From a virus: a stretch of 64,000 nucleotides of DNA. Shown here piece by piece: positions 1 to 64,000 of this stretch. The stretch is from IMG/VR virus record IMGVR_UViG_3300028874_000370, positions 1 to 64,000 of that record. One strand, 5' to 3'. Within the stretch, counting starts at the first letter, position 1, and each line of letters begins with the position of its first letter. Under the pieces are notes generated by a model. That model did not search any database. It saw only the letters and a program-made list of their open reading frames with translations, and had not been told where the DNA came from. The translations under genes and the position numbers were made by a program.

Positions 1-228
1 TTATTTTGCTTTGTTAAATGCTTTGTTGAGAATCTCAAAAATAGTTGGGGCCGATCTCTTGAGATAGGCAATTTCATCTTTCAAATGTGAATTACCAGTC
101 AAATCGTCTTTATCACCCAAGAGTAAAGGAAATGCATATTCTTTTAGGCTTTCAATGCAATCATTAAATACCTTCATCTCTTTTTGATTATCTGCAAACT
201 TACCTTCAAAAACTTGAATAAGTTTCAT
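1..228 (-). CDS. Hypothetical protein, 75 aa
   Basis: A complete small acidic/lysine-rich ORF whose stop codon lies on the first bases of the window. A perfect late-promoter octamer sits about 28 bases upstream of the ATG, so it is probably expressed late in infection. No domain is recognised. The sequence looks soluble and helical, without a membrane segment or signal peptide. Function is unknown. Confidence 0.7.
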   Translation of the reverse strand: MKLIQVFEGKFADNQKEMKVFNDCIESLKEYAFPLLLGDKDDLTGNSHLKDEIAYLKRSAPTIFEILNKAFNKAK

Positions 229-255
229 ATTAACCTCTTGATATCTTTAGTAAGA

Positions 256-263
256 TATTTATA
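256..263 (-). promoter_or_regulatory. T4-type late promoter
   Basis: Exact TATAAATA on the minus strand, correctly placed ahead of the 75-aa gene ending at position 1. In T4 this octamer is recognised by the gp55 sigma factor. Confidence 0.65.
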
Positions 264-265
264 GA

Positions 266-670
266 TTAATTTCCTGGCATTAGCCTAATTTCGCCAGTTA
301 CTTCTTTTGGTGCATTATTTTTATCTGTTTTACCTAGATATGGTTTACCAGTACTTCCATTTTGGTAAAGCATTATGAACGAATACTTGATGACTAGAAC
401 ATCATCACGTAAAGCTTCAGCAACACAATAATCTTCATGTTTAACACCATATAAATTATTGTTGAATTCTGGTTTAGCTCCATGATATGCTAATACCATA
501 TCTCTAATCTCATATAAAGCTTTGAGTTGTTTTTTGTTATGTGGAAGACCTTTGCACTCTCGCAATATATCCTGAAGATCATTAGCTTGAAGCATAACTT
601 CAGCCCACGGAGCTTTATTCAGCTTCAGTTGGAATGTTTTCTTGATAGCCGCAATATTTTGAGTAAGCAT
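266..670 (-). CDS. Hypothetical protein, 134 aa
   Basis: Well-formed ORF preceded by AAGGAATC as ribosome binding site. The N-terminal half is basic and helical and the C-terminal half more beta-like. No recognised family. It lies 9 bases downstream of the GNAT-like gene and is probably cotranscribed with it from the extended -10 promoter near 1360. Confidence 0.7.
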   Translation of the reverse strand: MLTQNIAAIKKTFQLKLNKAPWAEVMLQANDLQDILRECKGLPHNKKQLKALYEIRDMVLAYHGAKPEFNNNLYGVKHEDYCVAEALRDDVLVIKYSFIMLYQNGSTGKPYLGKTDKNNAPKEVTGEIRLMPGN

Positions 671-679
671 TTTGATTCC

Positions 680-1318
680 TTATTTCATTGCTAAAAGAAT
701 ATGTTCGCCTGATTGATCTAATCCAGCAGTCCAGATTTTTGCATCATCGATATTTTTTGCATCATATCGAATAGGAACGCCTGACTTATCAACTTGAAAG
801 CCGTATTCATCGTCGAGAACAAATATAGTGTATGATTCAGCATGAGCTTCTCTAGCCATCTTCTTCCAAAGCATTTTCCCGTCATCAAATTGTGAAGTAT
901 CTGATAAGACAAGATAGCCCGCAGCCACAAGTGAAGCGTAAACAAATGAAGCAATACCTTCACCTTCATAATCACCATGAATTGAAACACTGTTCACTTG
1001 AAGAATTTTTTTTGTACCGAATTCGTTTGGGATCTTAACAAGAGTATGTTTATCTTTGAATTGTAAAGAAAAAATAATCTGGTTTGTTTTTTCATTGGTT
1101 TTTGGCTTAACGCCATCAACAACACCAATAACTTTACTATGTGCTTTATTTAAAAAGAACTTAACATCAGTTCCTACTGATGCATGCTTTTCACAAAGCA
1201 TTTTTTCATACAACCGCTCTAAAGAACTTGATGAAGTAAAGCTAGTAGTAAAATCTGGCTTCTTCATAGATCCTGGATGATGATATGGCATTTCTAATAA
1301 TACTTCTTTAATTTTCAT
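680..1318 (-). CDS. GNAT-like acetyltransferase fold protein with capsid-targeting-like N-terminus
   Basis: 212 aa. The C-terminal half contains a segment resembling the acetyl-CoA-binding part of GNAT proteins, with GDYEGEGIASFVYASL followed by a SDTSQFDDGKMLWKKMA stretch; similar proteins in T4-type phages are annotated as putative acetyltransferases. The first nine residues, MKIKEVLLE, end in L-x-E and resemble the capsid-targeting peptides of T4 internal proteins, which are cut after the glutamate. The ATG has a GGAG ribosome site 9 bases upstream. Function as an injected modifying enzyme is inference; the substrate is unknown. Confidence 0.6.
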   Translation of the reverse strand: MKIKEVLLEMPYHHPGSMKKPDFTTSFTSSSSLERLYEKMLCEKHASVGTDVKFFLNKAHSKVIGVVDGVKPKTNEKTNQIIFSLQFKDKHTLVKIPNEFGTKKILQVNSVSIHGDYEGEGIASFVYASLVAAGYLVLSDTSQFDDGKMLWKKMAREAHAESYTIFVLDDEYGFQVDKSGVPIRYDAKNIDDAKIWTAGLDQSGEHILLAMK

Positions 1319-1355
1319 GTTAATAGCTCCAAAGCGCTATATGCTTTATAGTTTA

Positions 1356-1364
1356 ATTATACCA
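1356..1364 (-). promoter_or_regulatory. Extended -10 promoter (TGGTATAAT)
   Basis: Minus-strand TGGTATAAT about 40 bases upstream of the GNAT-like gene; it matches the TGnTATAAT extended -10 class seen repeatedly in this window. Confidence 0.5.
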
Positions 1365-1405
1365 AGAATTTATGATCTTGGATACCCTAATATTTATTTT
1401 AGATA

Positions 1406-1439
1406 GAAAAATAGGAAGCAAAAATGCTTCCTATTTTTC
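1406..1439 (-). terminator. Rho-independent terminator
   Basis: A 14-bp perfect stem (GAAAAATAGGAAGC and its complement) around loop AAAAAT with T-runs on both sides. It closes the minus-strand unit containing the 111-aa membrane protein and could work in both directions. Confidence 0.75.
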
Positions 1440-1455
1440 AACGGTCAATGATTTT

Positions 1456-1791
1456 TTATTGTTCTTCTTGGATACTAGGAACATCAGCAACTAGATCCCA
1501 TTGTTCAAAAAGTCTGTTCCATTGGTAGACTTCAACATTATCGCCAACCTGTAAAAAATGAACATGCTCATTTTGAATAAAATCTTCGGATGGTAGAACT
1601 GGACCAAATGAGGTATTGTCGAAATCAATAGCAAAATTGCTATTGATTTCTTGATCATATTCCCAATAATCTTGAACACAATCAATAGTAAAATAGATAC
1701 CAATGATAAGTGTGAATACCCCGCTTGTGATATCGCCAGATGAAAATAGAGAGACACTACATACTATTGCAGCAAGAACTAAAAGGTACAT
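1456..1791 (-). CDS. Small membrane protein, 111 aa
   Basis: The first 20 residues and residues about 25-40 are strongly hydrophobic, giving one or two membrane segments or a signal anchor. The rest is acidic and hydrophilic. An AGGA ribosome site precedes the ATG. It lies directly downstream of the 115-aa gene and ahead of a strong terminator. No family is recognised. Confidence 0.65.
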   Translation of the reverse strand: MYLLVLAAIVCSVSLFSSGDITSGVFTLIIGIYFTIDCVQDYWEYDQEINSNFAIDFDNTSFGPVLPSEDFIQNEHVHFLQVGDNVEVYQWNRLFEQWDLVADVPSIQEEQ

Positions 1792-1801
1792 TTTATTTTT
1801 C

Positions 1802-2149
1802 CTATTGGATACTACGTTTATTTTGTATTACATCACGCAAATGGCCAAGGTATTCTAATGCTTCATCCACATCTTCAAAAATCATACACGATGATTTTTT
1901 ATTACCGGACAAGTTGTAATCTGCGGTCCGTATAAATGAAATTGATCCATCTACCAGTTTGAACAATAGTTCGGCACCTTGATCTTCAATAAGACACCCC
2001 GCCCTAAGTGATGTGAATCCGTTCAATCGTTCAGTGACCAAATAATAATCTTGACCAACCACTAAATCATCATACTTGACATTCGGGGTCGATAAACTCT
2101 TGATGAAATTAGCAGCAGCTTTAAATCTATTAAAGTTTAGGAATTCCAT
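1802..2149 (-). CDS. Hypothetical protein, 115 aa
   Basis: First gene after an extended -10 promoter. It contains a beta-rich centre with VVGQDYYLVTERLNGF and a helical C-terminus. No known domain is recognised. It probably forms a two-gene unit with the downstream membrane protein. Confidence 0.65.
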   Translation of the reverse strand: MEFLNFNRFKAAANFIKSLSTPNVKYDDLVVGQDYYLVTERLNGFTSLRAGCLIEDQGAELLFKLVDGSISFIRTADYNLSGNKKSSCMIFEDVDEALEYLGHLRDVIQNKRSIQ

Positions 2150-2181
2150 ATTATTATGAGGGCCAATTAGAAGATTTATAA

Positions 2182-2190
2182 ATTATATCA
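2182..2190 (-). promoter_or_regulatory. Extended -10 promoter (TGATATAAT)
   Basis: Minus-strand TGATATAAT about 35 bases upstream of the 115-aa gene at 2149. Confidence 0.5.
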
Positions 2191-2553
2191 TATTGCTAAT
2201 TCCGCCACCGCATTTTTAATATTATAAAATCTGGAAGATTTTACTGCTCGGAATTTATTAATCCACAATTGTTCTTTACGTTTTAATTCTACTTCATCTT
2301 GGACATATTCAAGAATGACTCTCTTGAATTTAGTGATCCCATAATATTCGAAGACTCGTTTAAACCTAGACCCCGAGCCTCTATATTCATCTACTACGAT
2401 CCCTTTATGCGATCCCAGGTAGTATTTGTCTTCAGGAATGCATTTCCATATGTATATAAACCCAGCATAGTCCCTAGGACGTTCCTGCACATTCAGGGCC
2501 TCAAAGTTTTCTAATAAAGGATTTGTATGTGTTGTGATAATTGGTTTGAGCAT
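2188..2553 (-). CDS. GIY-YIG endonuclease
   Basis: The catalytic module is visible as GFIYIWK, then YYLGSHKG, an arginine in YRGSGSRF and a glutamate in LKRKEQLWINKF, which is the order of GIY-YIG nucleases. Such stand-alone proteins in T4-type phages are often homing endonucleases (seg family). The open frame allows an ATG 7 codons earlier (2574), but a CATAAATA late promoter would start transcription there, so 2553 is preferred. Whether it is active or mobile is not shown by sequence. Confidence 0.75.
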   Translation of the reverse strand: MLKPIITTHTNPLLENFEALNVQERPRDYAGFIYIWKCIPEDKYYLGSHKGIVVDEYRGSGSRFKRVFEYYGITKFKRVILEYVQDEVELKRKEQLWINKFRAVKSSRFYNIKNAVAELAI

Positions 2554-2561
2554 AATGTATG

Positions 2562-2569
2562 AATAAATA
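2562..2569 (+). promoter_or_regulatory. Late-promoter-like AATAAATA
   Basis: Degenerate late octamer on the plus strand 25 bases upstream of the SGNH-like gene. Together with the opposite-facing CATAAATA it would make a divergent late promoter pair. Confidence 0.3.
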
Positions 2570-2577
2570 TCCATACA

Positions 2578-2585
2578 TATTTATG
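2578..2585 (-). promoter_or_regulatory. Late-promoter-like CATAAATA
   Basis: One mismatch to TATAAATA, on the minus strand, placed to drive the GIY-YIG gene. Confidence 0.35.
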
Positions 2586-2593
2586 ATCTCAAA

Positions 2594-3394
2594 ATGTCAA
2601 ACTCTTTTTTTTGCAACCTTCATCAATGGGCGGGGAATGATCCTAACAAGGAACTTCAGTGGTTTAGTACTGATAACCAAGAATCTTATATTCCTTCCAA
2701 TAGCATTTACACTCCAGAATCATTCACTTACAAATTCAATGAAGCAAATTTCAGATGCGATTCGTTTGACATGACCGGCAACTCGAGTATCATGTTTATC
2801 GGTTGTTCATTTACTATGGGTGTTGGTTTACCAGTTGAACATTGTTGGCCATATCTTTTATTAGACCAAATTAAAAAAGACACCGGATTATCCATCCCAT
2901 ATTGGAATCTCGGAATAACAGCATCCGGAACAGATTCTCATGTTAGAACCATATATCAATATATAGACAAGCTCAAACCAAAAATTATTTTTTTATTAGC
3001 AGCGAGTGCTAGAGTTAGAGATATTCCAACACATGAATTAATTTCTATGTGGGGCCCAACTTATAAATCCAACAATGTTCCGAAAGAAGCCGAAACCATT
3101 TTATGCAACGACCATTGGATTAAATACCAAGTAGAGAAAAATATGGCATTCATTGATCTCTTAGTTCAGAAATCTGGTGCAACATTGATTTGGGATCAAT
3201 GGGGAAGACGTGATAAAAAAGAATACGAGAATGTTTTAACTCTTCCATCATTCAAAAATAAAGTGAGCGAACAATTCATGACCTATGAAACCAAAGATGC
3301 CAGAGATGGAAAACATTTTGGATATTCCTCTAACCTGGCATATAAAAATTCAATCTACTCAGAATACAAAGATCTAATATTAAGCAGTCTATAA
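2594..3394 (+). CDS. SGNH/GDSL hydrolase-like protein
   Basis: 266 aa. The pattern fits an SGNH fold: FIGCSFTMGVG carries the block I serine, NLGITASGTDSH is a block II/III-like stretch, and DGKHFG near the C-terminus gives a D-x-x-H pair. SGNH proteins are esterases or lipases acting on acyl or acetyl groups, for example on surface polysaccharide. It is one of few plus-strand genes and stands next to the PKD-domain surface protein, so a role at the virion surface or on host envelope sugars is possible (inference). Confidence 0.6.
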   Translation: MSNSFFCNLHQWAGNDPNKELQWFSTDNQESYIPSNSIYTPESFTYKFNEANFRCDSFDMTGNSSIMFIGCSFTMGVGLPVEHCWPYLLLDQIKKDTGLSIPYWNLGITASGTDSHVRTIYQYIDKLKPKIIFLLAASARVRDIPTHELISMWGPTYKSNNVPKEAETILCNDHWIKYQVEKNMAFIDLLVQKSGATLIWDQWGRRDKKEYENVLTLPSFKNKVSEQFMTYETKDARDGKHFGYSSNLAYKNSIYSEYKDLILSSL

Positions 3395-3443
3395 TTACCA
3401 AATATTTCTATTTTGATTTTTATGATGATTCTTTGGAGGTTTT

Positions 3444-3451
3444 TATAAATA
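3444..3451 (+). promoter_or_regulatory. T4-type late promoter
   Basis: Exact TATAAATA on the plus strand, 31 bases before the ATG of the PKD-domain gene. Confidence 0.7.
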
Positions 3452-3481
3452 GTAAGATCAATCCTTTAACGGAGAAATACA

Positions 3482-4126
3482 ATGACAACAATTTCATTAG
3501 CTTTATTTTACAAACAGTTTGGTGAAGGTAACCTAGAAGTAGGAACCGAAGATAATGTAGTAGTTTTTAATCAAACTTCTGCTAATGCGCCAACTCCATC
3601 ATTTACTGCTACTGTTCCAACTACTGTCACATCGGCCTTGCCTCCATTGACAGTAACTTTTACTGATACATCAACAACTCCAGGCGGAACAAGCATTTCG
3701 GCTTGGCTTTGGAATTTTGGTGATAGTGTCACATCAACTTCACAAAACCCAACTCATATCTATACAGATATGGGCGTATATGATGTTACATTAACTGTAA
3801 CAAATGCAGATGGTTCTGCTTCAGTGATCCAATCTGGGTTAGTTGATATCTGGGATACTAAGCAAGTTACACCAAGCCAAACCATCCTAGGGACACAGAA
3901 TACCGTAGCTTCATTTACTTCTGTTGCTACAGCACTATCAGTTGCATTTACTGATACTTCAACTGGTTCGCCATATGAATGGACATGGGATTTTGGTGAT
4001 GGTAATAAATCACGTCTTCAAAACCCAACAAATGTTTATGCTTTGGCCGGAACATATACCGTAACACTATCAGCACAAAATGCTGGTGGTTCTGACATTT
4101 CATCGACTACAATCACAGTAACATAA
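3482..4126 (+). CDS. Two-PKD-domain surface protein
   Basis: 214 aa with two PKD (Ig-like beta-sandwich) repeats. Each carries the hallmark W-x-W/FGD signature: AWLWNFGDSV near residue 73 and WTWDFGDGN near residue 162, followed by HIYTDMGVYDVTLTVTN and VYALAGTYTVTLSAQN. Such Ig-like domains decorate phage capsids and tails (T4 Hoc is the classical case) and bind surface sugars weakly. It is a single-gene unit with its own exact late promoter, a GGAG ribosome site and a terminator, which fits an abundant late virion protein. Confidence 0.8.
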   Translation: MTTISLALFYKQFGEGNLEVGTEDNVVVFNQTSANAPTPSFTATVPTTVTSALPPLTVTFTDTSTTPGGTSISAWLWNFGDSVTSTSQNPTHIYTDMGVYDVTLTVTNADGSASVIQSGLVDIWDTKQVTPSQTILGTQNTVASFTSVATALSVAFTDTSTGSPYEWTWDFGDGNKSRLQNPTNVYALAGTYTVTLSAQNAGGSDISSTTITVT

Positions 4127-4146
4127 ATCGATGTAAAGTTTTAAAC

Positions 4147-4180
4147 AAAAAAGGAGACTCGCAATGAGTCTCCTTTTTTT
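4147..4180. terminator. Bidirectional rho-independent terminator
   Basis: A 14-bp perfect stem (AAAAAAGGAGACTC and complement) around GCAAT with a T-run on each strand. It ends the PKD gene on the plus strand and the 66-aa gene on the minus strand, whose stop codon overlaps the T-run. A partial inverted copy of this element occurs near 57283. Confidence 0.85.
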
Positions 4181-4379
4181 ATTGCTGGATATAATGAAGA
4201 TGTTCAATATATCTTGATAAAGCCATAAGTAACAAAATACTTAAAATTGGGCCAAGCATTCTAGTAGCAATATGTATTTTTGATTTACTAAAATCGATGG
4301 TTTCAATTAGTGCCACACCGATAGCACTAATTATCAAAGTAGCAAGACACAGCAAAACTGGCCCGGTTAATGATACCAT
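4179..4379 (-). CDS. Small membrane protein, 66 aa
   Basis: Two clear hydrophobic helices (about residues 5-27 and 42-58) linked by a short charged loop; no known family. It lies immediately downstream of a roughly 310-base structured gene-less block and directly upstream of the shared terminator. It could be translated from a transcript carrying that structured leader. Confidence 0.55.
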   Translation of the reverse strand: MVSLTGPVLLCLATLIISAIGVALIETIDFSKSKIHIATRMLGPILSILLLMALSRYIEHLHYIQQ

Positions 4380-4380
4380 T

Positions 4381-4691
4381 ATTCTTTCCTATTTGAGTGG
4401 TGATAATCATAGCTTAAATGTCGGCCTAACACTTAAGAACCTATCGAGAGCTCTAAGAATATCACGAACTTTCGGCAAACGACAGGGATCATTCTACGTT
4501 TCCATCTTTACAAATGGAACACCGGGTCTCTCCGGCCTGAACTTCTATGAATATCAATGAGATGTTTCCAGTTTTATCCAACATACTGGTTTAATTTTCG
4601 GGCATTGGAGACCCTAGTTAGTTTTGCACAGTTCTTATCCGTGAACTACTAACAAAAATCGTCTGGTCATACTTCTCTAAACCGATGTTCT
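4381..4691 (-). ncRNA. Candidate structured RNA or long 5' leader, about 310 nt
   Basis: No convincing ORF. Several complementary segments are visible: GTTAGT/ACTAAC enclosing AGTTC/GAACT (4619-4654), TTCCAT/ATGGAA (4500-4519), CCAGT/ACTGG (4568-4589) and a long-range GGGTCTC/GAGACCC pair (4524-4530 with 4608-4614). Strand is assumed minus because both flanking genes are. It could be an independent RNA, the leader of the downstream membrane protein gene, or a piece of the same RNA system as the 5.2-6.3 kb block. Confidence 0.4.
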
Positions 4692-4871
4692 TTAATTATT
4701 AATTTGTACTAATGCAACTGGAGTAATAGTCCCGTCATCATTTGTCCAAGTTGATTGGATGATGTCATAAGATCCAAACGGCAAACCATCATCTGATTCG
4801 ACTAATAAATCCATTTCGGGATTTAGCAATTGCAATTTTAAAATTGATTGAGCAACAGTAAGTGGTTTCAT
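4692..4871 (-). CDS. Hypothetical protein, 59 aa
   Basis: ORF starting MKPLTVAQSILKLQ and ending in VALVQINN. Its ATG overlaps the stop of the preceding 90-aa gene in an ATGA arrangement, typical of translational coupling. It contains an acidic, beta-like centre (LLVESDDGLPFG). No family is recognised. The coupling and the uninterrupted frame are the support for it being real. Confidence 0.6.
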   Translation of the reverse strand: MKPLTVAQSILKLQLLNPEMDLLVESDDGLPFGSYDIIQSTWTNDDGTITPVALVQINN

Positions 4872-5140
4872 GCTACAAGTGGTCCATCTTCAGGTGATTG
4901 TTCTGGGGTGTCTACAACAGGAACTACATCAACAGGATATTTTTCTGGGTGATGAAACGAATCCGCCAATAGATCAACACGCTTTTTCATTTCGATTGAA
5001 ATTTCAGTAGTGTGTTCAAGTAAAGATTTAAAAACAATCCAACTTGATAATTCTGAAGCAGCAAGAATAACACTTTCATTTTTCGTCTTAATGCCATGAC
5101 GACACAGATCCAACAACGAATTAGTTGAGATTAAAGACAT
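4868..5140 (-). CDS. Hypothetical protein, 90 aa
   Basis: Helical N-terminal two thirds and a proline/acid-rich C-terminal tail. The start is preceded by AATAAGGTAAAC. It is the first gene after the large structured block at 5.2-6.3 kb and is coupled to the 59-aa gene by an ATGA overlap. No family is recognised. Confidence 0.6.
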   Translation of the reverse strand: MSLISTNSLLDLCRHGIKTKNESVILAASELSSWIVFKSLLEHTTEISIEMKKRVDLLADSFHHPEKYPVDVVPVVDTPEQSPEDGPLVA

Positions 5141-5238
5141 GTTTACCTTATTATTTTTATGCTGAAATCGGACGGCGGATAAGAATCACGCTGCTCTGTG
5201 ATTGTTATGGAACGCCTCTTCCGAATTATTGAAAATAC

Positions 5239-5438
5239 ATTTTGCTGAGAACTGCTAATCTGTATAATATTCCAACACCCATGCATAGGCAAAAAGGAAC
5301 AGAATCCAAATTATAACCCGATCTTACTGGTTCGGATAACTTACCACGCACACCCGGCACGTTGACTAGACTAATGCGGTGTACAACTTCATGGCATCAC
5401 TTAATCAGTCGAAATTAAGCAATTGTTCTCAGCAAAAT
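5239..5438 (-). other. RNA domain 3, closed by a 14-bp helix
   Basis: ATTTTGCTGAGAAC pairs with its exact complement, followed by inner TGCT/AGCA. Inside are CTTAAT/ATTAAG (5400-5418), CCGA/TCGG near 5330, and a 7-bp pair 5348-5354 with 5378-5384 that contains a wobble valid only on the minus strand. Confidence 0.55.
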
Positions 5439-5460
5439 ATATTCTCTTGCTTTGATATAA

Positions 5461-5719
5461 AAAATATTTTGTTGGAAGCCTGATGTAACTTTCGTCTTGA
5501 CTAGTGGTAGTGCACTGCACTAGACGTCTTGAAAATTGCATTGATATTCTCTTCGGTATATCAATCTACCGTACAACTAGCGCACCGGCTTTGCCGCACT
5601 GCCCGTCCATGACAAATAGAGGAACAGTACTTAGACGCCACTCTCAGTGGAGGCGTGTTCGCTGATCATCGTGAAATAGCTGTCCACTACTACCAAATTG
5701 GCTCCCAACAAAATATTTT
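5461..5719 (-). other. RNA domain 2, closed by a 20-position helix
   Basis: Nineteen Watson-Crick pairs plus one G.U (minus strand) join 5461-5480 to 5700-5719. Inside are an 8-bp hairpin ATTGATAT/ATATCAAT (5540-5566), CTAGTG/CACTAG (5500-5522), CGGC-TTT-GCCG and a hairpin around 5634-5655. Confidence 0.6.
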
Positions 5720-5724
5720 CTATT

Positions 5725-6252
5725 TAGAAATCATTGTGTTAGACCTTCATGTCCCGAGCATGAAGGCCACTACGTCTATTTTCGGGCTCTGGATCCCTAG
5801 ATCAATTATGGCATGATCGAAAATCCGGTGGCAAACCAGTTTATACTATCCACATATCTAGCCTTGATATGGGCTAATACAAAGCAAGCCGTAGACCTAT
5901 ATCTCGCTAGAAACTATAGGGTTCTTGCTAGGTGAATGCTGTACAAATCGGCGATTATCTCTCTCAAATTTTGTCTCTTGTCCTTATTGGACAGTTACTA
6001 TAGCTAGGTAAAGGGCATCATTTGGGTCATTCCCAGTGTGGTAGTTGAGGCGTGGCATCGATACATAATATACCGGAACGCCTCTATCATAAACTACGGA
6101 TATGATTAATCATTAGTTCACGCTGCATAATCCGATTCACGGATTGGCAGCAATGATTGATTATCACTCTCAATAGGACCTCGAAAGAATCCTACTCACT
6201 TCTTACTTCTTACTGTGTGTTGGCATTTAGTGATCCAACACAATGATTTCTA
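5725..6252 (-). other. RNA domain 1, closed by a 16-bp helix
   Basis: Contains a 10-bp hairpin (5742-5751 with 5759-5768) whose loop can pair with CCCGA nearby, suggesting a pseudoknot; AGCAAG/CTTGCT enclosing CCTATA/TATAGG (5882-5929); TGTCC/GGACA (5979-5993); GTAGTT/AACTAC enclosing GAGGCGT/ACGCCTC (6041-6096); and AATCCG/CGGATT nested in GCTGC/GCAGC (6123-6151). A local 8-bp hairpin (6216-6223 with 6235-6242) competes with the inner end of the closing helix. Confidence 0.6.
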
Positions 6253-6302
6253 TTTTGTTTTTAAAGAGCGTTGCTGTTTTGTGTTTCACAGCGTATGAGA
6301 TG

Positions 6303-6308
6303 ATTATA
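6303..6308 (-). promoter_or_regulatory. Possible -10 element (TATAAT) for the large RNA
   Basis: Minus-strand TATAAT about 50 bases upstream of the first closing helix and just downstream of the sugar dehydrogenase stop. GTACAA lies 16 bases further upstream as a weak -35. No other nearby gene needs this promoter. Confidence 0.4.
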
Positions 6309-6339
6309 CATAGGCCCTTTTTATTTGTACATAATTATT

Positions 6340-7608
6340 TTACATTCTCCAAACTTTAATTTTTGCTTCTTCGAATAGTGTTCTTTCCATCTTCCCTTTG
6401 ACATCTACGAAAGTTCCGTTGTTTTTTATTTTGGACAAGATTTGGTTCTCTCCAAGATTTAAAAGTTCACGGTGTGGAGTAGCAAGAACTACGATGTCAC
6501 ATTGTGGAATAGCTTCAAAGCTAACACCAGTCACTGCATAATTTTTAATTACATCGTGAACATCTGCAATCGGATCATGGATATAAAGTTTTTTGATTCC
6601 GGATCTGGCGAATTCGAGGACTAGATCTTCGACTTTAGAATTTCTCATGTCCTTACAATTTTCTTTGAATGTCAATCCAAGTATAGCAACAGTCAAGGTA
6701 TTTGGATCTTTATCCTTCAAGGCTTCACTTACTATAAATGATGCCATTCCATTATTTACCTGACGGGCATGTTTTAATAACTTGGCATCATACTTAACCG
6801 ACTCTGCCTTACTGATTAGATAGTATGGATCAACCCCAATACAATGGCCGCCAACTAAACCAGGACGATACCCAACAAAATTCCATTTCGACGAAGCAGC
6901 ATCTATCACTTCATTTGTGTCCAAACCGAGCTTATTAAATATCATAGAGAGTTCATTCATTAGCGCAATATTCACATCTCGTTGAATATTTTCTATAACC
7001 TTTGCAGCCTCCGCCACGCGTATGCTAGGAGCTTTATAAATTCCGGCTGTAATGATAGATTCATATAGGTGAGCCACGGCGTCTAGGGATGCCTGAGTGT
7101 CTCCTGCTACTATCTTTTTAATTTTAGTTACTGTTCTTTCTTTGTCGCCTGGATTGATTCGCTCTGGTGAATATCCAATATTAAAATCTTGAAGCCAAGT
7201 CATTCCAGAATGTTGTTCTAGAACAGGAACACAGATTTCTTCAGTGGCTCCTGGATACACGGTTGATTCATAGATCACAACTGATCCACGTTTCATGTGT
7301 TGTCCTACCAAAGCACTAGCGTCGATTAAACAAGTGAAATCTGGAACGTTGTGTTGATTGACCGGTGTTGGCATTGCTATGATAATGAAATCGGCTTCAT
7401 TGATCATAGCAATATCGGTGGTTGGAATAAAATAAGATGAGCTTAAAAAATCCTGAGAATCTAGTTCTCCATTAGGATCGATATGCTTTTTATATGACTC
7501 GATTTTTGACTCTGAAATATCATAGCCAATTGTTGTAAATTGTTTGCCAAATTCAATGGCGAGCGGAAGGCCTACATAGCCTAAACCGATGACTGCAATC
7601 TGTTTCAT
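6340..7608 (-). CDS. UDP-N-acetyl sugar (nucleotide-sugar) dehydrogenase
   Basis: 422 aa, full length for the UDP-glucose/UDP-N-acetyl-hexosamine 6-dehydrogenase family. The N-terminal NAD-binding fold starts VIGLGYVGLP (6-15). YSPERINPGD (146-155) and AKVIEN (202-207) belong to the central domain, and the catalytic cysteine is C256 in GGHCIGVDPYY. LTFKENCKDMRNSK lies in the C-terminal UDP-binding domain. These features fit the WecC/TviB/WbpA branch that makes uronic acid sugars for capsule or O-antigen. In a phage it could alter host surface sugars or feed a glycosylation pathway (inference). A degenerate late promoter lies upstream. Confidence 0.85.
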   Translation of the reverse strand: MKQIAVIGLGYVGLPLAIEFGKQFTTIGYDISESKIESYKKHIDPNGELDSQDFLSSSYFIPTTDIAMINEADFIIIAMPTPVNQHNVPDFTCLIDASALVGQHMKRGSVVIYESTVYPGATEEICVPVLEQHSGMTWLQDFNIGYSPERINPGDKERTVTKIKKIVAGDTQASLDAVAHLYESIITAGIYKAPSIRVAEAAKVIENIQRDVNIALMNELSMIFNKLGLDTNEVIDAASSKWNFVGYRPGLVGGHCIGVDPYYLISKAESVKYDAKLLKHARQVNNGMASFIVSEALKDKDPNTLTVAILGLTFKENCKDMRNSKVEDLVLEFARSGIKKLYIHDPIADVHDVIKNYAVTGVSFEAIPQCDIVVLATPHRELLNLGENQILSKIKNNGTFVDVKGKMERTLFEEAKIKVWRM

Positions 7609-7638
7609 TTTGATCTTTGGCCGAATTAGTTATACTTG

Positions 7639-7646
7639 TATTTATT
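7639..7646 (-). promoter_or_regulatory. Late-promoter-like AATAAATA
   Basis: Minus-strand TAATAAATAC about 30 bases upstream of the dehydrogenase; one mismatch from the late octamer. Confidence 0.35.
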
Positions 7647-7678
7647 AGGCAAATCAAAACGGAATGCAGTAAAACGCA

Positions 7679-7705
7679 GAAAAGGACCATAAGAAGGTCC
7701 TTTCC
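7679..7705 (-). terminator. Rho-independent terminator
   Basis: AAAGGACC/GGTCCTTT stem with a 7-base loop and TTTT on the minus strand, directly after the 18-aa ORF stop. Confidence 0.65.
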
Positions 7706-7762
7706 TTATCCAACTGGAACTGTCATACGAGGCGACAGCATCACCCATTTCATTTTGTTCAT
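7706..7762 (-). CDS. Possible 18-aa peptide
   Basis: A tiny ORF (MNKMKWVMLSPRMTVPVG) with a GGAGAATCGC ribosome site before the ATG and a terminator starting right after the stop. It lies 38 bases downstream of the 130-aa gene. The good ribosome site and terminator suggest translation, but this could be chance. Confidence 0.3.
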   Translation of the reverse strand: MNKMKWVMLSPRMTVPVG

Positions 7763-7800
7763 GCGATTCTCCGTTATAACGATAATGAGGATATAACAAC

Positions 7801-8193
7801 TTAAAAACAACAAACTACTTCACCAAATAAACTTTTTTCAAGTACTGATAATCCTTCAATAGTTGCTACATGAATTTTTGGATTTACTGAAGAAAGAAAT
7901 GCAGCACCCGGTATATGTTCGAGCCAATAATCGGCCGATTCACTAAGATAGCTAAATTTTAACTTATGCATAACATGAACAGATTTTACCAATCCATGAT
8001 GGAATGCCAGAAGTGTAGACATTGTGATTTGGTGATATCCACTCGGGGCATAGAATAAACCATATTTCCTATCATACACGAAAGGTATTGATAAATCAGC
8101 TTCGTCTAACGGGACCGGATCACTGCAATTGCAATCACACAAAGCCCAGTGTTGATGATCTGAAAATAGTGCGGACATATCAATCCATTTCAT
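7801..8193 (-). CDS. Hypothetical protein, 130 aa
   Basis: Contains a cysteine-rich stretch (LCDCNCSDP) near residue 18 and ends VVCCF. No known metal-binding pattern is complete. Its start overlaps the end of the 67-aa gene by 14 bases, so the two are probably coupled. Function unknown. Confidence 0.65.
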   Translation of the reverse strand: MKWIDMSALFSDHQHWALCDCNCSDPVPLDEADLSIPFVYDRKYGLFYAPSGYHQITMSTLLAFHHGLVKSVHVMHKLKFSYLSESADYWLEHIPGAAFLSSVNPKIHVATIEGLSVLEKSLFGEVVCCF

Positions 8194-8383
8194 TTAAAAC
8201 ATTAAGAACTGAATCTCGACCAGCTTTGAATGCCTCATCATATAATGCAGTGAAGGCTAGTCTAGCAGTATCACTGGAACTATACTGGCCGTTGTACTTA
8301 TAATACTCATTCATTTCTTGAGCTATTCTTGTAAAGCTGGCCAATTCATGGCGACCGGTCGGGTCTTCGATCTTGGTTGGCAT
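8180..8383 (-). CDS. Hypothetical protein, 67 aa
   Basis: Mostly helical. The open frame extends to 8410 through a TTG and a GTG, but the ATG at 8383 falls just after the stop of the upstream gene and is preferred. No family is recognised. Confidence 0.55.
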   Translation of the reverse strand: MPTKIEDPTGRHELASFTRIAQEMNEYYKYNGQYSSSDTARLAFTALYDEAFKAGRDSVLNVLNEMD

Positions 8384-8390
8384 CACAGAT

Positions 8391-8591
8391 TCATGTCCAG
8401 AAGGGATCAAAAGGGATCAACCCAATTAGGCGCAGCTCGTTAATTCTATCAGAGTCCAAGCGAACAGCGACGAGGGTGTAGTTGCCAATCATCTCGCCGA
8501 TCGAGATAACACTATCACCTAGGTCATGTTTATTCACGGTTTCTTGGACATCATACCAATTTCCACAAATTCTTAAAATTACAAGCTTCAT
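8391..8591 (-). CDS. Hypothetical protein, 66 aa
   Basis: Short alpha/beta protein starting MKLVILRICGNWYD. An ATG four codons earlier (8603) is also open, but the internal start fits better with the AATAAGATG context. It lies in a run of small genes downstream of an AAA+ ATPase. No family is recognised. Confidence 0.55.
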   Translation of the reverse strand: MKLVILRICGNWYDVQETVNKHDLGDSVISIGEMIGNYTLVAVRLDSDRINELRLIGLIPFDPFWT

Positions 8592-8612
8592 CTTATTCTC
8601 CAAAATCTCGGT

Positions 8613-9662
8613 TTAGGCAGTCAGCGTATAAAGTGCTTGACGTTCCCAGTTTGGTTTATTGCTCTTGCAGAATTTAACAGTGTCTAGCAAAGACCGAAGA
8701 CTCAGGTTAGTTGCGACATCTATATGTTCTTCAAGAAAATTCACTGCCATTTCTTTGATCGAAAATTCGATGCCCGGAGCGAATGAATCTTGTTCAATGA
8801 TATGACGCATCCGTTCGATCTTCTCGGAAGCAGTCATAGTCAAATCAACTCGCATGCATCGGGTCTTCAGATTTGGATCGATGCGATGTTGTGACCAGTT
8901 CGAGATAAACATAACTCGGCCAGTGAATTTGAAAGTTTGTGGAAGATCACCTGAATTTCTACCCATCTCTGCATTCCAGGAAATCCAACGATCATCAGAT
9001 GAATCCAATGCACCTTTCAAAATATTCAATGCATTAGCATCTTTCAGAATCGAATCGCAATCATCAAAGACGCAGAGCTTGCCATTATTTTCATACAACG
9101 TCCGGAATAATCCTTTGGCCGATGAATAACCTTTGACGACATGGCATTGACCTGGATTCACCCAAACCGGAATTTCTTCCTCTTCTTGGGCTTCATCTGG
9201 ATCTGCATCCGGGTCTTTTTCTGCCTTTTCTGGAATTGGAGGCGGCGAGAAATCTCTTGTGTAGGTCAGGCCCGCCTTATTGATTTCATCGAAGACAGTA
9301 TGAGTCTTACCAAGGCCACCTTCGCCTGTGACAAGGGACGCTACCGCAGTCCCTTCAATGGTCATCTGAGTTAAATTACTCAGGAATTCAAATCGTTCAT
9401 TGATGGTGAAATACGGCTTAACAGGCATTTCAAACCCGTTAACTTGAAGCAATTCACCAACATTTCCAGAATTCAGTTCAGTTACATGAGTCACACCACA
9501 TGCCTTAGCTGTTTTATTCAAGCCACGGGAAATAGTGTCGATGATGTATTTCCGGTCTCTGGACTTAGCGAGAATTTTACCTTGATATGTTGCTGTCCAT
9601 TTCCCATCGGCTGGATCTAGTGTAAGGTCTGCAGCAATATTATTTTGAGATTGCAGTTCCAT
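8613..9662 (-). CDS. AAA+ ATPase
   Basis: 349 aa from the ATG with AAGGAATAGAGAA upstream; the open frame runs 40 codons further, but that part overlaps the neighbouring gene. Walker A is TGEGGLGKT and Walker B is CVFDDCDS, followed by a sensor-1-like GRVMFISNW and a C-terminal lid with TRCMRVDLTM. An acidic proline-rich insert lies between the Walker motifs. It is clearly related to the C-terminal half of the AAA+ protein at 57.5-59.2 kb, sharing the FDDCDS, ALD-S and F-GRV-F-SN blocks. Role unknown; a remodelling or DNA-linked ATPase is likely. Confidence 0.75.
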   Translation of the reverse strand: MELQSQNNIAADLTLDPADGKWTATYQGKILAKSRDRKYIIDTISRGLNKTAKACGVTHVTELNSGNVGELLQVNGFEMPVKPYFTINERFEFLSNLTQMTIEGTAVASLVTGEGGLGKTHTVFDEINKAGLTYTRDFSPPPIPEKAEKDPDADPDEAQEEEEIPVWVNPGQCHVVKGYSSAKGLFRTLYENNGKLCVFDDCDSILKDANALNILKGALDSSDDRWISWNAEMGRNSGDLPQTFKFTGRVMFISNWSQHRIDPNLKTRCMRVDLTMTASEKIERMRHIIEQDSFAPGIEFSIKEMAVNFLEEHIDVATNLSLRSLLDTVKFCKSNKPNWERQALYTLTA

Positions 9663-9741
9663 TTCTCTATTCCTTGTAACGAGGTTTCGCATCACAAGAG
9701 TAATTCTATACTGCCGAAAGACTTTTGTAAACCATATTCTT

Positions 9742-10032
9742 TTAAATATCTGAGGTGCCTTTACCTTGTATGGCCAAAACAAGACGTCGAATATCTTTTA
9801 AAAATTCCCGAGTACCAGCATGAGACATTTGACATAAACCCGCTTGAGCTTTGATATCAATGGTATCCATGAGTTCGTTGACTGCTTCTTGATCGTATAG
9901 CGGAGCGTCATGGAGCTTTGTCTCTGTTGAAATTACAACAGCAGAGACATACAAAGAATCGGTTTCTGTTTTAATCCGATCGATGCAGGATTTATTAGTC
10001 CAAAACACAGGAACAAACTTAGCTTCTGACAT
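9742..10032 (-). CDS. Hypothetical protein, 96 aa
   Basis: Alpha/beta protein with no recognised motif. It sits between the DUF932 gene and the AAA+ gene on the same strand, with a GAGAAATC ribosome site. The terminator at 10053-10079 lies just upstream, so it may have its own promoter, which is not obvious. Confidence 0.6.
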   Translation of the reverse strand: MSEAKFVPVFWTNKSCIDRIKTETDSLYVSAVVISTETKLHDAPLYDQEAVNELMDTIDIKAQAGLCQMSHAGTREFLKDIRRLVLAIQGKGTSDI

Positions 10033-10052
10033 GATTTCTCCGATGAAATTAA

Positions 10053-10079
10053 GAAAAGGATCTGGCTTTCACCAGATCC
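10053..10079 (-). terminator. Rho-independent terminator
   Basis: GGATCTGG/CCAGATCC 8-bp stem, 6-base loop, then TTTTCTT on the minus strand, directly after the DUF932 gene. Confidence 0.75.
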
Positions 10080-10087
10080 AATTTGAT

Positions 10088-11131
10088 TTAAACCATATCC
10101 ATTGCGAGCTCATAAGCTTTGTTCTTCATGGATTCGGTAATACCAAACCATGAGTTCCAGAGCTTGTTGTCATCTATTTCGCCAATGCGATGGTCTGCAT
10201 ATTCTGTGACTGCATTCAATGCTCCCCATAGGGTTCCGGTGGCCAAATCAGCTCCCATCCCAGTTCCTTTGTACATATTGAAGATGGTATCGAGTTTGGA
10301 TTGAACCCGTGAATGGACTTTGCCGCCTTCGGTATTCTCAAACTCGGCAAATTGTGCTTTGTTGAGCATGATCTCAGCGATATACTGCTTGACATCGAGA
10401 TCAGTGACCTTCTTGGCGGCCATGGATTTGATATTCGTCATAAAGGTATCCCAGCCAGAATCGATCAAACCAAGTGCTTCCTTGATTTTCTTGGGATCGA
10501 ATGTTGCGCCATGGGTCACACGAACTTGTTGCTGGTTGGAGGCTGATTCACCCATGGCGACCTTGAGAGTATTATTACATACCACCCGTTCAGCGACCAA
10601 TTTACTGGTTGTTGCCAGGGTTCCATCACAGCTCGAAACCAGAAGCAATCGGCATTTGATCCGGTCGTTCTTCAGGACGTCTTCTTCGCGATTGGTATTC
10701 GCCATTGCCCAGTAACGAGTTCCACCAAACAAAGCACCTGCGGTTTCGAGGTACATCTGGCCGCCACCTTCTTGGACCAGATCACGGAAGAATTCCAGAA
10801 CTTGTGCGGGCTGGACGATTCGATAATCATCCGACACAATCGAAAGTTCTTCATGTGTATCACCACGATACAGAACCCGGCGCCGATTGTAATTCTTCGT
10901 TTCGACTTCCGGGGTATTAATCCCGAGCGCTTTCAACGTGGTGCTGGAATTTTCTGACGGAATATCGAATTTGACTGGTGCTGACTTGATCGGATAATCC
11001 AGACCGGCTTCTTTGGACCAGGTTTCGATTGAGGCATCCTTGGTCAGACTTTGACCAAGACCATGCCAAGGAACATCACCAACAAATGCAATGGAAGCTT
11101 TATTACCAACGAATGCAAGTTCATGTGCCAT
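10088..11131 (-). CDS. DUF932 phage/plasmid-like protein
   Basis: 347 aa from the ATG with a CGGAGAAATG ribosome site; the frame extends 14 codons further. The N-terminus MAHELAFVGN, the WHGLGQ near residue 22 and the long middle with VLYRGDTHEELSIVSDDYRIVQP are typical of DUF932 proteins, which are widespread in phages and plasmids and have no agreed biochemical function. CNNTL and the helical C-terminus also fit. A terminator follows, so it is a monocistronic or end-of-operon gene. Confidence 0.8.
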   Translation of the reverse strand: MAHELAFVGNKASIAFVGDVPWHGLGQSLTKDASIETWSKEAGLDYPIKSAPVKFDIPSENSSTTLKALGINTPEVETKNYNRRRVLYRGDTHEELSIVSDDYRIVQPAQVLEFFRDLVQEGGGQMYLETAGALFGGTRYWAMANTNREEDVLKNDRIKCRLLLVSSCDGTLATTSKLVAERVVCNNTLKVAMGESASNQQQVRVTHGATFDPKKIKEALGLIDSGWDTFMTNIKSMAAKKVTDLDVKQYIAEIMLNKAQFAEFENTEGGKVHSRVQSKLDTIFNMYKGTGMGADLATGTLWGALNAVTEYADHRIGEIDDNKLWNSWFGITESMKNKAYELAMDMV

Positions 11132-11209
11132 GTCATTTCTCCGAAAGTTAAAAATACCTGCCATAAGAACCATATTATCAAAAGACTCCAGAAAAGTAAC
11201 TGGAATTTT

Positions 11210-11521
11210 TCAAATATATAAAGAAGGATCATCCCATCCTGGTTGGAGTGGATTGATACAAAGAAGGAAATCTTGTTGATTCATCATTGCAATCGTGATC
11301 AATTCGTCAACAGACCAGAATTTCGAATCGTCTAGTTGATTCAGGATTTCTTGACCGAGTTGAGGCCAGGATTTTTCAGATTGCATTGTTGGGTATTCGG
11401 CTGGATCAAACTTACCAATCGGGTAAGTTTTACCGAAGAACGTGAATTGAGCAATCAAATCTTCTAACTTGATTTTAATACCCATTCCAGTATAGAGGTC
11501 ACCATTTGATTCTTGTGGCAT
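11210..11521 (-). CDS. Hypothetical protein, 103 aa
   Basis: Start chosen at the ATG with TAGGAGTGATTATC upstream; an earlier in-frame ATG at 11563 overlaps promoter-like sequence (TATATAAT). Small acidic protein, no recognised domain. It lies upstream of the DUF932 gene. Confidence 0.6.
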   Translation of the reverse strand: MPQESNGDLYTGMGIKIKLEDLIAQFTFFGKTYPIGKFDPAEYPTMQSEKSWPQLGQEILNQLDDSKFWSVDELITIAMMNQQDFLLCINPLQPGWDDPSLYI

Positions 11522-11586
11522 GATAATCACTCCTATTTGTTCATAAGAATGATTATATACCAAAGACTTTAGAAATATAAAATTAT

Positions 11587-11810
11587 TTAAGTGACTGCAG
11601 GCGCATCACTTCCTTTCTCACTAAGAAGCCATTTTTCAGTTAATGCTTTAATCTGTTCATATGACTGTTTATCATAATATCCAATGATTTTACCATGCGG
11701 CCACATAGAGGCTCGCCATTTTGTGGACCAATGCAACAACATCCACCACTGCCGACACATGGGACCGCTTTAGATAACCACTGGCGAATTGCTAGTTGTT
11801 CTGGATACAT
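11587..11810 (-). pseudogene. Frameshifted small cysteine-containing gene
   Basis: An ATG at 11810 opens MYPEQLAIRQWLSKAVPC, continuing through a cysteine-rich stretch (GSGGCCCIGPQNGE) to a stop at 11640. In another frame the sequence continues as ASMWPHGKIIGYYDKQSYEQ to a stop at 11587, which looks equally protein-like. The two parts read as one protein if one base is lost or gained near 11690-11715. It may be a decayed gene, a sequencing error, or two overlapping frames of which only the first is real. Confidence 0.4.
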
Positions 11811-11811
11811 A

Positions 11812-12168
11812 TTATTTTCCTGTCATTCGTTTATATTCAAGACCTTCAATTTCTTCTCGTATAGAAAAATACTTATTAGTCCATTTGGGATCATCAGGCT
11901 TAAATCCAAAACCATTGACTTGGCAAGTATGCATTGTACATGAGGGTCTTAAGTGCGGGGCTGCTATACATCCATTAGGACCCATCAATGGTAACTTTGG
12001 GTGGTCTGTTCTTTCAAGAATTGTGTTCCATGATTCTTTTGCATACTCTATTGTAGCTTCACAATATTCACCAGAGCAACAAGAATGCGGAAGACGACAC
12101 TTACCGCATTCCGGATTAGTGAGGTCATATAATGACCTATACAATTTTACCAGGTGTTCTTCAGCCAT
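11812..12168 (-). CDS. Cysteine-rich putative metal-binding protein
   Basis: 118 aa with two clusters: CGKCRLPHSCCSGEYC (residues about 21-36) and GCIAAPHLRPSCTMHTC (about 67-83). This spacing resembles YkgJ-type putative zinc- or iron-chelating proteins found in bacteria and phages. The metal and role are unknown. It is adjacent to, and same-strand with, the frameshifted cysteine-containing gene, so the two may have worked together. Confidence 0.6.
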   Translation of the reverse strand: MAEEHLVKLYRSLYDLTNPECGKCRLPHSCCSGEYCEATIEYAKESWNTILERTDHPKLPLMGPNGCIAAPHLRPSCTMHTCQVNGFGFKPDDPKWTNKYFSIREEIEGLEYKRMTGK

Positions 12169-12180
12169 TATATTCGCCTA

Positions 12181-14160
12181 TTAAATATGGCCTATTGATT
12201 GGCGATTCAGTTCATTAATACGGTCACGAAACTTAGCGGCCTTTTCATACTCTAGATTTTTTGATGCATCCTTCATAAGCCGCTGAAGTTCTTTGACTGA
12301 TTTATTATACAAAGATTCATCAAACGGGATATCAACTAATTCCTGATCAAGCATAGCCCTGATTTGATTTGACGCATTAACCGGATTTATTTTGTGTTTC
12401 TTATTATGCGCCAATTGTTTTGTCCGGCGGCGATCGGTTTCTTCTATTGCAGCAACCATAGACTTAGTTGTTTTGTCTGCATAGAAAATAGCATGGCCAT
12501 TAATATTTCTGGCAGCTCGGCCAATGGTTTGAATCAAGCTCCTAGCATTGCGTAGGAACCCTTCCTTGTCCGCGTCCATGACTGCGACTAGAGATACTTC
12601 AGGTAAATCAAGACCTTCCCTGAGAAGGTTTATACCGATCAGAACGTCAAATTTACCTAGGCGGAGATCTCGTAAAATTTCAACACGTTCTACTGCTTCA
12701 ACATCGCCATGGAGATATCGTGCTTTCAATCCATTGTCATGATAAAACTGACAAAGTTGTTCAGCCATTTGCTTTGATAATACGGTCACTAGAACTCGTT
12801 CGCCAACCTTTGCTCGGTCAGTAATCTCAGACATTAAATCATCAACTTGATATTTAGCAGGCCTGATTTCTATTTCTGGATCAACAATTCCAGTTGGCCT
12901 AATTACTTGTTCAGCTATATCAGTCCCAGACTTTGTTAATTCATATTCGCTTGGCGTAGCAGAAACAAATATGGTTTGGCCTAGTTTTGATTCTATTTCT
13001 TGAAAATTTAATGGGCGTGCATCATATGCTGATGGAAGACGGAATCCGTTATCAACTAAAACTTGTTTACGTGATTTATCACCAGCAAACATAGCACCTA
13101 ATTGAGGAACAGTAGTATGGCTTTCATCTATAAACGTAATAGCATTATCCGGAAGATAATCAAGAAGAGTTGTAGGCGGTTCACCAATCGCTCTATCGGA
13201 GAGGTGCCTTGAATAATTTTCAATCCCTTTACAATATCCGAGATTTTCCATCATTTCTAGATCAAATACAGTCCGTTCAGTAATCCGTTGGGCTTGGATA
13301 TATTTGCCTTCACTCATAAATTTTTGAGCTTGTGCTTCCATTTCTAAACGAATTGCATCAAGAGCAGGACTCATTCGTTCAGCACCAACCACATAATGGG
13401 ATGCAGGAAAAATAGTGAATGAAGTTAATTTTTGTTTTGTGACTCCGGTAATGGAATCAATCATTTTGAGTTCTTCGATAGTATCACCAAAGAACTCAAT
13501 TCGGATCGCATAATCTCCGGATTCAGCTGGTTGAATAGTTAATGTATCACCATTCTTTTTGAATTCACCCGGGCTTAAAAGCTTATCAGATTTAATAACT
13601 GTATATTGAGCTTTAATAAGCCTAGAGACTAAATCACTTTGTGACTCTTGGCTATTAGCTTCTAGCATAATGGCGTGTGATTCAAGTTCATATGATTCAC
13701 CAAGGCCATAAATTGCTGATACGGTAGACACTATAATCGTATCTTGGCGAGTCAAAATGGATTTGGTCGCAGCAAGCCTAAGTGTTTGCAAATAAGCATT
13801 AACCATCGAATCTTTATCAATGTATTTGTCTTGTGCCGGAAGATATGTTTCTGGTTGATAATAATCAAAATATGAAACAAAATATTCTACAGCAGCATTC
13901 GGAAAGAATGCTTTCATTTCCGAATAGAGTTGTGCACATAAGGTTTTGTTTGGGGCGATTATGAGGGCGGGCCTATTTGTTTCAGCAATGACTTTAGCCA
14001 TTGTGTATGTTTTTCCGGTCCCGGTTGCGCCAAGTAATGTTTGAAATCCTAACCCATCGGTTAGCCCAGTCACCAATTGTTTGATAGCCGCCGGTTGATC
14101 GCCGGCCGGCGAATGAGGAGTATGAATCCGGAATGGCTCTTTGGTATAGTTGATAGACAA
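12181..14160 (-). CDS. uvrB: UvrB, excision nuclease subunit B
   Basis: 659 aa, full bacterial length. Walker A is GATGTGKT (44-51). The DNA-gripping beta-hairpin region YFVSYFDYYQPETYLP, the FFGDTIEEL domain, the FIDESH motif II and the C-terminal helicase motifs GINLLREGLDLPEVSLVAV and QTIGRAARN are all intact. A UVR motif (EKAAKFRDRINEL) that binds UvrA/UvrC closes the protein. UvrB loads at DNA lesions handed over by UvrA and recruits UvrC. No uvrA or uvrC lies in this window, so it probably works with host partners. An extended -10 promoter lies just upstream. Confidence 0.95.
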   Translation of the reverse strand: MSINYTKEPFRIHTPHSPAGDQPAAIKQLVTGLTDGLGFQTLLGATGTGKTYTMAKVIAETNRPALIIAPNKTLCAQLYSEMKAFFPNAAVEYFVSYFDYYQPETYLPAQDKYIDKDSMVNAYLQTLRLAATKSILTRQDTIIVSTVSAIYGLGESYELESHAIMLEANSQESQSDLVSRLIKAQYTVIKSDKLLSPGEFKKNGDTLTIQPAESGDYAIRIEFFGDTIEELKMIDSITGVTKQKLTSFTIFPASHYVVGAERMSPALDAIRLEMEAQAQKFMSEGKYIQAQRITERTVFDLEMMENLGYCKGIENYSRHLSDRAIGEPPTTLLDYLPDNAITFIDESHTTVPQLGAMFAGDKSRKQVLVDNGFRLPSAYDARPLNFQEIESKLGQTIFVSATPSEYELTKSGTDIAEQVIRPTGIVDPEIEIRPAKYQVDDLMSEITDRAKVGERVLVTVLSKQMAEQLCQFYHDNGLKARYLHGDVEAVERVEILRDLRLGKFDVLIGINLLREGLDLPEVSLVAVMDADKEGFLRNARSLIQTIGRAARNINGHAIFYADKTTKSMVAAIEETDRRRTKQLAHNKKHKINPVNASNQIRAMLDQELVDIPFDESLYNKSVKELQRLMKDASKNLEYEKAAKFRDRINELNRQSIGHI

Positions 14161-14196
14161 AATGAACCACCTATAGAATTAACATTAATAAAGTAT

Positions 14197-14205
14197 ATTA
14201 TATCA
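14197..14205 (-). promoter_or_regulatory. Extended -10 promoter (TGATATAAT)
   Basis: Minus-strand TGATATAAT, 37 bases ahead of the uvrB ATG. Confidence 0.5.
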
Positions 14206-14235
14206 CAGGTCTCCGGCAAAAGATACCACACAAGT

Positions 14236-14445
14236 TCAATCGTCAAAACCTAGATTTTGTTCTCTACTCCGGATTTCATTAAGTTGTTCTTGAAGGAATT
14301 CATTCTTTTCTTGTAAACGACAAATACAAGTTGCTACATCAGTCAAGAATTCATCCATGCTTTCATTACAATCAACAACAACTTTATTGGCATAGAGTAA
14401 AACTCTAAGTTCTGATTTATAAAAATCTAGGTCATTTTTCGGCAT
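14236..14445 (-). CDS. Hypothetical protein, 69 aa
   Basis: Start chosen at MPKNDLDFYKSE, preceded by ACGGAAAGACCG. The C-terminal half (about residues 35-65) is a likely coiled coil rich in glutamate and glutamine. The frame is open further upstream but would overlap the membrane-protein gene. No family is recognised. Confidence 0.6.
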   Translation of the reverse strand: MPKNDLDFYKSELRVLLYANKVVVDCNESMDEFLTDVATCICRLQEKNEFLQEQLNEIRSREQNLGFDD

Positions 14446-14456
14446 CGGTCTTTCCG

Positions 14457-14636
14457 TTAAGTATAATTTGCGAGCTGCACACCAAGCCATAATAGTAATA
14501 CTATGACCAGGAAAAAAGTTAGGATAAATCCAATTTTGAAGACCCAAATAAGGGCAAATGCCACTGTCATCGAGAGAATAGTGAGTAGAATGGCAATGCG
14601 GAATAATCTAATCATATTAATAAGTTTGTTAGTCAT
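14457..14636 (-). CDS. Small membrane protein, 59 aa
   Basis: Two adjacent long hydrophobic helices fill residues about 12-52. The start is at MTNKLINMIRLF. It lies between the Fe-S helicase and the coiled-coil protein in one minus-strand unit. Could be an inner-membrane or lysis-related protein, but nothing specific supports that. Confidence 0.55.
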   Translation of the reverse strand: MTNKLINMIRLFRIAILLTILSMTVAFALIWVFKIGFILTFFLVIVLLLWLGVQLANYT

Positions 14637-14650
14637 GATTTCTTTCACTA

Positions 14651-16282
14651 TCAGAATTGTAAACGGTCTTTGAACCAACCAGGCAATTTAGATTTTGCAT
14701 TATTATAGAAATATAAAAATGATGAATCTAAAATATAGGTTGTTGAATAATCTTCTTCACTTCGTGTGGCTCGACCACTGGCTTGGAGTATTTCCATAAA
14801 CATTTGTGATGTATACCAATATGGAAATACTTCAGCCTTTCGTTTGATCCGAGCATCACCTAGAGAAGCAAACGGGAGTTTAACTATAATCTGGAACCTT
14901 GCCATATCATCGGCTAAGTCAATCCCGGTTGTCATGCTCGGTGAAAGTAATACTGTTGGTAAATCAGTGCCATAATGAGATTTTAAAAGATTAGCATTAT
15001 TAATTTTTGTTTTACCCATATCACGAGCAATCAATCTAGACTTAGTAGAAACATCAACTCCATCTAGGATCTCTTTTGCAATTCGATAATTTCCAGTATG
15101 AATCAAACCCTTTTCATCTTTATGAGTTTCAAGAATGGCTTCAATAGCTTCAACAATTCTAGGAATTGTACTATCCAATTCCTTATAATTCATCTTTCCA
15201 ACGGGAAGTAAAATGATAGGTGATTTAGTTGGTTCAAATGGAGTTCCAACTTCGATGTAAAACATTTCAGATTCATCAATTCCAAGCTCTTTACAGATTT
15301 CATTCTTAGGAGGTAATGTCGCAGAAATAAAAACAAACTTTTCTGCAAAATCTTCCATCATGAGTTTGAATAGATATTTTGCTGTTAATGGAGAAAGAAT
15401 AATTGAGTTGTCTTCGAAATTAACAGATTCAACCCATGGACTATCTTCAAATTCTCGAGTGTCAACATAAATACTGATTTTAGAAACAAATCCTTCTAAT
15501 ACGCTTTTCTTTGAAGTGATCTTACGGATTTTCTCTTGGACATTTTTAGGAATTGATTTAGGTCCCTTTTTCATGATTGCGCCTTCATTGAAGATTTCAA
15601 CAATCTTATCAGCCATTTCTTCAATCTTGGCTTCCATTTGCTTCATGATCAAATCAAGCAATTTAAGATTTTCTAATGGATCATTACTAAATCGCCATTC
15701 ATCACTTCCGATCCCAAAGGTAGCCCAAAGATCATTGAGATTGATTCTAACTTCGGCCATCGAAATCAAATGCTTTTCTAGATCATGTGCTTCATCCATA
15801 ATCATAGATTCGCGTTTTAACCATTCAGTATCTTCATCTGCATTAGAAGTACATGTTAGAAAATACGCATAGTTTGTGATCATCATTTGAGACTTCAATG
15901 CTTTAGTCTTTTGATTATAATAATCACAAGTATTAGCCCTAATGCAAGATCCTTTAAGTTCTTTATTAGCTAAACACGGAGCTTCATCAACTGTAAAAAG
16001 TGGATTAATATTGCATTGATAATTTGAACGCCCTTTTAAGTCAACAACTTTAGAACTTGATTTTATGTATTGTTCTTGGAGATTCTTAGTTCCAGTCAGA
16101 AGGTACGATTGTTTTAATGCATCCGCGATAGCTAATGCAACATAAGTTTTACCAACACCCGTTGGAGCCGCAATCGCGAAATACTTGTAGTTTTTCCAGA
16201 CAATATTTAGGGCTTGTAAAATTTCTGTTTGTTGCGGTCTTGGTTTTAATTTCTGTGTATCAAAGTATTCTTCGAAATTCAT
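14651..16282 (-). CDS. XPD/DinG-family Fe-S DNA helicase
   Basis: 543 aa superfamily 2 helicase. Walker A APTGVGKT (39-46) and DEAH (163-166) are clear. Between them four cysteines, C90, C103, C113 and C119, match the iron-sulfur cluster insertion of XPD, Rad3 and DinG. Motif VI is ILQASGRATRSEED near the C-terminus. These enzymes unwind DNA 5'-3' and act in repair or in resolving R-loops and unusual structures. Its position near uvrB and recombination genes suggests a role in phage DNA repair (inference). Confidence 0.85.
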   Translation of the reverse strand: MNFEEYFDTQKLKPRPQQTEILQALNIVWKNYKYFAIAAPTGVGKTYVALAIADALKQSYLLTGTKNLQEQYIKSSSKVVDLKGRSNYQCNINPLFTVDEAPCLANKELKGSCIRANTCDYYNQKTKALKSQMMITNYAYFLTCTSNADEDTEWLKRESMIMDEAHDLEKHLISMAEVRINLNDLWATFGIGSDEWRFSNDPLENLKLLDLIMKQMEAKIEEMADKIVEIFNEGAIMKKGPKSIPKNVQEKIRKITSKKSVLEGFVSKISIYVDTREFEDSPWVESVNFEDNSIILSPLTAKYLFKLMMEDFAEKFVFISATLPPKNEICKELGIDESEMFYIEVGTPFEPTKSPIILLPVGKMNYKELDSTIPRIVEAIEAILETHKDEKGLIHTGNYRIAKEILDGVDVSTKSRLIARDMGKTKINNANLLKSHYGTDLPTVLLSPSMTTGIDLADDMARFQIIVKLPFASLGDARIKRKAEVFPYWYTSQMFMEILQASGRATRSEEDYSTTYILDSSFLYFYNNAKSKLPGWFKDRLQF

Positions 16283-16297
16283 TTATTCTTCTTATTT

Positions 16298-16813
16298 TTA
16301 TTTTCGTACATATGTTATGAAATTATATCCATATTCATTATCAACATCGGCTTGATATTTTTCTTCTGCTATTTTCTTCCAAATCGACATATCAATAGTT
16401 GGAAAGAATGCATCGCCTTCTAATTCAACATCAAGTTCAGTGATATATAAACGAGCTGCGTATTCCATTGCTACTTCATAAATCTGTGCGCCGCCAATTA
16501 CAAATAAATCCGAATCCCGTACTTCGCATGTTTGTAGATGGTATTTAGCATCAGAGGCAACATAATCAGTATCACTAACAGCGACATTCTGCCAGAATCT
16601 TCCATGAAATAGTTCATCTCGAGATACTACAGAATTGTATCGTCCTGGCAATGGCTTTTGACCAATACTATCCCAAGTCTTTCGACCCATCAGGACTTCA
16701 GCACCATATGTCAAAGATTTAAATCGTTGCATATCATTCCGTTGTTTCCAAGGAAGAGTATTGTTTACACCAATGACATTATTTTTTGTTTTTGCTGCGA
16801 TGATTGAGATCAT
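16298..16813 (-). CDS. frd: Dihydrofolate reductase
   Basis: 171 aa, normal length. The start MISIIAAKTKNNVIGVNNTLPW is the classic DHFR opening with the Trp of the active site. GRKTWDSIGQKPLPGR carries the NADPH-binding arginine loop, and FVIGGAQIYE is the conserved GG motif. It reduces dihydrofolate to tetrahydrofolate for thymidylate synthesis, as T4 frd does, and fits with the phage's own nucleotide genes nrdA, nrdB and dCMP deaminase. The frame is open 30 codons further but would overlap the upstream gene. Confidence 0.92.
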   Translation of the reverse strand: MISIIAAKTKNNVIGVNNTLPWKQRNDMQRFKSLTYGAEVLMGRKTWDSIGQKPLPGRYNSVVSRDELFHGRFWQNVAVSDTDYVASDAKYHLQTCEVRDSDLFVIGGAQIYEVAMEYAARLYITELDVELEGDAFFPTIDMSIWKKIAEEKYQADVDNEYGYNFITYVRK

Positions 16814-16814
16814 G

Positions 16815-17243
16815 TTATTTTTCTGTTTGGGCTTTGATATCGGATAATGCAACAAGTAATGCATGGTACAACAAAACGCAATACACTCTGGTATGGGTTT
16901 CAAATTCTAAGACCGGGGTTTCGTAAATATTTCCGTTAATCATGAATGATGCTTGCCAACCGAGAATATTATCTAATGTATATCCTGGACTGAGCAATGA
17001 AAATTCAAAATTAGAACCTTCTTCTAGCTCAGCAACAGCATTTCGATCCGAGAGCCAATCAATTTCGGGCTCTCTGAATTTTTCAGCAATAAACGAATTT
17101 AAAGTATTTGCTTCAGCATGAAACATCCACTGAGAGAATAGTCCTTCACTGGCTTGGGCAAAGGCTTCTTCCTCTGTAGGAGTTCCTAATTTTAGTTTTG
17201 GTTTCTTACTACGAAATATATTTAAATTTATCAGGCGGCCCAT
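16815..17243 (-). CDS. Hypothetical protein, 142 aa
   Basis: Start at MGRLINLNIF, which follows the stop of the 51-aa gene by one base; an earlier ATG at 17279 would overlap that gene. Residues about 25-110 are mixed alpha/beta. The C-terminal RVYCVLLYHALLVALSDI is a hydrophobic helix. Its stop lies one base ahead of the DHFR ATG, so they are coupled. Function unknown. Confidence 0.6.
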   Translation of the reverse strand: MGRLINLNIFRSKKPKLKLGTPTEEEAFAQASEGLFSQWMFHAEANTLNSFIAEKFREPEIDWLSDRNAVAELEEGSNFEFSLLSPGYTLDNILGWQASFMINGNIYETPVLEFETHTRVYCVLLYHALLVALSDIKAQTEK

Positions 17244-17244
17244 T

Positions 17245-17400
17245 TCAAATAACTTCCCATATTTGCCAATAGCCACCATACCGCTTTGATAACGCTATTG
17301 CTAAATTGTGTACTCTTGTTTCGCACTTCAAAAGAAATCTTTCTGATGTCATTAAAGCATCATCACCTTCACATGCTATAGGCTCGAATTCATGCCTCAC
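17245..17400 (-). CDS. Hypothetical protein, 51 aa, GTG start
   Basis: Begins at a GTG overlapping the TGA of the metallophosphoesterase gene (GTGA). Reads VRHEFEPIACEGDDALM and ends YWQIWEVI. The overlap and tight spacing to the next gene support translation. No family is recognised. Confidence 0.5.
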   Translation of the reverse strand: MRHEFEPIACEGDDALMTSERFLLKCETRVHNLAIALSKRYGGYWQIWEVI

Positions 17401-18203
17401 AAAGATGCATTCAAACATAGATCGATCCTTAAAATAGGGTCAAAGTCTTTATTCAATTCTGAAGGATAATACCCTCGCGGATTACAAATTACTTTGCACT
17501 GGCCAATATCATAGTTAGAAGAATTATGCATATGGCCATGAAACCAATATTTGATTTCATGATAGTCTAATATTATTTCGCTTAAATCTGAATGGTATGC
17601 ACCATTATCATGATAATCATTATCATATATTTTGGATGTGCTCAAAGAATGCGGCGCATGGTGTGTCATCACAATGACTTGATAATCAGGATCCTTCTTT
17701 AATTCTTCTATTAAGAATGTTTTGAATTTAAGATGCTCACCAATAATCACGTTTGGATGAAGCTTGCGGCTGTGTTGATTGTGCCGAATGTATTTGTAAT
17801 CACTCATTTTAGTTTGAGCTGTCCACATTGTGACGGGATGCCCTTTATTAAAATCAGTCCAACATGTTCCACCAACAATCTTGATTTGATGTCCTGGAAT
17901 TTTAAATACATCATTATCAAGAACATGAACATTCGTCATGCCCAATTCGGATAATGCGAGTTTTATTTTATTAGCCGTGACATCGATGCTGGATCTATAG
18001 TGTTCATGATTACCAAGGATATAAACAATATCATGAAATCTTTCACTAAGATTTTTTATCCAATCTTTTTTAATTATTCCTGTTTTAACATGGATATCAC
18101 CAGCTAATAAAAGGATTGTTTCTTTATCTGTGTCTAGAGTAGGTACCTCGTAAGCGCCAAACTCCAAGTGAATATCACTGCACTCTCGCAAGTACCTAAT
18201 CAT
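17397..18203 (-). CDS. Calcineurin-like metallophosphoesterase
   Basis: 268 aa with the full set of dinuclear metal motifs: SDIH (9-12), GDIH (35-38), GNHEH (64-68), THH (180-182) and HGHMH (222-226). Members hydrolyse phosphodiesters or phosphomonoesters of nucleotides, proteins or nucleic acids. Sequence alone does not give the substrate. In phages this family includes protein phosphatases and nucleases. It is the head of a coupled set leading to DHFR. Confidence 0.85.
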   Translation of the reverse strand: MIRYLRECSDIHLEFGAYEVPTLDTDKETILLLAGDIHVKTGIIKKDWIKNLSERFHDIVYILGNHEHYRSSIDVTANKIKLALSELGMTNVHVLDNDVFKIPGHQIKIVGGTCWTDFNKGHPVTMWTAQTKMSDYKYIRHNQHSRKLHPNVIIGEHLKFKTFLIEELKKDPDYQVIVMTHHAPHSLSTSKIYDNDYHDNGAYHSDLSEIILDYHEIKYWFHGHMHNSSNYDIGQCKVICNPRGYYPSELNKDFDPILRIDLCLNASL

Positions 18204-18213
18204 TTTTTATGTC

Positions 18214-18372
18214 TTATAGAAGAAGGTTATTGTTGTGCCATTCCAGAATACACGCATTAAGCAATCCAACATTTTCTCTGAAATATTTTTTATCATTATA
18301 GATATCAAGAATGAAAGATAACAGATTGTTATTTTCTTCTTGTAAATGTTGAAGCTCAATACGTTTGCTCAT
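18214..18372 (-). CDS. Hypothetical protein, 52 aa
   Basis: Start chosen at MSKRIELQHLQEEN because of an excellent GTAGGAGGAGTATC ribosome site; the frame is open 47 codons further without such a site. The N-terminal half looks like a short coiled coil. No family is recognised. Confidence 0.55.
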   Translation of the reverse strand: MSKRIELQHLQEENNNLLSFILDIYNDKKYFRENVGLLNACILEWHNNNLLL

Positions 18373-18567
18373 GATACTCCTCCTACAGTTGTATAGGTAT
18401 TTACCATGAACACGCAATTCTTTAATTCTAATATTGGGATTTTGAAGCAGAAAGATAAATAGGTACTCTATCGCAGAATACCTATTTTTAGAGAGGTTGA
18501 TATGGTTGTTCAATCTCTATTCACTACGCTCCCTGATGTGATCCTACACAATCAGGGAGCCATCTGA
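18373..18567. other. Intergenic region with two strong hairpins
   Basis: Holds GCTCCCTGAT/ATCAGGGAGC (10 bp, 18528-18560), without a T-run, and AGAGGTTGA/TCAATCTCT (around 18492-18518), which is complete only as plus-strand RNA because of a G.U pair. A plus-strand GATAAATA lies at 18454. A small plus-strand transcript is possible; no ORF is evident. Confidence 0.3.
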
Positions 18568-18801
18568 TTACTCCCAGACTACGTCCTGTTTTGACACGAT
18601 CGAGTCGATAACGACAATGATAAACTTCTTTGTTGGGTCGAGGTTTGCAAGGCGCAAAGCTTCGGTTTTTGCTGCGCCAATAGTACTATGCGTGATCGGA
18701 TTTGCCGAAAAGCTGATGGCGCTGGTTGTTTTGTGAATACTTCCAACCATGTACCTACCTTTATGGGCGGCAATGGTCGATGCGTCATTAATAACGGACA
18801 T
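18568..18801 (-). CDS. Hypothetical protein, 77 aa
   Basis: Start at MSVINDASTIAAHKGRYMVG with AAGGAAAATAAT upstream. Compact alpha/beta protein with FIIVVIDSIVSKQD near the end. It follows the ligase gene on the same strand. No family is recognised. Confidence 0.6.
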   Translation of the reverse strand: MSVINDASTIAAHKGRYMVGSIHKTTSAISFSANPITHSTIGAAKTEALRLANLDPTKKFIIVVIDSIVSKQDVVWE

Positions 18802-18833
18802 ATTATTTTCCTTAACAAGTTGAACCACAAAAA

Positions 18834-20246
18834 TTATTCCAGATCGGTGACTGCTTTAATTGCTGCATCGAATTGAGCAATAACCTTTTCAAGCGTATCC
18901 GCTTCAGTTTTGTCATGCCGGATTTCAATATGACGCGGCAAAAACAATGAATATGTTTGTTTATTTCTGGCTGGCTCCAACAAGAAATTTGATCGGACAG
19001 TCATGATCTTATCAATCATTGTATCACGTTCAGCAGAAAATTTCTTACGGACATCATCTTTAAATCCGGATACATTGACTACGATTTTCCCATCTTCACT
19101 AACACATTCAATCGAGCCAAACAGTTTTTCATTCTTGCCATTACCAGGATTAAACTTTTTAATCCTGAGTTCACAATCGGCTTCCAATTTAAGCTTGACT
19201 TGGAATTTTGAAGTTGTATCTTCCCAAATCATATCTGGATGCTTGACTACAGTTCCTTCTAAGCCACGTTCCAAACATTCTTTATAATGTTCATAGGCTT
19301 CTTTCATTGATCGAACCATCTTGTATTCAATGACTCGAAGAACAGGACTGTTTATTGTATCATCTAAACAGTCTAGAAGTTTTTCAAATCTAACACTATA
19401 TTTGACATTGTACTTATTCTTTGGCCGGCATTCTGAAAGCGGAACAAGATCCCATGCATCATAGACTGCAATGCATCCTTGATCTTCTTCTTCAAGAACA
19501 CCTTCCTGTGCAATCTTGTTAAACATCCCATTACCAATTTGTCTTGGCAAGATCTTTTTGTCTGACAAACGGAGCATCAGCAATTCGCCATTCAACCGAT
19601 GGCCAAGAGGAACTTTATCCTTAACTTCGAGAATTAGTTCTTCAAAGAATTCTAGTGGGAATGGAGCACCAGCACGGCTAATGATTGTGACAGAACCATC
19701 ATCATGATGATCGATGTTTGCAAACATCCCATCGGCTTTGATCTCAGAATAAATTCCTCTTGCCCAAGGCCAAGTTTTTAGTTTGGCTTCTTTTGGAAGA
19801 CAACACCGCATATACGGAATATCAGTAATCAATTCATTCCATACTTTGTTGATCGTAGAAACATTGAAGCCCGATTTGACATCGCGCCCAATTAGTAAAT
19901 CAAGGAGTTCTTTTTCCCAGTCATGTTCTAAACCAACTCGGATATTTGCGAGCCAGGTTTTTGCAGCATGACCAGTAATCTTTCTAGCAGAAAGAGTATC
20001 TTGAATTTCGATCAACAATTCATTGGTAAGTGAGAGCGTTCCTGGTTGGGCTTGCCCATCAGAAAAAGATTGATCGATTTTCGATACGAAGAAGTTGACT
20101 CGTGGTTCATATGCCAGTCGCAAGAATTCTTTCAATTCGAGGTTATGTTCTTGTACTCGAAGAAAGTTTTCTTTAGCAAGTTTGCCTGAATCATTCCGAC
20201 ATGCGATGATAGCATCAAAGGCATCTCGCATTGATTGGTTGTGCAT
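18834..20246 (-). CDS. ATP-dependent DNA ligase (T4 gp30-like)
   Basis: 470 aa from the ATG with GGAAAAATAATT upstream, close to the length of T4 gp30. The adenylation motif is IYSEIKADG, with K170 the predicted AMP-accepting lysine. Later motifs include EGTVVKHPDMIWED and the FQVKLK motif V lysines. It seals nicks in replication and repair. The N-terminal 170 residues form the helical DNA-binding domain seen in T4-type ligases. An extended -10 promoter precedes it. Confidence 0.9.
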   Translation of the reverse strand: MHNQSMRDAFDAIIACRNDSGKLAKENFLRVQEHNLELKEFLRLAYEPRVNFFVSKIDQSFSDGQAQPGTLSLTNELLIEIQDTLSARKITGHAAKTWLANIRVGLEHDWEKELLDLLIGRDVKSGFNVSTINKVWNELITDIPYMRCCLPKEAKLKTWPWARGIYSEIKADGMFANIDHHDDGSVTIISRAGAPFPLEFFEELILEVKDKVPLGHRLNGELLMLRLSDKKILPRQIGNGMFNKIAQEGVLEEEDQGCIAVYDAWDLVPLSECRPKNKYNVKYSVRFEKLLDCLDDTINSPVLRVIEYKMVRSMKEAYEHYKECLERGLEGTVVKHPDMIWEDTTSKFQVKLKLEADCELRIKKFNPGNGKNEKLFGSIECVSEDGKIVVNVSGFKDDVRKKFSAERDTMIDKIMTVRSNFLLEPARNKQTYSLFLPRHIEIRHDKTEADTLEKVIAQFDAAIKAVTDLE

Positions 20247-20274
20247 AATTATTTTTCCATTTGGATAGAAAATA

Positions 20275-20283
20275 ATTATAACA
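20275..20283 (-). promoter_or_regulatory. Extended -10 promoter (TGTTATAAT)
   Basis: Minus-strand TTTATGTTATAAT about 30 bases ahead of the ligase ATG. The same 13-mer occurs at the 57.24 kb promoter. Confidence 0.55.
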
Positions 20284-20291
20284 TAAATCAA

Positions 20292-20573
20292 TTAGGCAAT
20301 GTACATATGAAAATACCATTTCAAAAAATCAAATGTAGACTTTTTTGAAATTGCATTTTTTGCTAGTTGTTCATCAACTTGTATTTTTGTATTGATTAAG
20401 CCTTTCTTAATCAATACAAGTTGATCAACTTCAGCGCTGATTTCAGACTTCAAAGGATTAGCATATGGTCCTTTGAATTGAGTAAACATAAATTTGTTAT
20501 GTTCGATCATAGAGTCAACCAGGGCAATCTTACGCTCTATTGTGGGGATCCCATCAAGATTAAGTTTACCCAT
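20292..20573 (-). CDS. Hypothetical protein, 93 aa
   Basis: Helical, with a likely coiled coil in the centre (residues about 45-70) and a tryptophan-containing hydrophobic end. Preceded by GGAGAAAGATC. It is upstream of the ligase and downstream of the 88-aa gene. No family is recognised. Confidence 0.6.
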   Translation of the reverse strand: MGKLNLDGIPTIERKIALVDSMIEHNKFMFTQFKGPYANPLKSEISAEVDQLVLIKKGLINTKIQVDEQLAKNAISKKSTFDFLKWYFHMYIA

Positions 20574-20590
20574 GATCTTTCTCCAATATT

Positions 20591-20857
20591 TTAAAACATG
20601 AATTCACCAAAAACTTCGTTATACCAAGATGTGTATTCGGTCGCAAATGCTTCACCAGAATTATCAACTAAGACATCATAAGTCTTAGCAAATGTGTATG
20701 GCCCAAGGCGAGCGTACGATTGATTCAGTTCTTCGATGGTCTTGAACCATTTCAAGACTTTTTCAACCATCGCTGGAACTATTACTGTTGTCATGATTTT
20801 TACATATTCGTTGTTGTCGTTAGGATTATTATAATCAGTATTCCAAGGAATGTACAT
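20591..20857 (-). CDS. Hypothetical protein, 88 aa
   Basis: The first ATG gives an asparagine-rich start (MYIPWNTDYNNPNDN). A second possible start is MTTVIVPAMVEK at 20794, and neither has a strong ribosome site. The rest is helical and acidic. It faces away from the plus-strand gene at 20918. No family is recognised. Confidence 0.5.
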   Translation of the reverse strand: MYIPWNTDYNNPNDNNEYVKIMTTVIVPAMVEKVLKWFKTIEELNQSYARLGPYTFAKTYDVLVDNSGEAFATEYTSWYNEVFGEFMF

Positions 20858-20880
20858 ATGTTTCTTGAAATAAATCCTAA

Positions 20881-20888
20881 GATAAATA
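20881..20888 (+). promoter_or_regulatory. Late-promoter variant GATAAATA
   Basis: Plus strand, 30 bases before the GTG start of the 160-aa gene. Confidence 0.5.
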
Positions 20889-20917
20889 CCTGTATAAGAT
20901 CATAAGGAATACATAAA

Positions 20918-21400
20918 GTGTCAAAGAAAAATATACCGCCACTCATTTTAGAAGAATTACAAGACAAAGCAAATTATCTATATTTGACGCTTTTGGAACA
21001 TAAAAAAGAACGATATCTAGCTATCATTGATAATATCAGAGGAACTGACATCTCAGCCTATGTGATTGATTATGCTGAAGCTGAAGGTGTAGATGTTACG
21101 TGGTTCTTAAGTGTTGCAAATATCTGGTATTATAAATCTAGTGACAAATACCCGTTATCTTTTGAATTTGCAAAACTTGGAGTGAAAGATAAAGTTGAAC
21201 CGCTGTTAAGAACATTCAATTTAGATTATGTGTCTAGAATGATAGGCAAACTCTTTGTGTATGATATAGATGCAAAACCTAGAATCAAACGGAAACGGGT
21301 CAGTGTAATTCCTTCTTCAGTAGAAATCAAACTAAAAAAGAATAAAGAAATTTCTATCTTTAAGTCTGGTCAAGATATCGATTATTCTGGTGAGGAATAA
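20918..21400 (+). CDS. Hypothetical protein, 160 aa, GTG start
   Basis: Plus-strand gene starting with GTG (SKKNIPPLILEEL) behind an AAGGA ribosome site and a late-promoter variant. The N-terminal half is helical. The region after residue 120 is very basic (RIKRKRVS, KLKKNKE), consistent with nucleic acid or membrane contact. Not recognised. As a late, self-contained unit with a terminator it could be a virion or assembly protein. Confidence 0.65.
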   Translation: MSKKNIPPLILEELQDKANYLYLTLLEHKKERYLAIIDNIRGTDISAYVIDYAEAEGVDVTWFLSVANIWYYKSSDKYPLSFEFAKLGVKDKVEPLLRTFNLDYVSRMIGKLFVYDIDAKPRIKRKRVSVIPSSVEIKLKKNKEISIFKSGQDIDYSGEE

Positions 21401-21438
21401 TGTCTGAAGAAATACTAAAAAAATATGATTTACTATAA
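21400..21438 (+). CDS. Possible 12-aa peptide
   Basis: MSEEILKKYDLL, beginning in a TAATG overlap with the previous stop and ending just before the terminator. Translation is possible by coupling; it may be chance. Confidence 0.2.
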   Translation: MSEEILKKYDLL

Positions 21439-21440
21439 TT

Positions 21441-21468
21441 AAAAGGTTCCAGCTGACTGGAACCTTTT
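21441..21468. terminator. Bidirectional rho-independent terminator
   Basis: AAAAGGTTCCAG/CTGGAACCTTTT 12-bp stem with CTGA tetraloop. It separates the plus-strand 160-aa gene from the convergent lipoprotein gene. Confidence 0.85.
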
Positions 21469-21480
21469 AATATTTCTTTT

Positions 21481-22866
21481 TTATTCTGGAACAGACACGC
21501 CGTAGCTTGAATTCAAGCTATCGATGTTGCCTTGGTAGGGAATGATCCAATTCAGCCACGATGATCCATTCGAGAAATTCGAACTTCCCGCCCATAGCTG
21601 GGTGTTAGTCGATCCCGAAATTCGTTCGATGTCACTGAATCCGTAAGCACCTGTTGAAGTCAGATGAACGTTCGTCGTGTAGATATTGCCGTTCACAAAC
21701 AGGAAATCCAACAGCACTCCGTATTGCGAGTTGTACGGCAACTGCGCGACGTTCGATTGCGAATAGGTGTTGGTGCCGCTGTTGTAGAAAATCGTCGGCA
21801 CCCAATTGCCATACATGTTATCGGGGGCAGTGCCACCTAAGAGCGCGTCGTATTTTCCGATCCCTTTTATATCGATCAGTTCGACCGAATAGATCTGCGG
21901 CGAGCTGCATGAAGCACAATTCGTTGTTTGTGTTGCGCCGGCCGGCGTTTCTGGAACAACCAGTGGCAGTCGCGTAAAATTCTGCGAGAACGTGCCATCC
22001 TTGTTGTTCACTAAGAAATACGGCGTTCCGACAACATTTGGATCGGCAACGAGAATATCGTCATAGCCATTGCCATTGAAATCGGCGGCAGATGCGCCAT
22101 GGAAATATCCCGTGAACGGGAGCATCACATTTTTGTATGTGCCATCCGGCTGACTGAGCAGCATATGCGGCTGTTCACCAGAGAACGGTGCAGCATCGAA
22201 ACCATGACATGCAAAAAATACGTCCGGTTTGCCATCGCCATTGAAATCAGCAACGATGGCTTTTCTCGGATGCAAACAGCCGACAGTGTTCGACAAGATA
22301 TCGGATGTGTGATCGACCCAAACGCCATTCACTTTTTTGTAGAAGTAAATCGAGCCATAATCAGTTGCTGTCGATGGATCATTCACGTTGTAGACGAGAG
22401 TATTCACCACCATCGACTCTGTGCCGTCTTGGAAGAAATCACCATACGCGATGGCATCTCCGTACTGCGATGTAGGTGATTGAGGTCCGATTGCATTCGC
22501 AGCAGCGATCTTATTTTGATATGACGAAGCTAGTACCGGCATCGGCACGATGAGTGTGGCAGCTTGTGCCGTTTGTCCACCAGCACCAGAACATGACAAC
22601 GTGAATGATTCGGGTCCACCGGCTGTTGGAGTTTCAACAATCGATCCCGATGATGGCTGTACGCCGCTCCATGCGCCGCTTGCAGTACAGGACGTGGCAT
22701 TCGTTGCTGTCCATGTGAGAGTCGATGTTTGGCCGACGGCAATCTTTGGCGAACTGAACGACATCGTGACTGCTGGCGCTGGCGTCGAATTTCCGCCACC
22801 ACCACCACCACCTCCACATGCCGACAGCAACATGATCATCAAAATTAAAACTAATAAGTTTTTCAT
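21481..22866 (-). CDS. Secreted lipoprotein with Ig-like and FG-GAP/VCBS-type repeats
   Basis: Start at MKNLLVLILMIMLLSAC with GGAGAAAGAC upstream. The signal peptide ends in a lipobox LSAC followed by eight glycines, a form common in Burkholderiales lipoproteins. Residues about 30-110 form an Ig-like domain (PKIAVGQTSTLTWTATNA, later FTLSCSG). Two calcium-binding FG-GAP-type repeats follow: VADFNGDGKPDVFFA and AADFNGNGYDDILVA. The base composition is visibly richer in G and C than the neighbours, and codon use differs, so it looks acquired from a bacterium. It may act as a lysogenic-conversion or surface-exclusion factor (inference). Confidence 0.8.
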   Translation of the reverse strand: MKNLLVLILMIMLLSACGGGGGGGGNSTPAPAVTMSFSSPKIAVGQTSTLTWTATNATSCTASGAWSGVQPSSGSIVETPTAGGPESFTLSCSGAGGQTAQAATLIVPMPVLASSYQNKIAAANAIGPQSPTSQYGDAIAYGDFFQDGTESMVVNTLVYNVNDPSTATDYGSIYFYKKVNGVWVDHTSDILSNTVGCLHPRKAIVADFNGDGKPDVFFACHGFDAAPFSGEQPHMLLSQPDGTYKNVMLPFTGYFHGASAADFNGNGYDDILVADPNVVGTPYFLVNNKDGTFSQNFTRLPLVVPETPAGATQTTNCASCSSPQIYSVELIDIKGIGKYDALLGGTAPDNMYGNWVPTIFYNSGTNTYSQSNVAQLPYNSQYGVLLDFLFVNGNIYTTNVHLTSTGAYGFSDIERISGSTNTQLWAGSSNFSNGSSWLNWIIPYQGNIDSLNSSYGVSVPE

Positions 22867-22935
22867 GTCTTTCTCCATTCAACGTTAAGTTAAATGGATA
22901 ATACTGTAATCTAAAATACTAGTAACTGGAAATTA

Positions 22936-24000
22936 TTAGTTAAAGCACTTATAAAAATACCGCATCCAACCTTTAAGCCATACTTCAAAATACTCATCCA
23001 TTTCTGCAGTTCTTCTTGGAAGAACAGTTGTTTCTTTGATTTGATCGAGTTCTGCAAACAAGTTCACCAAAATAGCTTCTACTTCAGCAAATGGCAGTTC
23101 ACCATGCTTAATAGACAATAACAAATCAATTTCTTTTTTTGGTAATGGGAATACAAGAAAACCATTACTAAGAATACGAATGGCTTGCATTGTGATCCGG
23201 ACTGCATGACTTGTAGCTTTCCAATCTACACCTTTAGCATTTTCTGCATCTTCAGCTCTAGTGCCATATTTACTAATTAGCTTTTTGACTCTATCAAAGG
23301 CTTCACCAACTGTAATATTTACAGGATATAATTTTTCAAGAATACTAATAGCAGGTAAGGTTTGATCCATATGTTCGTAAGTCGTCATGAACATATACTT
23401 GTCCGTATGATCATTAACCCACTCTACACATGTTTCTAATTTGCTTTCTGACAATGGTTTACCATCAAGTAGAACTCCAGAAATAGACAAAATTCCGGCT
23501 AAGTAATCATGAAAATTTCTAACGGAAGCAAGTCTAGATCCTTTGATCCCATAGACCTGGGCTTGATTCATTGCATATCCAATCATAGCTTTGATATTTG
23601 ACGTCAAAAATGATTCAACCAATTCCCGAGTGAATAGAATAAGATCTTTTTTACCTGTGACGTGTTCACTTAGGAATTCTTGGCCGGCTTTAAAATCACT
23701 TGATAGAATAGCAAATGCTAATTCTACAGCATATGTTTGGCCGCCAATGAAGTCATTCGCAAAAACCTGAATTGGAATGAACTCTTGATCAACATCATCT
23801 TTAGTATTACGAAGTTTATCACCACCGGTTGAAACAACTACATTGGTTGGTTTCTTTCCGATTAATAGATTTTCCAGATTTGGCAGAAATAATTCTTTCC
23901 AATCAATATCTGAAGTCGGTGTATTGGTTCCATATAATCTGGAACCAAACATAGTTTTGAATAAAGGGGTTCGACCCTGTAAAGCTTTATGATTTGACAT
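22936..24000 (-). CDS. Predicted nucleotidyltransferase
   Basis: 354 aa. The N-terminus has the Pol-beta-type motif FGSRLYGTNTPTSDID (18-33), equivalent to GS-x-x-x-G-x-x-x-x-SDID, with the metal-binding DxD pair. VDQEFIPIQVF may supply a further acidic residue. The long C-terminal part is helical. Similar phage proteins are annotated as putative nucleotidyltransferases with unknown acceptors; the family includes kanamycin and tRNA nucleotidyltransferases and toxin-like MNT proteins. It sits upstream of the lipoprotein. Confidence 0.75.
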   Translation of the reverse strand: MSNHKALQGRTPLFKTMFGSRLYGTNTPTSDIDWKELFLPNLENLLIGKKPTNVVVSTGGDKLRNTKDDVDQEFIPIQVFANDFIGGQTYAVELAFAILSSDFKAGQEFLSEHVTGKKDLILFTRELVESFLTSNIKAMIGYAMNQAQVYGIKGSRLASVRNFHDYLAGILSISGVLLDGKPLSESKLETCVEWVNDHTDKYMFMTTYEHMDQTLPAISILEKLYPVNITVGEAFDRVKKLISKYGTRAEDAENAKGVDWKATSHAVRITMQAIRILSNGFLVFPLPKKEIDLLLSIKHGELPFAEVEAILVNLFAELDQIKETTVLPRRTAEMDEYFEVWLKGWMRYFYKCFN

Positions 24001-24011
24001 TATTTTATTTT

Positions 24012-24602
24012 TTATAAATCAACTCCAGCTGAAATTAGATGGAGCTGTAAAACAATAACCATTGCATATGCAATAGCATGACCTCGTTTAAAACTGTAAG
24101 TTTCATCTGTTAGGTCATACAATAAATTACGAACTTCTTGTTTGTTTGTTAAATATTTTTCGACCATGTGAGATTTACCTGGCCTAATTAATGCAATAGC
24201 ATCAGCTAAATCGTTAATCGATTTTGGTTGTAGCTTTCTAATGAGCTCGAAATGTTTGCTGATCTGAAATAGTTGCGTAACAACCGATTTCATTTTTAAG
24301 AGGTCCCATTCTGGCTCTAACTCAAGAAGTGCATCTATTTCTTCTTTAGATTTGAAGTGGCTGTATACCGAATTATGAAGCATATCAATTTTGAAATACC
24401 CAAGTGCTGCTGCATCCCTATGAGGGATTGCGGCCAATCCGGATAATGGATCAACCGGAATATTTTGTGGATAAATTCCACATGGATGCTTCATCGCCCT
24501 TGTATTTCCATCTTTGTCTGATAGTAATTGCATGGCAAGAGGCCAGCCAGCAAAAATCTTTGAAATCGGTGTTGACGATTTCAGATCGATGTCTACGTCC
24601 AT
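24012..24602 (-). CDS. DnaE-like (C-family polymerase) palm fragment, catalytic part
   Basis: 196 aa. The start MDVDIDL matches the DFDVDF-type catalytic loop of bacterial DNA polymerase III alpha (D2, D4, D6). GYFKIDMLHN (68-77) matches the segment with the third catalytic aspartate (D73 here). ELIRKLQPKSINDLADAIAL and the following IRPG match the LIKRLQP...ALFRPG block, and YSFKRGHAIAYAMV matches the FNKSHA-YA block. The regions between are much shorter than in DnaE and the PHP and tau-binding domains are missing. The part that should precede it is encoded by the gene at 30432-30977. Whether the pair makes an active polymerase is unknown. Confidence 0.6.
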   Translation of the reverse strand: MDVDIDLKSSTPISKIFAGWPLAMQLLSDKDGNTRAMKHPCGIYPQNIPVDPLSGLAAIPHRDAAALGYFKIDMLHNSVYSHFKSKEEIDALLELEPEWDLLKMKSVVTQLFQISKHFELIRKLQPKSINDLADAIALIRPGKSHMVEKYLTNKQEVRNLLYDLTDETYSFKRGHAIAYAMVIVLQLHLISAGVDL

Positions 24603-24605
24603 ATT

Positions 24606-24815
24606 TTATTCTTCTGGTGTATCAGACATTTGTTGAAGCATCCAACAAAGACGCCTATAGTCTTCGTATTCTGCTTGGTTCATATCTTTGATTAGAACTT
24701 TACAAAATCCTATCCTGACCAGTTGTTCATTAAATTTTAAACGCGAGAACATTTGACCGAAGACGATTCGAGATAAACCCTCAAAATCGTCTTCAGCATT
24801 AATCACATCACTCAT
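24606..24815 (-). CDS. Hypothetical protein, 69 aa
   Basis: Acidic helical protein. Its ATG overlaps the stop of the 50-aa gene (ATGA), and the DnaE-like gene begins one base after its stop, so the three form a coupled unit behind a late promoter. No family is recognised. Confidence 0.6.
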   Translation of the reverse strand: MSDVINAEDDFEGLSRIVFGQMFSRLKFNEQLVRIGFCKVLIKDMNQAEYEDYRRLCWMLQQMSDTPEE

Positions 24816-24964
24816 TTATTCTGCTTATTAGATTGTGTAGGAGATGTGTATTGAGTCAATAACGTTTTCAACAAATAATTCTCTTCTACGAGGGAATTAA
24901 TGATGTTGTTGAGTTGTTGAATATCACTTTCTAGACGCTTTGATGTCTTGTTTACTTGCGACAT
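24812..24964 (-). CDS. Coiled-coil protein, 50 aa
   Basis: MSQVNKTSKRLESDIQQLNN, continuing as a short coiled coil to about residue 38. A perfect AGGAGGT ribosome site lies 7 bases upstream and an exact late promoter 43 bases upstream. The stop overlaps the next gene. No family is recognised, but expression signals are the best in the region. Confidence 0.7.
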   Translation of the reverse strand: MSQVNKTSKRLESDIQQLNNIINSLVEENYLLKTLLTQYTSPTQSNKQNK

Positions 24965-25006
24965 AATAAACCTCCTACTGTGGAATTGTAAGGTTGAAGC
25001 TAAATT

Positions 25007-25014
25007 TATTTATA
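25007..25014 (-). promoter_or_regulatory. T4-type late promoter
   Basis: Exact TATAAATA on the minus strand ahead of the 50-aa coiled-coil gene. Confidence 0.6.
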
Positions 25015-25022
25015 GGTGGATT

Positions 25023-25325
25023 TCATTTTTTCACTTTAGGTGTAACACATTCTCCGATAAAATTAAGCGCATCTTGCTTATCAACAAAAAACTTTACTAT
25101 GTCTTTATTTTTGCGCCAGTTGACTACATAGTCACCAATTGTCCGAAACCCCGGAACTCTTTTATAAACACTATAACCCCAAATTACCGGACTTGGTATT
25201 AAGTCACCAGAATCTTTAATGATACAACACATGATGGATGGGAAATCTTTATACCCATAGACACACCAAATAGGTTGGTCCGAACATACTATATTTAGTT
25301 CGACTTCTCCTTTTACTGTTTTCAT
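25023..25325 (-). CDS. Hypothetical protein, 100 aa
   Basis: Beta-rich N-terminus with several cysteines (IVCSDQPIWCVYGY, IMCCIIKD) and a basic C-terminus. Its ATG shares a base with the stop of the 59-aa gene (TAATG). No family is recognised. Confidence 0.6.
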   Translation of the reverse strand: MKTVKGEVELNIVCSDQPIWCVYGYKDFPSIMCCIIKDSGDLIPSPVIWGYSVYKRVPGFRTIGDYVVNWRKNKDIVKFFVDKQDALNFIGECVTPKVKK

Positions 25326-25504
25326 TATATTTCCAATTTGAGTTTATCAATCAGGGCTTCACAGGCTAAAGTCTTGCGTTGAAGTTCATTAACATATCGC
25401 TGGTCATTGTACTTAATAGCCAGTAGACTATCTCTATAATATGAGGCTTGTGCATCTCGAAGAGCAAACATCAATGTTGCTATTTCGTCTTGTGATAGTT
25501 TCAT
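25325..25504 (-). CDS. Hypothetical protein, 59 aa
   Basis: MKLSQDEIATLMFALRDAQA, helical throughout with a probable coiled coil at the end. Starts in an ATGA overlap with the zinc-finger gene and ends in a TAATG overlap with the next gene, so it is clearly part of the coupled operon 27.4-25.0 kb. Function unknown. Confidence 0.65.
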   Translation of the reverse strand: MKLSQDEIATLMFALRDAQASYYRDSLLAIKYNDQRYVNELQRKTLACEALIDKLKLEI

Positions 25505-26169
25505 ATTCCTAACTCTGTTGCAATCAATTTCATATTTTGGACAATTGTCGGATTAGCTTCAAACTTATCAGCCCAATATGCATATCCAATTACATTAAAT
25601 AAATTCTCGCGGTCTATATCAGATACGCCAACTAAAAATTCTTTGAATGTTTTTGAACAAAGTAAAAGCCAAGGACTCAATTGCCGTTGCCTAATCAAAT
25701 GAACAACTTCATTAGGTTCAAGTACTGAGAAAATTTTATTGACTGGTAATTCGGCAGCTTCGGCTATTTTATAAATCGTTTCCACTGTGATCGCCGCTTG
25801 ATCGATTGGATCTTGTTTACGGTCAATCCATTCCAAATACATTGAATAAAATTCATCGCGAGACCAAAGCATAGGCGAGATTGTATTCTGAACCATGAGC
25901 TTAACAAACGAATCAGTCGATGGCAAATTCAATCTTTTAGCGTGATGAAAAAATCTAACAAATGATGTAAAATATCTAGAAGTCGAAAATGTTTCTATCG
26001 TCGGCACTTTTCTTTTTTGGAGCTTCATCCAATTTGAATAAATTGCATAGGCTGCCATTCCTTCTATGGTATTGATATCCTTAGCTCGTTTCATCTGAGG
26101 ACATTCATGCTTCATGAATGAAGCCTCATGTTTAAAAATCTTAAGGCAATATCCACATTCGAATGCCAT
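25501..26169 (-). CDS. Zinc-finger-like conserved T4-type phage protein
   Basis: 222 aa from the ATG that shares bases with the preceding stop. The N-terminus carries C-x2-C-x12-H-x-C (ECGYCLKIF ... MKHEC), a small zinc-finger-like motif, followed by an all-helical region with SRYFTSFVRFFHHAKRL. Proteins of this layout are conserved in T4-type phages near the clamp-loader genes. The role is unknown; nucleic acid or replisome binding is plausible. Confidence 0.65.
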   Translation of the reverse strand: MAFECGYCLKIFKHEASFMKHECPQMKRAKDINTIEGMAAYAIYSNWMKLQKRKVPTIETFSTSRYFTSFVRFFHHAKRLNLPSTDSFVKLMVQNTISPMLWSRDEFYSMYLEWIDRKQDPIDQAAITVETIYKIAEAAELPVNKIFSVLEPNEVVHLIRQRQLSPWLLLCSKTFKEFLVGVSDIDRENLFNVIGYAYWADKFEANPTIVQNMKLIATELGI

Positions 26170-26561
26170 TATTTTCTCTCGTCTGGTACACCACAAAATA
26201 TACAGCTATCATCAGTTTCATATTTACTATTATGACCATCTGGCGCATCAACTAATTCGCCAGTAGCCAATTTAACCCGACCATTATCTTCTGTATAATA
26301 ATGGCACGCATGATCTAATGATTCCGGACAGTAATGACCAAAATGGAGATCGCAAATTGTACAATATGTACTACCTTCCATACCCCAGGGTTCTTGTCGT
26401 ACTACATATCCAATAGAATGTGTGCATGATGATTTGCGATCATAATATTCGTTTCTTGCTTCATCCATTGCATCGTGTAGATCATTAATTTCCTGTTTAA
26501 AGGCTTTCTGTTCTTCAGATAAAGGTAATTCAACAACTTGTTTTTTATTCTTCTTAGCCAT
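26169..26561 (-). CDS. Cysteine-rich protein, 130 aa
   Basis: After a basic, coiled N-terminus, cysteine/histidine pairs appear: CTHSIG, YCTICDLHFGHYC, and CIFCG close to the C-terminus. CTIC and CIFC could form one zinc ribbon. It lies between gp62-like and the zinc-finger gene with overlapping ends. No specific family is recognised. Confidence 0.6.
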   Translation of the reverse strand: MAKKNKKQVVELPLSEEQKAFKQEINDLHDAMDEARNEYYDRKSSCTHSIGYVVRQEPWGMEGSTYCTICDLHFGHYCPESLDHACHYYTEDNGRVKLATGELVDAPDGHNSKYETDDSCIFCGVPDERK

Positions 26562-27021
26562 TATTTTTTAATTCCTTTTTTAACTTGGACAGAGCGTCTT
26601 TTTGATATCCGAGATCTTCAGCCATTGCTATGATATCTTCCGAAGATAATAATTTTATTGCTGCAGTCGCTTCACGAACACCCCAATCGTAATATTCCAT
26701 CACGATATCCAGACCTTTAATTTTTTTAGTTTTACTTTTAGAAGCGGTCCAAGAATATCGCCTAGGAATTCCTGAACTGGCCGCGCATTGGAGTTTATAC
26801 AATAGCTCTGGGTGTTTTCCCAGATTGAAGACATACCTATTGACTAGTTCATTAACATGTAAAATTTGTTTAGGATCATTACATCCGGTCGACCACCTCA
26901 TCGCAATCAGTGGAGAATATCCTTTACGTTGTTCTGGAGTTAGCTTACTAAAAAATGAAGTGTCTTTTTTATCGATGGCCGCTAGGAGTTGCCAGATATC
27001 TAATGCAAATTCTTTTGACAT
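26554..27021 (-). CDS. 62: Clamp loader small subunit (T4 gp62-like)
   Basis: 155 aa. The start SKEFALDIWQLLAAIDKKDTSFFSKL and the motif PLIAMRWSTG are characteristic of T4-type gp62 proteins. It lies one gene downstream of gp44, as expected. With gp44 it would load the sliding clamp onto primer-template junctions using ATP. T4 gp62 is 187 aa, so this is a somewhat short form. No clamp (gp45) gene is in the window. Confidence 0.75.
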   Translation of the reverse strand: MSKEFALDIWQLLAAIDKKDTSFFSKLTPEQRKGYSPLIAMRWSTGCNDPKQILHVNELVNRYVFNLGKHPELLYKLQCAASSGIPRRYSWTASKSKTKKIKGLDIVMEYYDWGVREATAAIKLLSSEDIIAMAEDLGYQKDALSKLKKELKNNG

Positions 27022-27079
27022 GTTATTCTTATGTTGTATGTTTTATTTTACTACAACTCAATCTATCTTTGGTCTTGAT

Positions 27080-27352
27080 TTAAAACAATTCCAATTGGAT
27101 AGGATCTTTTCTCTTTCGAAGTGTCCTGATTGACACTTCGCATGGGAGAGCATCCCCAAAAGGTAGCAGACATAGGTATTCATCTTTACCATGAGAATAT
27201 ACTTCTTCATAGATATGTAGTGAATTTCTAGTTTCTATAGGGTGTGAATGGAGTAAAACCTCCAGATAAAAAGCTTGAGCATGACCAAGCGGGAGAATCT
27301 CGTAGTCATATTTACCCAAGACTTCATCTAAGAATTCATCTAACATATTCAT
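27080..27352 (-). CDS. Hypothetical protein, 90 aa, between clamp-loader genes
   Basis: The ATG overlaps the gp44 stop (ATGA), so MNMLDEFLDEVLGKY is the preferred start although the frame is open 40 codons further. Compact alpha/beta sequence with LLPFGDALPCEVSIRTL. Its coupling between gp44 and gp62 suggests a replisome role, but no family is recognised; it does not resemble RegA. Confidence 0.65.
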   Translation of the reverse strand: MNMLDEFLDEVLGKYDYEILPLGHAQAFYLEVLLHSHPIETRNSLHIYEEVYSHGKDEYLCLLPFGDALPCEVSIRTLRKRKDPIQLELF

Positions 27353-28281
27353 AGTGCGTCCAAACGAATGCATAATGCAGCAAAATTTAATTCTTGATTT
27401 GCCATCATGCTGTTTTTGTATAGATAATCCGCAATTAAAACAATAGCAGATTCTTGTATTTCTGGTGTCCAAGATTTGATAGCATCAACATTTTCGTACA
27501 TAAATGAATACAAATCTTCATATTCATCATTGCTAACATTTTCACTGACTACTTTTCGTGCTTCTCGGAGATTTCCTCTGCCAAACAATTCTAAGAGTTT
27601 GAATTTGTAATCATGACTGGTTGCTGATTCTGGTTCGGTCAATTTCCCATCGACCGAATTATCTTGAAGTGTCATGAGGAGAGCACGAAGATCTGGATAA
27701 CAGGATCTGATATATTTTTCCAACAAATCAATATCAAAATCAACACCTTCATTGACTAGGATATTTGCTACTAAAACAGCAGAGTCTTCAAAGGCCGGAG
27801 CTTTAAAAACATAATGGGTTAGGCGAGATTTTAAAGCTTGAGTGATCTTGTTTGCATGATTACATGTTCCAATGAACCGGACATGATCAGAATAATCTTC
27901 AGTGATTACACGAAGAGCATCTTGTGCAGCTGGTGAGAGACGATCCATTTCTTCTAATTGAACTGCTTTGAATGGGCCGCATGCATAGGATTCAACGAAG
28001 TTGGATATTTTCTCTCGCATAACGTCCACACTATTTTCTTTAGATGCATTGATTCGAAGGATATCAATAGGATCTAAATTAAATTCTGCAATCAGCGCAT
28101 TTGAAATTGATGACTTACCAGAACCAGGAGGACCGGATAAAAGTAAATGTGGGAATACTCCATCATTGACATATTTGTTAAATTTACTTTTTTGTGAAGG
28201 ATTTTGAAATACAACCTCAGAAAGATTCTTTGGCATATACTTCCGAACCCAAAGCTGTTTGATGTTACTAGATTTTGCCAT
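27349..28281 (-). CDS. 44: Clamp loader ATPase subunit (T4 gp44-like)
   Basis: 310 aa, close to T4 gp44 (319). Walker A is SGPPGSGKSS (49-58), the Walker B/DExx equivalent is LEEMDRLS, sensor 1 is IGTCNHANKI and the arginine-finger region is ALKSRLTHYVF. It would form the ATPase ring that opens the sliding clamp. The opening WVRKYMPKNLSEVVFQ is typical of clamp loader subunits. First gene of a coupled series including gp62. Confidence 0.92.
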   Translation of the reverse strand: MAKSSNIKQLWVRKYMPKNLSEVVFQNPSQKSKFNKYVNDGVFPHLLLSGPPGSGKSSISNALIAEFNLDPIDILRINASKENSVDVMREKISNFVESYACGPFKAVQLEEMDRLSPAAQDALRVITEDYSDHVRFIGTCNHANKITQALKSRLTHYVFKAPAFEDSAVLVANILVNEGVDFDIDLLEKYIRSCYPDLRALLMTLQDNSVDGKLTEPESATSHDYKFKLLELFGRGNLREARKVVSENVSNDEYEDLYSFMYENVDAIKSWTPEIQESAIVLIADYLYKNSMMANQELNFAALCIRLDAL

Positions 28282-28314
28282 ATATAAATTCAGTATAAAG
28301 TTAAAAAGAGAAAA

Positions 28315-29787
28315 TTACTTCTTGTCCACATATTCTTCAAGAAGTTTTGGATTTATCCAATGCGGACCAAGGAAGGTAAACCCAGACCCATTCATGTTAT
28401 CCAATGAAATAGGATCTAGCAAAGATGCACTAGGAGTGACGACAGCGGCTTCGTTCTCATCAGGCACATATTCCTCTTCATCTTCCTGAACAGGTTCGCT
28501 AGGAGGTTCCTGGTGATCTCTGGCGCCAAATATCCGATCAAGAGCAAGGTCTAATCGAATTCGTTCTTCGTCAGTTAGATTACCTTCTGGATTAACTGTT
28601 AGAATTTGTCTAAGAACTTCATCAAGATGTTCTTTAGTTGTTTGGGTTAATTCAGGAACTATAGGCTTTTGAACTTCTAGAGTGTTCAATACTTCATTAG
28701 GGATACGAACCGGTTCCCAATCTGGTAGATCAATTGATTTGCCCGGGACCGGATCTTTTGAAACTGGCCAAGGCCAAGGTCCTAAATCAACTAATGGTTC
28801 TTCAGAATCAACTCTAGAAGTTTTAATTAATTCATTGAGCTGTTCAAAGCTTTTTCTGGCTTCATCTTCGGTATTATATTCGGGTTCAATCTCTTCAATC
28901 CTAGAAATTTCTGGCTCTGATAAAACTTCAGAAGATTCTGAAGTTTTATGAGTTTCAATATCGATAGGATTTTGTTTATAAGTGAAATCATGAAGTTCAA
29001 AATTTTGAACTGGTTCTTGGCCAGGAAGTTCTGTAACACGAGAACCTTTACCTTTTCCAGGCCCATCAAAAATATAGGTTTTTATATTATCTTCTTCCGG
29101 TTTTGATTCTTCTTCACGATACACCATCAATCTATTTCCAGTAATTAGGAATGCTATTGATAATGGATCGAATACAAAGATGATCAATGCAATGACTACG
29201 GACACAGCTTCATCGGGTGTTATACCGAGTGCTTGAGATAAGAACATGACCGGTCCTACTGCAGTGTGCAATTGGACTTGCTGTGTTTGCAGTTTTGGAA
29301 GCTGCAGGTCAATTTCACTTAGTCTTGCATTGATTTTATCTTCTTCTGGTTTAAAAGTTTTAATAAGCCGTTGGCGGCCTGCTACCAAATTAGAAGGAAG
29401 TTGATCAATTTGTTTATCAATTTCAGTTTTTCTATTTTCTAAAGTAGTTTGTTCTTTAAGAACATTATCAAGGACAATTTGATTTCCTTGATTAGGCAAC
29501 ATCGCTTTTTGAAATGAATTTGACAAATACCCAGCAATACCAGAAGATGTAATTACTGCTAAGACTAATACCGCAGCAATCAAATACCCTTTAACTGCAG
29601 TATTTAGATACGACCATTTTTTAGCTAATACACTAACTGCTATAATCTTGCAGAAATCGAGAATAACCGCCATCAGCATAATGACTGGATCAGCAGCAAA
29701 AGTTGCTGCCAAACCAGTCACCGAGATAAAAGTTCCGATTCCTTCCAATGACAATGCTGCCATGAAAAGCAATAGGACTAAAAACAT
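28315..29787 (-). CDS. Membrane protein with coiled coil and long acidic tail
   Basis: 490 aa. Hydrophobic segments at about 1-23, 34-53, 66-88 and 190-214 suggest four membrane helices. Residues 105-175 form a coiled coil between helices three and four. From about 220 the protein is hydrophilic, acidic and proline-rich, and likely cytoplasmic and disordered. The layout resembles phage membrane proteins of unknown function. It could anchor replication or interfere with host envelope functions; no motif decides this. Confidence 0.7.
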   Translation of the reverse strand: MFLVLLLFMAALSLEGIGTFISVTGLAATFAADPVIMLMAVILDFCKIIAVSVLAKKWSYLNTAVKGYLIAAVLVLAVITSSGIAGYLSNSFQKAMLPNQGNQIVLDNVLKEQTTLENRKTEIDKQIDQLPSNLVAGRQRLIKTFKPEEDKINARLSEIDLQLPKLQTQQVQLHTAVGPVMFLSQALGITPDEAVSVVIALIIFVFDPLSIAFLITGNRLMVYREEESKPEEDNIKTYIFDGPGKGKGSRVTELPGQEPVQNFELHDFTYKQNPIDIETHKTSESSEVLSEPEISRIEEIEPEYNTEDEARKSFEQLNELIKTSRVDSEEPLVDLGPWPWPVSKDPVPGKSIDLPDWEPVRIPNEVLNTLEVQKPIVPELTQTTKEHLDEVLRQILTVNPEGNLTDEERIRLDLALDRIFGARDHQEPPSEPVQEDEEEYVPDENEAAVVTPSASLLDPISLDNMNGSGFTFLGPHWINPKLLEEYVDKK

Positions 29788-29796
29788 TTTAAACCT

Positions 29797-30108
29797 TTAG
29801 TATGAGTGTTGCGGAGTATCGGAAACCATCATGACTTTATCTGAATCCGTCTTCCAAAATTTAATACCATCAAAATCAAATCCTGGTGTCCAGCATAAGC
29901 TCTCAACTAGAATATAATCGCCGACTTTAATTTCGTCATCACAGTCAGGACCAGTTAGGAAAACTTTGCCCCATTTTGGTTCTCGATTGACATCAACGTT
30001 TTTGTTCGTGAGAATGATCCCACTAGCATGGCTTGGAGTGAATCGGCCTTGAGATACTTCTTCTAGAAAAATGAAGATAATATTTTTGCCAAGAGGTCGT
30101 AAATTCAT
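29797..30108 (-). CDS. 31: GroES-like co-chaperonin (T4 gp31-like)
   Basis: 103 aa. MNLRPLGKNIIFIF, a flexible loop with SGIILTNKNV and the EPKWGKVFLTGP and IKVGDYILVE strands follow the GroES pattern (mobile loop, beta-barrel). T4 gp31 replaces host GroES to fold the major capsid protein gp23 in the host GroEL cage. It lies at the start of a small unit upstream of the membrane protein. Confidence 0.65.
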   Translation of the reverse strand: MNLRPLGKNIIFIFLEEVSQGRFTPSHASGIILTNKNVDVNREPKWGKVFLTGPDCDDEIKVGDYILVESLCWTPGFDFDGIKFWKTDSDKVMMVSDTPQHSY

Positions 30109-30137
30109 TAATTACCTATTTGTTATATTGTTATTTT

Positions 30138-30359
30138 TTATTCGTTTGAATTCTCAAATTCATCAGGTGATTCACCCATTGAAATATTGATTGGATCTAA
30201 AAAAGTATCCTTTACTGGACGACCAGCTTCCTTATCATCAATATATTCACGGCGTGCTGAAACAGCTACTGGAGCTGGAGCATTTGCTAATTGCTGGCGA
30301 ATTGCTATCAAATCAAAATTCACTATTCTACCACGTGCACTTCTTGCCATCTTTGCCAT
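30138..30359 (-). CDS. Hypothetical basic protein, 73 aa
   Basis: Starts MAKMARSARGRIVNFDLI with an AGGAGATTGACTG ribosome site, and has an exact late promoter 49 bases upstream. The N-terminal half is basic, the C-terminal tail acidic. Late expression suggests a virion or packaging role. No family is recognised. Confidence 0.65.
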   Translation of the reverse strand: MAKMARSARGRIVNFDLIAIRQQLANAPAPVAVSARREYIDDKEAGRPVKDTFLDPINISMGESPDEFENSNE

Positions 30360-30407
30360 CAGTCAATCTCCTATAATTATCGGTTTATGCAACATCAACA
30401 AGTATAG

Positions 30408-30415
30408 TATTTATA
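30408..30415 (-). promoter_or_regulatory. T4-type late promoter
   Basis: Exact TATAAATA on the minus strand, ahead of the 73-aa gene. Confidence 0.6.
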
Positions 30416-30431
30416 ACTGACTTTCAGAATT

Positions 30432-30977
30432 TCATTTAAAAAATTCTTCTAATGGAATTTCATATTTAACAGAGTCAACAGAATGTACTTCCAATAGAAA
30501 TAATATGTATGAAGCACAGCTAGATCCGCGGCCAACGCCCCAAACGACTTTATTTTTCTTGAACATATCGACTACATATATCAAAACACGCAGGACATCT
30601 AGAAGATTTCTATCGGTATATTCTTTTAATTCTTGAGTGATTCGATCATACCGAATTTTTAAATCTTGGCCAGAATACCAAGTTAACTTTGAAACAGTCA
30701 ACGCTAAAATATATTTCTTAACATCTATTTCTAAATATTCCCCGGGAATATTCCAATTAAAATTGATCAGATCAACATCTATTTCATTTTTTAATTGAAT
30801 CTTATTCTTAGCAAGCTTATTATATTTTTGAACATCTTGATTGATTTCGGAAACAGCAATCCGTCTTGGATCGACCCCTTTAAGGAATAGATCCTCCAAT
30901 CTAGAAGGATCTATTTCCACAAAGCCATCGTACCAAAGAATATACTCTCCAAGATCAGTTTTGAACTCGGGATACAT
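30432..30977 (-). CDS. DnaE-like polymerase fragment, N-terminal palm part
   Basis: 181 aa. The C-terminal half, from ITQELKEY through VVWGVGRGSSCASYI to VKYEIPLEEFF, follows bacterial DNA polymerase III alpha just before its catalytic aspartates (GPGRGSGAGSLVAY ... LLFERFLNPER). It ends exactly where the product of 24012-24602 begins (MDVDIDL). The N-terminal half is not recognised, and no PHP domain is seen. The two genes are 6 kb apart on the same strand, so they look like two pieces of one ancestral gene. Activity is unproven. Confidence 0.55.
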   Translation of the reverse strand: MYPEFKTDLGEYILWYDGFVEIDPSRLEDLFLKGVDPRRIAVSEINQDVQKYNKLAKNKIQLKNEIDVDLINFNWNIPGEYLEIDVKKYILALTVSKLTWYSGQDLKIRYDRITQELKEYTDRNLLDVLRVLIYVVDMFKKNKVVWGVGRGSSCASYILFLLEVHSVDSVKYEIPLEEFFK

Positions 30978-30986
30978 GTATCTCCT

Positions 30987-31286
30987 TTAAGCCACCAATG
31001 TAATCCGTGGTGACTTCGGTACTGTAGCAGAACCTTGCGTAGTCGGTTCAATCGCCGATTTCTGGAGAATTGTATCCAAATCGAGATGACCATCTGCCTC
31101 GACTGCTTTAGCAGCCAATTTAAACATGACCATCGATGGGATACTGGTGAACGGCCATTCGACTTCAAAATTGATAGGCCATTTTTGGGTACTCAAAAAC
31201 ATCACATACGCCGTCCGATGATCTGGATTGTCAGCATCGAATTTTTCAGTCTGCGGCAAGCGAAGACGCGTCGGACGTGAAATCAT
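30987..31286 (-). CDS. Hypothetical protein, 99 aa
   Basis: Start at MISRPTRLRLPQTEKF with TTAGGAGTTACCAA upstream. It contains RTAYVMFLSTQKWPINFEVE and several prolines; the C-terminal third appears unstructured. It is directly upstream of the N-terminal DnaE-like gene on the same strand (9-base gap), so the two are probably co-expressed. No family is recognised. Confidence 0.65.
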   Translation of the reverse strand: MISRPTRLRLPQTEKFDADNPDHRTAYVMFLSTQKWPINFEVEWPFTSIPSMVMFKLAAKAVEADGHLDLDTILQKSAIEPTTQGSATVPKSPRITLVA

Positions 31287-31352
31287 TTGGTAACTCCTAA
31301 AATCATTAATATGAGATGTATTGTATATCAAAAATCAAATGATGTACATATT

Positions 31353-31790
31353 TTAAAGCGGAAGATGTTCGACTTCGATTCCTGCTTTTTCAAGTAACTC
31401 TACACCAGCCAAATCTCGATATGGAGTACCATATTTCACTTTAGTAATCCCGGATTGAATAATAGCTTTAGCACATTGTACACACGGCGAAAGAGTAACA
31501 TACATAGTTGATCCTTCACCACTTTCAGTTGATCTAGCTAACTTACAAATCAAGTTCATTTCAGAATGAATCACATCTGGTTTTGTTACGCCATCTTCAT
31601 CTTCACACGAGTTATCAAAGCCGGATGGTGTGCCATTCCATCCCATAGAAATGATTTGTCCATTTTTTTCTAAAATAGACCCTACTTTATTTCTGTTAGC
31701 ATGAGACATCAATGATACACGTTTAGCTAGATCCATATAAAGTTTATCAAACTTTAGAGTTTTTACTAACGAGTCCTTTTCTAAGTCCAT
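31353..31790 (-). CDS. cd: Deoxycytidylate (dCMP) deaminase
   Basis: 145 aa. The zinc-dependent active site is HSEMN (75-79) and SPCVQC (101-106), with GWNGTPSGFDN (50-60) as the substrate loop. It converts dCMP to dUMP for thymidylate synthesis, as T4 cd does, and complements DHFR and ribonucleotide reductase in this window. Its promoter is embedded in a 10-bp inverted repeat. Confidence 0.9.
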   Translation of the reverse strand: MDLEKDSLVKTLKFDKLYMDLAKRVSLMSHANRNKVGSILEKNGQIISMGWNGTPSGFDNSCEDEDGVTKPDVIHSEMNLICKLARSTESGEGSTMYVTLSPCVQCAKAIIQSGITKVKYGTPYRDLAGVELLEKAGIEVEHLPL

Positions 31791-31817
31791 TAGGAATTTC
31801 CTCAGATATTATTCTTA

Positions 31818-31849
31818 TTAGGCTGTGACAATATTATACCACAGCCTAA
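31818..31849. repeat. 10-bp inverted repeat around a promoter
   Basis: TTAGGCTGTG and its exact complement flank a 12-base spacer that contains the -10 element of the dCMP deaminase promoter. It could be an operator, or a weak terminator for the upstream gene at 31859. Confidence 0.55.
31833..31841 (-). promoter_or_regulatory. Extended -10 promoter (TGGTATAAT)
   Basis: Minus-strand TGGTATAAT, 43 bases ahead of the dCMP deaminase ATG, inside the inverted repeat 31818-31849. Confidence 0.5.
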
Positions 31850-31858
31850 GTACGGAAA

Positions 31859-32296
31859 TCATTTGTTTGTGGCCCAAACCTTTGTGAATTTTTCTGCGAA
31901 TTCTGCTGTGATATGAATCATTTCTGCACAATTTAATTCTTCATGCAATTCATCATAGACTTCTCCACCTTCATCACTATCATCTTTCTCAGCAATTTTC
32001 AATAGATCACGAATCTTAATAGTGGTTTCACGAGTATGTTCATATGTGAATGTTACTTGGTGATAACTTTTGTTTTCATTAATTGTTTTTTCATACAGCT
32101 CATATTGAAAAACGAGTTCTGCTCCAGTCGAGGTTTTGACCGGAAGATCAAACTTTTCAGGAAAGCCTTCACTCTGTACTTTTTCAGCTAGCACATCTAG
32201 TATTTTGGAATCCTTCAACATTCCAGCTTCAAGTGCTTTTGAGATTGTAATTGCTTTATCTTCAGCGATAAATTCTTTGAATACTTTGAATTTCAT
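31859..32296 (-). CDS. Putative capsid-targeted internal protein, 145 aa
   Basis: Begins MKFKVFKEFIAE-D, closely resembling T4 capsid-targeting peptides (T4 IPIII starts MKTYQEFIAE-A) with the I-x-E cleavage pattern at E12. The rest is acidic with no recognised domain. A GATAAATA late promoter lies about 35 bases upstream. Targeting and cleavage by a gp21-type protease are inferred from the N-terminus only. Confidence 0.6.
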   Translation of the reverse strand: MKFKVFKEFIAEDKAITISKALEAGMLKDSKILDVLAEKVQSEGFPEKFDLPVKTSTGAELVFQYELYEKTINENKSYHQVTFTYEHTRETTIKIRDLLKIAEKDDSDEGGEVYDELHEELNCAEMIHITAEFAEKFTKVWATNK

Positions 32297-32327
32297 AATA
32301 GTTCCACATAGGGAGAATTGTTATACA

Positions 32328-32335
32328 TATTTATC
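32328..32335 (-). promoter_or_regulatory. Late-promoter variant GATAAATA
   Basis: Minus strand, ahead of the capsid-targeted protein gene starting at 32296. Confidence 0.5.
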
Positions 32336-32352
32336 ATTAAGCTAATCTATAT

Positions 32353-32805
32353 TCAATCATTTCTTATTAATGCAAATGCTTTAACTTTTCTGCCAAAAAT
32401 ATGTTTATCTGATATATCATAAGTATACCCAGATACTCTAAAGCGCTTCAGCATTCTAGCGTATAATCGTGCCCTATTATCAGAATCATTTTCCTTTTCG
32501 GCGGTAAATTCTATTAGCTTTGGTTTATATTTTTCAATGAATTCCAATAATGAATCTTTGACCATGGAAAACACTTCTAATTCATTTCCACTCCCAGTAA
32601 TATCATATGTACTACTTTCGCCATCTTCACTTTTCTTAAATTCTTCAAAAGTCACATACCAAAAATTTTCACCTTTCTCATCGTCATGATCAGCTCTAAA
32701 TACAATATCCCTATTCCCAATAGTTGCCCTGGTAAAAAAAGAATAGTGGTTGGCTTTCTCTACAGTGTATTTAACTTTTTTATTTAGTATTTCTTTAAGT
32801 AGCAT
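32353..32805 (-). CDS. Tandem paralog family member 1 (EILN family)
   Basis: 150 aa from MLLKEILNKKVKYTV. It shares with its three upstream neighbours the order: EILN start, a beta-rich NRDIVFRADHDD region, a TGSGNELEVFSMVKDSL helix, then IEFTAEKENDSDNRARLY and a RFRVSGYTYD end. The N-terminal segment resembles a capsid-targeting peptide but lacks the L-x-E end. Function unknown; last gene of the array. Confidence 0.65.
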   Translation of the reverse strand: MLLKEILNKKVKYTVEKANHYSFFTRATIGNRDIVFRADHDDEKGENFWYVTFEEFKKSEDGESSTYDITGSGNELEVFSMVKDSLLEFIEKYKPKLIEFTAEKENDSDNRARLYARMLKRFRVSGYTYDISDKHIFGRKVKAFALIRND

Positions 32806-32810
32806 AATAT

Positions 32811-33248
32811 TCAATCATTTCTTATTAACTTAAACAAACTTACTTTTTCATCTATATTTTTTGGTTGGTGATATGTATATCCTGGTATTTTAAACCTGCT
32901 CATCATACGGTCATACAATTTTGATCTACTATCAGAATCGTTTGATTTTTCGGAAGTAAAATAGATTTCTTTTGGATTGTATAGCTCAATGAATTCTTCA
33001 ATAGATGCTTTGATCATACTGAATACTTCTAGTTCATTACCACTTCCTGTTTTCTTATATGTGCCTTTAGAATGCCTATCATTGGCTTGGTATTCGGTAA
33101 ACTCTACTGCCCATTCATCATCAGTATTGATAGATGCTGTAAATTTTATATCACGACTGCCAATTCTAGCCATTGTCGAGAATGTAGAAGCATTTTGCTT
33201 AACAATATCATAAATCACATTCTTATTTAATATTTCTTTAAGTAGCAT
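32811..33248 (-). CDS. Tandem paralog family member 2 (EILN family)
   Basis: 145 aa from MLLKEILNKNVIYDI; the open frame extends 13 codons upstream into the previous gene. It has the shared blocks TGSGNELEVFSMIKASI and YFTSEKSNDSDSRSKLYD. The start lies 2 bases from the preceding stop and its stop is 5 bases from the next start, so the array is translationally coupled. Confidence 0.65.
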   Translation of the reverse strand: MLLKEILNKNVIYDIVKQNASTFSTMARIGSRDIKFTASINTDDEWAVEFTEYQANDRHSKGTYKKTGSGNELEVFSMIKASIEEFIELYNPKEIYFTSEKSNDSDSRSKLYDRMMSRFKIPGYTYHQPKNIDEKVSLFKLIRND

Positions 33249-33249
33249 A

Positions 33250-33693
33250 TCAGTCTTTAGTAATAGAAAAGGTTTCTTCATTATCACCAGGCATAATGCC
33301 GCGATGGACAGTATACCCAGGAAGTTTAAAACGATTTATCAATCGTTCATATGTATCAGCTCTAGCTGTTTTTAATTTGCCACTATCACTTTTTGCTTCG
33401 AATGTAATCATCCCAGGATCATGTTTTTCAATAAAAGCAAAAATTGAATCTTTAACAAAAGAGAAAACTTCTAATTGATTCTTATCATTAGTCGGAACAT
33501 ATGAAAGTCTTTGTAGACCAATATCATTCTTTTGCACATCACCAAAAGCGATACCCCATTTTCTACCACCCATTTTCACAGCAGCAAAATTAAATGTTTT
33601 ATTGCCAATTTTAATTTCTGTAAAATATTGTCTATCATTATCTTTAATCACAGAGAATGATGATTTTTTATTTAAGATTTCTTTAATCAACAT
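33250..33693 (-). CDS. Tandem paralog family member 3 (EILN family)
   Basis: 147 aa from MLIKEILNKKSSFSV, overlapping the previous gene by 11 bases. It carries the shared blocks KNQLEVFSFVKDSIFAFIEK, MITFEAKSDSGKLKTARA and RFKLPGYTVH. It is the most divergent of the four full copies, lacking the TGSG before the helix. Confidence 0.65.
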   Translation of the reverse strand: MLIKEILNKKSSFSVIKDNDRQYFTEIKIGNKTFNFAAVKMGGRKWGIAFGDVQKNDIGLQRLSYVPTNDKNQLEVFSFVKDSIFAFIEKHDPGMITFEAKSDSGKLKTARADTYERLINRFKLPGYTVHRGIMPGDNEETFSITKD

Positions 33694-34129
33694 CGTTTGG
33701 ATCCTTTTTGATAATGAATACATCTTTGCGACGACCTTTTAGGCGCTCAACATTATATCCAGGAATTTTGAATCTAGCTAATAATTTATCGTACAATTCA
33801 GCTCTAGTATTACGAGGCTTATCGATATCATCTTTCATCGCAGAGAATTCCATCTTCTCAGGTTTATACTTTTCGATGAATGCCAATAATGAATCCTTTA
33901 CCATAGCAAAGACTTCCAATTCTTTACCACTTCCGGTTTGTGTAGAATCTAAATGCCCATCTACTCCACGCTCATGAAAAGAAATATCCCAATACTTTAC
34001 ATCATCAAAATAATCAGCAATGAATTCTATTTGGCGCCCATTTATAGTCGCTATAGTCTCAAATCTAGTTTTATTAGATTGAAGAACTTTAAACTTAGAA
34101 GATGTATTAAGGATTTCTTTAATTAGCAT
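33683..34129 (-). CDS. Tandem paralog family member 4 (EILN family)
   Basis: 148 aa from MLIKEILNTSSKFKV. It carries INGRQIEFIADYFDD, TGSGKELEVFAMVKDSL and RFKIPGYNVERLKG. The start overlaps the stop of the truncated 31-aa relative (TAATG). Ubiquity of the helix and the TAEK-like block suggests a common fold. Function unknown. Confidence 0.65.
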   Translation of the reverse strand: MLIKEILNTSSKFKVLQSNKTRFETIATINGRQIEFIADYFDDVKYWDISFHERGVDGHLDSTQTGSGKELEVFAMVKDSLLAFIEKYKPEKMEFSAMKDDIDKPRNTRAELYDKLLARFKIPGYNVERLKGRRKDVFIIKKDPNDVD

Positions 34130-34224
34130 TATTTATAATTCTCATTGTTTAACAAGCACAATCTACTATTGTCAGTAAACATTTTCCATTCTATTTTTTT
34201 ATTAAATATTTCACATACTAACAT
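34129..34224 (-). CDS. Truncated relative of the EILN family, 31 aa
   Basis: MLVCEIFNKKIEWKMFTDNS and a stop at residue 32. The first 14 residues match the starts of the four downstream paralogs, and the stop overlaps the ATG of copy 4. It looks like a degenerate fifth copy kept as a coupled leader peptide, just after the nrdA terminator and a late-promoter variant. Confidence 0.45.
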   Translation of the reverse strand: MLVCEIFNKKIEWKMFTDNSRLCLLNNENYK

Positions 34225-34229
34225 ACTAA

Positions 34230-34254
34230 AATACCTCCAAGTTCTGGAGGTATT
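34230..34254 (-). terminator. Rho-independent terminator of nrdBA
   Basis: AATACCTCCA/TGGAGGTATT 10-bp stem, 5-base loop, then TTTT on the minus strand. The late-promoter variant overlaps its upstream arm. Confidence 0.75.
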
Positions 34255-34258
34255 TATC
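34251..34258 (-). promoter_or_regulatory. Late-promoter variant GATAAATA
   Basis: Minus strand, ahead of the EILN array; it overlaps the terminator stem, so initiation and termination share sequence. Confidence 0.45.
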
Positions 34259-34281
34259 TATTTAGTTAGGTTAAATAGCTG

Positions 34282-36498
34282 TTATTGACAAGCTATACAT
34301 TCTTCACCTTTACTACCAGATACACCAGCTTTAGAATAGATGTAATAAAGTGCATGAATCATTTCATCTTCAAAAGCTATTTGATGGATACGTGCAATGT
34401 ATGCTTCATCCGCATCAGCACTAAAGAACAGATTAACCGATTGTCCTTGATCAATAAACCTTTGGCGTTGAGATGCCATTCTGAGAATTGCTTCTTGATT
34501 AATTTCAAAAGCTGTTCTGAATACCATCTTTTCATAATCATCAAGCCAATCAACACCTTGAACAGAACCCTGTGACTCGACTAGTTCTTGCCAATGTTTA
34601 CGATCATAGACCCCTTTCTTCTTCATCAAAGCAAGAAGGATTGGATTAGCACGATCCACTTCACCAGCTGCAGTCAATTGGGTAAAGGTCATTGCTGGAT
34701 CCGGGTTAATCCCTTCCGAAACTCCACCCATGATCAAAGCAGTACTCTTGGTTGGTGCTACAGCCATCGTGTGGGTATTTGCGAACCCGGTACCTTTACA
34801 CCATTCAGGCTCACCGAACACGGTCGCTAGGAACGCAGAGGCGGCTTTAGACTTTTCTTGAATGCCTTTGAATAAGATGTTGTTAAACATCATTGCTTCA
34901 AGACTTTCAAATGGAATCATTTGTGATTGGAGGTATGTATGAAAGCCGCATACTCCTAAACCAAGTGCCATTCCTTTTTCTGTTGCGCGAACTGCTTTTT
35001 CGAGACCTTCAATACCTTTTGCTTTCTTTATGAATTCTAAAGCTACACAATGTAGGAATACAGTGGCTACAAAAACAGCATCCGTATCTTTCCATTCTGG
35101 ATATTTTGAAGCATTCATCGAACTCAACACACATGTAAAGGTGTGGTATGAATCAGAGAATAATTCTATTTCCGAACAATTATGAACTAATACCCCTCTT
35201 GAAGTTAAATGTTTGTCATCTTCAGATCCAGTAATAATGTAAAAAGAATGACTATCATAATTGTCAGCTTCAACAGAAAGATCATAAACATCTTCTATTC
35301 CTGCACTAACAATAGAAATAACACTCAATCCTTTGTACTTCAACATACTATTTTTATATGTTGCAAATGGTTCTAATTCCAGCCCAACACAATATTGTGC
35401 TTCAACCCATTCGCCAGAAACAGTTGCTAATGGGTGATCTGGAGTACACTTAAATGTATCGCCATTTGAAAGAGTGAGCTCGATTATTTCACGGATTCCG
35501 GTTTTGAAAGCCTTTGCTTTTTTAATATCATGTTTCCAATTTGATCCTTCTAGAAGACCTCCACCTCTAATTCCTCTATTTTTAGCTTTTGATTTATTTG
35601 CAGAGTATACTTCAAATTGTACATTTTCTTCAGCCAATTGTTTGATTGAAACAGCATTACGTCCATCAGCCACTGCTACTTTTGTATCACCACTAAAACA
35701 AAGATTTGATGCGGTTACATATAGATTATTATTGATATATGCTTGTGGTCTATATCTATTAACCTTATCGATGAAATGATAATATCCTTTCCCAGTAACC
35801 ATCTTAACTTTCTGGGTCTTTTTAAATCTACGATGATATTCTGGATTACCGTCATTCAATCCTTTAACAAACTCATCGGTAATAGTCCAACCTAGATTTG
35901 CATCATCTGGATTGGATTCAACAAAGTGAATGATTTCATCAAAGTCACCATGAGTTGGTTTGAAGTATGCAGCAAATGATCCACGTCTTGCTGTGCCTTG
36001 TGCGACATCTCGCATATCTTGGATAAAGCCTTTGAATACTGGTAATGGCCCAGATGCGGTTCCACCAACAGATATATCTGAGCCACGGGCACGAATATCA
36101 TTTAGATAACCAGATGTCCCAAATCCATGTTTAGTCAATATAGCTGTTTCGTGGCGGGATTTATAAAATTCATTAATAGAATCGCCGACATATTGACCAG
36201 AACATGATACAGGCATACCGCGATTTGTTCCCATGTTAGCTAGGATTGGGGTTGAACATGAGACCCAGCCTTTCCAGAGAATTTCAAAGAAACGAGCTTC
36301 CCAATCATTACCATCTGGCATATGAGCGGCTGCAGTTTTAGCAATCCGTTGGTATTGTTCTTTTACTGTTTTTGCTTCATACAAGTATTTAGATTTGAAC
36401 ATTTGCCACGATCCAGTTGAAAAAAATTCTGGCATGGTTCCATCTAATTGCATTTGCTTACGTTCAGCACTTAATTCTTCGTATTTATTCTTTGCCAT
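34282..36498 (-). CDS. nrdA: Ribonucleotide reductase large subunit NrdA with intein
   Basis: 738 aa, of which 174 are an intein. The mature 564-aa protein has the class I alpha features: SCSTPILANMGT, the NLCSEI active-site cysteine (re-formed after splicing), an MNASKYPEW stretch and the C-terminal redox pair CIACQ. It lacks an N-terminal ATP cone, so overall activity regulation may be absent. It reduces ribonucleotides to deoxyribonucleotides with NrdB, encoded just upstream (one base between stop and start). Confidence 0.93.
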   Translation of the reverse strand: MAKNKYEELSAERKQMQLDGTMPEFFSTGSWQMFKSKYLYEAKTVKEQYQRIAKTAAAHMPDGNDWEARFFEILWKGWVSCSTPILANMGTNRGMPVSCSGQYVGDSINEFYKSRHETAILTKHGFGTSGYLNDIRARGSDISVGGTASGPLPVFKGFIQDMRDVAQGTARRGSFAAYFKPTHGDFDEIIHFVESNPDDANLGWTITDEFVKGLNDGNPEYHRRFKKTQKVKMVTGKGYYHFIDKVNRYRPQAYINNNLYVTASNLCFSGDTKVAVADGRNAVSIKQLAEENVQFEVYSANKSKAKNRGIRGGGLLEGSNWKHDIKKAKAFKTGIREIIELTLSNGDTFKCTPDHPLATVSGEWVEAQYCVGLELEPFATYKNSMLKYKGLSVISIVSAGIEDVYDLSVEADNYDSHSFYIITGSEDDKHLTSRGVLVHNCSEIELFSDSYHTFTCVLSSMNASKYPEWKDTDAVFVATVFLHCVALEFIKKAKGIEGLEKAVRATEKGMALGLGVCGFHTYLQSQMIPFESLEAMMFNNILFKGIQEKSKAASAFLATVFGEPEWCKGTGFANTHTMAVAPTKSTALIMGGVSEGINPDPAMTFTQLTAAGEVDRANPILLALMKKKGVYDRKHWQELVESQGSVQGVDWLDDYEKMVFRTAFEINQEAILRMASQRQRFIDQGQSVNLFFSADADEAYIARIHQIAFEDEMIHALYYIYSKAGVSGSKGEECIACQ
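35179..35700 (-). mobile_element. Mini-intein in NrdA, 174 aa
   Basis: Begins at C267 (CFSGDTKVAVADG, block A), has CTPDHPLAT with the T-x-x-H of block B, VYDLSVEADNYDSHSF of block F and ends GVLVHN followed by C441. Splicing would join ASNL to CSEIEL, placing the insert exactly at the catalytic cysteine. There is no LAGLIDADG or HNH segment, so it is a mini-intein without a homing nuclease. An extra stretch of about 15 residues separates blocks F and G. Confidence 0.88.
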
Positions 36499-36499
36499 A

Positions 36500-37501
36500 T
36501 TATTTTAATTCCCAGGTAAAACCTTCTTCTTCCCACTCTCTATTATATTGATTGCCAACTCCAGAAAAGAAATCATTGAATGCAAATGAATTCGTGCCAT
36601 CGTAGTACCATTCGGCTATTGGGTTGTACGTGACTTCATAAATCTTTTTATAACCAAGATTGGTTAGACAGATATTGATTCGACTCTGGACGAAGTGTTT
36701 AAGTTGTGTTTCAGTGATGTTTTCGATCTTGCCTTTTTCAAAGAACATTTCTATAATCCGGCATTCATGTTCATAGACTTGTTTAGCAATTTCTACTATG
36801 TTTTTTTCTAAGTTTTGTTCTTGTTCTTCAGTTAGATAAACTTCTGATTTATGAGTTTTGAATAACCAAGCACCAGCTTCAGCGTGGATGTTTTCATCTC
36901 TGTTTGAGAAGTTAACACCACGACAAATGTTGACATTTAGATTTTTACCGTTTGATTGGAAGTGTTTCAGAAAAGCGAATGAGCTATTTAAAACTGCGCC
37001 TTCGATAAATGTAAACCCACCTAAAGAAAGAAGTTCATCTTCATGATTTAAGATACTGTCAATAAATTCCATTCTAGCTTTTAATACAGGATCATTAACA
37101 TATGAATCATAAAATTCATCTGTGGCAATCCCAAGAACTTCATTGATTTTGCTATAGAATGGAGCATGTATATTGAGTTCAAAAAAACTAAAACAATTTG
37201 CCATACGTTGGATATCAGGACGAGGATACCGTTTTGCTATTACGCCGCCCCAATATTCTTGTCCTACAATAAGTTCATATTTGGTAAAGAGTTTTAGAGC
37301 AGTGATAGTAGCATGTTGCTCTGATAGAGTTGTATTGACTTTAAGATCTTGAATATCTTTTTCAACTTTGATTTCCGTCGGTGGCCAGAAAATCGAATTT
37401 TGAAGATCTGCAAATGCAATGGCTTGTGGGTAGTCGATTGTGTAGGAAGTCTTCTTTTGCTTTATGCGCGGAATCTTCCCGTCTTTTGTTGTGTAAATCA
37501 T
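36500..37501 (-). CDS. nrdB: Ribonucleotide reductase small subunit NrdB
   Basis: 333 aa. It has the ferritin-like four-helix core with carboxylate ligands in EQHATITALKLFTKYELIVGQEYW and NRDENIHAEAGAWLF, the radical tyrosine region and the C-terminal tail. It supplies the tyrosyl radical to NrdA. The two genes are one operon ending at the terminator 34230-34254. Confidence 0.92.
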   Translation of the reverse strand: MIYTTKDGKIPRIKQKKTSYTIDYPQAIAFADLQNSIFWPPTEIKVEKDIQDLKVNTTLSEQHATITALKLFTKYELIVGQEYWGGVIAKRYPRPDIQRMANCFSFFELNIHAPFYSKINEVLGIATDEFYDSYVNDPVLKARMEFIDSILNHEDELLSLGGFTFIEGAVLNSSFAFLKHFQSNGKNLNVNICRGVNFSNRDENIHAEAGAWLFKTHKSEVYLTEEQEQNLEKNIVEIAKQVYEHECRIIEMFFEKGKIENITETQLKHFVQSRINICLTNLGYKKIYEVTYNPIAEWYYDGTNSFAFNDFFSGVGNQYNREWEEEGFTWELK

Positions 37502-37570
37502 TTAATCCCCGAATTTTTATTTTTATTTTGCGGGCCCGATATCCGGGTCATGCCGTGTTACTTTTTTATT

Positions 37571-38146
37571 TTACTGCGATGATACCCAAGCTTGGAGTGC
37601 ATTGACTCGATTTGTCCAACCAGTTAAAAATTTAGCATCACCTGGATTAGAAGCAACAATCGAATTGTAATGAGCTTGGCGTACATTTAGATAGACGATA
37701 CAAAGACCAGGAATATCAGTACATGCAGATAGAGCGGCAAGAGTTGCTGGTCCGATGTTACCATCAGAAACAACACCTAATGCAGATTGCAGAAATTTAG
37801 CAGCTGTTCCAACGCCAAGATTAACCGCAGAATCGAAATGAATCGCACTCAATGGAATAGACATATTAACACATTGTGCCACTGTCCAGTATTGATTGAA
37901 ATAAATATTTTGAGCTTGAGCAAGGGTTAAAGTGCTTACATTAACTGTAGGATTATTATTCTGAGAGATACCAAATTTAGTTGTGCCACCAGAATCACCT
38001 TGGATATTTATATACCCACAAGCATATCGATGCTGTTGAGTATCAATTAATCCTTGGATTACAGCTGGGTCGGTGATATTAAAAAATGGTCCTACTTCTG
38101 ACTGCATTGTTAACATAAATGCAGTAATAAAATCCGTGCTAAACAT
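37571..38146 (-). CDS. Glycoside hydrolase family 108 lysozyme with peptidoglycan-binding domain
   Basis: 191 aa from MFSTDFITAFMLTMQSEVG. The catalytic-type glutamate lies in SEVGPF, followed by GDSGGTTKFGISQ, the GH108 signature. FDSAVNLGVGTAAKFLQSAL and VVSDGNIGPATLAAL form the peptidoglycan-binding part (PG_binding_3 type). It likely hydrolyses cell-wall glycan at lysis or as a tail-associated enzyme. An exact late promoter lies upstream. Confidence 0.85.
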   Translation of the reverse strand: MFSTDFITAFMLTMQSEVGPFFNITDPAVIQGLIDTQQHRYACGYINIQGDSGGTTKFGISQNNNPTVNVSTLTLAQAQNIYFNQYWTVAQCVNMSIPLSAIHFDSAVNLGVGTAAKFLQSALGVVSDGNIGPATLAALSACTDIPGLCIVYLNVRQAHYNSIVASNPGDAKFLTGWTNRVNALQAWVSSQ

Positions 38147-38185
38147 TATACACACTCTCCAATTGCGGCTCATTCCTGACCAAAG

Positions 38186-38193
38186 TATTTATA
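38186..38193 (-). promoter_or_regulatory. T4-type late promoter
   Basis: Exact TATAAATA about 40 bases ahead of the lysozyme ATG, within a small CATTCCTGAC/GTCAGGAATG hairpin (38171-38202). Confidence 0.65.
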
Positions 38194-38224
38194 GTCAGGA
38201 ATGAGATTTTGGAGTTTAATGCGA

Positions 38225-38740
38225 TTAATAAAGTAGTTCAGCAGCACTCATATCTTTGAGATATTTTGAATAAAGATCATGCGGGCCAATCATCACACAT
38301 AGAATATTTTCGATATCATCACGCCTAACTTCGGGGCCTATTGGGTGACACATCATTGTTCCTTTAGCGACCATTGGATGATAACATGAATACACTGGAT
38401 GTAAATCAACAACACGAATTTCACCCTTTCGGATTTTAGAATCATGTGCAGACATCAATAAAACTTTATGGCTACCAGTAGCACAATTTGAAATAGGAAC
38501 AGTATCAATCGTAGTTGTCTCATCATCAACAACCAAAATATTCCAAGATGCAGGGATTATGAAAGTAAACCCTTCTACCATAACTTCAATAGAAGGACCT
38601 TTTGTTTCCTCAATATATGGGATAGTTGAAAGTTTAAAATCTTTCATTGATCCTGAAAGAACCCAATGGTGTCGAGTCACCAAAGGTGTATCCAATGAAT
38701 CCACGATAAGTGGGCGGGCGTAATCGGTGAAAATCAACAT
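38225..38740 (-). CDS. Hypothetical protein, 171 aa
   Basis: Beta-rich with several conserved-looking blocks (RHHWVLSGSMKDFKLS, LLMSAHDSKIRKGEIRVVDL, CHPIGPEV). The even mixture of beta strands and glycines could fit an enzyme or a structural protein. It does not match a family known to me. The gene lies upstream of the lysozyme on the same strand. Confidence 0.7.
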   Translation of the reverse strand: MLIFTDYARPLIVDSLDTPLVTRHHWVLSGSMKDFKLSTIPYIEETKGPSIEVMVEGFTFIIPASWNILVVDDETTTIDTVPISNCATGSHKVLLMSAHDSKIRKGEIRVVDLHPVYSCYHPMVAKGTMMCHPIGPEVRRDDIENILCVMIGPHDLYSKYLKDMSAAELLY

Positions 38741-38745
38741 CAGGT

Positions 38746-39090
38746 TTAGTATCCTAGGGTTACAGCAAGTGCATCTGACATTTCTTCTAGCTTTTGTGAT
38801 TCATCAATTTTAGGATTCATAGCTCTTTGAAGTTCATCAAAATTAAATGGAGTCATATACACAAAATTAGACGGTTTGATTGGATTTATTGACAGACGGA
38901 TATCACGATGTTCGATATCGAATTCTAAGGAAAAGCCTTGTATTTGATTAGATAAAACTAGTTTATCTAAGTCATTTTTCATATCTTGTAGTGTAATATC
39001 GTCCATAGGTTCCATCATGTATTTAGTTAGGAGTTGGCATCTTAAACTTAGTCTAAGACGCTCAACATTCATTTTGTTGAGCGCGGTCAT
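38746..39090 (-). CDS. Small protein resembling a tail sheath C-terminal domain
   Basis: 114 aa from MTALNKMNVERLRLSL. The layout LSLRCQLLTKYMMEPMDDIT, then an SLEFDIEHRDIRLSINPIKP strand pair followed by NFVYMTPFNF, loosely follows the last domain of myovirus tail sheath proteins (VCDETNN-x-PE then IYIKPVRS-x-NFI). No proper sheath is encoded next to it. Assignment is weak. Confidence 0.4.
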   Translation of the reverse strand: MTALNKMNVERLRLSLRCQLLTKYMMEPMDDITLQDMKNDLDKLVLSNQIQGFSLEFDIEHRDIRLSINPIKPSNFVYMTPFNFDELQRAMNPKIDESQKLEEMSDALAVTLGY

Positions 39091-39091
39091 A

Positions 39092-39718
39092 TTAAATCCC
39101 CAATGCACGCACTAAGGTTTCTGGCATTTCTTTGTATGTTGGAGTATTCATTGAAAGAATCGCCCCAGACATTTCTGCTTCTAAATCAATCCCGGTAAAC
39201 TTACCAACTTCGAGTTCATCGTCTGTTTTCTTGACCTGCCATGCCCCACCCGATAATGAAACATCTGAAGTGTTCTCCACTGAAGCTTTTATATTTTCTA
39301 AGAATTTCTCAATTGCAAATTCTATTTCACTACGAACGTCAATAGAAAACACATTGCGTTCAGGTATTGCATCGACTGTAGCTTTTCGTTGAAAGAACAG
39401 AATGCTGATATCCGGGTTATATCCGTTAATACCAGGAGCAATTTTAAATTCGCCAGTAAATGAAAAATTATCTAATACAAAAAGAGCATCGATATTCAAT
39501 TGTCCTTTGTCAACAACTTCACTTGGATTATTTGATTCATCGCAAATTACTATAGCTGAACGAGTTTCTTCAAAGCCATAAAGGTATTCGGTAATCAATG
39601 CGGTGATTGTTTCTCGTGTATCTTCATCATTGTAATAACCGACTACATGTTGAAGTAAATCTGTTAATTCAAAATGAATTTCTTCTACGATGACTTCTAT
39701 TCTTGCTGGAATGTTCAT
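39092..39718 (-). CDS. Protein resembling a tail sheath C-terminal domain
   Basis: 208 aa. Residues 5-95 include ELTDLLQHVVGYYNDEDTR, ICDESNNPSEVVDKGQLNID and a following strand, a pattern close to the C-terminal domain of T4-type tail sheath (helix, CDETNN-PE-ID, beta strands). The remainder (100-208) is unrecognised and ends in a helical region. It overlaps no neighbour and precedes uvsW's product by 15 bases. It may be a tail or baseplate component. Confidence 0.45.
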   Translation of the reverse strand: MNIPARIEVIVEEIHFELTDLLQHVVGYYNDEDTRETITALITEYLYGFEETRSAIVICDESNNPSEVVDKGQLNIDALFVLDNFSFTGEFKIAPGINGYNPDISILFFQRKATVDAIPERNVFSIDVRSEIEFAIEKFLENIKASVENTSDVSLSGGAWQVKKTDDELEVGKFTGIDLEAEMSGAILSMNTPTYKEMPETLVRALGI

Positions 39719-39733
39719 TATTTTTATCCTTAT

Positions 39734-41140
39734 TTAGTAGACGACTTTTCTTGGCTTAGAACGTGGATAGCCTGCTTCGTCATACCATTTGATACGTTCT
39801 TTCATATGTTTCTTCGAATACTTCAACGAAGAAGAAACATCTTTAACATAGATTTTCTTTTTGTCTGATGCTAATCGTAATCCGCGCCCTAGAGATTGGA
39901 TAGCTTTAATAAAAGATTTACCGGCATCGATTAGATACAAACAAAAAATCCGGTCAATAGAAATCCCAGTTGATGCAATTCCGGATGTTGCAATAACAAT
40001 CACATCATTATGATCTTCATAGTTTTTATAATTATCTTTACGAAGATCTTTATCACTTTCCCCAGAGAGGAAAACAGAATCTGGAATTAGCTTCTGGAGT
40101 TTTCGACCGAACTGAATACTATTTACAAGAACTAAAGTGTTCCCGTATTTGTTCATATCATTTTGAATTTCTTCTGCTAAATAATCAAGACGATCTTCAG
40201 CTCTAGCAAGATATGATTTTTCAGAACTATAATCAGGGAGGTCTACAGATTCTTGTGTTTGACTAAGATCAATTTCAATCTCGGCTAAGTAACCATTTTC
40301 AATTAGCCATTTTGATGGTATTGTTTTTAATATTTGGCCAATAGAACATTTCAAACTCATTTGATCTATAGGAGCTTTAGGGAATGTTCCTGTTACTCCA
40401 AATCGAAATGGGATATGGGACCCATGATCGTTAATTAGAGATTTTATCACCGTTGCAGCAGCTCCATGTGATTCATCAATGATCACAACTTGGAATAATT
40501 TCATGATATGAGGATTATTCTGAAGACTTTGCCACGTAGCAATCATATGAGTTGTATCTAATTCTTTTTTATCTCCAGAATATTCGCCAACATCCATTCC
40601 ACACATCCGATAAGTGTCCGCTGTTTGCGTTACTAGGTCCCCAGATGGCACGATGACTAGAGTCTTATAACCACTGCGGCCATACACTTCGGAGAGCCCT
40701 GCGGTCATAATTGACTTACCTGCCCCAGTTCCGGCGATAACAAAGCCAGAGCCTTCTTCGACTAGAGCATTAATAGCATCAACTTGATATTGTCGAATTT
40801 CTAGTGGTTGATTTTTATATCCGATGATGTGGCCGAACATATCAGTTGTTGCTCTGATAGTTGGATGGAGTGCAGATTTACGGTGATCTTCTAAAGTGAT
40901 ATCATATTCCCATTCTACTAGATAAGGAACAATATCAGGAAGTAAGCGACTAAAGGTTTTGCCAGTGGCTTCGAAAAATCTGATTCTACCATCCCACCGA
41001 CCTAACTTAACAGCAGGAAGAAAAACTGCACCCTCAACTAGAATACCGAATTTGTTATACAGAATTTCTGTATGGGCTTTAGTGAGGCCTGTAATTGTAC
41101 AAACTACTTCGTCTTTTATTGATATTTTTGCTGATGCCAT
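39734..41140 (-). CDS. uvsW: UvsW-type recombination DNA helicase
   Basis: 468 aa SF2 helicase. Walker A is GTGAGKS, the DEAH-like box IIDESH, motif III GVTGTF, and motif VI QSLGRGLRL. An N-terminal arm with LPAVKLGRWDGRIRFF is typical of T4 UvsW. The enzyme unwinds branched DNA and R-loops, helping switch replication to the recombination-dependent mode. It is clustered with uvsY-like and uvsX. Confidence 0.9.
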   Translation of the reverse strand: MASAKISIKDEVVCTITGLTKAHTEILYNKFGILVEGAVFLPAVKLGRWDGRIRFFEATGKTFSRLLPDIVPYLVEWEYDITLEDHRKSALHPTIRATTDMFGHIIGYKNQPLEIRQYQVDAINALVEEGSGFVIAGTGAGKSIMTAGLSEVYGRSGYKTLVIVPSGDLVTQTADTYRMCGMDVGEYSGDKKELDTTHMIATWQSLQNNPHIMKLFQVVIIDESHGAAATVIKSLINDHGSHIPFRFGVTGTFPKAPIDQMSLKCSIGQILKTIPSKWLIENGYLAEIEIDLSQTQESVDLPDYSSEKSYLARAEDRLDYLAEEIQNDMNKYGNTLVLVNSIQFGRKLQKLIPDSVFLSGESDKDLRKDNYKNYEDHNDVIVIATSGIASTGISIDRIFCLYLIDAGKSFIKAIQSLGRGLRLASDKKKIYVKDVSSSLKYSKKHMKERIKWYDEAGYPRSKPRKVVY

Positions 41141-41179
41141 TACACATATTTTTATTTTTATTGTTGTGTTTCATAGCAA

Positions 41180-41207
41180 AATAAGGAACTTCTTTGAGTC
41201 CCTTATT
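41180..41207 (-). terminator. Rho-independent terminator
   Basis: 11 pairs including one G.U (on the minus strand), a 6-base loop and TTTT downstream; it closes the transcript of the 56-aa membrane protein. Confidence 0.65.
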
Positions 41208-41233
41208 AGGTACTACTGTAGAAACTTATTTGA

Positions 41234-41404
41234 TTAGCACCAGAGTATGATGCTAACGAAAATGATGATACACCAAATAACGAATTTCACTGCCCAATAA
41301 GCCAGACCTAAAAGAAAGGTCCCAAGAACAATTATCGCAAACCATTCAAACAAAGACGGGGTTGGAGCCTTGGCTGGTTCGCGTTTTGCTAATGTGGTTC
41401 TCAT
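41234..41404 (-). CDS. Small membrane protein, 56 aa
   Basis: MRTTLAKREPAKAPTPSLFE followed by an almost continuous hydrophobic segment from residue 21 to 55 with a single lysine in the middle (two helices). AAGAGAAC is the ribosome site and a terminator follows. No family is recognised; small hydrophobic proteins of this kind can be holins or inner-membrane modulators. Confidence 0.65.
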   Translation of the reverse strand: MRTTLAKREPAKAPTPSLFEWFAIIVLGTFLLGLAYWAVKFVIWCIIIFVSIILWC

Positions 41405-41469
41405 GATGTTCTCTTAATTGGAGTAGTTAATTCATAGTATCATGAATTAAAGTGAAAGTACACAGTTAT

Positions 41470-41928
41470 TTACACGACTGCATATTCTAATTCTTTAACA
41501 CGGAGTTCAGTAACATGTTTGATTTGGAATCCCATCGATTCTAATCCTTTTGAATAGGCCTCTAATTCTCTGCGGACTAAGAGAATTTCGTGTTTTAATT
41601 CCATCATATCTAGATAATCTTGCTCGCCACCAATATAAGCAATGATATCTTTTTGTGATAGTTTCACATTATAATTTTCGGTATATTTTTTCCAAAGAGG
41701 AGCTTCTACTTCTTTCAATCTAACATCAAATGTATCTTCCAATGATTTCATTTGAGCTAAATGCCTATTAGTTTGCCATACACACTTGGCATGCTCTTTA
41801 CTAACTTCTTCTAATAATCGTCCATAAAAATTAGTACATTCATCAGCTTTTGATAAGTGTATACGCGCCAACTCTATTTGTTTGTTAATAGAATTTATGT
41901 TGGCAAATGCTTCTGTGACAATTGACAT
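41470..41928 (-). CDS. uvsY: UvsY-like recombination mediator
   Basis: 152 aa, almost entirely helical. The C-terminus GFQIKHVTELRVKELEY closely resembles the end of T4 UvsY (GFAIKHIQDMR), and the upstream KLSQKDIIAYIGGEQDYLDM occupies the position of the UvsY LSADKDVLK stretch. UvsY loads UvsX onto gp32-covered single-stranded DNA. Location between uvsW and uvsX supports the call; the N-terminal half is divergent. Confidence 0.65.
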   Translation of the reverse strand: MSIVTEAFANINSINKQIELARIHLSKADECTNFYGRLLEEVSKEHAKCVWQTNRHLAQMKSLEDTFDVRLKEVEAPLWKKYTENYNVKLSQKDIIAYIGGEQDYLDMMELKHEILLVRRELEAYSKGLESMGFQIKHVTELRVKELEYAVV

Positions 41929-41946
41929 AAAATTAATTTAAATAAA

Positions 41947-41976
41947 AAAGAGGCTATTTTGCAAAATAGCCTCTTT
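41947..41976. terminator. Bidirectional rho-independent terminator
   Basis: A 30-base near-perfect palindrome (AAAGAGGCTATTTT-GC-AAAATAGCCTCTTT) with TTTTTTATT on the minus strand, ending the uvsX transcript. Confidence 0.85.
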
Positions 41977-41983
41977 AGTTGTG

Positions 41984-42172
41984 TTATTCTTCTTCTTCCA
42001 TACGTTCAACGATAACTAGATCTTGGCCACTATGAACATATTGTTCTGTTCTTTCGCCTTGCTTTAAAGTAGCAAGAATTGAAATCAACAAACCATTTTT
42101 ATCCATTGTGAAAATATCGATCTCATCAGCATGATTGTTATCCGGCAATTCTATTATTACGCGAGTTGTCAT
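41984..42172 (-). CDS. Hypothetical acidic protein, 62 aa
   Basis: Short alpha/beta protein, acidic C-terminus, two bases downstream of uvsX and just ahead of the terminator, so it is expressed with uvsX. No family is recognised. Confidence 0.6.
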   Translation of the reverse strand: MTTRVIIELPDNNHADEIDIFTMDKNGLLISILATLKQGERTEQYVHSGQDLVIVERMEEEE

Positions 42173-42174
42173 TA

Positions 42175-43245
42175 TTATTCCTCTGTATTAGCTTGTTGTG
42201 TTTCTACAATCAAAGCATCTAATTCAGCATCAGCTTGTTCGAAATCTTCTTCCATCTTTCGGATCGTTGGATGTTTAATCAATTTCTGCCAAATCTCGTC
42301 GGTCAGTGTAGATTCTTTAAACTTAAGAACTTCACCATTCACTGTGGTAGTCACACTATGTCCTTCTTTTGTTACGATGCCATCAGATTCTAGAAGTTCT
42401 ACTACTCCGCTAAACTTATTCATTCCTGTTGAATATGGAACTTCAACTTCGGTCTTAGTCTTTGGTTTAGCAAATCGGGACTTATATGATTCAACTCGCA
42501 GTTTGATCCCAATAAAATTAGCATCTTCTTTCAAATTCAATTTAGTAAGTAATGCAATTTGTGATGTTGAATATTTCACACCATTAGTAATGGCCCATGG
42601 GCCATCGCCTAACATCGGATCTTGTGGATATACCTGATCAGTAAACAACATCGGAATATCAAGACGCGCAAAACGTGCTACCAATGAACGAAGTAAATGT
42701 TTTTTAAGCTTTGCAGATTGGCCTTGATCACCAGTCTGAACACCCTTTTCAAATTTCTCATCTTCACCAGCAGTTAATAGATTGCCAAGTGAGTCTAATA
42801 CTATAAGAACATCGAGTGCATCTTTGTTGTAACGTCCAAATTCTTTTTCATATCCAACCAAAAAGTCCGAAAGAACTTTAGTCACATCTTGAATAGTAAC
42901 GACTTGGATGTATTGAAGTTTATCTGGTGAAATATCAACACCAATTTTCTTCATGAATACCGGATCTAATGCATTTTCTGAATCAATAACTAAAATGAAA
43001 GCGCCTTCGTTCTGTGCTTCGCGAATTGCATTACATGTTAGAAATGATTTACCTGATGCTGAAGGACCAGCGAATAGCGATAGGCGACCTGCTGGATATC
43101 CGCGAATATATGAACCGGATAAGACTCGATTGATCGCATAATTGCCTGTTGAATACCACTTCTTTGGCGGTTGGAAAATAGTAGAAACATTCTCCATTTT
43201 GTCCAACTTTTTTCTGAACTCTTTTAAGAAACTAAAGGTTGCCAT
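42175..43245 (-). CDS. uvsX: UvsX, RecA-like recombinase
   Basis: 356 aa. Walker A is GPSASGKS, Walker B VLIVLDSLGNL, and the N-terminal region (WYSTGNYAINRVLSG) matches T4-type UvsX. GDQGQSAKLKKHLLRSL fits loop regions near DNA binding. The acidic C-terminal tail is typical. It drives strand exchange in recombination-dependent replication and repair with UvsY-like and gp32. Confidence 0.95.
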   Translation of the reverse strand: MATFSFLKEFRKKLDKMENVSTIFQPPKKWYSTGNYAINRVLSGSYIRGYPAGRLSLFAGPSASGKSFLTCNAIREAQNEGAFILVIDSENALDPVFMKKIGVDISPDKLQYIQVVTIQDVTKVLSDFLVGYEKEFGRYNKDALDVLIVLDSLGNLLTAGEDEKFEKGVQTGDQGQSAKLKKHLLRSLVARFARLDIPMLFTDQVYPQDPMLGDGPWAITNGVKYSTSQIALLTKLNLKEDANFIGIKLRVESYKSRFAKPKTKTEVEVPYSTGMNKFSGVVELLESDGIVTKEGHSVTTTVNGEVLKFKESTLTDEIWQKLIKHPTIRKMEEDFEQADAELDALIVETQQANTEE

Positions 43246-43287
43246 GAGATTTTCTCCTGAGATTATTATTTTATTTTTATGGAGTAA

Positions 43288-43319
43288 AAATCTAGAGATC
43301 TTTTACAATCTCTAGATTT
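43288..43319 (-). terminator. Rho-independent terminator
   Basis: AAATCTAGAGAT/ATCTCTAGATTT, 12-bp stem, 8-base loop, then TTTT on the minus strand; ends the gene 32 transcript. Confidence 0.75.
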
Positions 43320-43358
43320 AATATGCATATGCTAATTACAACTTAGCACAGATATTTC

Positions 43359-44342
43359 TTAGGCAGTTTCAGCTGCTGCGGCAGCCGCTTTATTAGCAGC
43401 AGCACGTTCACGAATTTGAGCTAAGACATCAGTCACTTTACCTGGAACTTGTGCTGAAATAGAGGTGGTATCAACATCAGGAGTTTCAACAGCTTCCATC
43501 ACTGAAGATGAAGAAGTGTAAGCGCTAGGAGTAGCTTCACTAGGAGTTGATTCGTTAGAAGCCTTAGTTGGCAAAACTAGTGGTTGACCGGTGCGATCAG
43601 CAAGAAGTAATGCTTCTACTACAGCTAAATCAGTCTTCCGACTACGAAGAGTTGAAAGATCATACAAATTCAAATTAGCAATTACATCATCATCTAAGTC
43701 TGATTGCTTTGGAGCGAAAGATGACAAGGTGTAATTAGCACTAGTGCCTTGCATTGACTTCTTGATACGGAAATCATATCCGCCTTTTTCTTCGAACGGA
43801 ACATTTTCAAGATCCCCAGAACCAAAAGCAGCTTGGATCAAATTGAAAATTTGAGGTCCTAACTTAATAGGAGCTTCATGTTCATGTCCTTCATTACCAG
43901 CAAAATCAACAGTTGATGATTGGATCTTAACTTGAGCTAAATATTCGCGCTTGCGGAAGTACTTCTTACCCAGTGTGGTCAAAGGACCAGCAAAAATACC
44001 TTTAGCCGGATCTGGTTTTGGTTCGCCAGCAGCTTTTGCTTCGTTGTAATATTGACGGGAGAGTTCGCAAACAGGACATTTTTCACCATACATTTCAAGA
44101 CATGCCACTACACGTGTCTTACCACCGATGTTGAATGAGTGCGTGAAATTTTCTACTACGAATTGGCGGGGATTATCTGGGTTAGCATCGCGGAGGAAAC
44201 GAACGACGTTAGTTTCGCCTTCCAACATTTTCCAAAAATCAAAGTACTGAGTATAAACAATCTCATTCTTTGCCTTTGGCAAAAGTTTTTCTTGTAATGC
44301 TTTTAGTTGTGCTAGCTTTTCTTCGCGGGTTGAATTTGACAT
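43359..44342 (-). CDS. 32: Single-stranded DNA-binding protein (T4 gp32-like)
   Basis: 327 aa. The N-terminus is basic and helical (cooperativity domain). The core has a zinc site formed by HSF and CPVC (near residue 90), with YFRKREYLAQVKIQ and other aromatic/basic strands. The C-terminal 60 residues are serine/alanine-rich and, unusually for gp32, not very acidic. It protects and organises single-stranded DNA in replication and recombination. The leader is long and structured. Confidence 0.9.
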   Translation of the reverse strand: MSNSTREEKLAQLKALQEKLLPKAKNEIVYTQYFDFWKMLEGETNVVRFLRDANPDNPRQFVVENFTHSFNIGGKTRVVACLEMYGEKCPVCELSRQYYNEAKAAGEPKPDPAKGIFAGPLTTLGKKYFRKREYLAQVKIQSSTVDFAGNEGHEHEAPIKLGPQIFNLIQAAFGSGDLENVPFEEKGGYDFRIKKSMQGTSANYTLSSFAPKQSDLDDDVIANLNLYDLSTLRSRKTDLAVVEALLLADRTGQPLVLPTKASNESTPSEATPSAYTSSSSVMEAVETPDVDTTSISAQVPGKVTDVLAQIRERAAANKAAAAAAETA

Positions 44343-44660
44343 AAAATGTTACTCCAAAATTAGTTATTAAAATTTTTATAAAATAGACTACAAAGTTTTG
44401 TCACGTTGCATGACAAGAGTATTTATAGTAGATTTTTGGATGTAACGGAAAACCGAATAAGATTTATTTTGAATAAATCTTAGGCGCATTATTACCGTTT
44501 GTTATTATTGGTTTTGGTTAAGCGTGTATTGTACTACGTATTTTAATTATTCATCAGGATCGGTGAGAGGGTTCACCGTCCTTGAGTTTTTAATATGGTT
44601 TAGACCATGAAGCTATTCTACTACGGGACCAACGGAATGTACAATAATATGTTCTTGGTA
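44343..44660 (-). other. Long structured leader of gene 32
   Basis: 318 bases without a convincing ORF. It holds TTGTCA/TGACAA (44398-44416), AAGATTTAT/ATAAATCTT (44459-44481), AGGA-CGGTGA/TCACCG-TCCT (44557-44583) and ATGGT/ACCAT (44595-44608). An exact late promoter sits at 44420. T4 gene 32 is autoregulated through a leader pseudoknot, so a comparable control is plausible here. A role for hairpins upstream of 44427 would need another promoter. Confidence 0.4.
44420..44427 (-). promoter_or_regulatory. T4-type late promoter
   Basis: Exact TATAAATA; transcription from it would start immediately before the TTGTCA hairpin and 78 bases ahead of the gene 32 ATG. Confidence 0.6.
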
Positions 44661-45851
44661 TTATTGGATTTTACATTTTGTTTGGCCATCAACATTAGTC
44701 ATAACAAGTTCTACGTAATCTGTTTCTTTGCCTAACCAAGGCATAGAAATTCTAGAATACTGATCCATCACAGCGACCATAGGTACACACTTATCTGTGC
44801 GGGCCTTTTGGCGACCCGCCAATTCTTTACGAGTGATAGGAAACAAAACACAAACAATGTCATATCCGCTTTTTTTGGCCTCATAGATATAATCACCCCG
44901 AGCATCACTTGATACATTAGTGTTATCTACTATGATTGACACATTAGATTTAACAAGATCTCGGAATATTCTATCAGCGTATTGCCTAAATGGTCCGCGA
45001 TGCTTGCCACAATATGCAAAGGCTCTTCCATATGCATCAACAGGATTACTTCCTTTGACTCCATTATCCGCAGCGTATGAAAGCCTAGAGGCATCTAATG
45101 AAAAATATGATGCTCCATCTTTAATTTTTTTATCAGAATATGTTGACTTACCGGATCCAGAGGCCCCGATTAATACATACAGTTTAGGAGCACTACACCC
45201 AAGAACTTGAAGATCAGATCTCTTAAGAGAATAATTAGCTTTAAGTTTTTTAATCCCATCAACAAAAGCAAATACTTCGGCCAAGTTCTTTTCATGATCA
45301 TCCGAAATCCGACCAGATTGATCGGAAATAATTTGGTCATAATATACATTAGCTAACTCACCAAATTCAAATGGCTCTGAATCAAGTTGATTGCGAATAT
45401 GCTGCAAATCTTCTGGAGTATCCAGATCATGAGGCAAATGGTTTTCTATGATCCATGAGATCACATAGATATCAGAATCTTTAAGACCAAATGTCTTCTT
45501 CAATTGTTTCCATTTGTTCCAATTCTCGACAGCGTATTCTTCCCACAAACGAGCAGACTTATGTTCATGGCCACCAAACGAAGTATATGTTCCTCGAGAT
45601 TCTGAAGTCTTTGTTTTAGCTGCACTAGGTTTTCCCGTATCATGAAAGACCACGGATAGAAAGGTCAAGGCTTGCTGGCGGTCAGTCCGATGTTGAGCAA
45701 AGTTCTCGAAGTAATGATCTAAGATCATTTCAACATGTTTTGAGACAGAAGATTCCCGGTGCCAAGGTGAATTTTCGCATGTGGCTTCCATATCTGTCCA
45801 CAGCTTAGTAACCTTGAATTCATCAAGGAATTTTTGAAATTTTGGTAACAT
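44661..45851 (-). CDS. HD-domain and P-loop kinase fusion (polynucleotide kinase-like)
   Basis: 396 aa from MLPKFQKFLDEF; an earlier TTG is possible. The N-terminal half is an HD-type phosphohydrolase: SVSKHVEMILDH, FHDTGKPS, GHEHKSA and a later H. The C-terminal half is a P-loop kinase with IGASGSGKSTYS and VDNTNVSSDARG, as in T4 polynucleotide kinase-type enzymes. T4 Pnkp repairs RNA and DNA ends in restricted hosts. This fusion of HD and kinase would phosphorylate 5' ends and remove phosphates or nucleotides. It lies upstream of gene 32. Confidence 0.8.
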   Translation of the reverse strand: MLPKFQKFLDEFKVTKLWTDMEATCENSPWHRESSVSKHVEMILDHYFENFAQHRTDRQQALTFLSVVFHDTGKPSAAKTKTSESRGTYTSFGGHEHKSARLWEEYAVENWNKWKQLKKTFGLKDSDIYVISWIIENHLPHDLDTPEDLQHIRNQLDSEPFEFGELANVYYDQIISDQSGRISDDHEKNLAEVFAFVDGIKKLKANYSLKRSDLQVLGCSAPKLYVLIGASGSGKSTYSDKKIKDGASYFSLDASRLSYAADNGVKGSNPVDAYGRAFAYCGKHRGPFRQYADRIFRDLVKSNVSIIVDNTNVSSDARGDYIYEAKKSGYDIVCVLFPITRKELAGRQKARTDKCVPMVAVMDQYSRISMPWLGKETDYVELVMTNVDGQTKCKIQ

Positions 45852-45934
45852 GATATCCAACTTATTATTATTTTATTATTGAGGATTGTTGCTCCTCTTT
45901 TATTTCATTGTAATGTAGTTGTGGATATCCGTAA

Positions 45935-46279
45935 CTAGATAAATGGATTCCACGCAAACATTTTCTTATATCCCGGTTTTACTACATCTTTGTTTCGCCA
46001 AGTAAATAACCAAGTTGGTCTACAAGGACTAGTCTTATCAATACAATCCTCAGGACATGTATACGTAACAGTTTTCTTAAACGGGAGTTCTATCCGGATA
46101 AATGTTCCTTCTTGAACAGGCATTCTATGAAAAGCAGAAACATCTCTACCGTCTTCACTCCGCTTAATCTCTTCTACATCCATATTACGGTGTATTTTAC
46201 CAAAGGCAAAAATGATCCCTAGTTTATATACATCGCCATATGCCGATAAATTTATATCATATTTCTTAAATAATTTCAT
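45935..46279 (-). CDS. Hypothetical protein, 114 aa
   Basis: Beta-rich with two cysteines (YTCPEDCIDKTSPC) and a basic start. It sits downstream of the terminase (11 bases) and could be part of the packaging or head operon. No recognised domain. Confidence 0.6.
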   Translation of the reverse strand: MKLFKKYDINLSAYGDVYKLGIIFAFGKIHRNMDVEEIKRSEDGRDVSAFHRMPVQEGTFIRIELPFKKTVTYTCPEDCIDKTSPCRPTWLFTWRNKDVVKPGYKKMFAWNPFI

Positions 46280-46290
46280 TATAGTTCCTT

Positions 46291-47817
46291 TTAAAATATC
46301 ATTGGTGCAGCTTCATTACCATAAGGATCATCGCTATCAAGAAGATCATCATCCTCAGTCGAATACATCATCTCAAATACTGATTCTTCATAATCCGCTG
46401 CTTTCTTTAATACATTCATAACAATCAACATGGCTGCTACTAAGTCATCTGTTGCACCGGGTTTAGCATGATATGTTGTCTTACCATTCGAAATATAATT
46501 CTTGAGTTCCATCAATAGTAATTCAGAATTAACAGTGAGACCTCCAGTAGTTTTTTCTATTAATCGTTTTAATTCTAGGCAAGCTAGTAATTTGGATTTG
46601 GCTGAAGTATTCATTCCAATCCGATCATCATCGCTAAGCAGGACGGCGTCAGGGAACTTGTCTTCATTTTGGTATAGTGCAACAATAGAAGCACCAACGC
46701 CGTTGTTCTCGAAGCTCCAGTAGACCTCAGGGGACTTTCCTCGATCAGTCTTAGGTGCCTTTAGATAAGTCAGTATCCATTTGATTCTGGCATACAATTG
46801 TTGCGGTGTAATTGTATTAGATCTAAATTCAGCGAATTGTTTCATTGATGGAAATTCAAGAACTTGGATAGTCGAATAATCCCCAGAGACGCCTACTGAA
46901 ATATCAACACCAACATAGTATGAATTTCTGACATCGACCTCACCCCAGAATTTAAATCCGCGATCTTCCATAATAGGCATAGAAGATTTAAGTTGTTGGA
47001 GCTTAATTGAATTAATCAATAATGGATCCGATGATAAAAATTCACATCCATACTCTTGGCGAAATTTCAATTCGCCAATTTGGCCAATCATTTTATCTTT
47101 GAACGTCGCATCTCTTTCCGGATGTGCATCCCACGAAGTTTCGAATGGAGTAAACCCATTTGTCCCAAGAACTGCGCCGCGCCATAAGGTAGCAAACAAT
47201 TCATTATCGCCATTAGGCGTTGATGAAATAATTAAATCGCCACCAGTTGATAATGTTGGCGCCATCGAAGTCCATAAATCTTCCTGAATAGATTTACGAA
47301 CGAAAGCAATTTCATCAATGAAAATTTTAGCACAAGCAAGACCACGACCAGTATTAGCTGTTGTCGCTTGTGATATCATTCTAGAATCATTATCAAATTC
47401 TATTGAAGTCTTATTGTAGCTCTTAACACCCGGTTTCAGCCAATGTGGAAGTTCTTCATACGCATATTGAATTCTCTGCATAATTTCAATAGCATTACTG
47501 AATTTATTACTAGCAACAAGAACCAATTTATCCGAATGGAAAATAGCAAACCAAAAGAAATAAATTGCAACAGTCAATGTTTTACCTTGTTGACGCCCAA
47601 CTTTCAGAATATTAAATTTATTGGCATGCAGTTGTTTAACCATATCTATTTGATATGGGTATAAAATAAACTTTACTTTCCCTCTTACCGGATGTTGTAT
47701 GTAAACATAATTCTCCATAAAGTACACAGGATCTTTCTTACACTTAACTAATTCTTGGATTAATTCTGGTGTATATTCAGAAAGAGCATTTGGCGCTTTT
47801 AAATAATCATTCGCCAT
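46291..47817 (-). CDS. 17: Terminase large subunit (T4 gp17-like), full length
   Basis: 508 aa. The ATPase domain has GRQQGKT (74-80) as Walker A, IFIDE (165-169) as Walker B and SSTPNGDNE as coupling motif. The nuclease domain shows YYVGVDISVGVSGDYS, SFENNGVG and GATDDLVAAM, the three acidic clusters of the RNase-H fold. It packages DNA into proheads and cuts headful ends. The start overlaps the stop of an ATPase-only paralog by 11 bases, so translation is coupled. Confidence 0.95.
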   Translation of the reverse strand: MANDYLKAPNALSEYTPELIQELVKCKKDPVYFMENYVYIQHPVRGKVKFILYPYQIDMVKQLHANKFNILKVGRQQGKTLTVAIYFFWFAIFHSDKLVLVASNKFSNAIEIMQRIQYAYEELPHWLKPGVKSYNKTSIEFDNDSRMISQATTANTGRGLACAKIFIDEIAFVRKSIQEDLWTSMAPTLSTGGDLIISSTPNGDNELFATLWRGAVLGTNGFTPFETSWDAHPERDATFKDKMIGQIGELKFRQEYGCEFLSSDPLLINSIKLQQLKSSMPIMEDRGFKFWGEVDVRNSYYVGVDISVGVSGDYSTIQVLEFPSMKQFAEFRSNTITPQQLYARIKWILTYLKAPKTDRGKSPEVYWSFENNGVGASIVALYQNEDKFPDAVLLSDDDRIGMNTSAKSKLLACLELKRLIEKTTGGLTVNSELLLMELKNYISNGKTTYHAKPGATDDLVAAMLIVMNVLKKAADYEESVFEMMYSTEDDDLLDSDDPYGNEAAPMIF

Positions 47818-48559
47818 TATCTAAGTCCCACTCAAACTCTCTATACCAGGCTTTCTGTCCAAGTACAGCCATCATATTTTTTTTGAATTCTTGTCCTCTT
47901 TCAGGATGCTCATCCCATCTAATATGACACTGTTCCAATATCGAACTATCACACAGTGTTTTAGCGATTTCATCATCATCAGACATAGTAGATAAGATTG
48001 CAACACTGCCACCTCGGTCATAAGTTAAACCAATATTACCTAGTAAATATTGCTGAACAGATTTCCTAACAAATAAAAATTCATCAAAAATTAAATATGA
48101 TACTTTAATTCCTCTACCAAAATTATCGGAGGAGCATGCATTAGATATAATCCTGGAACCATTAAAAAATTCCAGTTTTTGCATTGTATTAATATTTACT
48201 TTTGGAATTAACCATGTTGGCAATTCCTTGAGTGCGATTCTAATAATGCTCATTATGTGTTGTGCATTATTGACATTGATTGTGCCAATCAAGATATTTT
48301 GGCTGGGCCAGAAGATTGCTAACCAAAGAGAAAATAGTGCAGAGATAAGAGTTTTACCAACCTGTCTTGGCCCAATAGAAATAATATTGCCACGATGCAT
48401 AGCATTGATTAAATCAATTTGGTATGGGTATAGATTGATAGACACCAATCCATTAATTGGATGTTGAAACTTGCAATACTTGTTGATGAAATAAACTGGG
48501 TCTGTTTCGCAGAGGAAAAACTCATTAATAAGTTCTTCAGAATACCCTATTGGTAGCAT
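47807..48559 (-). CDS. ATPase-only terminase paralog, 250 aa
   Basis: Aligns throughout with the N-terminal half of the adjacent terminase: DPVYFINKYCKFQHPINGLVS, LYPYQIDLINAMH, Walker A GPRQVGKT (63-70), Walker B LIFDE (156-160) and the LSTMSDDDE coupling position. It stops right after the ATPase lobe, with no nuclease. The catalytic residues are kept, so it may hydrolyse ATP or form mixed motors with TerL. A strong AAAGGA ribosome site and a late promoter lie upstream, which argues for real expression rather than decay. Confidence 0.8.
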   Translation of the reverse strand: MLPIGYSEELINEFFLCETDPVYFINKYCKFQHPINGLVSINLYPYQIDLINAMHRGNIISIGPRQVGKTLISALFSLWLAIFWPSQNILIGTINVNNAQHIMSIIRIALKELPTWLIPKVNINTMQKLEFFNGSRIISNACSSDNFGRGIKVSYLIFDEFLFVRKSVQQYLLGNIGLTYDRGGSVAILSTMSDDDEIAKTLCDSSILEQCHIRWDEHPERGQEFKKNMMAVLGQKAWYREFEWDLDNGE

Positions 48560-48584
48560 ATAAATAAATCCTTTTAGATAGATT

Positions 48585-48592
48585 TATTTATA
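48585..48592 (-). promoter_or_regulatory. T4-type late promoter
   Basis: Exact TATAAATA ahead of the ATPase-only paralog. A second TATAAATA lies on the plus strand at 48559-48566. Confidence 0.6.
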
Positions 48593-48676
48593 TGGCAGGA
48601 AAGTGATGTCAAAAATTGATGTACATTCCAAAAATATCAAGTTATAATTTCTTTAACTTAAACATGGAGTTCAATC

Positions 48677-48811
48677 ATGAAAGAATTAAAAGCCATTGCT
48701 CGTGACTTCTGTCTTGGTGTTGGTATTGTTGTAGTCATTGCTTCGATTGGCAATCAACTGGATCTGTGGAATGCAACCTTCATGATTTGCTTCCATCATT
48801 TGACTTGTTAA
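48677..48811 (+). CDS. Small membrane protein, 44 aa
   Basis: Plus-strand ORF MKELKAIARDFCLGVGIVVV, with a hydrophobic helix around residues 12-25, and a C-terminus containing cysteines and histidines. ATGGAGT is the ribosome site. TATAAT upstream at about 48641 suggests an early promoter; a terminator-like hairpin follows. No family is recognised. Confidence 0.5.
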   Translation: MKELKAIARDFCLGVGIVVVIASIGNQLDLWNATFMICFHHLTC

Positions 48812-48814
48812 AAT

Positions 48815-48845
48815 AAATTCTAATCAAAGCATTCGATTAGAATTT
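48815..48845. terminator. Terminator-like hairpin
   Basis: AAATTCTAATC/GATTAGAATTT, 11-bp stem with a 9-base loop and T-rich flanks on both strands. It separates the plus-strand gene from the frameshifted minus-strand remnant. Confidence 0.5.
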
Positions 48846-48862
48846 CATTTCATTACTTTCAT

Positions 48863-49113
48863 TTATTTTCCACTTTTCTTTTTTAAACGGTTCATCAGAG
48901 TGTCATACTCTTTATGTGCGTCATCTGTGATTTTGACTTTATCGATTGCGGGGATGCCTTCTTTTTAGTACTGACAATCTTACTGGCATTTTTACTGACT
49001 TTAGCTAAATATTCTGGAAGATGGGCTTCAAGATACTGGTATAACATATATGCTCTTAATCCGCTAGCAACTTTAGCCTCATGTTCTGTTTGGTTTGCTG
49101 TACTATGCCAATC
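48863..49113 (-). pseudogene. Frameshifted gene remnant downstream of the terminase fragment
   Basis: Reads as STANQTEHEAKVASGLRAYM ... LPEYLAKVSKNASKIVSTKK in one frame, then after a -1 step near an AAAAAG run as IPAIDKVKITDDAHKEYDTL and NRLKKKSGK to a stop. Both parts look like coding sequence. No family is recognised; a small terminase origin is only a guess. The heptamer at the shift is TAAAAAG, so a programmed shift is conceivable, but decay or a base error is simpler. Confidence 0.4.
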
Positions 49114-49466
49114 TTAAACATATCTGGAAGATGTTGATATGCGATTTTTATAATTTCCATCATGTAAACTGATGCATGAAAATTATGTGCGCCTAATAAA
49201 ATATTTTTTTCGTAGTAAAATATCGCATACCAAAGAGCAAATAAACATTCAATTGTCGTCTTACCAAACATTCTTGGAGCCTCAATGATAGCATTTCCTT
49301 CTTGCATTGCACGAATCATTGCTATATGAGAGTCATTCAAATTAATAAAATCTAAACCTTTATCTCTATTTACTATTTTGCAATACTTTGAAATGAAGTG
49401 AACTGGGTCAGCTTGACATTTGCGAAGCTCATTTATTGGCAGTCTTGTGTATTCTATATTTTCCAT
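49056..49466 (-). CDS. Truncated terminase ATPase fragment, 136 aa
   Basis: Starts at the ATG with AAGGATTGTTT upstream. It is related to the two terminase proteins: DPVHFISKYCKI, Walker A APRMFGKT, LFALWYAIFYYEKNILLG and YQHLPDMF match in order. It ends before Walker B. It overlaps the frameshifted remnant in another frame. A late-promoter variant lies upstream. It may be a decayed copy or a small regulatory form. Confidence 0.6.
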   Translation of the reverse strand: MENIEYTRLPINELRKCQADPVHFISKYCKIVNRDKGLDFINLNDSHIAMIRAMQEGNAIIEAPRMFGKTTIECLFALWYAIFYYEKNILLGAHNFHASVYMMEIIKIAYQHLPDMFKIGIVQQTKQNMRLKLLAD

Positions 49467-49485
49467 AAACAATCCTTAAAAAGAT

Positions 49486-49493
49486 TATTTATG
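49486..49493 (-). promoter_or_regulatory. Late-promoter-like CATAAATA
   Basis: One mismatch to the late octamer, ahead of the terminase fragment at 49466. Confidence 0.4.
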
Positions 49494-49512
49494 GATCCTG
49501 AAAGACATCAGT

Positions 49513-50223
49513 TTATTCTGCTGATTCACCAAACTTTTGTTTCTTAAGTTGTTTTAACGAATCAACTAGATTTTTTAAGAATGCTGTAATTTCATCGATA
49601 GTATCTTCACAAGCTTTCCAATTTTTGTCAAGTGTTTTTGTTGACTCGCCTGCTGTTTTCATTTTTTCTAGTCTATGAGACATGACTAGATTGTCTGTAG
49701 ATGGAGAAATCGAATCAGCTTCCGTTTTTACCTTGTCGTATTGTTCTTTTAATTCATCTACTAATTTCGATAAAATTAATTCCGGATCATTAATTTTTAC
49801 AGTCTTTAACCAATACTCTAACAGGCCGTGAGCATCATGTCTTTCAGAAACATCAATAACAGTTGATAGATCAGAAAGCATTTTGTCAATTCTAAATTCT
49901 GCTCTATCTACTTTAGGTAGATATTTGCTTAGTAATGATTTGATAAAATCTTCTAGATATGCTTCTAATGCTTTTTCTATAGAACCTTTATCTGAGTATT
50001 TGCTAAATCCTTTTAATGCTAAAGATTTTGGCATATCGCCATCATTGTAATAACGATAGTATGCTCTAAAGATCGAATCCTTTTTAGCCTTTTCGCCCTT
50101 TGTAAGAATGTCTTTGTCATACATCCATGCTAAAAGCGCATCAATCTTTTTCAATTTGCCTTCCCAAGCTCTTCCAGCCGTTGAAGCTTCATTCAACAAC
50201 AATAATTCTTTAACTAATTCCAT
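49513..50223 (-). CDS. Putative capsid-targeted internal protein, 236 aa
   Basis: From MELVKELLLLNE-A, which resembles the T4 Alt start (MELITELFDE-D) with cleavage expected after E12. The ORF could begin 16 codons earlier, but that part has no match. The remainder is helical with a coiled-coil region near the C-terminus (LEKMKTAGESTKTLDKN). No enzyme motif is recognised. Confidence 0.6.
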   Translation of the reverse strand: MELVKELLLLNEASTAGRAWEGKLKKIDALLAWMYDKDILTKGEKAKKDSIFRAYYRYYNDGDMPKSLALKGFSKYSDKGSIEKALEAYLEDFIKSLLSKYLPKVDRAEFRIDKMLSDLSTVIDVSERHDAHGLLEYWLKTVKINDPELILSKLVDELKEQYDKVKTEADSISPSTDNLVMSHRLEKMKTAGESTKTLDKNWKACEDTIDEITAFLKNLVDSLKQLKKQKFGESAE

Positions 50224-50272
50224 TTTATAAAAAAAAGATGTAAAAATGATACTTAAGTGTAATTGATACAAA

Positions 50273-50713
50273 TTAATGCCAGTATTCCATGTCGTTAATC
50301 TGACTCAATGTAAAATGAATACTCTGTTCAAGCAGCAAGCTTAGCATTTCTTCAATGACCTTAAGTTTATCGTGCATCAGTTTGTTCATGATTTCAAACT
50401 GTTCATCAGTATAAATAGTGCGTTTTGGAGCTTGCCCATAGGGCACCTCAAATGCCTCTCCAGTTTGTCCATTAAATGTCACCCCATAAATAATATCGGG
50501 GGTCATGATGGTCGCCAGTTTTTCCTGTTCACGTTTAAGTTCACGCCGCAATGCCTTAGTCATTTTGGCAGCAATGGCGGGATGTTTGGAATTATCAAAA
50601 ATAACTTCAAAGGCATCTTGAAGATCGAGCAGTTTGCCTGAAAAAAGTGCAGTTTTTTCAACCTTCGCCGGTTGAGCCAGAACACCACTAAACTGGTAAC
50701 GATGAATGCTCAT
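50273..50713 (-). CDS. Hypothetical protein, 146 aa
   Basis: Helical. The C-terminal 45 residues (YTDEQFEIMNKLMHDKLKVI and LEQSIHFTLSQIN) closely parallel the end of the neighbouring frameshifted protein, so the two share a domain. An extended -10 promoter and the terminator of the upstream gene flank it. Function unknown. Confidence 0.65.
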   Translation of the reverse strand: MSIHRYQFSGVLAQPAKVEKTALFSGKLLDLQDAFEVIFDNSKHPAIAAKMTKALRRELKREQEKLATIMTPDIIYGVTFNGQTGEAFEVPYGQAPKRTIYTDEQFEIMNKLMHDKLKVIEEMLSLLLEQSIHFTLSQINDMEYWH

Positions 50714-50744
50714 GTGTGCCTCTATAAATCAAATGGAATAGTCC

Positions 50745-50753
50745 ATTATACCA
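50745..50753 (-). promoter_or_regulatory. Extended -10 promoter (TGGTATAAT)
   Basis: Minus-strand TGGTATAAT, 32 bases ahead of the 146-aa gene. Confidence 0.5.
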
Positions 50754-50786
50754 TACATATAGCAATGTATCATGATAAAAAATAAA

Positions 50787-50814
50787 AAAGCCTGCAATGA
50801 GAATTGCAGGCTTT
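50787..50814 (-). terminator. Rho-independent terminator
   Basis: AAAGCCTGCAAT/ATTGCAGGCTTT 12-bp stem, GAGA loop, TTTTTTATTTTTT downstream on the minus strand; the stop codon of the 50.8-51.6 kb gene overlaps its arm. Confidence 0.85.
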
Positions 50815-51642
50815 AGTTCATATAAAAATTTTTTAAATGCTTAAAAAAATTAGACTCATAAAAGTTACACTCAAATCCATTGAATTCCTGAATTTTGAAA
50901 ACCACAGTTTGTCCTAGTATAAGGCTACTTAGTTTTTCAACCAGTTCAAGTTTGGCACTCAGTGCATCATGTTTTTCCTGCATTTGTTCAAAACTATAAA
51001 TCGTGGGAGCAGGGCTATAATCATCTTTAATATTCCACACACCACTTACACCATTAAGGCAATCACACAATTCATTTTGATTACTGATAATGCTGCGCAC
51101 CTTCCATGAATCTTTTTGCAATTCATTTAAAGTAGTATCACTCACCAGAGTCTTGATTTTATCATGCTCTGCATTGTCAAGATAGGCAACCTCGCCAATT
51201 GCTCCAAGTGTCCGGCCAGTTGTAGCATCAACATGAACCATGATCTTACCATCACCCATATCAGTGATCTTAATATCCTCATATCCGGGAATTTTCATAC
51301 TAACATCACCAGAGGTAATTGCAGTTTTGCGACTAGGACCCCATCCGTTACCAGTAGCCTTTTCTATAGCCAATGGCCAATTTGGAAGCTCCATTTTTTT
51401 CATATATTCAGATGCGGTTTTTACATCTTTGAACATGAGGTGGGTTGGATGTTCTTCAGCCATCTTAGCTAATTTTTCTTTGGCTTGTTTCTGTAGCTTA
51501 GTTAGGACATCTTTAGAAAATTCATGATCATTCTTAATATCATATATTTCCCCAAGAACTATTCTGGCCTTGTACTCACCGCTCTTAGCCCAACTCGACC
51601 ATATGGTCGAGTTGCTTCAGATAATATTTCTGTTACTTTAAT
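50813..51642 (-). pseudogene. Frameshifted gene with capsid-targeting-like start
   Basis: An intact ORF begins at the ATG 51463 (216 aa, MAEEHPTHLMFKDVK), but its frame stays open upstream with coding-like SGEYKARIVLGEIYDIK and no standard start. In the adjacent frame ATT at 51642 opens KVTEILSE-ATRPYGRVG, which resembles the capsid-targeting peptides of this phage. One inserted base near 51580 would join them. An 11-bp palindrome (51592-51613) lies in this part. Either the gene decayed, or an AUU start and shift are used, or there is an assembly error. Confidence 0.45.
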
Positions 51643-52200
51643 TTATGTTTAATTTATGTTTCTTTTATTTATTAGTATTTTCGGGATAGCCGAGCTTCTT
51701 CTCTATCACCTATAATAGAAAGAATATAGGATGAAAAAGTTCAGAATCAAAAAGATTCTGCTACGAAATTCTATTGACAAAATGGTCTGTGGTGAATAGT
51801 CGTAAAGCGGACGACAGTATATTTCGACTTACCGAAGGTCGAATTTTGGCCGCCAATTATCAGCAGTGGAACGTACCACAATGAATACCCGTTAGGGAAG
51901 GATTTAAAGAGTTTTGCTGTTTATTTCTGATGCGCTTACATCAGTGTGCCCCGAAGCTCGGATGACTTTAGTTTTTATAATGTCGAGAGGGCCGCCATAA
52001 TTTACTATTACTAGTGTGCTAAGGCCTGTAGCACATACGCTTTCATACTCCACGCACGCACATATTGAACGTCTTAATTAAAGGGTTGGAGTCCCTAAAA
52101 AATTTCTTAAATTAAGATCATGAAAGAAAGATCACAAACAGAAGTGTTACAAAAATGCAGAGATACAAATTCGATATCATAAATTTATTATTTTAATTAT
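51643..52200 (-). ncRNA. Candidate structured noncoding RNA, about 560 nt
   Basis: No plausible ORF apart from a 20-codon hydrophobic peptide (MISNLYLCIFV) near the start. Many hairpins: CTTAATT/AATTAAG enclosing AGGG/CCCT (52072-52115), GTGCTA/TAGCAC (52015-52033), CTGATG/CATCAG, TTCGAC/GTCGAA (51822-51843), GTCGT/ACGAC, CAGAATC/GATTCTG (51743-51761), CCTATA/TATAGG and a long-range CCGAGCTTC/GAAGCTCGG pair (51691-51699 with 51953-51961). Strand is not settled: wobble pairs lean to plus, but the only good promoter (52207-52215) faces minus. The length is like that of ROOL RNAs; identity untested. Confidence 0.5.
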
Positions 52201-52206
52201 GTGAAT

Positions 52207-52215
52207 ATTATAACA
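52207..52215 (-). promoter_or_regulatory. Extended -10 promoter (TGTTATAAT)
   Basis: Minus-strand TGTTATAAT facing the gene-less structured block, with no gene within 550 bases other than the frameshifted one. Confidence 0.5.
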
Positions 52216-52235
52216 CAAAAGGTATTTTACGTTTG

Positions 52236-52661
52236 TTATTTTTCTAAGATGGCCAAGAGTTTTCTGTATGTTGCTTTATCATGTGGTTGGCCATGCCCAT
52301 CACCGCCGCCAACAGCAGATTCATGGCCAGCATCGTCTTCATATGTGCTTGTATGAAAATTAGAGCCTTTATTGAATTTGACTGGTTGGTATTCATATTT
52401 GTCATTCAGTTCGCCTTGCCCATCATAGAGTTTGCCATTATACTTGACTACGATATGAGCTAAGTTTTCATCTTCATCATCACTTAGAATTCCATAGTAC
52501 TCGAACTCAGAATTAAGGAGATGATACATGAATGCGGCATCTCCACATTCTCCACCATCTAAAGAATTACCAGTTTCTTTATACAATTGAGTGAAAGCTG
52601 CAATAACTTGTTCTGGAGGATATTGTTTACTTTCACTCAAAAATTGTTTAAATGTTTTCAT
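52236..52661 (-). CDS. Putative capsid-targeted protein with Cys-His-Asp pattern
   Basis: 141 aa from MKTFKQFLSE-S, almost the T4 internal-protein targeting peptide (MKTYQEFIAE-A); the ORF could start 15 codons earlier. After cleavage the mature protein has GGECGDAAFMYHLL, then LAHIVVKYNGKLYDGQG, a cysteine, histidine and aspartate order seen in papain-like and NlpC-type hydrolases. A glycine/histidine-rich GGGDGHGQPHD lies near the end. Protease or amidase function is speculative. Confidence 0.6.
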   Translation of the reverse strand: MKTFKQFLSESKQYPPEQVIAAFTQLYKETGNSLDGGECGDAAFMYHLLNSEFEYYGILSDDEDENLAHIVVKYNGKLYDGQGELNDKYEYQPVKFNKGSNFHTSTYEDDAGHESAVGGGDGHGQPHDKATYRKLLAILEK

Positions 52662-52671
52662 ATTGATACTT

Positions 52672-53127
52672 TCATTGGTTGGCGTAGCTCTTAGCAAGTT
52701 CAGCAATACTTTCTTCTAATTTTTTATTAGCTTCGTCGGAAGTATGTATGACTTCAAGTAATTTTTGTTTGGCTACATTAGTAAAAGCAATACTCATTTT
52801 AGATAATACAGCAGTCACTTCTTTTATTTTGTTGTTCATTAAATCTCTATGAGTAGATCTTAATTCTGCTAAAGATTCACTATTAAACTTTTTTCTAGTT
52901 TCTTCAAGTTCTTTATCCGAAGCACCATTATGCTTCATAATTCTTTCCAATTCTTTCCAATTTTTATCTCTAGAGTCAACATATACATCAAATGTATCTT
53001 TAAATGGATGTTCTATTTCTGTTGGAAGTTCACTACCAAATCTTAATGTAATATTGTCCATGGAAGAAAATATTGTTAAGGGGCTAGTTCCATATGTATT
53101 AACTTTAAATGCTTTGTTTTCACTCAT
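52672..53127 (-). CDS. Hypothetical protein, 151 aa
   Basis: Beta-like N-terminus (KVNTYGTSPLTIFSSMD) and long coiled helices in the second half. Its start shares a base with the stop of the ADP-ribosyltransferase gene, so it is coupled to it and could be a partner or immunity-like protein. No family is recognised. Confidence 0.6.
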   Translation of the reverse strand: MSENKAFKVNTYGTSPLTIFSSMDNITLRFGSELPTEIEHPFKDTFDVYVDSRDKNWKELERIMKHNGASDKELEETRKKFNSESLAELRSTHRDLMNNKIKEVTAVLSKMSIAFTNVAKQKLLEVIHTSDEANKKLEESIAELAKSYANQ

Positions 53128-54305
53128 TATACTTCCTCTATTTGTACAACTTTAGCTTTACTTGCATCTATTAAAATTTCTTTTTCATTGTAAGCAGTAC
53201 CAAGTATATATGTTACTAATACAATCGAATTAAAATCAACTTCATATTCAATTAGATAACCAAGTTCAGAACGTCGTACTGAATCTAGATGTCCTTTTTG
53301 AAGAGCAAAATTCATTGCAGCATGTTTACTTGGCGAGGTAGCAACAACTTTTTCTTTTTTATCTAATAATACTGCTTTGGCTGATGAAATGGTACGTTCG
53401 TCTTTATCAGCCGGAACTCCACGATAAACTGTTTTAATTTTCTTTTTAGCCTTATTATTAGCATCCCGGATTTCAGGATGATCTTCAATATAAGACATAA
53501 TTTTAGGAATCAAGGTCTTATTATTTGATTGAAGATAATTTTGAACTAGATCCATTAATGTTTTATATGAATCACTACCTGCTTTAGATAACATTAAATA
53601 TTTTCTAAATTCATCATTACTATCAATTCGTTTTGGCTTATCAGTGGTTGACAAATTGAGCATAAATGCGATAAGATATTTTAGATTTTCAGCCATCTTA
53701 TTAACTGGGAAATTTGTGTATGTAAAAATATCACTTGTGAAATCAAGTTCGATAATCTTTTTATACATATTGCCATCAATGATATCTATAATATCTGTTG
53801 ATCCACCACTAAAGAAACCCATATTCTCTCTAGTGAAAGTTTGTTTCATTTGGCGTTTTGCTTTCTCGTTGACATCTACGTGTGCATCTATTTGATCTAA
53901 TAGTGCACCTAATGCAGTCGAAACATCATGAACTTTATCTAAATCTCCAGCTAACATAGCAGCAAGAATATCATCTGAATGTTTATTCATCTTAGTTCGA
54001 TGCTTAACCATATTCTCACGAGCTTGTCCCATCTTACCAAATGCAGAAATACAGTCTTCTAGTTCTTTGATAGCATGGTCCATAAATGTGAAACGTTTGA
54101 ATTTTTTAAGGGACCTAATTAATTCTTTAACATGTTGATCGGTCCATGATTCTTTTGATTTATCACCAACAATATAATCATGGATAACTGAACATAGACC
54201 TTGGAATTCTTGAGCTAGTTTAGCTTCCATTTTATTTAATGGACGAGCTAGGACTGTCATAATTTCTTTAGATTCGGCAAGGAGAAAAATATCTGATACT
54301 TTCAT
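53127..54305 (-). CDS. Alt-like ADP-ribosyltransferase with capsid-targeting N-terminus
   Basis: 392 aa from MKVSDIFLLAE-S; the frame extends 14 codons upstream, before the promoter. The C-terminal 110 residues have the R-S-E fold pattern: VYRGVPA (Arg), VATSPSKHAAMNFA (S-T-S like) and YNEKEILID with the E-x-E pair. The middle is helical. T4 Alt, also packaged and injected, ADP-ribosylates host RNA polymerase. A similar takeover function is likely here. A GATAAATA late promoter lies upstream. Confidence 0.7.
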   Translation of the reverse strand: MKVSDIFLLAESKEIMTVLARPLNKMEAKLAQEFQGLCSVIHDYIVGDKSKESWTDQHVKELIRSLKKFKRFTFMDHAIKELEDCISAFGKMGQARENMVKHRTKMNKHSDDILAAMLAGDLDKVHDVSTALGALLDQIDAHVDVNEKAKRQMKQTFTRENMGFFSGGSTDIIDIIDGNMYKKIIELDFTSDIFTYTNFPVNKMAENLKYLIAFMLNLSTTDKPKRIDSNDEFRKYLMLSKAGSDSYKTLMDLVQNYLQSNNKTLIPKIMSYIEDHPEIRDANNKAKKKIKTVYRGVPADKDERTISSAKAVLLDKKEKVVATSPSKHAAMNFALQKGHLDSVRRSELGYLIEYEVDFNSIVLVTYILGTAYNEKEILIDASKAKVVQIEEV

Positions 54306-54330
54306 TGGCGTATTATTATAGTGTGCCAAG

Positions 54331-54338
54331 TATTTATC
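54331..54338 (-). promoter_or_regulatory. Late-promoter variant GATAAATA
   Basis: Minus strand, about 26 bases ahead of the MKVSDIFLLAE start, inside the 3' end of the nifV-like gene. Confidence 0.5.
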
Positions 54339-55449
54339 GTATAGCAAAAAGAAATCTTTTCAAATCTTGTTCAGAGGGTTCACATTTAAATTCCATAGCA
54401 TGATTTCTAACATCAGTTAATAACAATCTAACTTGTCTTTCAGTAGGAAATAATCCAAGCAACTCATAGGCTTTACGAATACCCTGAGACCCAGAATGCT
54501 TACCAAGTACTATCGAATGTGTCCGGCCAAGTTCAGCCGGATCGAATCCTTGATATGTCAAAATATTCTTAGCCAAACCATCAGTATGAATTCCAGCCTC
54601 GTGAGAAAAGACTCCAGCACCTACAATGCTCTTATTAGTCGCTACACTGCGCCCTGAGGCTTTCTCGACGAGCCGTGATATACCAAGTAAGGCTTTTGGA
54701 TCGATCCCACTATCGGTGTTATAGAGATGCTTAACGCCCATGACTATTTCTTCTAGTGCAGCATTACCGGCACGCTCGCCAAGTCCATTTACTGTGGTAT
54801 TAGCATGAGTAGCTCCAGCTTTTAAAGCTGCCAAGGTATTTGCTGTTGCTAATCCAAGATCATCATGAGCATGAATTTCAAGCTCAATATCAACAATCTC
54901 TAATATTCTAGAAATACTTTCATAGGTAGAAAATGGATCTAAAACACCTAGAGTATCAGCAAACCGAATTCTGGAAGCTCCAACCTGTTGAGCTCGTTTA
55001 GCAACCTTGATTAAAAATGAAAGATCTGCTCTTGATGAATCTTCAAGACCTAGGGATATTTTATATCCTGTCTTGACTGCTTTACCAATAACCCTGGTAA
55101 TTTCATCAAGAACCCATTCTCTAGATTGTCTGAGTTTATATTGGAGATGAATATCCGATACAGGAATAGAAAGATGGATAATGTCTGGTGTACATTGTAA
55201 TGCCGCATTAAGATCCGAATCTGTTAGACGACCCCAGACCATTAATTTGGAATTGAGATTTAATGAAGTGATAGCTTGAATACATTCAATCTCATCGTCG
55301 CCCATAATAGGAATTCCTATTTCTAATTCTGGAACTCCAGCATCAGATAAAGCTTGAGCTATATCACATTTTTCTTTTGTTGTGAAGGCTACACCAGCAG
55401 TTTGTTCACCATCACGAAGAGTTGTATCATTAATAATTGGATTTTGCAT
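54334..55449 (-). CDS. nifV: Homocitrate synthase, NifV-like
   Basis: 371 aa from [10 protein letters not shown]; an ATG 8 codons earlier would lie upstream of the transcription start from the late promoter. DTTLRDGEQ (8-16) is the metal and substrate motif of the DRE-TIM family, with [33 protein letters not shown] and [12 protein letters not shown]. The whole pattern is nearest to NifV homocitrate synthase (acetyl-CoA plus 2-oxoglutarate), which supplies homocitrate for the nitrogenase cofactor. It lacks the C-terminal leucine-feedback domain of LeuA. LeuA-like or citramalate synthase activity cannot be excluded. Confidence 0.85.
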
Positions 55450-55473
55450 AACTTGTATTGTAAGTATATGCAA

Positions 55474-55481
55474 TATTTATA
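55474..55481 (-). promoter_or_regulatory. T4-type late promoter
   Basis: Exact TATAAATA on the minus strand, 25 bases ahead of the nifV-like start. Confidence 0.6.
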
Positions 55482-55487
55482 TGCCCG

Positions 55488-55513
55488 AAAAGAGACCTGA
55501 TCAGGTCTCTTTT
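55488..55513. terminator. Bidirectional terminator
   Basis: A perfect 26-base palindrome AAAAGAGACCTGA/TCAGGTCTCTTTT; ends the transcript of the 119-aa gene just before the nifV promoter. Confidence 0.8.
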
Positions 55514-55549
55514 CTAGAAATTATTCTGGCTTTCAACAAACAAAGATCA

Positions 55550-55909
55550 TTATTGATTGACGAATTCATTCAGAAAATCAACAATCAACATACTAAGGCT
55601 GCGTGGCCGATTAGAGATGAACGCAATGCCGCGCTGTTTCAAATGTGTTTGTAATGCAATACCATTCGCATCATCGGTAACACCGCCGCTGCTCATCATT
55701 TTGAGGTACACCATCTTTTTTGTATAATCTTCTTCATCTTCATCATAATCAATTTCGATAGATGGGTGGCGTCCAGGCGGTTTGTGGGTCAAAATCATCC
55801 CAGGCAATGCCATAATCGATTTTTCTGCTTGAGCCCATATCGGCTCAGCTTTTTCAGATTCGACTAAAACATCAAATTCTTTAACTGTAAGATTCGTTTT
55901 ATTTGACAT
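55550..55909 (-). CDS. Hypothetical protein, 119 aa
   Basis: Acidic, with a strongly acidic loop (YDEDEEDYTKK) and mixed alpha/beta content. It has its own terminator. A TATATAAT-type sequence lies upstream. No family is recognised. Confidence 0.6.
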   Translation of the reverse strand: MSNKTNLTVKEFDVLVESEKAEPIWAQAEKSIMALPGMILTHKPPGRHPSIEIDYDEDEEDYTKKMVYLKMMSSGGVTDDANGIALQTHLKQRGIAFISNRPRSLSMLIVDFLNEFVNQ

Positions 55910-55969
55910 GATATTTCCAGGATTGTTGATGTTGATTCATTATATACTATATCTTGAAAAAGTAAAACT

Positions 55970-56401
55970 TTATTTTGTGTCATCCCATTTAGACAAGATG
56001 TCTTTAATATCATTAGCATAAGCTTCACGTTTGTCTGGGGTTTCGGAATGATATGCACCAACTGCGGCCCAAGTATTCCCGTGTTTTACCATCTTTTGTT
56101 TAAGAAGCCAAGCCGCAACATAGACATTGGTGCACTCATTATACAGTTGATCTGATTTAATACCATACTCAGAAAGTTCTGAGAAATGAATTGAATTAAT
56201 CTGGGATATACCAATGTCGACTGAGCCATCATCATTTTTATGAATGGCATCAGGTTTATTATGGGATTCTTTCCATGCAATAGCTTTCAGTAAAAGCTGA
56301 TTGACATGTTGATAATTAGCTGCCTCTTCAAAGCAATCGGCATTTGAAGAGGCACTAAATAATAGACAGAATAAAGTAATACAAATTTTCAGGCAGTCCA
56401 T
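55970..56401 (-). CDS. Secreted lytic transglycosylase (SLT)
   Basis: 143 aa from MDCLKICITLFCLLFSASSNA, a signal peptide. The catalytic glutamate is in AIAWKESHNKPDA, followed by GSVDIGISQINSIHF and VGAYHSETPDKREAY, typical of the SLT/IagB-VirB1 class. It cleaves peptidoglycan glycan strands. With a signal peptide it may act in lysis or in DNA entry across the periplasm. It is unlike the GH108 enzyme at 37.6 kb. Confidence 0.85.
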   Translation of the reverse strand: MDCLKICITLFCLLFSASSNADCFEEAANYQHVNQLLLKAIAWKESHNKPDAIHKNDDGSVDIGISQINSIHFSELSEYGIKSDQLYNECTNVYVAAWLLKQKMVKHGNTWAAVGAYHSETPDKREAYANDIKDILSKWDDTK

Positions 56402-56468
56402 GATAAACACCTTTAAATAAGTCAACCATACTTTATCTTACCAAAAACTTTTAAAAACGAAACTGGAA

Positions 56469-56663
56469 TTATTTCTTTTCGGCGCGGTTGAGATTTTCCA
56501 TTGCATCCCAGAGTGCATCGCCCCACCGAATTAGGCCATTCCATTCACAATACTCGCGAAATGCTTTTTGTGGATCCATATCTGCAATAGCCTCGAGCGA
56601 GTGGCCTCGCTCTTGCAGATCACTGATAATTTGTTTCGGGATGTGAGCAATATTGAGTGCCAT
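56469..56663 (-). CDS. Hypothetical protein, 64 aa
   Basis: Compact helical protein with two tryptophans near the C-terminus. It is third in a run of four small genes read in the same direction from an extended -10 promoter near 57240. No family is recognised. Confidence 0.6.
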   Translation of the reverse strand: MALNIAHIPKQIISDLQERGHSLEAIADMDPQKAFREYCEWNGLIRWGDALWDAMENLNRAEKK

Positions 56664-56675
56664 GATTTCACTTCC

Positions 56676-56939
56676 TTATTTAGCTTTTCGACCTGTTATA
56701 GCTACGTAAGTTTCCTTACTTGTATTGAGTCCATAGAACGGAGTCATAATGATTTCATGATCTGCCGGATATCCAGCATCAACCACCATTTGGCGCGCTT
56801 CTTGAACAGTATCGCCAGTCGCCATACCGATCCACCAATCATTCCGCCATAGATCAAAAGTCAGCTTTGACAGTTCAACCCATTCAACCCGGCCACTTTC
56901 GGCTTCTTCTGTTATAACGCCTTGAGATGCAATACTCAT
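56676..56939 (-). CDS. Hypothetical protein, 87 aa
   Basis: Alpha/beta protein containing FDLWRNDWWIGMATGDTVQE. Spaced 12 bases from each neighbour, so probably cotranscribed. No family is recognised. Confidence 0.6.
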   Translation of the reverse strand: MSIASQGVITEEAESGRVEWVELSKLTFDLWRNDWWIGMATGDTVQEARQMVVDAGYPADHEIIMTPFYGLNTSKETYVAITGRKAK

Positions 56940-56951
56940 GATTTTATTTCC

Positions 56952-57206
56952 TTATTTAGCAACAGTTGTTGGGAGTGCACTAGCACCTTTCCACTTGCAC
57001 ACTATTTGACGAGTCCCAGTCATCACGATGTCACGAGTAATGCTGCTGATTGCTCCAGATGGAGTGAATAGTATCCAGTCCGGATATACATTGTTTTTAA
57101 TCACCAAATCTCCATCCCAACACGTGAAGTGAAAGTTCATCGCTCCTTCCTTCTTGAGCTTACGAATTTGAGCAATGAAGGCTTTCTGTTCGGTGGTCAG
57201 TTTCAT
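56952..57206 (-). CDS. Hypothetical protein, 84 aa
   Basis: Starts MKLTTEQKAFIAQIRKLKKE with a helical N-terminus, then beta-rich. First gene after the extended -10 promoter. No family is recognised. Confidence 0.6.
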   Translation of the reverse strand: MKLTTEQKAFIAQIRKLKKEGAMNFHFTCWDGDLVIKNNVYPDWILFTPSGAISSITRDIVMTGTRQIVCKWKGASALPTTVAK

Positions 57207-57237
57207 GATTTACTTCCAAGTTCGTTACGTTAGAATC

Positions 57238-57246
57238 ATTATAACA
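57238..57246 (-). promoter_or_regulatory. Extended -10 promoter (TGTTATAAT)
   Basis: Minus-strand TTTATGTTATAAT, identical over 13 bases to the ligase promoter at 20275. Confidence 0.55.
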
Positions 57247-57291
57247 TAAACTTAAAGAATGTGTAGGAAAAAGTGTAACAAAAAAGGAGAC

Positions 57292-57429
57292 TCATTGCGA
57301 GTCTGGATCAATGTCCGCGCCTTTGTGCAAGATGTCAACGCATACCTTTATTGCGCCGGCATTACCATTTGCCATTTTCAAAATAGCATCCATTGCACTA
57401 TCTTCTAGCATAATACGAGTTTTGGCCAT
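57292..57429 (-). CDS. Truncated conserved phage protein, 45 aa
   Basis: MAKTRIMLEDSAMDAILKMA continuing to DPDSQ and a stop. The KMANGNAGA and GADIDPD blocks resemble the beginning of a roughly 90-aa protein found in large phages, so this appears cut short. The 3' end (57283-57306) consists of the inverted copy of the terminator near 4150, whose bases encode the last residues and stop. It looks like a gene interrupted by that element. Confidence 0.5.
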   Translation of the reverse strand: MAKTRIMLEDSAMDAILKMANGNAGAIKVCVDILHKGADIDPDSQ

Positions 57430-57495
57430 TTGCATTTCCTATTTTTTAATTTTGGAAATGCAATTATACACAAATCACACTCCTAAAAACTAGAA

Positions 57496-59160
57496 TTACA
57501 TGTAGATTACCAATTCTTGCCAATTTTCCGCGCCTGATCTGACAATGTCCAAACCTTTTACAAATTCTCGGATCGTCACTACATCAAGGATTTTCTTTTT
57601 ATTGAGATCTAAAAGAACACCTATCAATTTTTCTTTGTCTTCGATAGAAACATCAGTCCCGCCAAGTGTAGGAAGAATAGAACGGATACGAACTAGTGTT
57701 TCTTCTGGTGTCAATGACATATCAATCTTAGCAGAACGTGAAAGAATAGCTTTATCGAATTCTTCTTTCTTAAGATTTGAAACGAATACTACCCGCCCTC
57801 TGAATTCGAAGGTAGACGGGAATTTCATTTTATCTTCTAGACCGGTATCTCTCTTTGAATCGCCTTCTTCCTCTTCTTCAGTTTCATCTTCTTCATCTGG
57901 CTGAGTCCCAGCTAGATAATGATCCATTGAAGTATTATACTTTTCACGTTCATCATCTGTCCATTTAGATACATTTTTAGTTTGTGCATTTGCCGAAGAA
58001 ATTTCACGAACTGGCGAAGTATCTAATGCAGCTTTTAAATAATTAGCAGCATCTTGATTCTTCCACATTGAATCGCAATCATCAAATAAAATTAAACCAC
58101 CTTTACGAAACATAAACAATGTCTTATACAATTCAGTAGGAGTAATCTTACCAGAAAGTTTAACATAATCTTCACCTTTAACTAATCCGGCTGCCTTGAT
58201 AGCTTCCATAATCGTAAAGGTTTTACCAGTCCCTGGCCCGCCATATATCAATAACGCTTTAAGTTTATCTTTACATGCTAAGGTCACTAATTGAAATAAG
58301 TGACCATATAGCATATCGACATCACGCATTTCCTCTTCAGTTGGATTAGCAGCAAGCTTATCTTGGATTTGATTATATAGAGCTTGGGCTTGTTTATTTT
58401 CACCAGCCGAAATAAATCGTTTTGTTACTGGGTCTTGCGCAGTAACTTTAATATAAAGAATTGGTTCCGCTTTACCTGAAGATTTAGAATCTGGTTTATT
58501 TGGTTCATCTGATTTCGATTCTTTTTCTGATGAACCGCCAGGAATTAGAGACCAACGACCGCGACCAACTTTCTGGCCATCAAGATATTTTTTGCTTGGA
58601 ACACCAACATTATTATCACGAGCAATTTTAACAATCTGATCAAAGGTAACATCTTTAACTTGGGCATCACTCAAGTCTTTCTTAGCAAGCTTTAGAAATT
58701 CTTCAGGAGAAACACCTTTAGCTTCAAATAGATCAGCACCAATCTCTAGTGAAATAGATTTAGCTTCTTCTACAGCAGTAATTTCTACTTTGCCTTCTTT
58801 AGGAGATTTAATCAATTGAGCAATCTTCTTTAGCTCGGACGCAATTGCTGCAACACTGAGATTTTCAGTGTGAATTGTGTAATCTGCTGTTGCATTCATT
58901 CCGTATTTTGTCCATACGTCAAATGCAATAATTGTACTTCCTTTAGTTCTGATTCTGAAAGCTTTTCCCTTACCAAAGAAATACAAATACCCGACTCCAG
59001 ATTTTAGTTGTTCGGTACCATCTTTACCGCCGAACCTATAGAGCTTAGTATTTAGTAATGCTGGTAAACGTTTTTCGATTGCATTAAGAACACGATCTAG
59101 ACCTGATCCATGTTCTTTGTCTTCTACAACGAATAGCTTAAATGATGATAGTGTTGACAT
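57496..59160 (-). CDS. AAA+ ATPase with N-terminal extension
   Basis: 554 aa. Residues 1-130 form an unrecognised domain with YLYFFGKGKAFRIRTKG. A serine/lysine/glutamate linker follows (about 205-235), then the ATPase: GGPGTGKT Walker A, LILFDDCDS Walker B and GRVVFVSNLKK sensor region, with an acidic DEEDETEEEEEGD insert. It is paralogous to the ATPase at 8613-9662. The start MSTLSSFKLFVVE-D is only weakly like a capsid-targeting peptide. Role unknown. Confidence 0.75.
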   Translation of the reverse strand: MSTLSSFKLFVVEDKEHGSGLDRVLNAIEKRLPALLNTKLYRFGGKDGTEQLKSGVGYLYFFGKGKAFRIRTKGSTIIAFDVWTKYGMNATADYTIHTENLSVAAIASELKKIAQLIKSPKEGKVEITAVEEAKSISLEIGADLFEAKGVSPEEFLKLAKKDLSDAQVKDVTFDQIVKIARDNNVGVPSKKYLDGQKVGRGRWSLIPGGSSEKESKSDEPNKPDSKSSGKAEPILYIKVTAQDPVTKRFISAGENKQAQALYNQIQDKLAANPTEEEMRDVDMLYGHLFQLVTLACKDKLKALLIYGGPGTGKTFTIMEAIKAAGLVKGEDYVKLSGKITPTELYKTLFMFRKGGLILFDDCDSMWKNQDAANYLKAALDTSPVREISSANAQTKNVSKWTDDEREKYNTSMDHYLAGTQPDEEDETEEEEEGDSKRDTGLEDKMKFPSTFEFRGRVVFVSNLKKEEFDKAILSRSAKIDMSLTPEETLVRIRSILPTLGGTDVSIEDKEKLIGVLLDLNKKKILDVVTIREFVKGLDIVRSGAENWQELVIYM

Positions 59161-59188
59161 GTTTATAATTATTATTAGTGGATAAAAC

Positions 59189-59196
59189 TATTTATT
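59189..59196 (-). promoter_or_regulatory. Late-promoter-like AATAAATA
   Basis: One mismatch to the late octamer, 28 bases ahead of the AAA+ gene at 59160. Confidence 0.3.
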
Positions 59197-59219
59197 CATA
59201 ATTTGAATTGCTTCTTACT

Positions 59220-61004
59220 TTACATTAACAATCCATACCTGGAACCATTGAAGTCTTGTGATGTTAAAAGAGTTCCATCTGAACCAATAACAACAATATT
59301 ATTCTTTCCTACTACTATTTGGACATATGCAGCCGCAAATGGCATCGCATAACTTTTCCAACTCTTTCCATCATAGCTGAGAAGCATAGTTGATCCAGCT
59401 GTTGCGACTGCCATGAATGAACCAAATACGAATTGTAAATTTGACCAAACTGCACTAACCGGTAATGTAACTGGATTCCAAAATAATCCATCAACAGAAA
59501 CAGCTCCAGCTGTAGTAGTATTCATAGCAACAAATACTCCTCGTCCATATGCTATACACCCCCAAGTTGTTGATGACGGCATTGCACCCGCTCTCGGAAA
59601 AGCGTTCTGTGGTGTTCCAGTTGATGAACATACCGATGTTCCGGTTGTTATCCCAGCAAATAAATTATTCCCAAATGTATTAACAGAAACACCTGTGGCT
59701 ACTTGAGATCTAGCATACCATTCTATTCCATCTGTACTATACATTGCCTGTGCAGCGGTAGCACCAGTAGCAAGAAATCTACCATTACCGTATGCAATAC
59801 ATGCGCCTGCCGTTAATGTGGTTGGTAACGTAATAAGTGTCCATTCAACTCCATTTAATGAAACCATACCAGTAGTTCCAGTTACCGGAAAGGCGACAAA
59901 TATTCGGCCGCCCCATATAATAGAACTCCAAATTTGAGAAACAGGTAATGGGATTTGTTTCCATGTGGATCCGGTGCTTGATATAAATGCATTACTATTA
60001 TTGTTAGATAGAATTACATAAGTTGAATTACCATATGCTCCACATGCATATTGTTGTGCATAATTATTAGCAGTCCAAACAGAAGCAGTAGGACTAGATA
60101 CTGATAAAACACCAGTACTAAATACAATAATGAATAAACCAGATGTTGGTAAATATGTAATTCCACTAGCACCGGTATATGATAATGTTGTTCCGTAAGT
60201 ATTTGCAATACCATTTGTACTAAATTCATTATCACCAGATGTTGCACAAGCCATGAACATACCATTACCATAGCAAATACTAGTGTAATCATCATTATCC
60301 CAGGCTTGTGCTGTCCAATTGATCCCATCTGGGCTAGTATTAATAGTTGCAGCACCATTTGATACACAGACAAATAACCCGCCGCCATAAGTAATGGACC
60401 ACCATTGTGATGTAGTCGTCATTGTACTAGTTGTCCATGTAGTTCCATTTGAACTATATGCAGCTATTGTTGTATCAAATGCACAACATACGAAAATACC
60501 ATTACCAAAAGTTAATGCTTGCCAGGCTTGTGAACTTGGCATAGACATCAGCGTCCAATTGATCCCATTTGGTGAAGTTGCTCCAACCGAATTTCCATAT
60601 TGTATAGCAACAAAGGTACTATTTCCGTATGCTATATTAACAGCCCCAGTAAGAACACTAGTCGCTAATGCCCACGTCATTCCATCTGGTGATGAAATGA
60701 CATTTGTTGTAGTACTACTAACAGCTACGAAAATACCATTGCCATATGTAATAGAAGACCAAGTATCACTAACTGGTAAAGCGACTAATTGCCAGTTAGT
60801 ACCATTTGATGTAATAGCACCTTGTGCAGTTCCGCTAAATAGAGTAACAGCTACAGTTCCATTATTAGTAATACATGAAGCATTAGCTGAAGTAAATGGT
60901 GCAGAAATATTACTAAATTTTGGAGGTTGCTCCCATACATAATCAATACTCTCTGATTTCACTGGAGGATTTATTGAATTGATTGGAGTATGAAACATTT
61001 CCAT
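59220..61004 (-). CDS. Beta-propeller tail or receptor-binding protein
   Basis: 594 aa from MEMFHTPINSINPPVK. From residue about 55 onward, some ten repeats of the type W-x-x-I-x-YG-x-G-x-FV-x, with SPDG-x-x-W, follow one another every 42-48 residues. This is a BNR/sialidase-like beta-propeller as found in phage tail proteins. The ATG follows the stop of the preceding structural gene by one base. It is likely a tail-fibre tip or adhesin binding the host surface. Confidence 0.75.
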   Translation of the reverse strand: MEMFHTPINSINPPVKSESIDYVWEQPPKFSNISAPFTSANASCITNNGTVAVTLFSGTAQGAITSNGTNWQLVALPVSDTWSSITYGNGIFVAVSSTTTNVISSPDGMTWALATSVLTGAVNIAYGNSTFVAIQYGNSVGATSPNGINWTLMSMPSSQAWQALTFGNGIFVCCAFDTTIAAYSSNGTTWTTSTMTTTSQWWSITYGGGLFVCVSNGAATINTSPDGINWTAQAWDNDDYTSICYGNGMFMACATSGDNEFSTNGIANTYGTTLSYTGASGITYLPTSGLFIIVFSTGVLSVSSPTASVWTANNYAQQYACGAYGNSTYVILSNNNSNAFISSTGSTWKQIPLPVSQIWSSIIWGGRIFVAFPVTGTTGMVSLNGVEWTLITLPTTLTAGACIAYGNGRFLATGATAAQAMYSTDGIEWYARSQVATGVSVNTFGNNLFAGITTGTSVCSSTGTPQNAFPRAGAMPSSTTWGCIAYGRGVFVAMNTTTAGAVSVDGLFWNPVTLPVSAVWSNLQFVFGSFMAVATAGSTMLLSYDGKSWKSYAMPFAAAYVQIVVGKNNIVVIGSDGTLLTSQDFNGSRYGLLM

Positions 61005-61005
61005 T

Positions 61006-61416
61006 TTAGTAATTACCACCAATAACGGATACCGCATATCCGGCTGCAACAGTTGTACCGATAGTTACCGCTAATGTATATCCAGCAGGCAAAGCAAATC
61101 CCAAATAAATTTCCTGATTCAACAACTGGGTAGTTTGAGATAGTGTTGTTGCTGGTAGTGTTATTTCTTCCCATAAAATATTGTTTGTTGCAGTAGCCAA
61201 AGTGGACCCATTATTAATGAATACCCGTGCCACTGTTGCAACGTTTGTACCAAGTGCACGAAATCGAATTTTCTCAACTCGACTTCCGTTAGATCCCGCA
61301 GTAAAAACGTTTGTTGCACCAACACCAGTTACCGCGGTTACTGCGGTTACTAGTGCGGCTGTCGCCCAGCTTATATTTGCTGATACACTATAAATCGGAG
61401 CTGTATTTGCTGTCAT
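61006..61416 (-). CDS. Small virion (tail) protein
   Basis: 136 aa, threonine/alanine/valine-rich beta protein beginning MTANTAPIYSVSANISW. Contains VEKIRFRALGTNVATVARVF and INNGSTLATATNNILWEE, a pattern repeatedly found in phage tail-tip or fibre-associated proteins. It lies between the two large fibre genes and is coupled to the propeller gene. Confidence 0.7.
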   Translation of the reverse strand: MTANTAPIYSVSANISWATAALVTAVTAVTGVGATNVFTAGSNGSRVEKIRFRALGTNVATVARVFINNGSTLATATNNILWEEITLPATTLSQTTQLLNQEIYLGFALPAGYTLAVTIGTTVAAGYAVSVIGGNY

Positions 61417-61428
61417 TTGTAATTCCTT

Positions 61429-64000
61429 TTACATGAAAGTGTTTGCTGTTAGTAATGCTGTTAATAATCCTAGTGAAGGCCCAGTTGGAGCTGTTGCACT
61501 GGTTAATACTGCTGTGAAATATGTATTTGTCGCTACTGCGCTTAGTGCTTGACCAGTAGTGACATAACCCCATAATTCGATATAATCCGATGATCCATTT
61601 AAATAAACTACAGATGAAACTGTTCCGGTTGTTGAAGATGCGGCTTGAACACCAGCAGAAAAACTAGATCCGTTTTTATAAATTGCACTAATTATTGCTG
61701 TTGTTGAAGATCCAATAGTTATTGCACCAGACACACTGTAATAACCTGCAACCAATGGCTGATACCGATAATTTGTTACATTATCAAATGCCACAGTTGT
61801 ATCAAAAGTTTTTGTCTGTAACTGAATCTTAGTAAACGTAGTACTAGAAAGAGTTTGTGCAGAACTTTGATATGCACTGAAAGCTACTGGTGTTCCAATA
61901 GCTGCAGCAATTGCCGTAGTGACGTATTTGGTACTTGCTATTTTATCTGTACTATCGCCAAGTGATGCCAATGGAGTAGTATTAGAAGATGCAACCATCC
62001 CAGTAGAACCTAGTGATATAATCTCTTGGCTTCCATTCTGATCAACTGTAGTAATATTTGAACCAGAACCATTAGTAAGGATTAGTGAATATCCACCAGT
62101 AGTACTGTTATATATAGTCCACTGTCCGGACGTTGGAAATGTCAATGTTGCATTACTAGTTAATGTTCCAGACACTACAATAATAGCACAGCCATATTGG
62201 GATGCGCTTAATATCGTAGCTCCGCCAGTTGTACTAACTGATGAACTTACTTGAGTTGCATTATATACGAAAGCAGTAGATGATACTTGGGTTGTATTAT
62301 TCCCTAATGAAGCTGTTGTCGTTGTTGGTGTTCCTGATAATGCTGGGCTAGCTAACAATGCATACGGCGATAAAATAGAAGTAAGTGCAGTATTTGCACT
62401 CAACGAAGTATTAATCCATTTAGAACTTGATGAATTATATGTAAGCACTTGTTGGTTTATTGGACCAGATACTGAAACATCACCAAGACCTATAGCAGCA
62501 GATCCAGCCGAACTAGCCCAGGCAGAATATCCTGAAGGTATAGTTTCGGTAAATGATCCAGCTAAATTGATAGTCCATACAGAAGCAGAATCAGAACAGA
62601 ATGCCGGATAGATTGTTGCGGTTCCACCAATCGGGATACCACCAGTATCAGTTGCTGGATTAGCCGTTCCGCTACCATTCCAATTACCTGTCCCAGTTCT
62701 AAACCAAACTAATCTATTTGTAGCATCAACAGCAACACAAACTATATTTCCTGCTGTTGAAAAGTTTTCTGCTGTACCATCAGCAGTTCCGCCATTATAG
62801 TAAATATTACCAGATGTTTGGAACACACCAGTGCTTCCAACCCCATCATTATATCCGATTTGTGCTGTCAAACTTTCTGTCTGTGGAACAACACCAACTG
62901 CGGCATTACTACTGGATGTCCCAGAAACAAATGTTAGTTCATAATAATATTTACCACCAGTTAAACCAGTATTACCGAGTGTTACGCAAACGCCAGTGCC
63001 ACCAGCAAATGTTGCTGTTAAATTACTATTTGATAATGTAATCCCGGCTTCTGTATGAGTTGGATCTAATGCAGGTGTTGCTGCAGACCCTAGAAGAATA
63101 GAGAAATTACCAAGAGTTGAATTGCTGTTATAACCAATCGCAGTACTTGCCATAGAGGCAATACCAAGTGCAGTTGCAACATCTGAGGTTGTTAATGTAA
63201 TAGCCCCGGTTCTTGTATTAAATGCTGTTACACCGGAACTTATTCCGGATATAGCAGACATGACATATGCGGTTGTTGCTATTTGAGTTGTATTAGTCCC
63301 AGATGTTGCTGTTGGAGCCAACGGAGTTCCAGTCAATGTTGGTGAGGCCAACGGAGCATAGGCGGATATGCCAGACATGACATATGCGGTTGTTGCTATT
63401 TGAGTTGTATTAGTCCCAGATGGTGCTGTTGGAGCCAATGGAGTTCCAGTCAATGTTGGTGAGGCCAACGGAGCATAGGCGGATATGCCAGAAATATCAG
63501 TTGTTGATAACACAACTGTGCCAGCGCGCCCGGCTACAGTTTGGACATTTGCACTTAACGAACCTGAACTAATAGTTAAACCGGTACCTACTATAATCCC
63601 ACCAGATGTTGTAGTTGTTGCAGCTGGAAGTACATAAGCCGCTGTACTAACAGCTGATGTAACATATGCCGTTGTTGCAATTTGTGTTGTATTAGTGCCA
63701 GGCGTTGCTGTTGGGGCTAATGGGACTCCGGTTAATGTTGGTGAAGCTAATGGAGCCACCAATGAAGCATTAGCCGGTGTAAACCCTAAAGCCGATGAAA
63801 CATCAGAAGACATTAAAACTACTGCGCCAACTCGTCCAAAAACTGAAGATACTTCAGTTGACTGACCGTCTATTTTATCCCATGTAGTTCCATCAAACGC
63901 AAGCATATCGCCAATATTCCATGACGAAATTCCATCGACCGTTGTAGTCCCAGCTACAGAAACTTTATATAAACTTCCTTTGGTCCCTGTTCCAGATGTG
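61429..64000 (-). CDS. Tail fibre protein (5' end outside window)
   Basis: The frame is open to the window edge; codons before the first internal ATG (63906) read GSLYKVSVAGTTTVDGISSW, typical of phage fibres, so the start is off the window. N-terminal part: repeats of LASPTLTGTPLAPTA...NTTQIATTAYV, including two nearly identical 39-aa copies. The middle is a SPRY-like lectin domain (GGKYYYELTFVSG). The C-terminus (KIQLQTKTFDTTVAFDNVTN ...) resembles C1q/TNF-like trimer heads. At least 857 aa. It probably forms the host-contacting fibre. Confidence 0.8.
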   Translation of the reverse strand, partial: TSGTGTKGSLYKVSVAGTTTVDGISSWNIGDMLAFDGTTWDKIDGQSTEVSSVFGRVGAVVLMSSDVSSALGFTPANASLVAPLASPTLTGVPLAPTATPGTNTTQIATTAYVTSAVSTAAYVLPAATTTTSGGIIVGTGLTISSGSLSANVQTVAGRAGTVVLSTTDISGISAYAPLASPTLTGTPLAPTAPSGTNTTQIATTAYVMSGISAYAPLASPTLTGTPLAPTATSGTNTTQIATTAYVMSAISGISSGVTAFNTRTGAITLTTSDVATALGIASMASTAIGYNSNSTLGNFSILLGSAATPALDPTHTEAGITLSNSNLTATFAGGTGVCVTLGNTGLTGGKYYYELTFVSGTSSSNAAVGVVPQTESLTAQIGYNDGVGSTGVFQTSGNIYYNGGTADGTAENFSTAGNIVCVAVDATNRLVWFRTGTGNWNGSGTANPATDTGGIPIGGTATIYPAFCSDSASVWTINLAGSFTETIPSGYSAWASSAGSAAIGLGDVSVSGPINQQVLTYNSSSSKWINTSLSANTALTSILSPYALLASPALSGTPTTTTASLGNNTTQVSSTAFVYNATQVSSSVSTTGGATILSASQYGCAIIVVSGTLTSNATLTFPTSGQWTIYNSTTGGYSLILTNGSGSNITTVDQNGSQEIISLGSTGMVASSNTTPLASLGDSTDKIASTKYVTTAIAAAIGTPVAFSAYQSSAQTLSSTTFTKIQLQTKTFDTTVAFDNVTNYRYQPLVAGYYSVSGAITIGSSTTAIISAIYKNGSSFSAGVQAASSTTGTVSSVVYLNGSSDYIELWGYVTTGQALSAVATNTYFTAVLTSATAPTGPSLGLLTALLTANTFM
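63256..63489 (-). repeat. 117-bp tandem repeat in the tail fibre gene
   Basis: Two copies in phase with the reading frame (39 codons), differing at only a few bases; a more diverged copy lies near 63650. They encode the SPTLTGTPLAPTA(T/P)SGTN unit. Confidence 0.8.

Follow-up and report, generated by a model that had tools for sequence, protein, structure and literature searches.

A phage locus with a predicted minus-strand noncoding RNA of about 1 kb, built of related closed domains behind a leader that resembles that of rRNA operons

What does a phage encode in about 1 kb of DNA that holds no apparent gene? The question is raised by a block in the stretch of DNA analysed here (the window), bases 1-64000 of a 102,153-base IMG/VR phage record; this phage is called A, and its relatives B, C and D. 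Judged from its list of open reading frames, phage A has a T4-like gene set for replication and packaging, and its terminase is about 40% identical to the terminases of the jumbo phages XacN1 and PA5oct. Elsewhere in the window are a full-length UvrB homolog (12181-14160; Pfam domains UvrB_inter, UvrB and UVR), an ORF for the ribonucleotide reductase large subunit (34282-36498) with an intein-like insert that starts CFSGDTKVAVADG and ends LVHNC, a partial terminase-like ORF of 250 aa (47807-48559) directly upstream of the terminase gene and resembling its N-terminal half, and an ORF (54334-55473) that reads like a homocitrate or isopropylmalate synthase and is possibly a phage metabolic gene. 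The block itself lies between a gene for a UDP-glucose/GDP-mannose dehydrogenase of 422 aa (6340-7608, minus strand; assigned through Pfam), its upstream neighbour, and a 90-aa gene downstream (4868-5140, minus strand), whose product found no match in a Pfam search and has no assigned family. A first-pass annotation had described 5237-6296 as gene-less, and so it is: between 5141 and 6339 the minus strand has no ORF of at least 50 aa, and the plus strand has only two, each of 53 aa and chance-like.

Read on the minus strand, the block resolves into three successive domains, each closed by a long inverted repeat. Domain I (5725-6252, 528 nt; fold z -5.3) is closed by 19 bp between arms 6252-6234 and 5743-5725, domain II (5457-5723, 267 nt; fold z -6.0) by 24 bp between 5723-5700 and 5480-5457, and domain III (5231-5446, 216 nt; fold z -5.9) by 22 bp between 5446-5425 and 5252-5231. 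These are the three closing repeats that the first-pass annotation had noticed, although the lengths it gave (16, 20 and 14 positions) were too short and the edge of the block reaches slightly further, to 5231. The longest repeat, of 24 nt, compares with a maximum of 18 in 60 dinucleotide shuffles and of 17 in other sampled 1.1-kb windows of phage A. Together the closing helices comprise 65 pairs, 60 of them Watson-Crick and five G-U, with no mismatches, and all five G-U pairs fall on the minus strand, that is, as A/C on the plus strand; four such pairs had been counted earlier, together with one case of the opposite sense, which does not occur within the maximal arms. Minimum free energy z-scores of the block are -8.2 for the minus strand and -4.1 for the plus strand, with -0.3 and -1.7 in control windows. 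The earlier proposal that the block encodes a noncoding RNA of about 1 kb on the minus strand is well supported, by these features and by the relatives and covariation described below. Domains I-III have closing helices that are mutual copies, which makes an origin of the domains by duplication probable. Behind domain III, a 3' tail with small hairpins (5150-5230, minus strand) runs into an upstream motif, AAAAATAATA, and the beginning of the next gene; an intrinsic terminator was not found in this tail, and BLAST matches to the motif elsewhere in phage A and in related phages suggest that it is a gene-upstream element.

A search of related phage contigs gave syntenic relatives in three, so that the known members number four, from metagenomic contigs. 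In each relative a gene-less block stands directly after the dehydrogenase gene (B, L037:3062-3979; C, L071:4270-5081; D, L141:13538-14689), and this gene is thus directly upstream of the RNA in four of four phages, the protein of A being 57%, 69% and 59% identical to those of B, C and D. The small gene is present in A, B and C in the same orientation as the RNA (44-49% protein identity between relatives, 44% for A and B) and absent from D. Phage B, a 184,871-base contig, was reached via terminase relatives of A, and a scan of it for gene-less, strongly folding blocks returned 918 nt (z -8.1) between the same two genes, with three domains, whose closing helices of about 20-25 bp contain one A-C and one C-A mismatch; the second and third of these domains are paralogous (z 13.5). 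Because the two strands of the B block fold alike (z -6.6 and -6.8), its strand is assigned from synteny and leader. Phage C, reached by a scan with the dehydrogenase pair, has a single domain, enclosed by an inverted repeat of 28 nt (93%), and then the small gene. The contig of phage D had been fetched for another reason and was matched by the leader covariance model described below (E=1e-5); its dehydrogenase gene, 100 nt upstream, was recognised only after that match. Phage D has retained the leader together with a gene-less stretch that folds (z -5.8 to -7.0), and its transcript region stops at a 17-bp intrinsic terminator ahead of the next gene. No 20-bp closed domains are recognisable in it, which suggests that the leader is able to serve other cargo.

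Searches by primary sequence added little to this set. Neither the block, compared by blastn with phage and plasmid records, nor the blocks of its relatives gave any match, which points to fast drift of the primary sequence, and a small-protein scan of viral and bacterial contigs returned relative B only. A promoter-hairpin pattern scan returned B and one site in L069, which on reading lies inside a coding region and was set aside as chance. In hairpin-boxA scans C alone was real, two other viral and 21 bacterial-genome matches lacking the 5' hairpin arm and appearing chance-like. The leader model found nothing above chance in the jumbo phages XacN1, CM1, PA5oct, Atu_ph07 and Munch, which suggests a family restricted to a single clade.

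Covariation of the closing helices in homologs, on which the early proposal of an RNA had been made to depend, is found. Four closing helices, the three of A and that of C, align gap-free over 18 pairs with 72 of 72 cells paired; at seven of the 18 pairs both partners are changed, and no pair is broken, a result reached by none of 500 shuffles, slid versions giving 0-1. The rows of this alignment were preselected as inverted repeats, so that pairing within a row is given and the evidence lies in the changes between rows alone; an inverted repeat maintained at the DNA level would be expected to show the same covariation. Between domains II and III of B, 50 of 50 consensus pairs are kept and 15 are changed on both sides (at most two in slid versions), the percentage paired being biased upward because these two sequences also supplied the consensus, and here the covariation extends to internal helices. 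Domain II of A resembles the single domain of C locally (z 3.5, with a score inside the shuffle range); a global alignment of the two, unreliable in its interior, was discarded as evidence.

One loop is also conserved. In domain II of A the hairpin AUUGAUAU-ACCGAAGAGA-AUAUCAAU (5540-5565, minus strand) carries the loop RCCGAWGARA, which occurs seven times in the genomes of A and B, three times on stems of at least 6 bp (at 5540-5565 in A and once each in domains II and III of B) and four times stemless. The stems, of 6-8 bp, differ in sequence and are found only within these RNAs, and a similar loop, ACCACCGAGA on UGUUA/UAACA, was seen by eye in phage C. A kissing contact of UUUCG-type loops in domains I and III with a CCGAAG loop in domain II was weighed on reading the sequence and is not claimed, since the complementarity spans 4-5 bp and is inconsistent in relative B.

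By covariance-model searches the RNA of the block belongs to neither GOLLD nor ROOL, nor to any other family in Rfam. An Rfam 15 search of the window returned no match at gathering score, a permissive scan (E<=10) of 4380-6400 gave chance-level matches only, and a scan of L071, from phage C, gave no applicable match. The GOLLD covariance model (RF02032, E<=10) has no match in the four phages and the ROOL model (RF03087) none in A, B and C; its one match in D, of 5.6 bits with the cut-off at 99.1 bits, lies outside the RNA block and is attributed to chance. The suggestion that the block might belong to one of these families finds no support, and a new family, the other option then offered, is the better of the two. 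The window contains no tRNA-like T-arm motif, phages A and B (G000 and G008) have no TROVE match, and the features that define YrlA-type Y RNAs (a Ro60-binding basal stem, a tRNA-like module and a TROVE protein) are lacking from the window RNA.

Other structured elements lie near these loci. A second structured RNA, also conserved, adjoins the small gene (window 4420-4695, minus strand; L071:5361-5660; L037:5965-6240). Between A and C it has long invariant stretches, ATTAAACCAGTAT..TGGATAARACTGGAAACATC and GAAGTTCAGGCCGGAGA..CCGGTG, and at eight of 31 consensus pairs both partners are changed; its 5' half is common by eye to B and C, and a plus-strand ORF of 87 aa, probably spurious, overlaps it. 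Phage B has a gene-less, hairpin-rich stretch (L037:5510-5690) between two small genes, followed by the upstream motif ACACAAAAATAATA. A compact element of the form P1-GUUGCGUA-P2-UUACUUC-insert-P2'-P1' recurs at L071:4740-5060 and 5700-6180 and in L096, L097, L098, L100, L101 (phage D), L102 and L103. In several contigs the insert is a circularly permuted tRNA (T arm, acceptor, D arm), and a TROVE/Ro60 protein is present in seven of seven searched contigs with the element, neither being seen in phages A and B. The elements went undetected by ARAGORN and, in L071, by Rfam; by comparison with PMC8394870 they are best read as YrlA-type Y RNAs, five in C with differing tRNA bodies.

Ahead of domain I lies a candidate sigma-70-like promoter (6303-6331, minus strand), with the -35 element TGTACA at 6331-6326, a spacer of 17 nt and the -10 element TATAAT at 6308-6303, from which transcription would start at about 6297. 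It matches the consensus at 10 of 12 positions, a likeness that is not significant alone (8 such sites found, 7.3 expected), and the segment aligns with the same place in the three relatives. Phage D shares the -35 hexamer TGTACA with A, the spacer being 17 nt in both, and all four phages have a -10-like element and a conserved stretch, CTCATACGCTG or a near variant. In phage D (L141:13623-13663) the -10 region is framed by a perfect inverted repeat of 14 bp, ATCAGCGTATGAGT / ACTCATACGCTGAT, which may serve as an operator. The promoter is followed by a 5' leader hairpin, GCUGUGAAACACAAAACAGC (6273-6292, minus strand), in a boxB-like position and aligned in A, B, C and D. A leader covariance model, R1, built from A, B and C, matched among 22 records searched its three sources and phage D. 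Next comes a boxA-like sequence, CGCUCUUUA (6262-6270, minus strand), the sole YGCTCTTTNA in the window (1.4 expected), and 20 nt after it, inside the first closing helix, the boxC-like UGUGUUGG. Phage C repeats this order, with the hairpin, then UGCUCUUUC, then UGUUGUUGGG 20 nt on; boxA is present in A and C, degenerate in D and absent in B.

It is with the leader of bacterial rRNA operons that this arrangement invites comparison, an analogy of our own. In rrn operons boxB, boxA and boxC, together with a leader-trailer helix longer than 17 bp, act in antitermination and 30S assembly, the RNase III site overlapping boxC within that helix (PMC10250234), and at boxA sites, some of them outside rRNA, RNA polymerase is joined by NusB and SuhB (PMC4807359). 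In E. coli the rrn leader, confirmed in 5,395 of 5,426 genomes at a median of seven copies, contains UGCUCUUUA and, 19 nt after its UGCUCUUU, also UGUGUGGG. In local alignments to it the score of A was reached by 11 of 1000 shuffles and that of C by one of 1000; for the leaders of B and D no likeness of this kind was seen. The shortness of the boxC similarity, the absent or degenerate boxA of B and D, and the lack of 20-bp closed domains in D count against an rrn-style reading. Closing helices longer than 17 bp are found in A (19, 24 and 22 bp) and in B and C (about 20-28 bp), not in D. By these comparisons the leader of A resembles the E. coli pre-16S leader.

Taken with the structure, strand, synteny, helix covariation, duplication and conserved loop read from the sequences, this leader similarity leads to the explanation preferred here, to which about an even chance is given: that the block is a minus-strand noncoding-RNA gene or operon, antiterminated in the style of rRNA, whose closed domains are matured at leader-trailer-type helices. 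Transcription would begin at the promoter just past the dehydrogenase gene and yield a transcript with a leader hairpin, followed in A and one relative by boxA and, within the first long helix, a boxC-like sequence at rRNA-like spacing. Host Nus factors would load at this leader and allow RNA polymerase to cross about 1 kb of untranslated sequence unhindered by Rho-dependent termination; in each domain the nascent 5' arm would be held until the 3' arm emerges. The leader-trailer-type helix of 19-24 bp that would then close each domain is a plausible substrate for RNase III, and cleavage would free compact structured RNA domains, presumably derived by duplication. Our working guess is that the mature domains are abundant structural or host-directed RNAs, analogous to ROOL and GOLLD.

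Rather less probable is that an unprocessed RNA of about 1 kb folds as a whole, as a new ornate family in the manner of GOLLD and ROOL, and self-assembles by loop-loop contacts into a multimer. The size, the phage setting, the dense hairpins and the conserved hairpin loop all suit such a particle, and conserved loops on covarying stems are the trace that kissing contacts would be expected to leave; moreover, GOLLD and ROOL are often close to tRNA islands (PMC12286853), and phage C has tRNA-like Y RNAs directly behind its domain. The covariance models of both families are nevertheless without a match, a convincingly complementary loop pair is not established, and a domain number of three in A, three in B, one in C and none recognisable in D is hard to square with one fixed particle.

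The synteny and shared orientation of RNA and small gene in A, B and C, with no terminator found between them in A, would also be in keeping with control of the 90-aa gene downstream by the block, acting as a long structured 5' untranslated leader. Such a leader is improbable, because in phage D the small gene is missing and the RNA is followed by a strong terminator, the small gene owns an upstream motif that recurs before other phage genes, and about 1 kb with three duplicated domains far exceeds known leaders. The intrinsic terminator of D, before the next gene, supports a separate transcription unit. Very unlikely indeed is an origin of the repeats as DNA elements (recombination sites, packaging or replication signals, or remnants of mobile elements) with the RNA fold as a by-product. 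That the helices are near-perfect and duplicated in the genome speaks for this reading, but every imperfect pair in A is G-U on one strand, the minus-strand folding bias reaches beyond the repeats, internal helices of the B domains covary, and the promoter-leader and single-stranded loop sequences are conserved.

Few large structured RNAs of phages are known, and among them GOLLD and ROOL proved to form RNA cages. The family proposed here is a candidate separate from both, supported by covariation and missing from Rfam, and an rRNA-type boxA leader with closing helices suggests a route by which a phage could make a long untranslated RNA; at one phage locus, large RNAs, Y RNAs and Ro60-type proteins are linked. 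A bolder extension of the antiterminated-operon explanation can be advanced only tentatively: that these loci represent a new phage RNA class, with a modular operon for noncoding RNA in which a borrowed rRNA antitermination leader and leader-trailer helices serve to mass-produce duplicated domains, standing alone in A and B and followed by Y RNAs in C and D, that perhaps compete with or mimic rRNA maturation during infection.

Among known systems, YrlA-type Y RNAs share with the RNA the same gene-less interval in C and D, but they are not part of the window RNA and none was found in the record of phage A. ROOL is likewise a large ornate phage-encoded RNA, though its model of about 574 positions, set against about 1,060 nt here, finds no match and its architecture differs. 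GOLLD is a highly structured, phage-encoded noncoding RNA of about 0.8-1 kb, and tRNA-related genes lie near the block RNA in one relative; the block differs in having no covariance-model match, tandem duplicated closed domains and an rRNA-like leader. GOLLD and ROOL occur in phages, often near tRNA islands, with tRNAs sometimes held in the linkers of GOLLD, and both form RNA-only assemblies (PMC12286853); the block is like them only loosely, as another large and ornate RNA of phages. With the pre-16S and pre-23S units of bacterial rrn operons the block shares the order of hairpin, boxA and boxC-like sequence and a long helix that closes a large untranslated RNA, although the RNA enclosed in the phage block is not rRNA and boxA is lost or degenerate in two of the four members.
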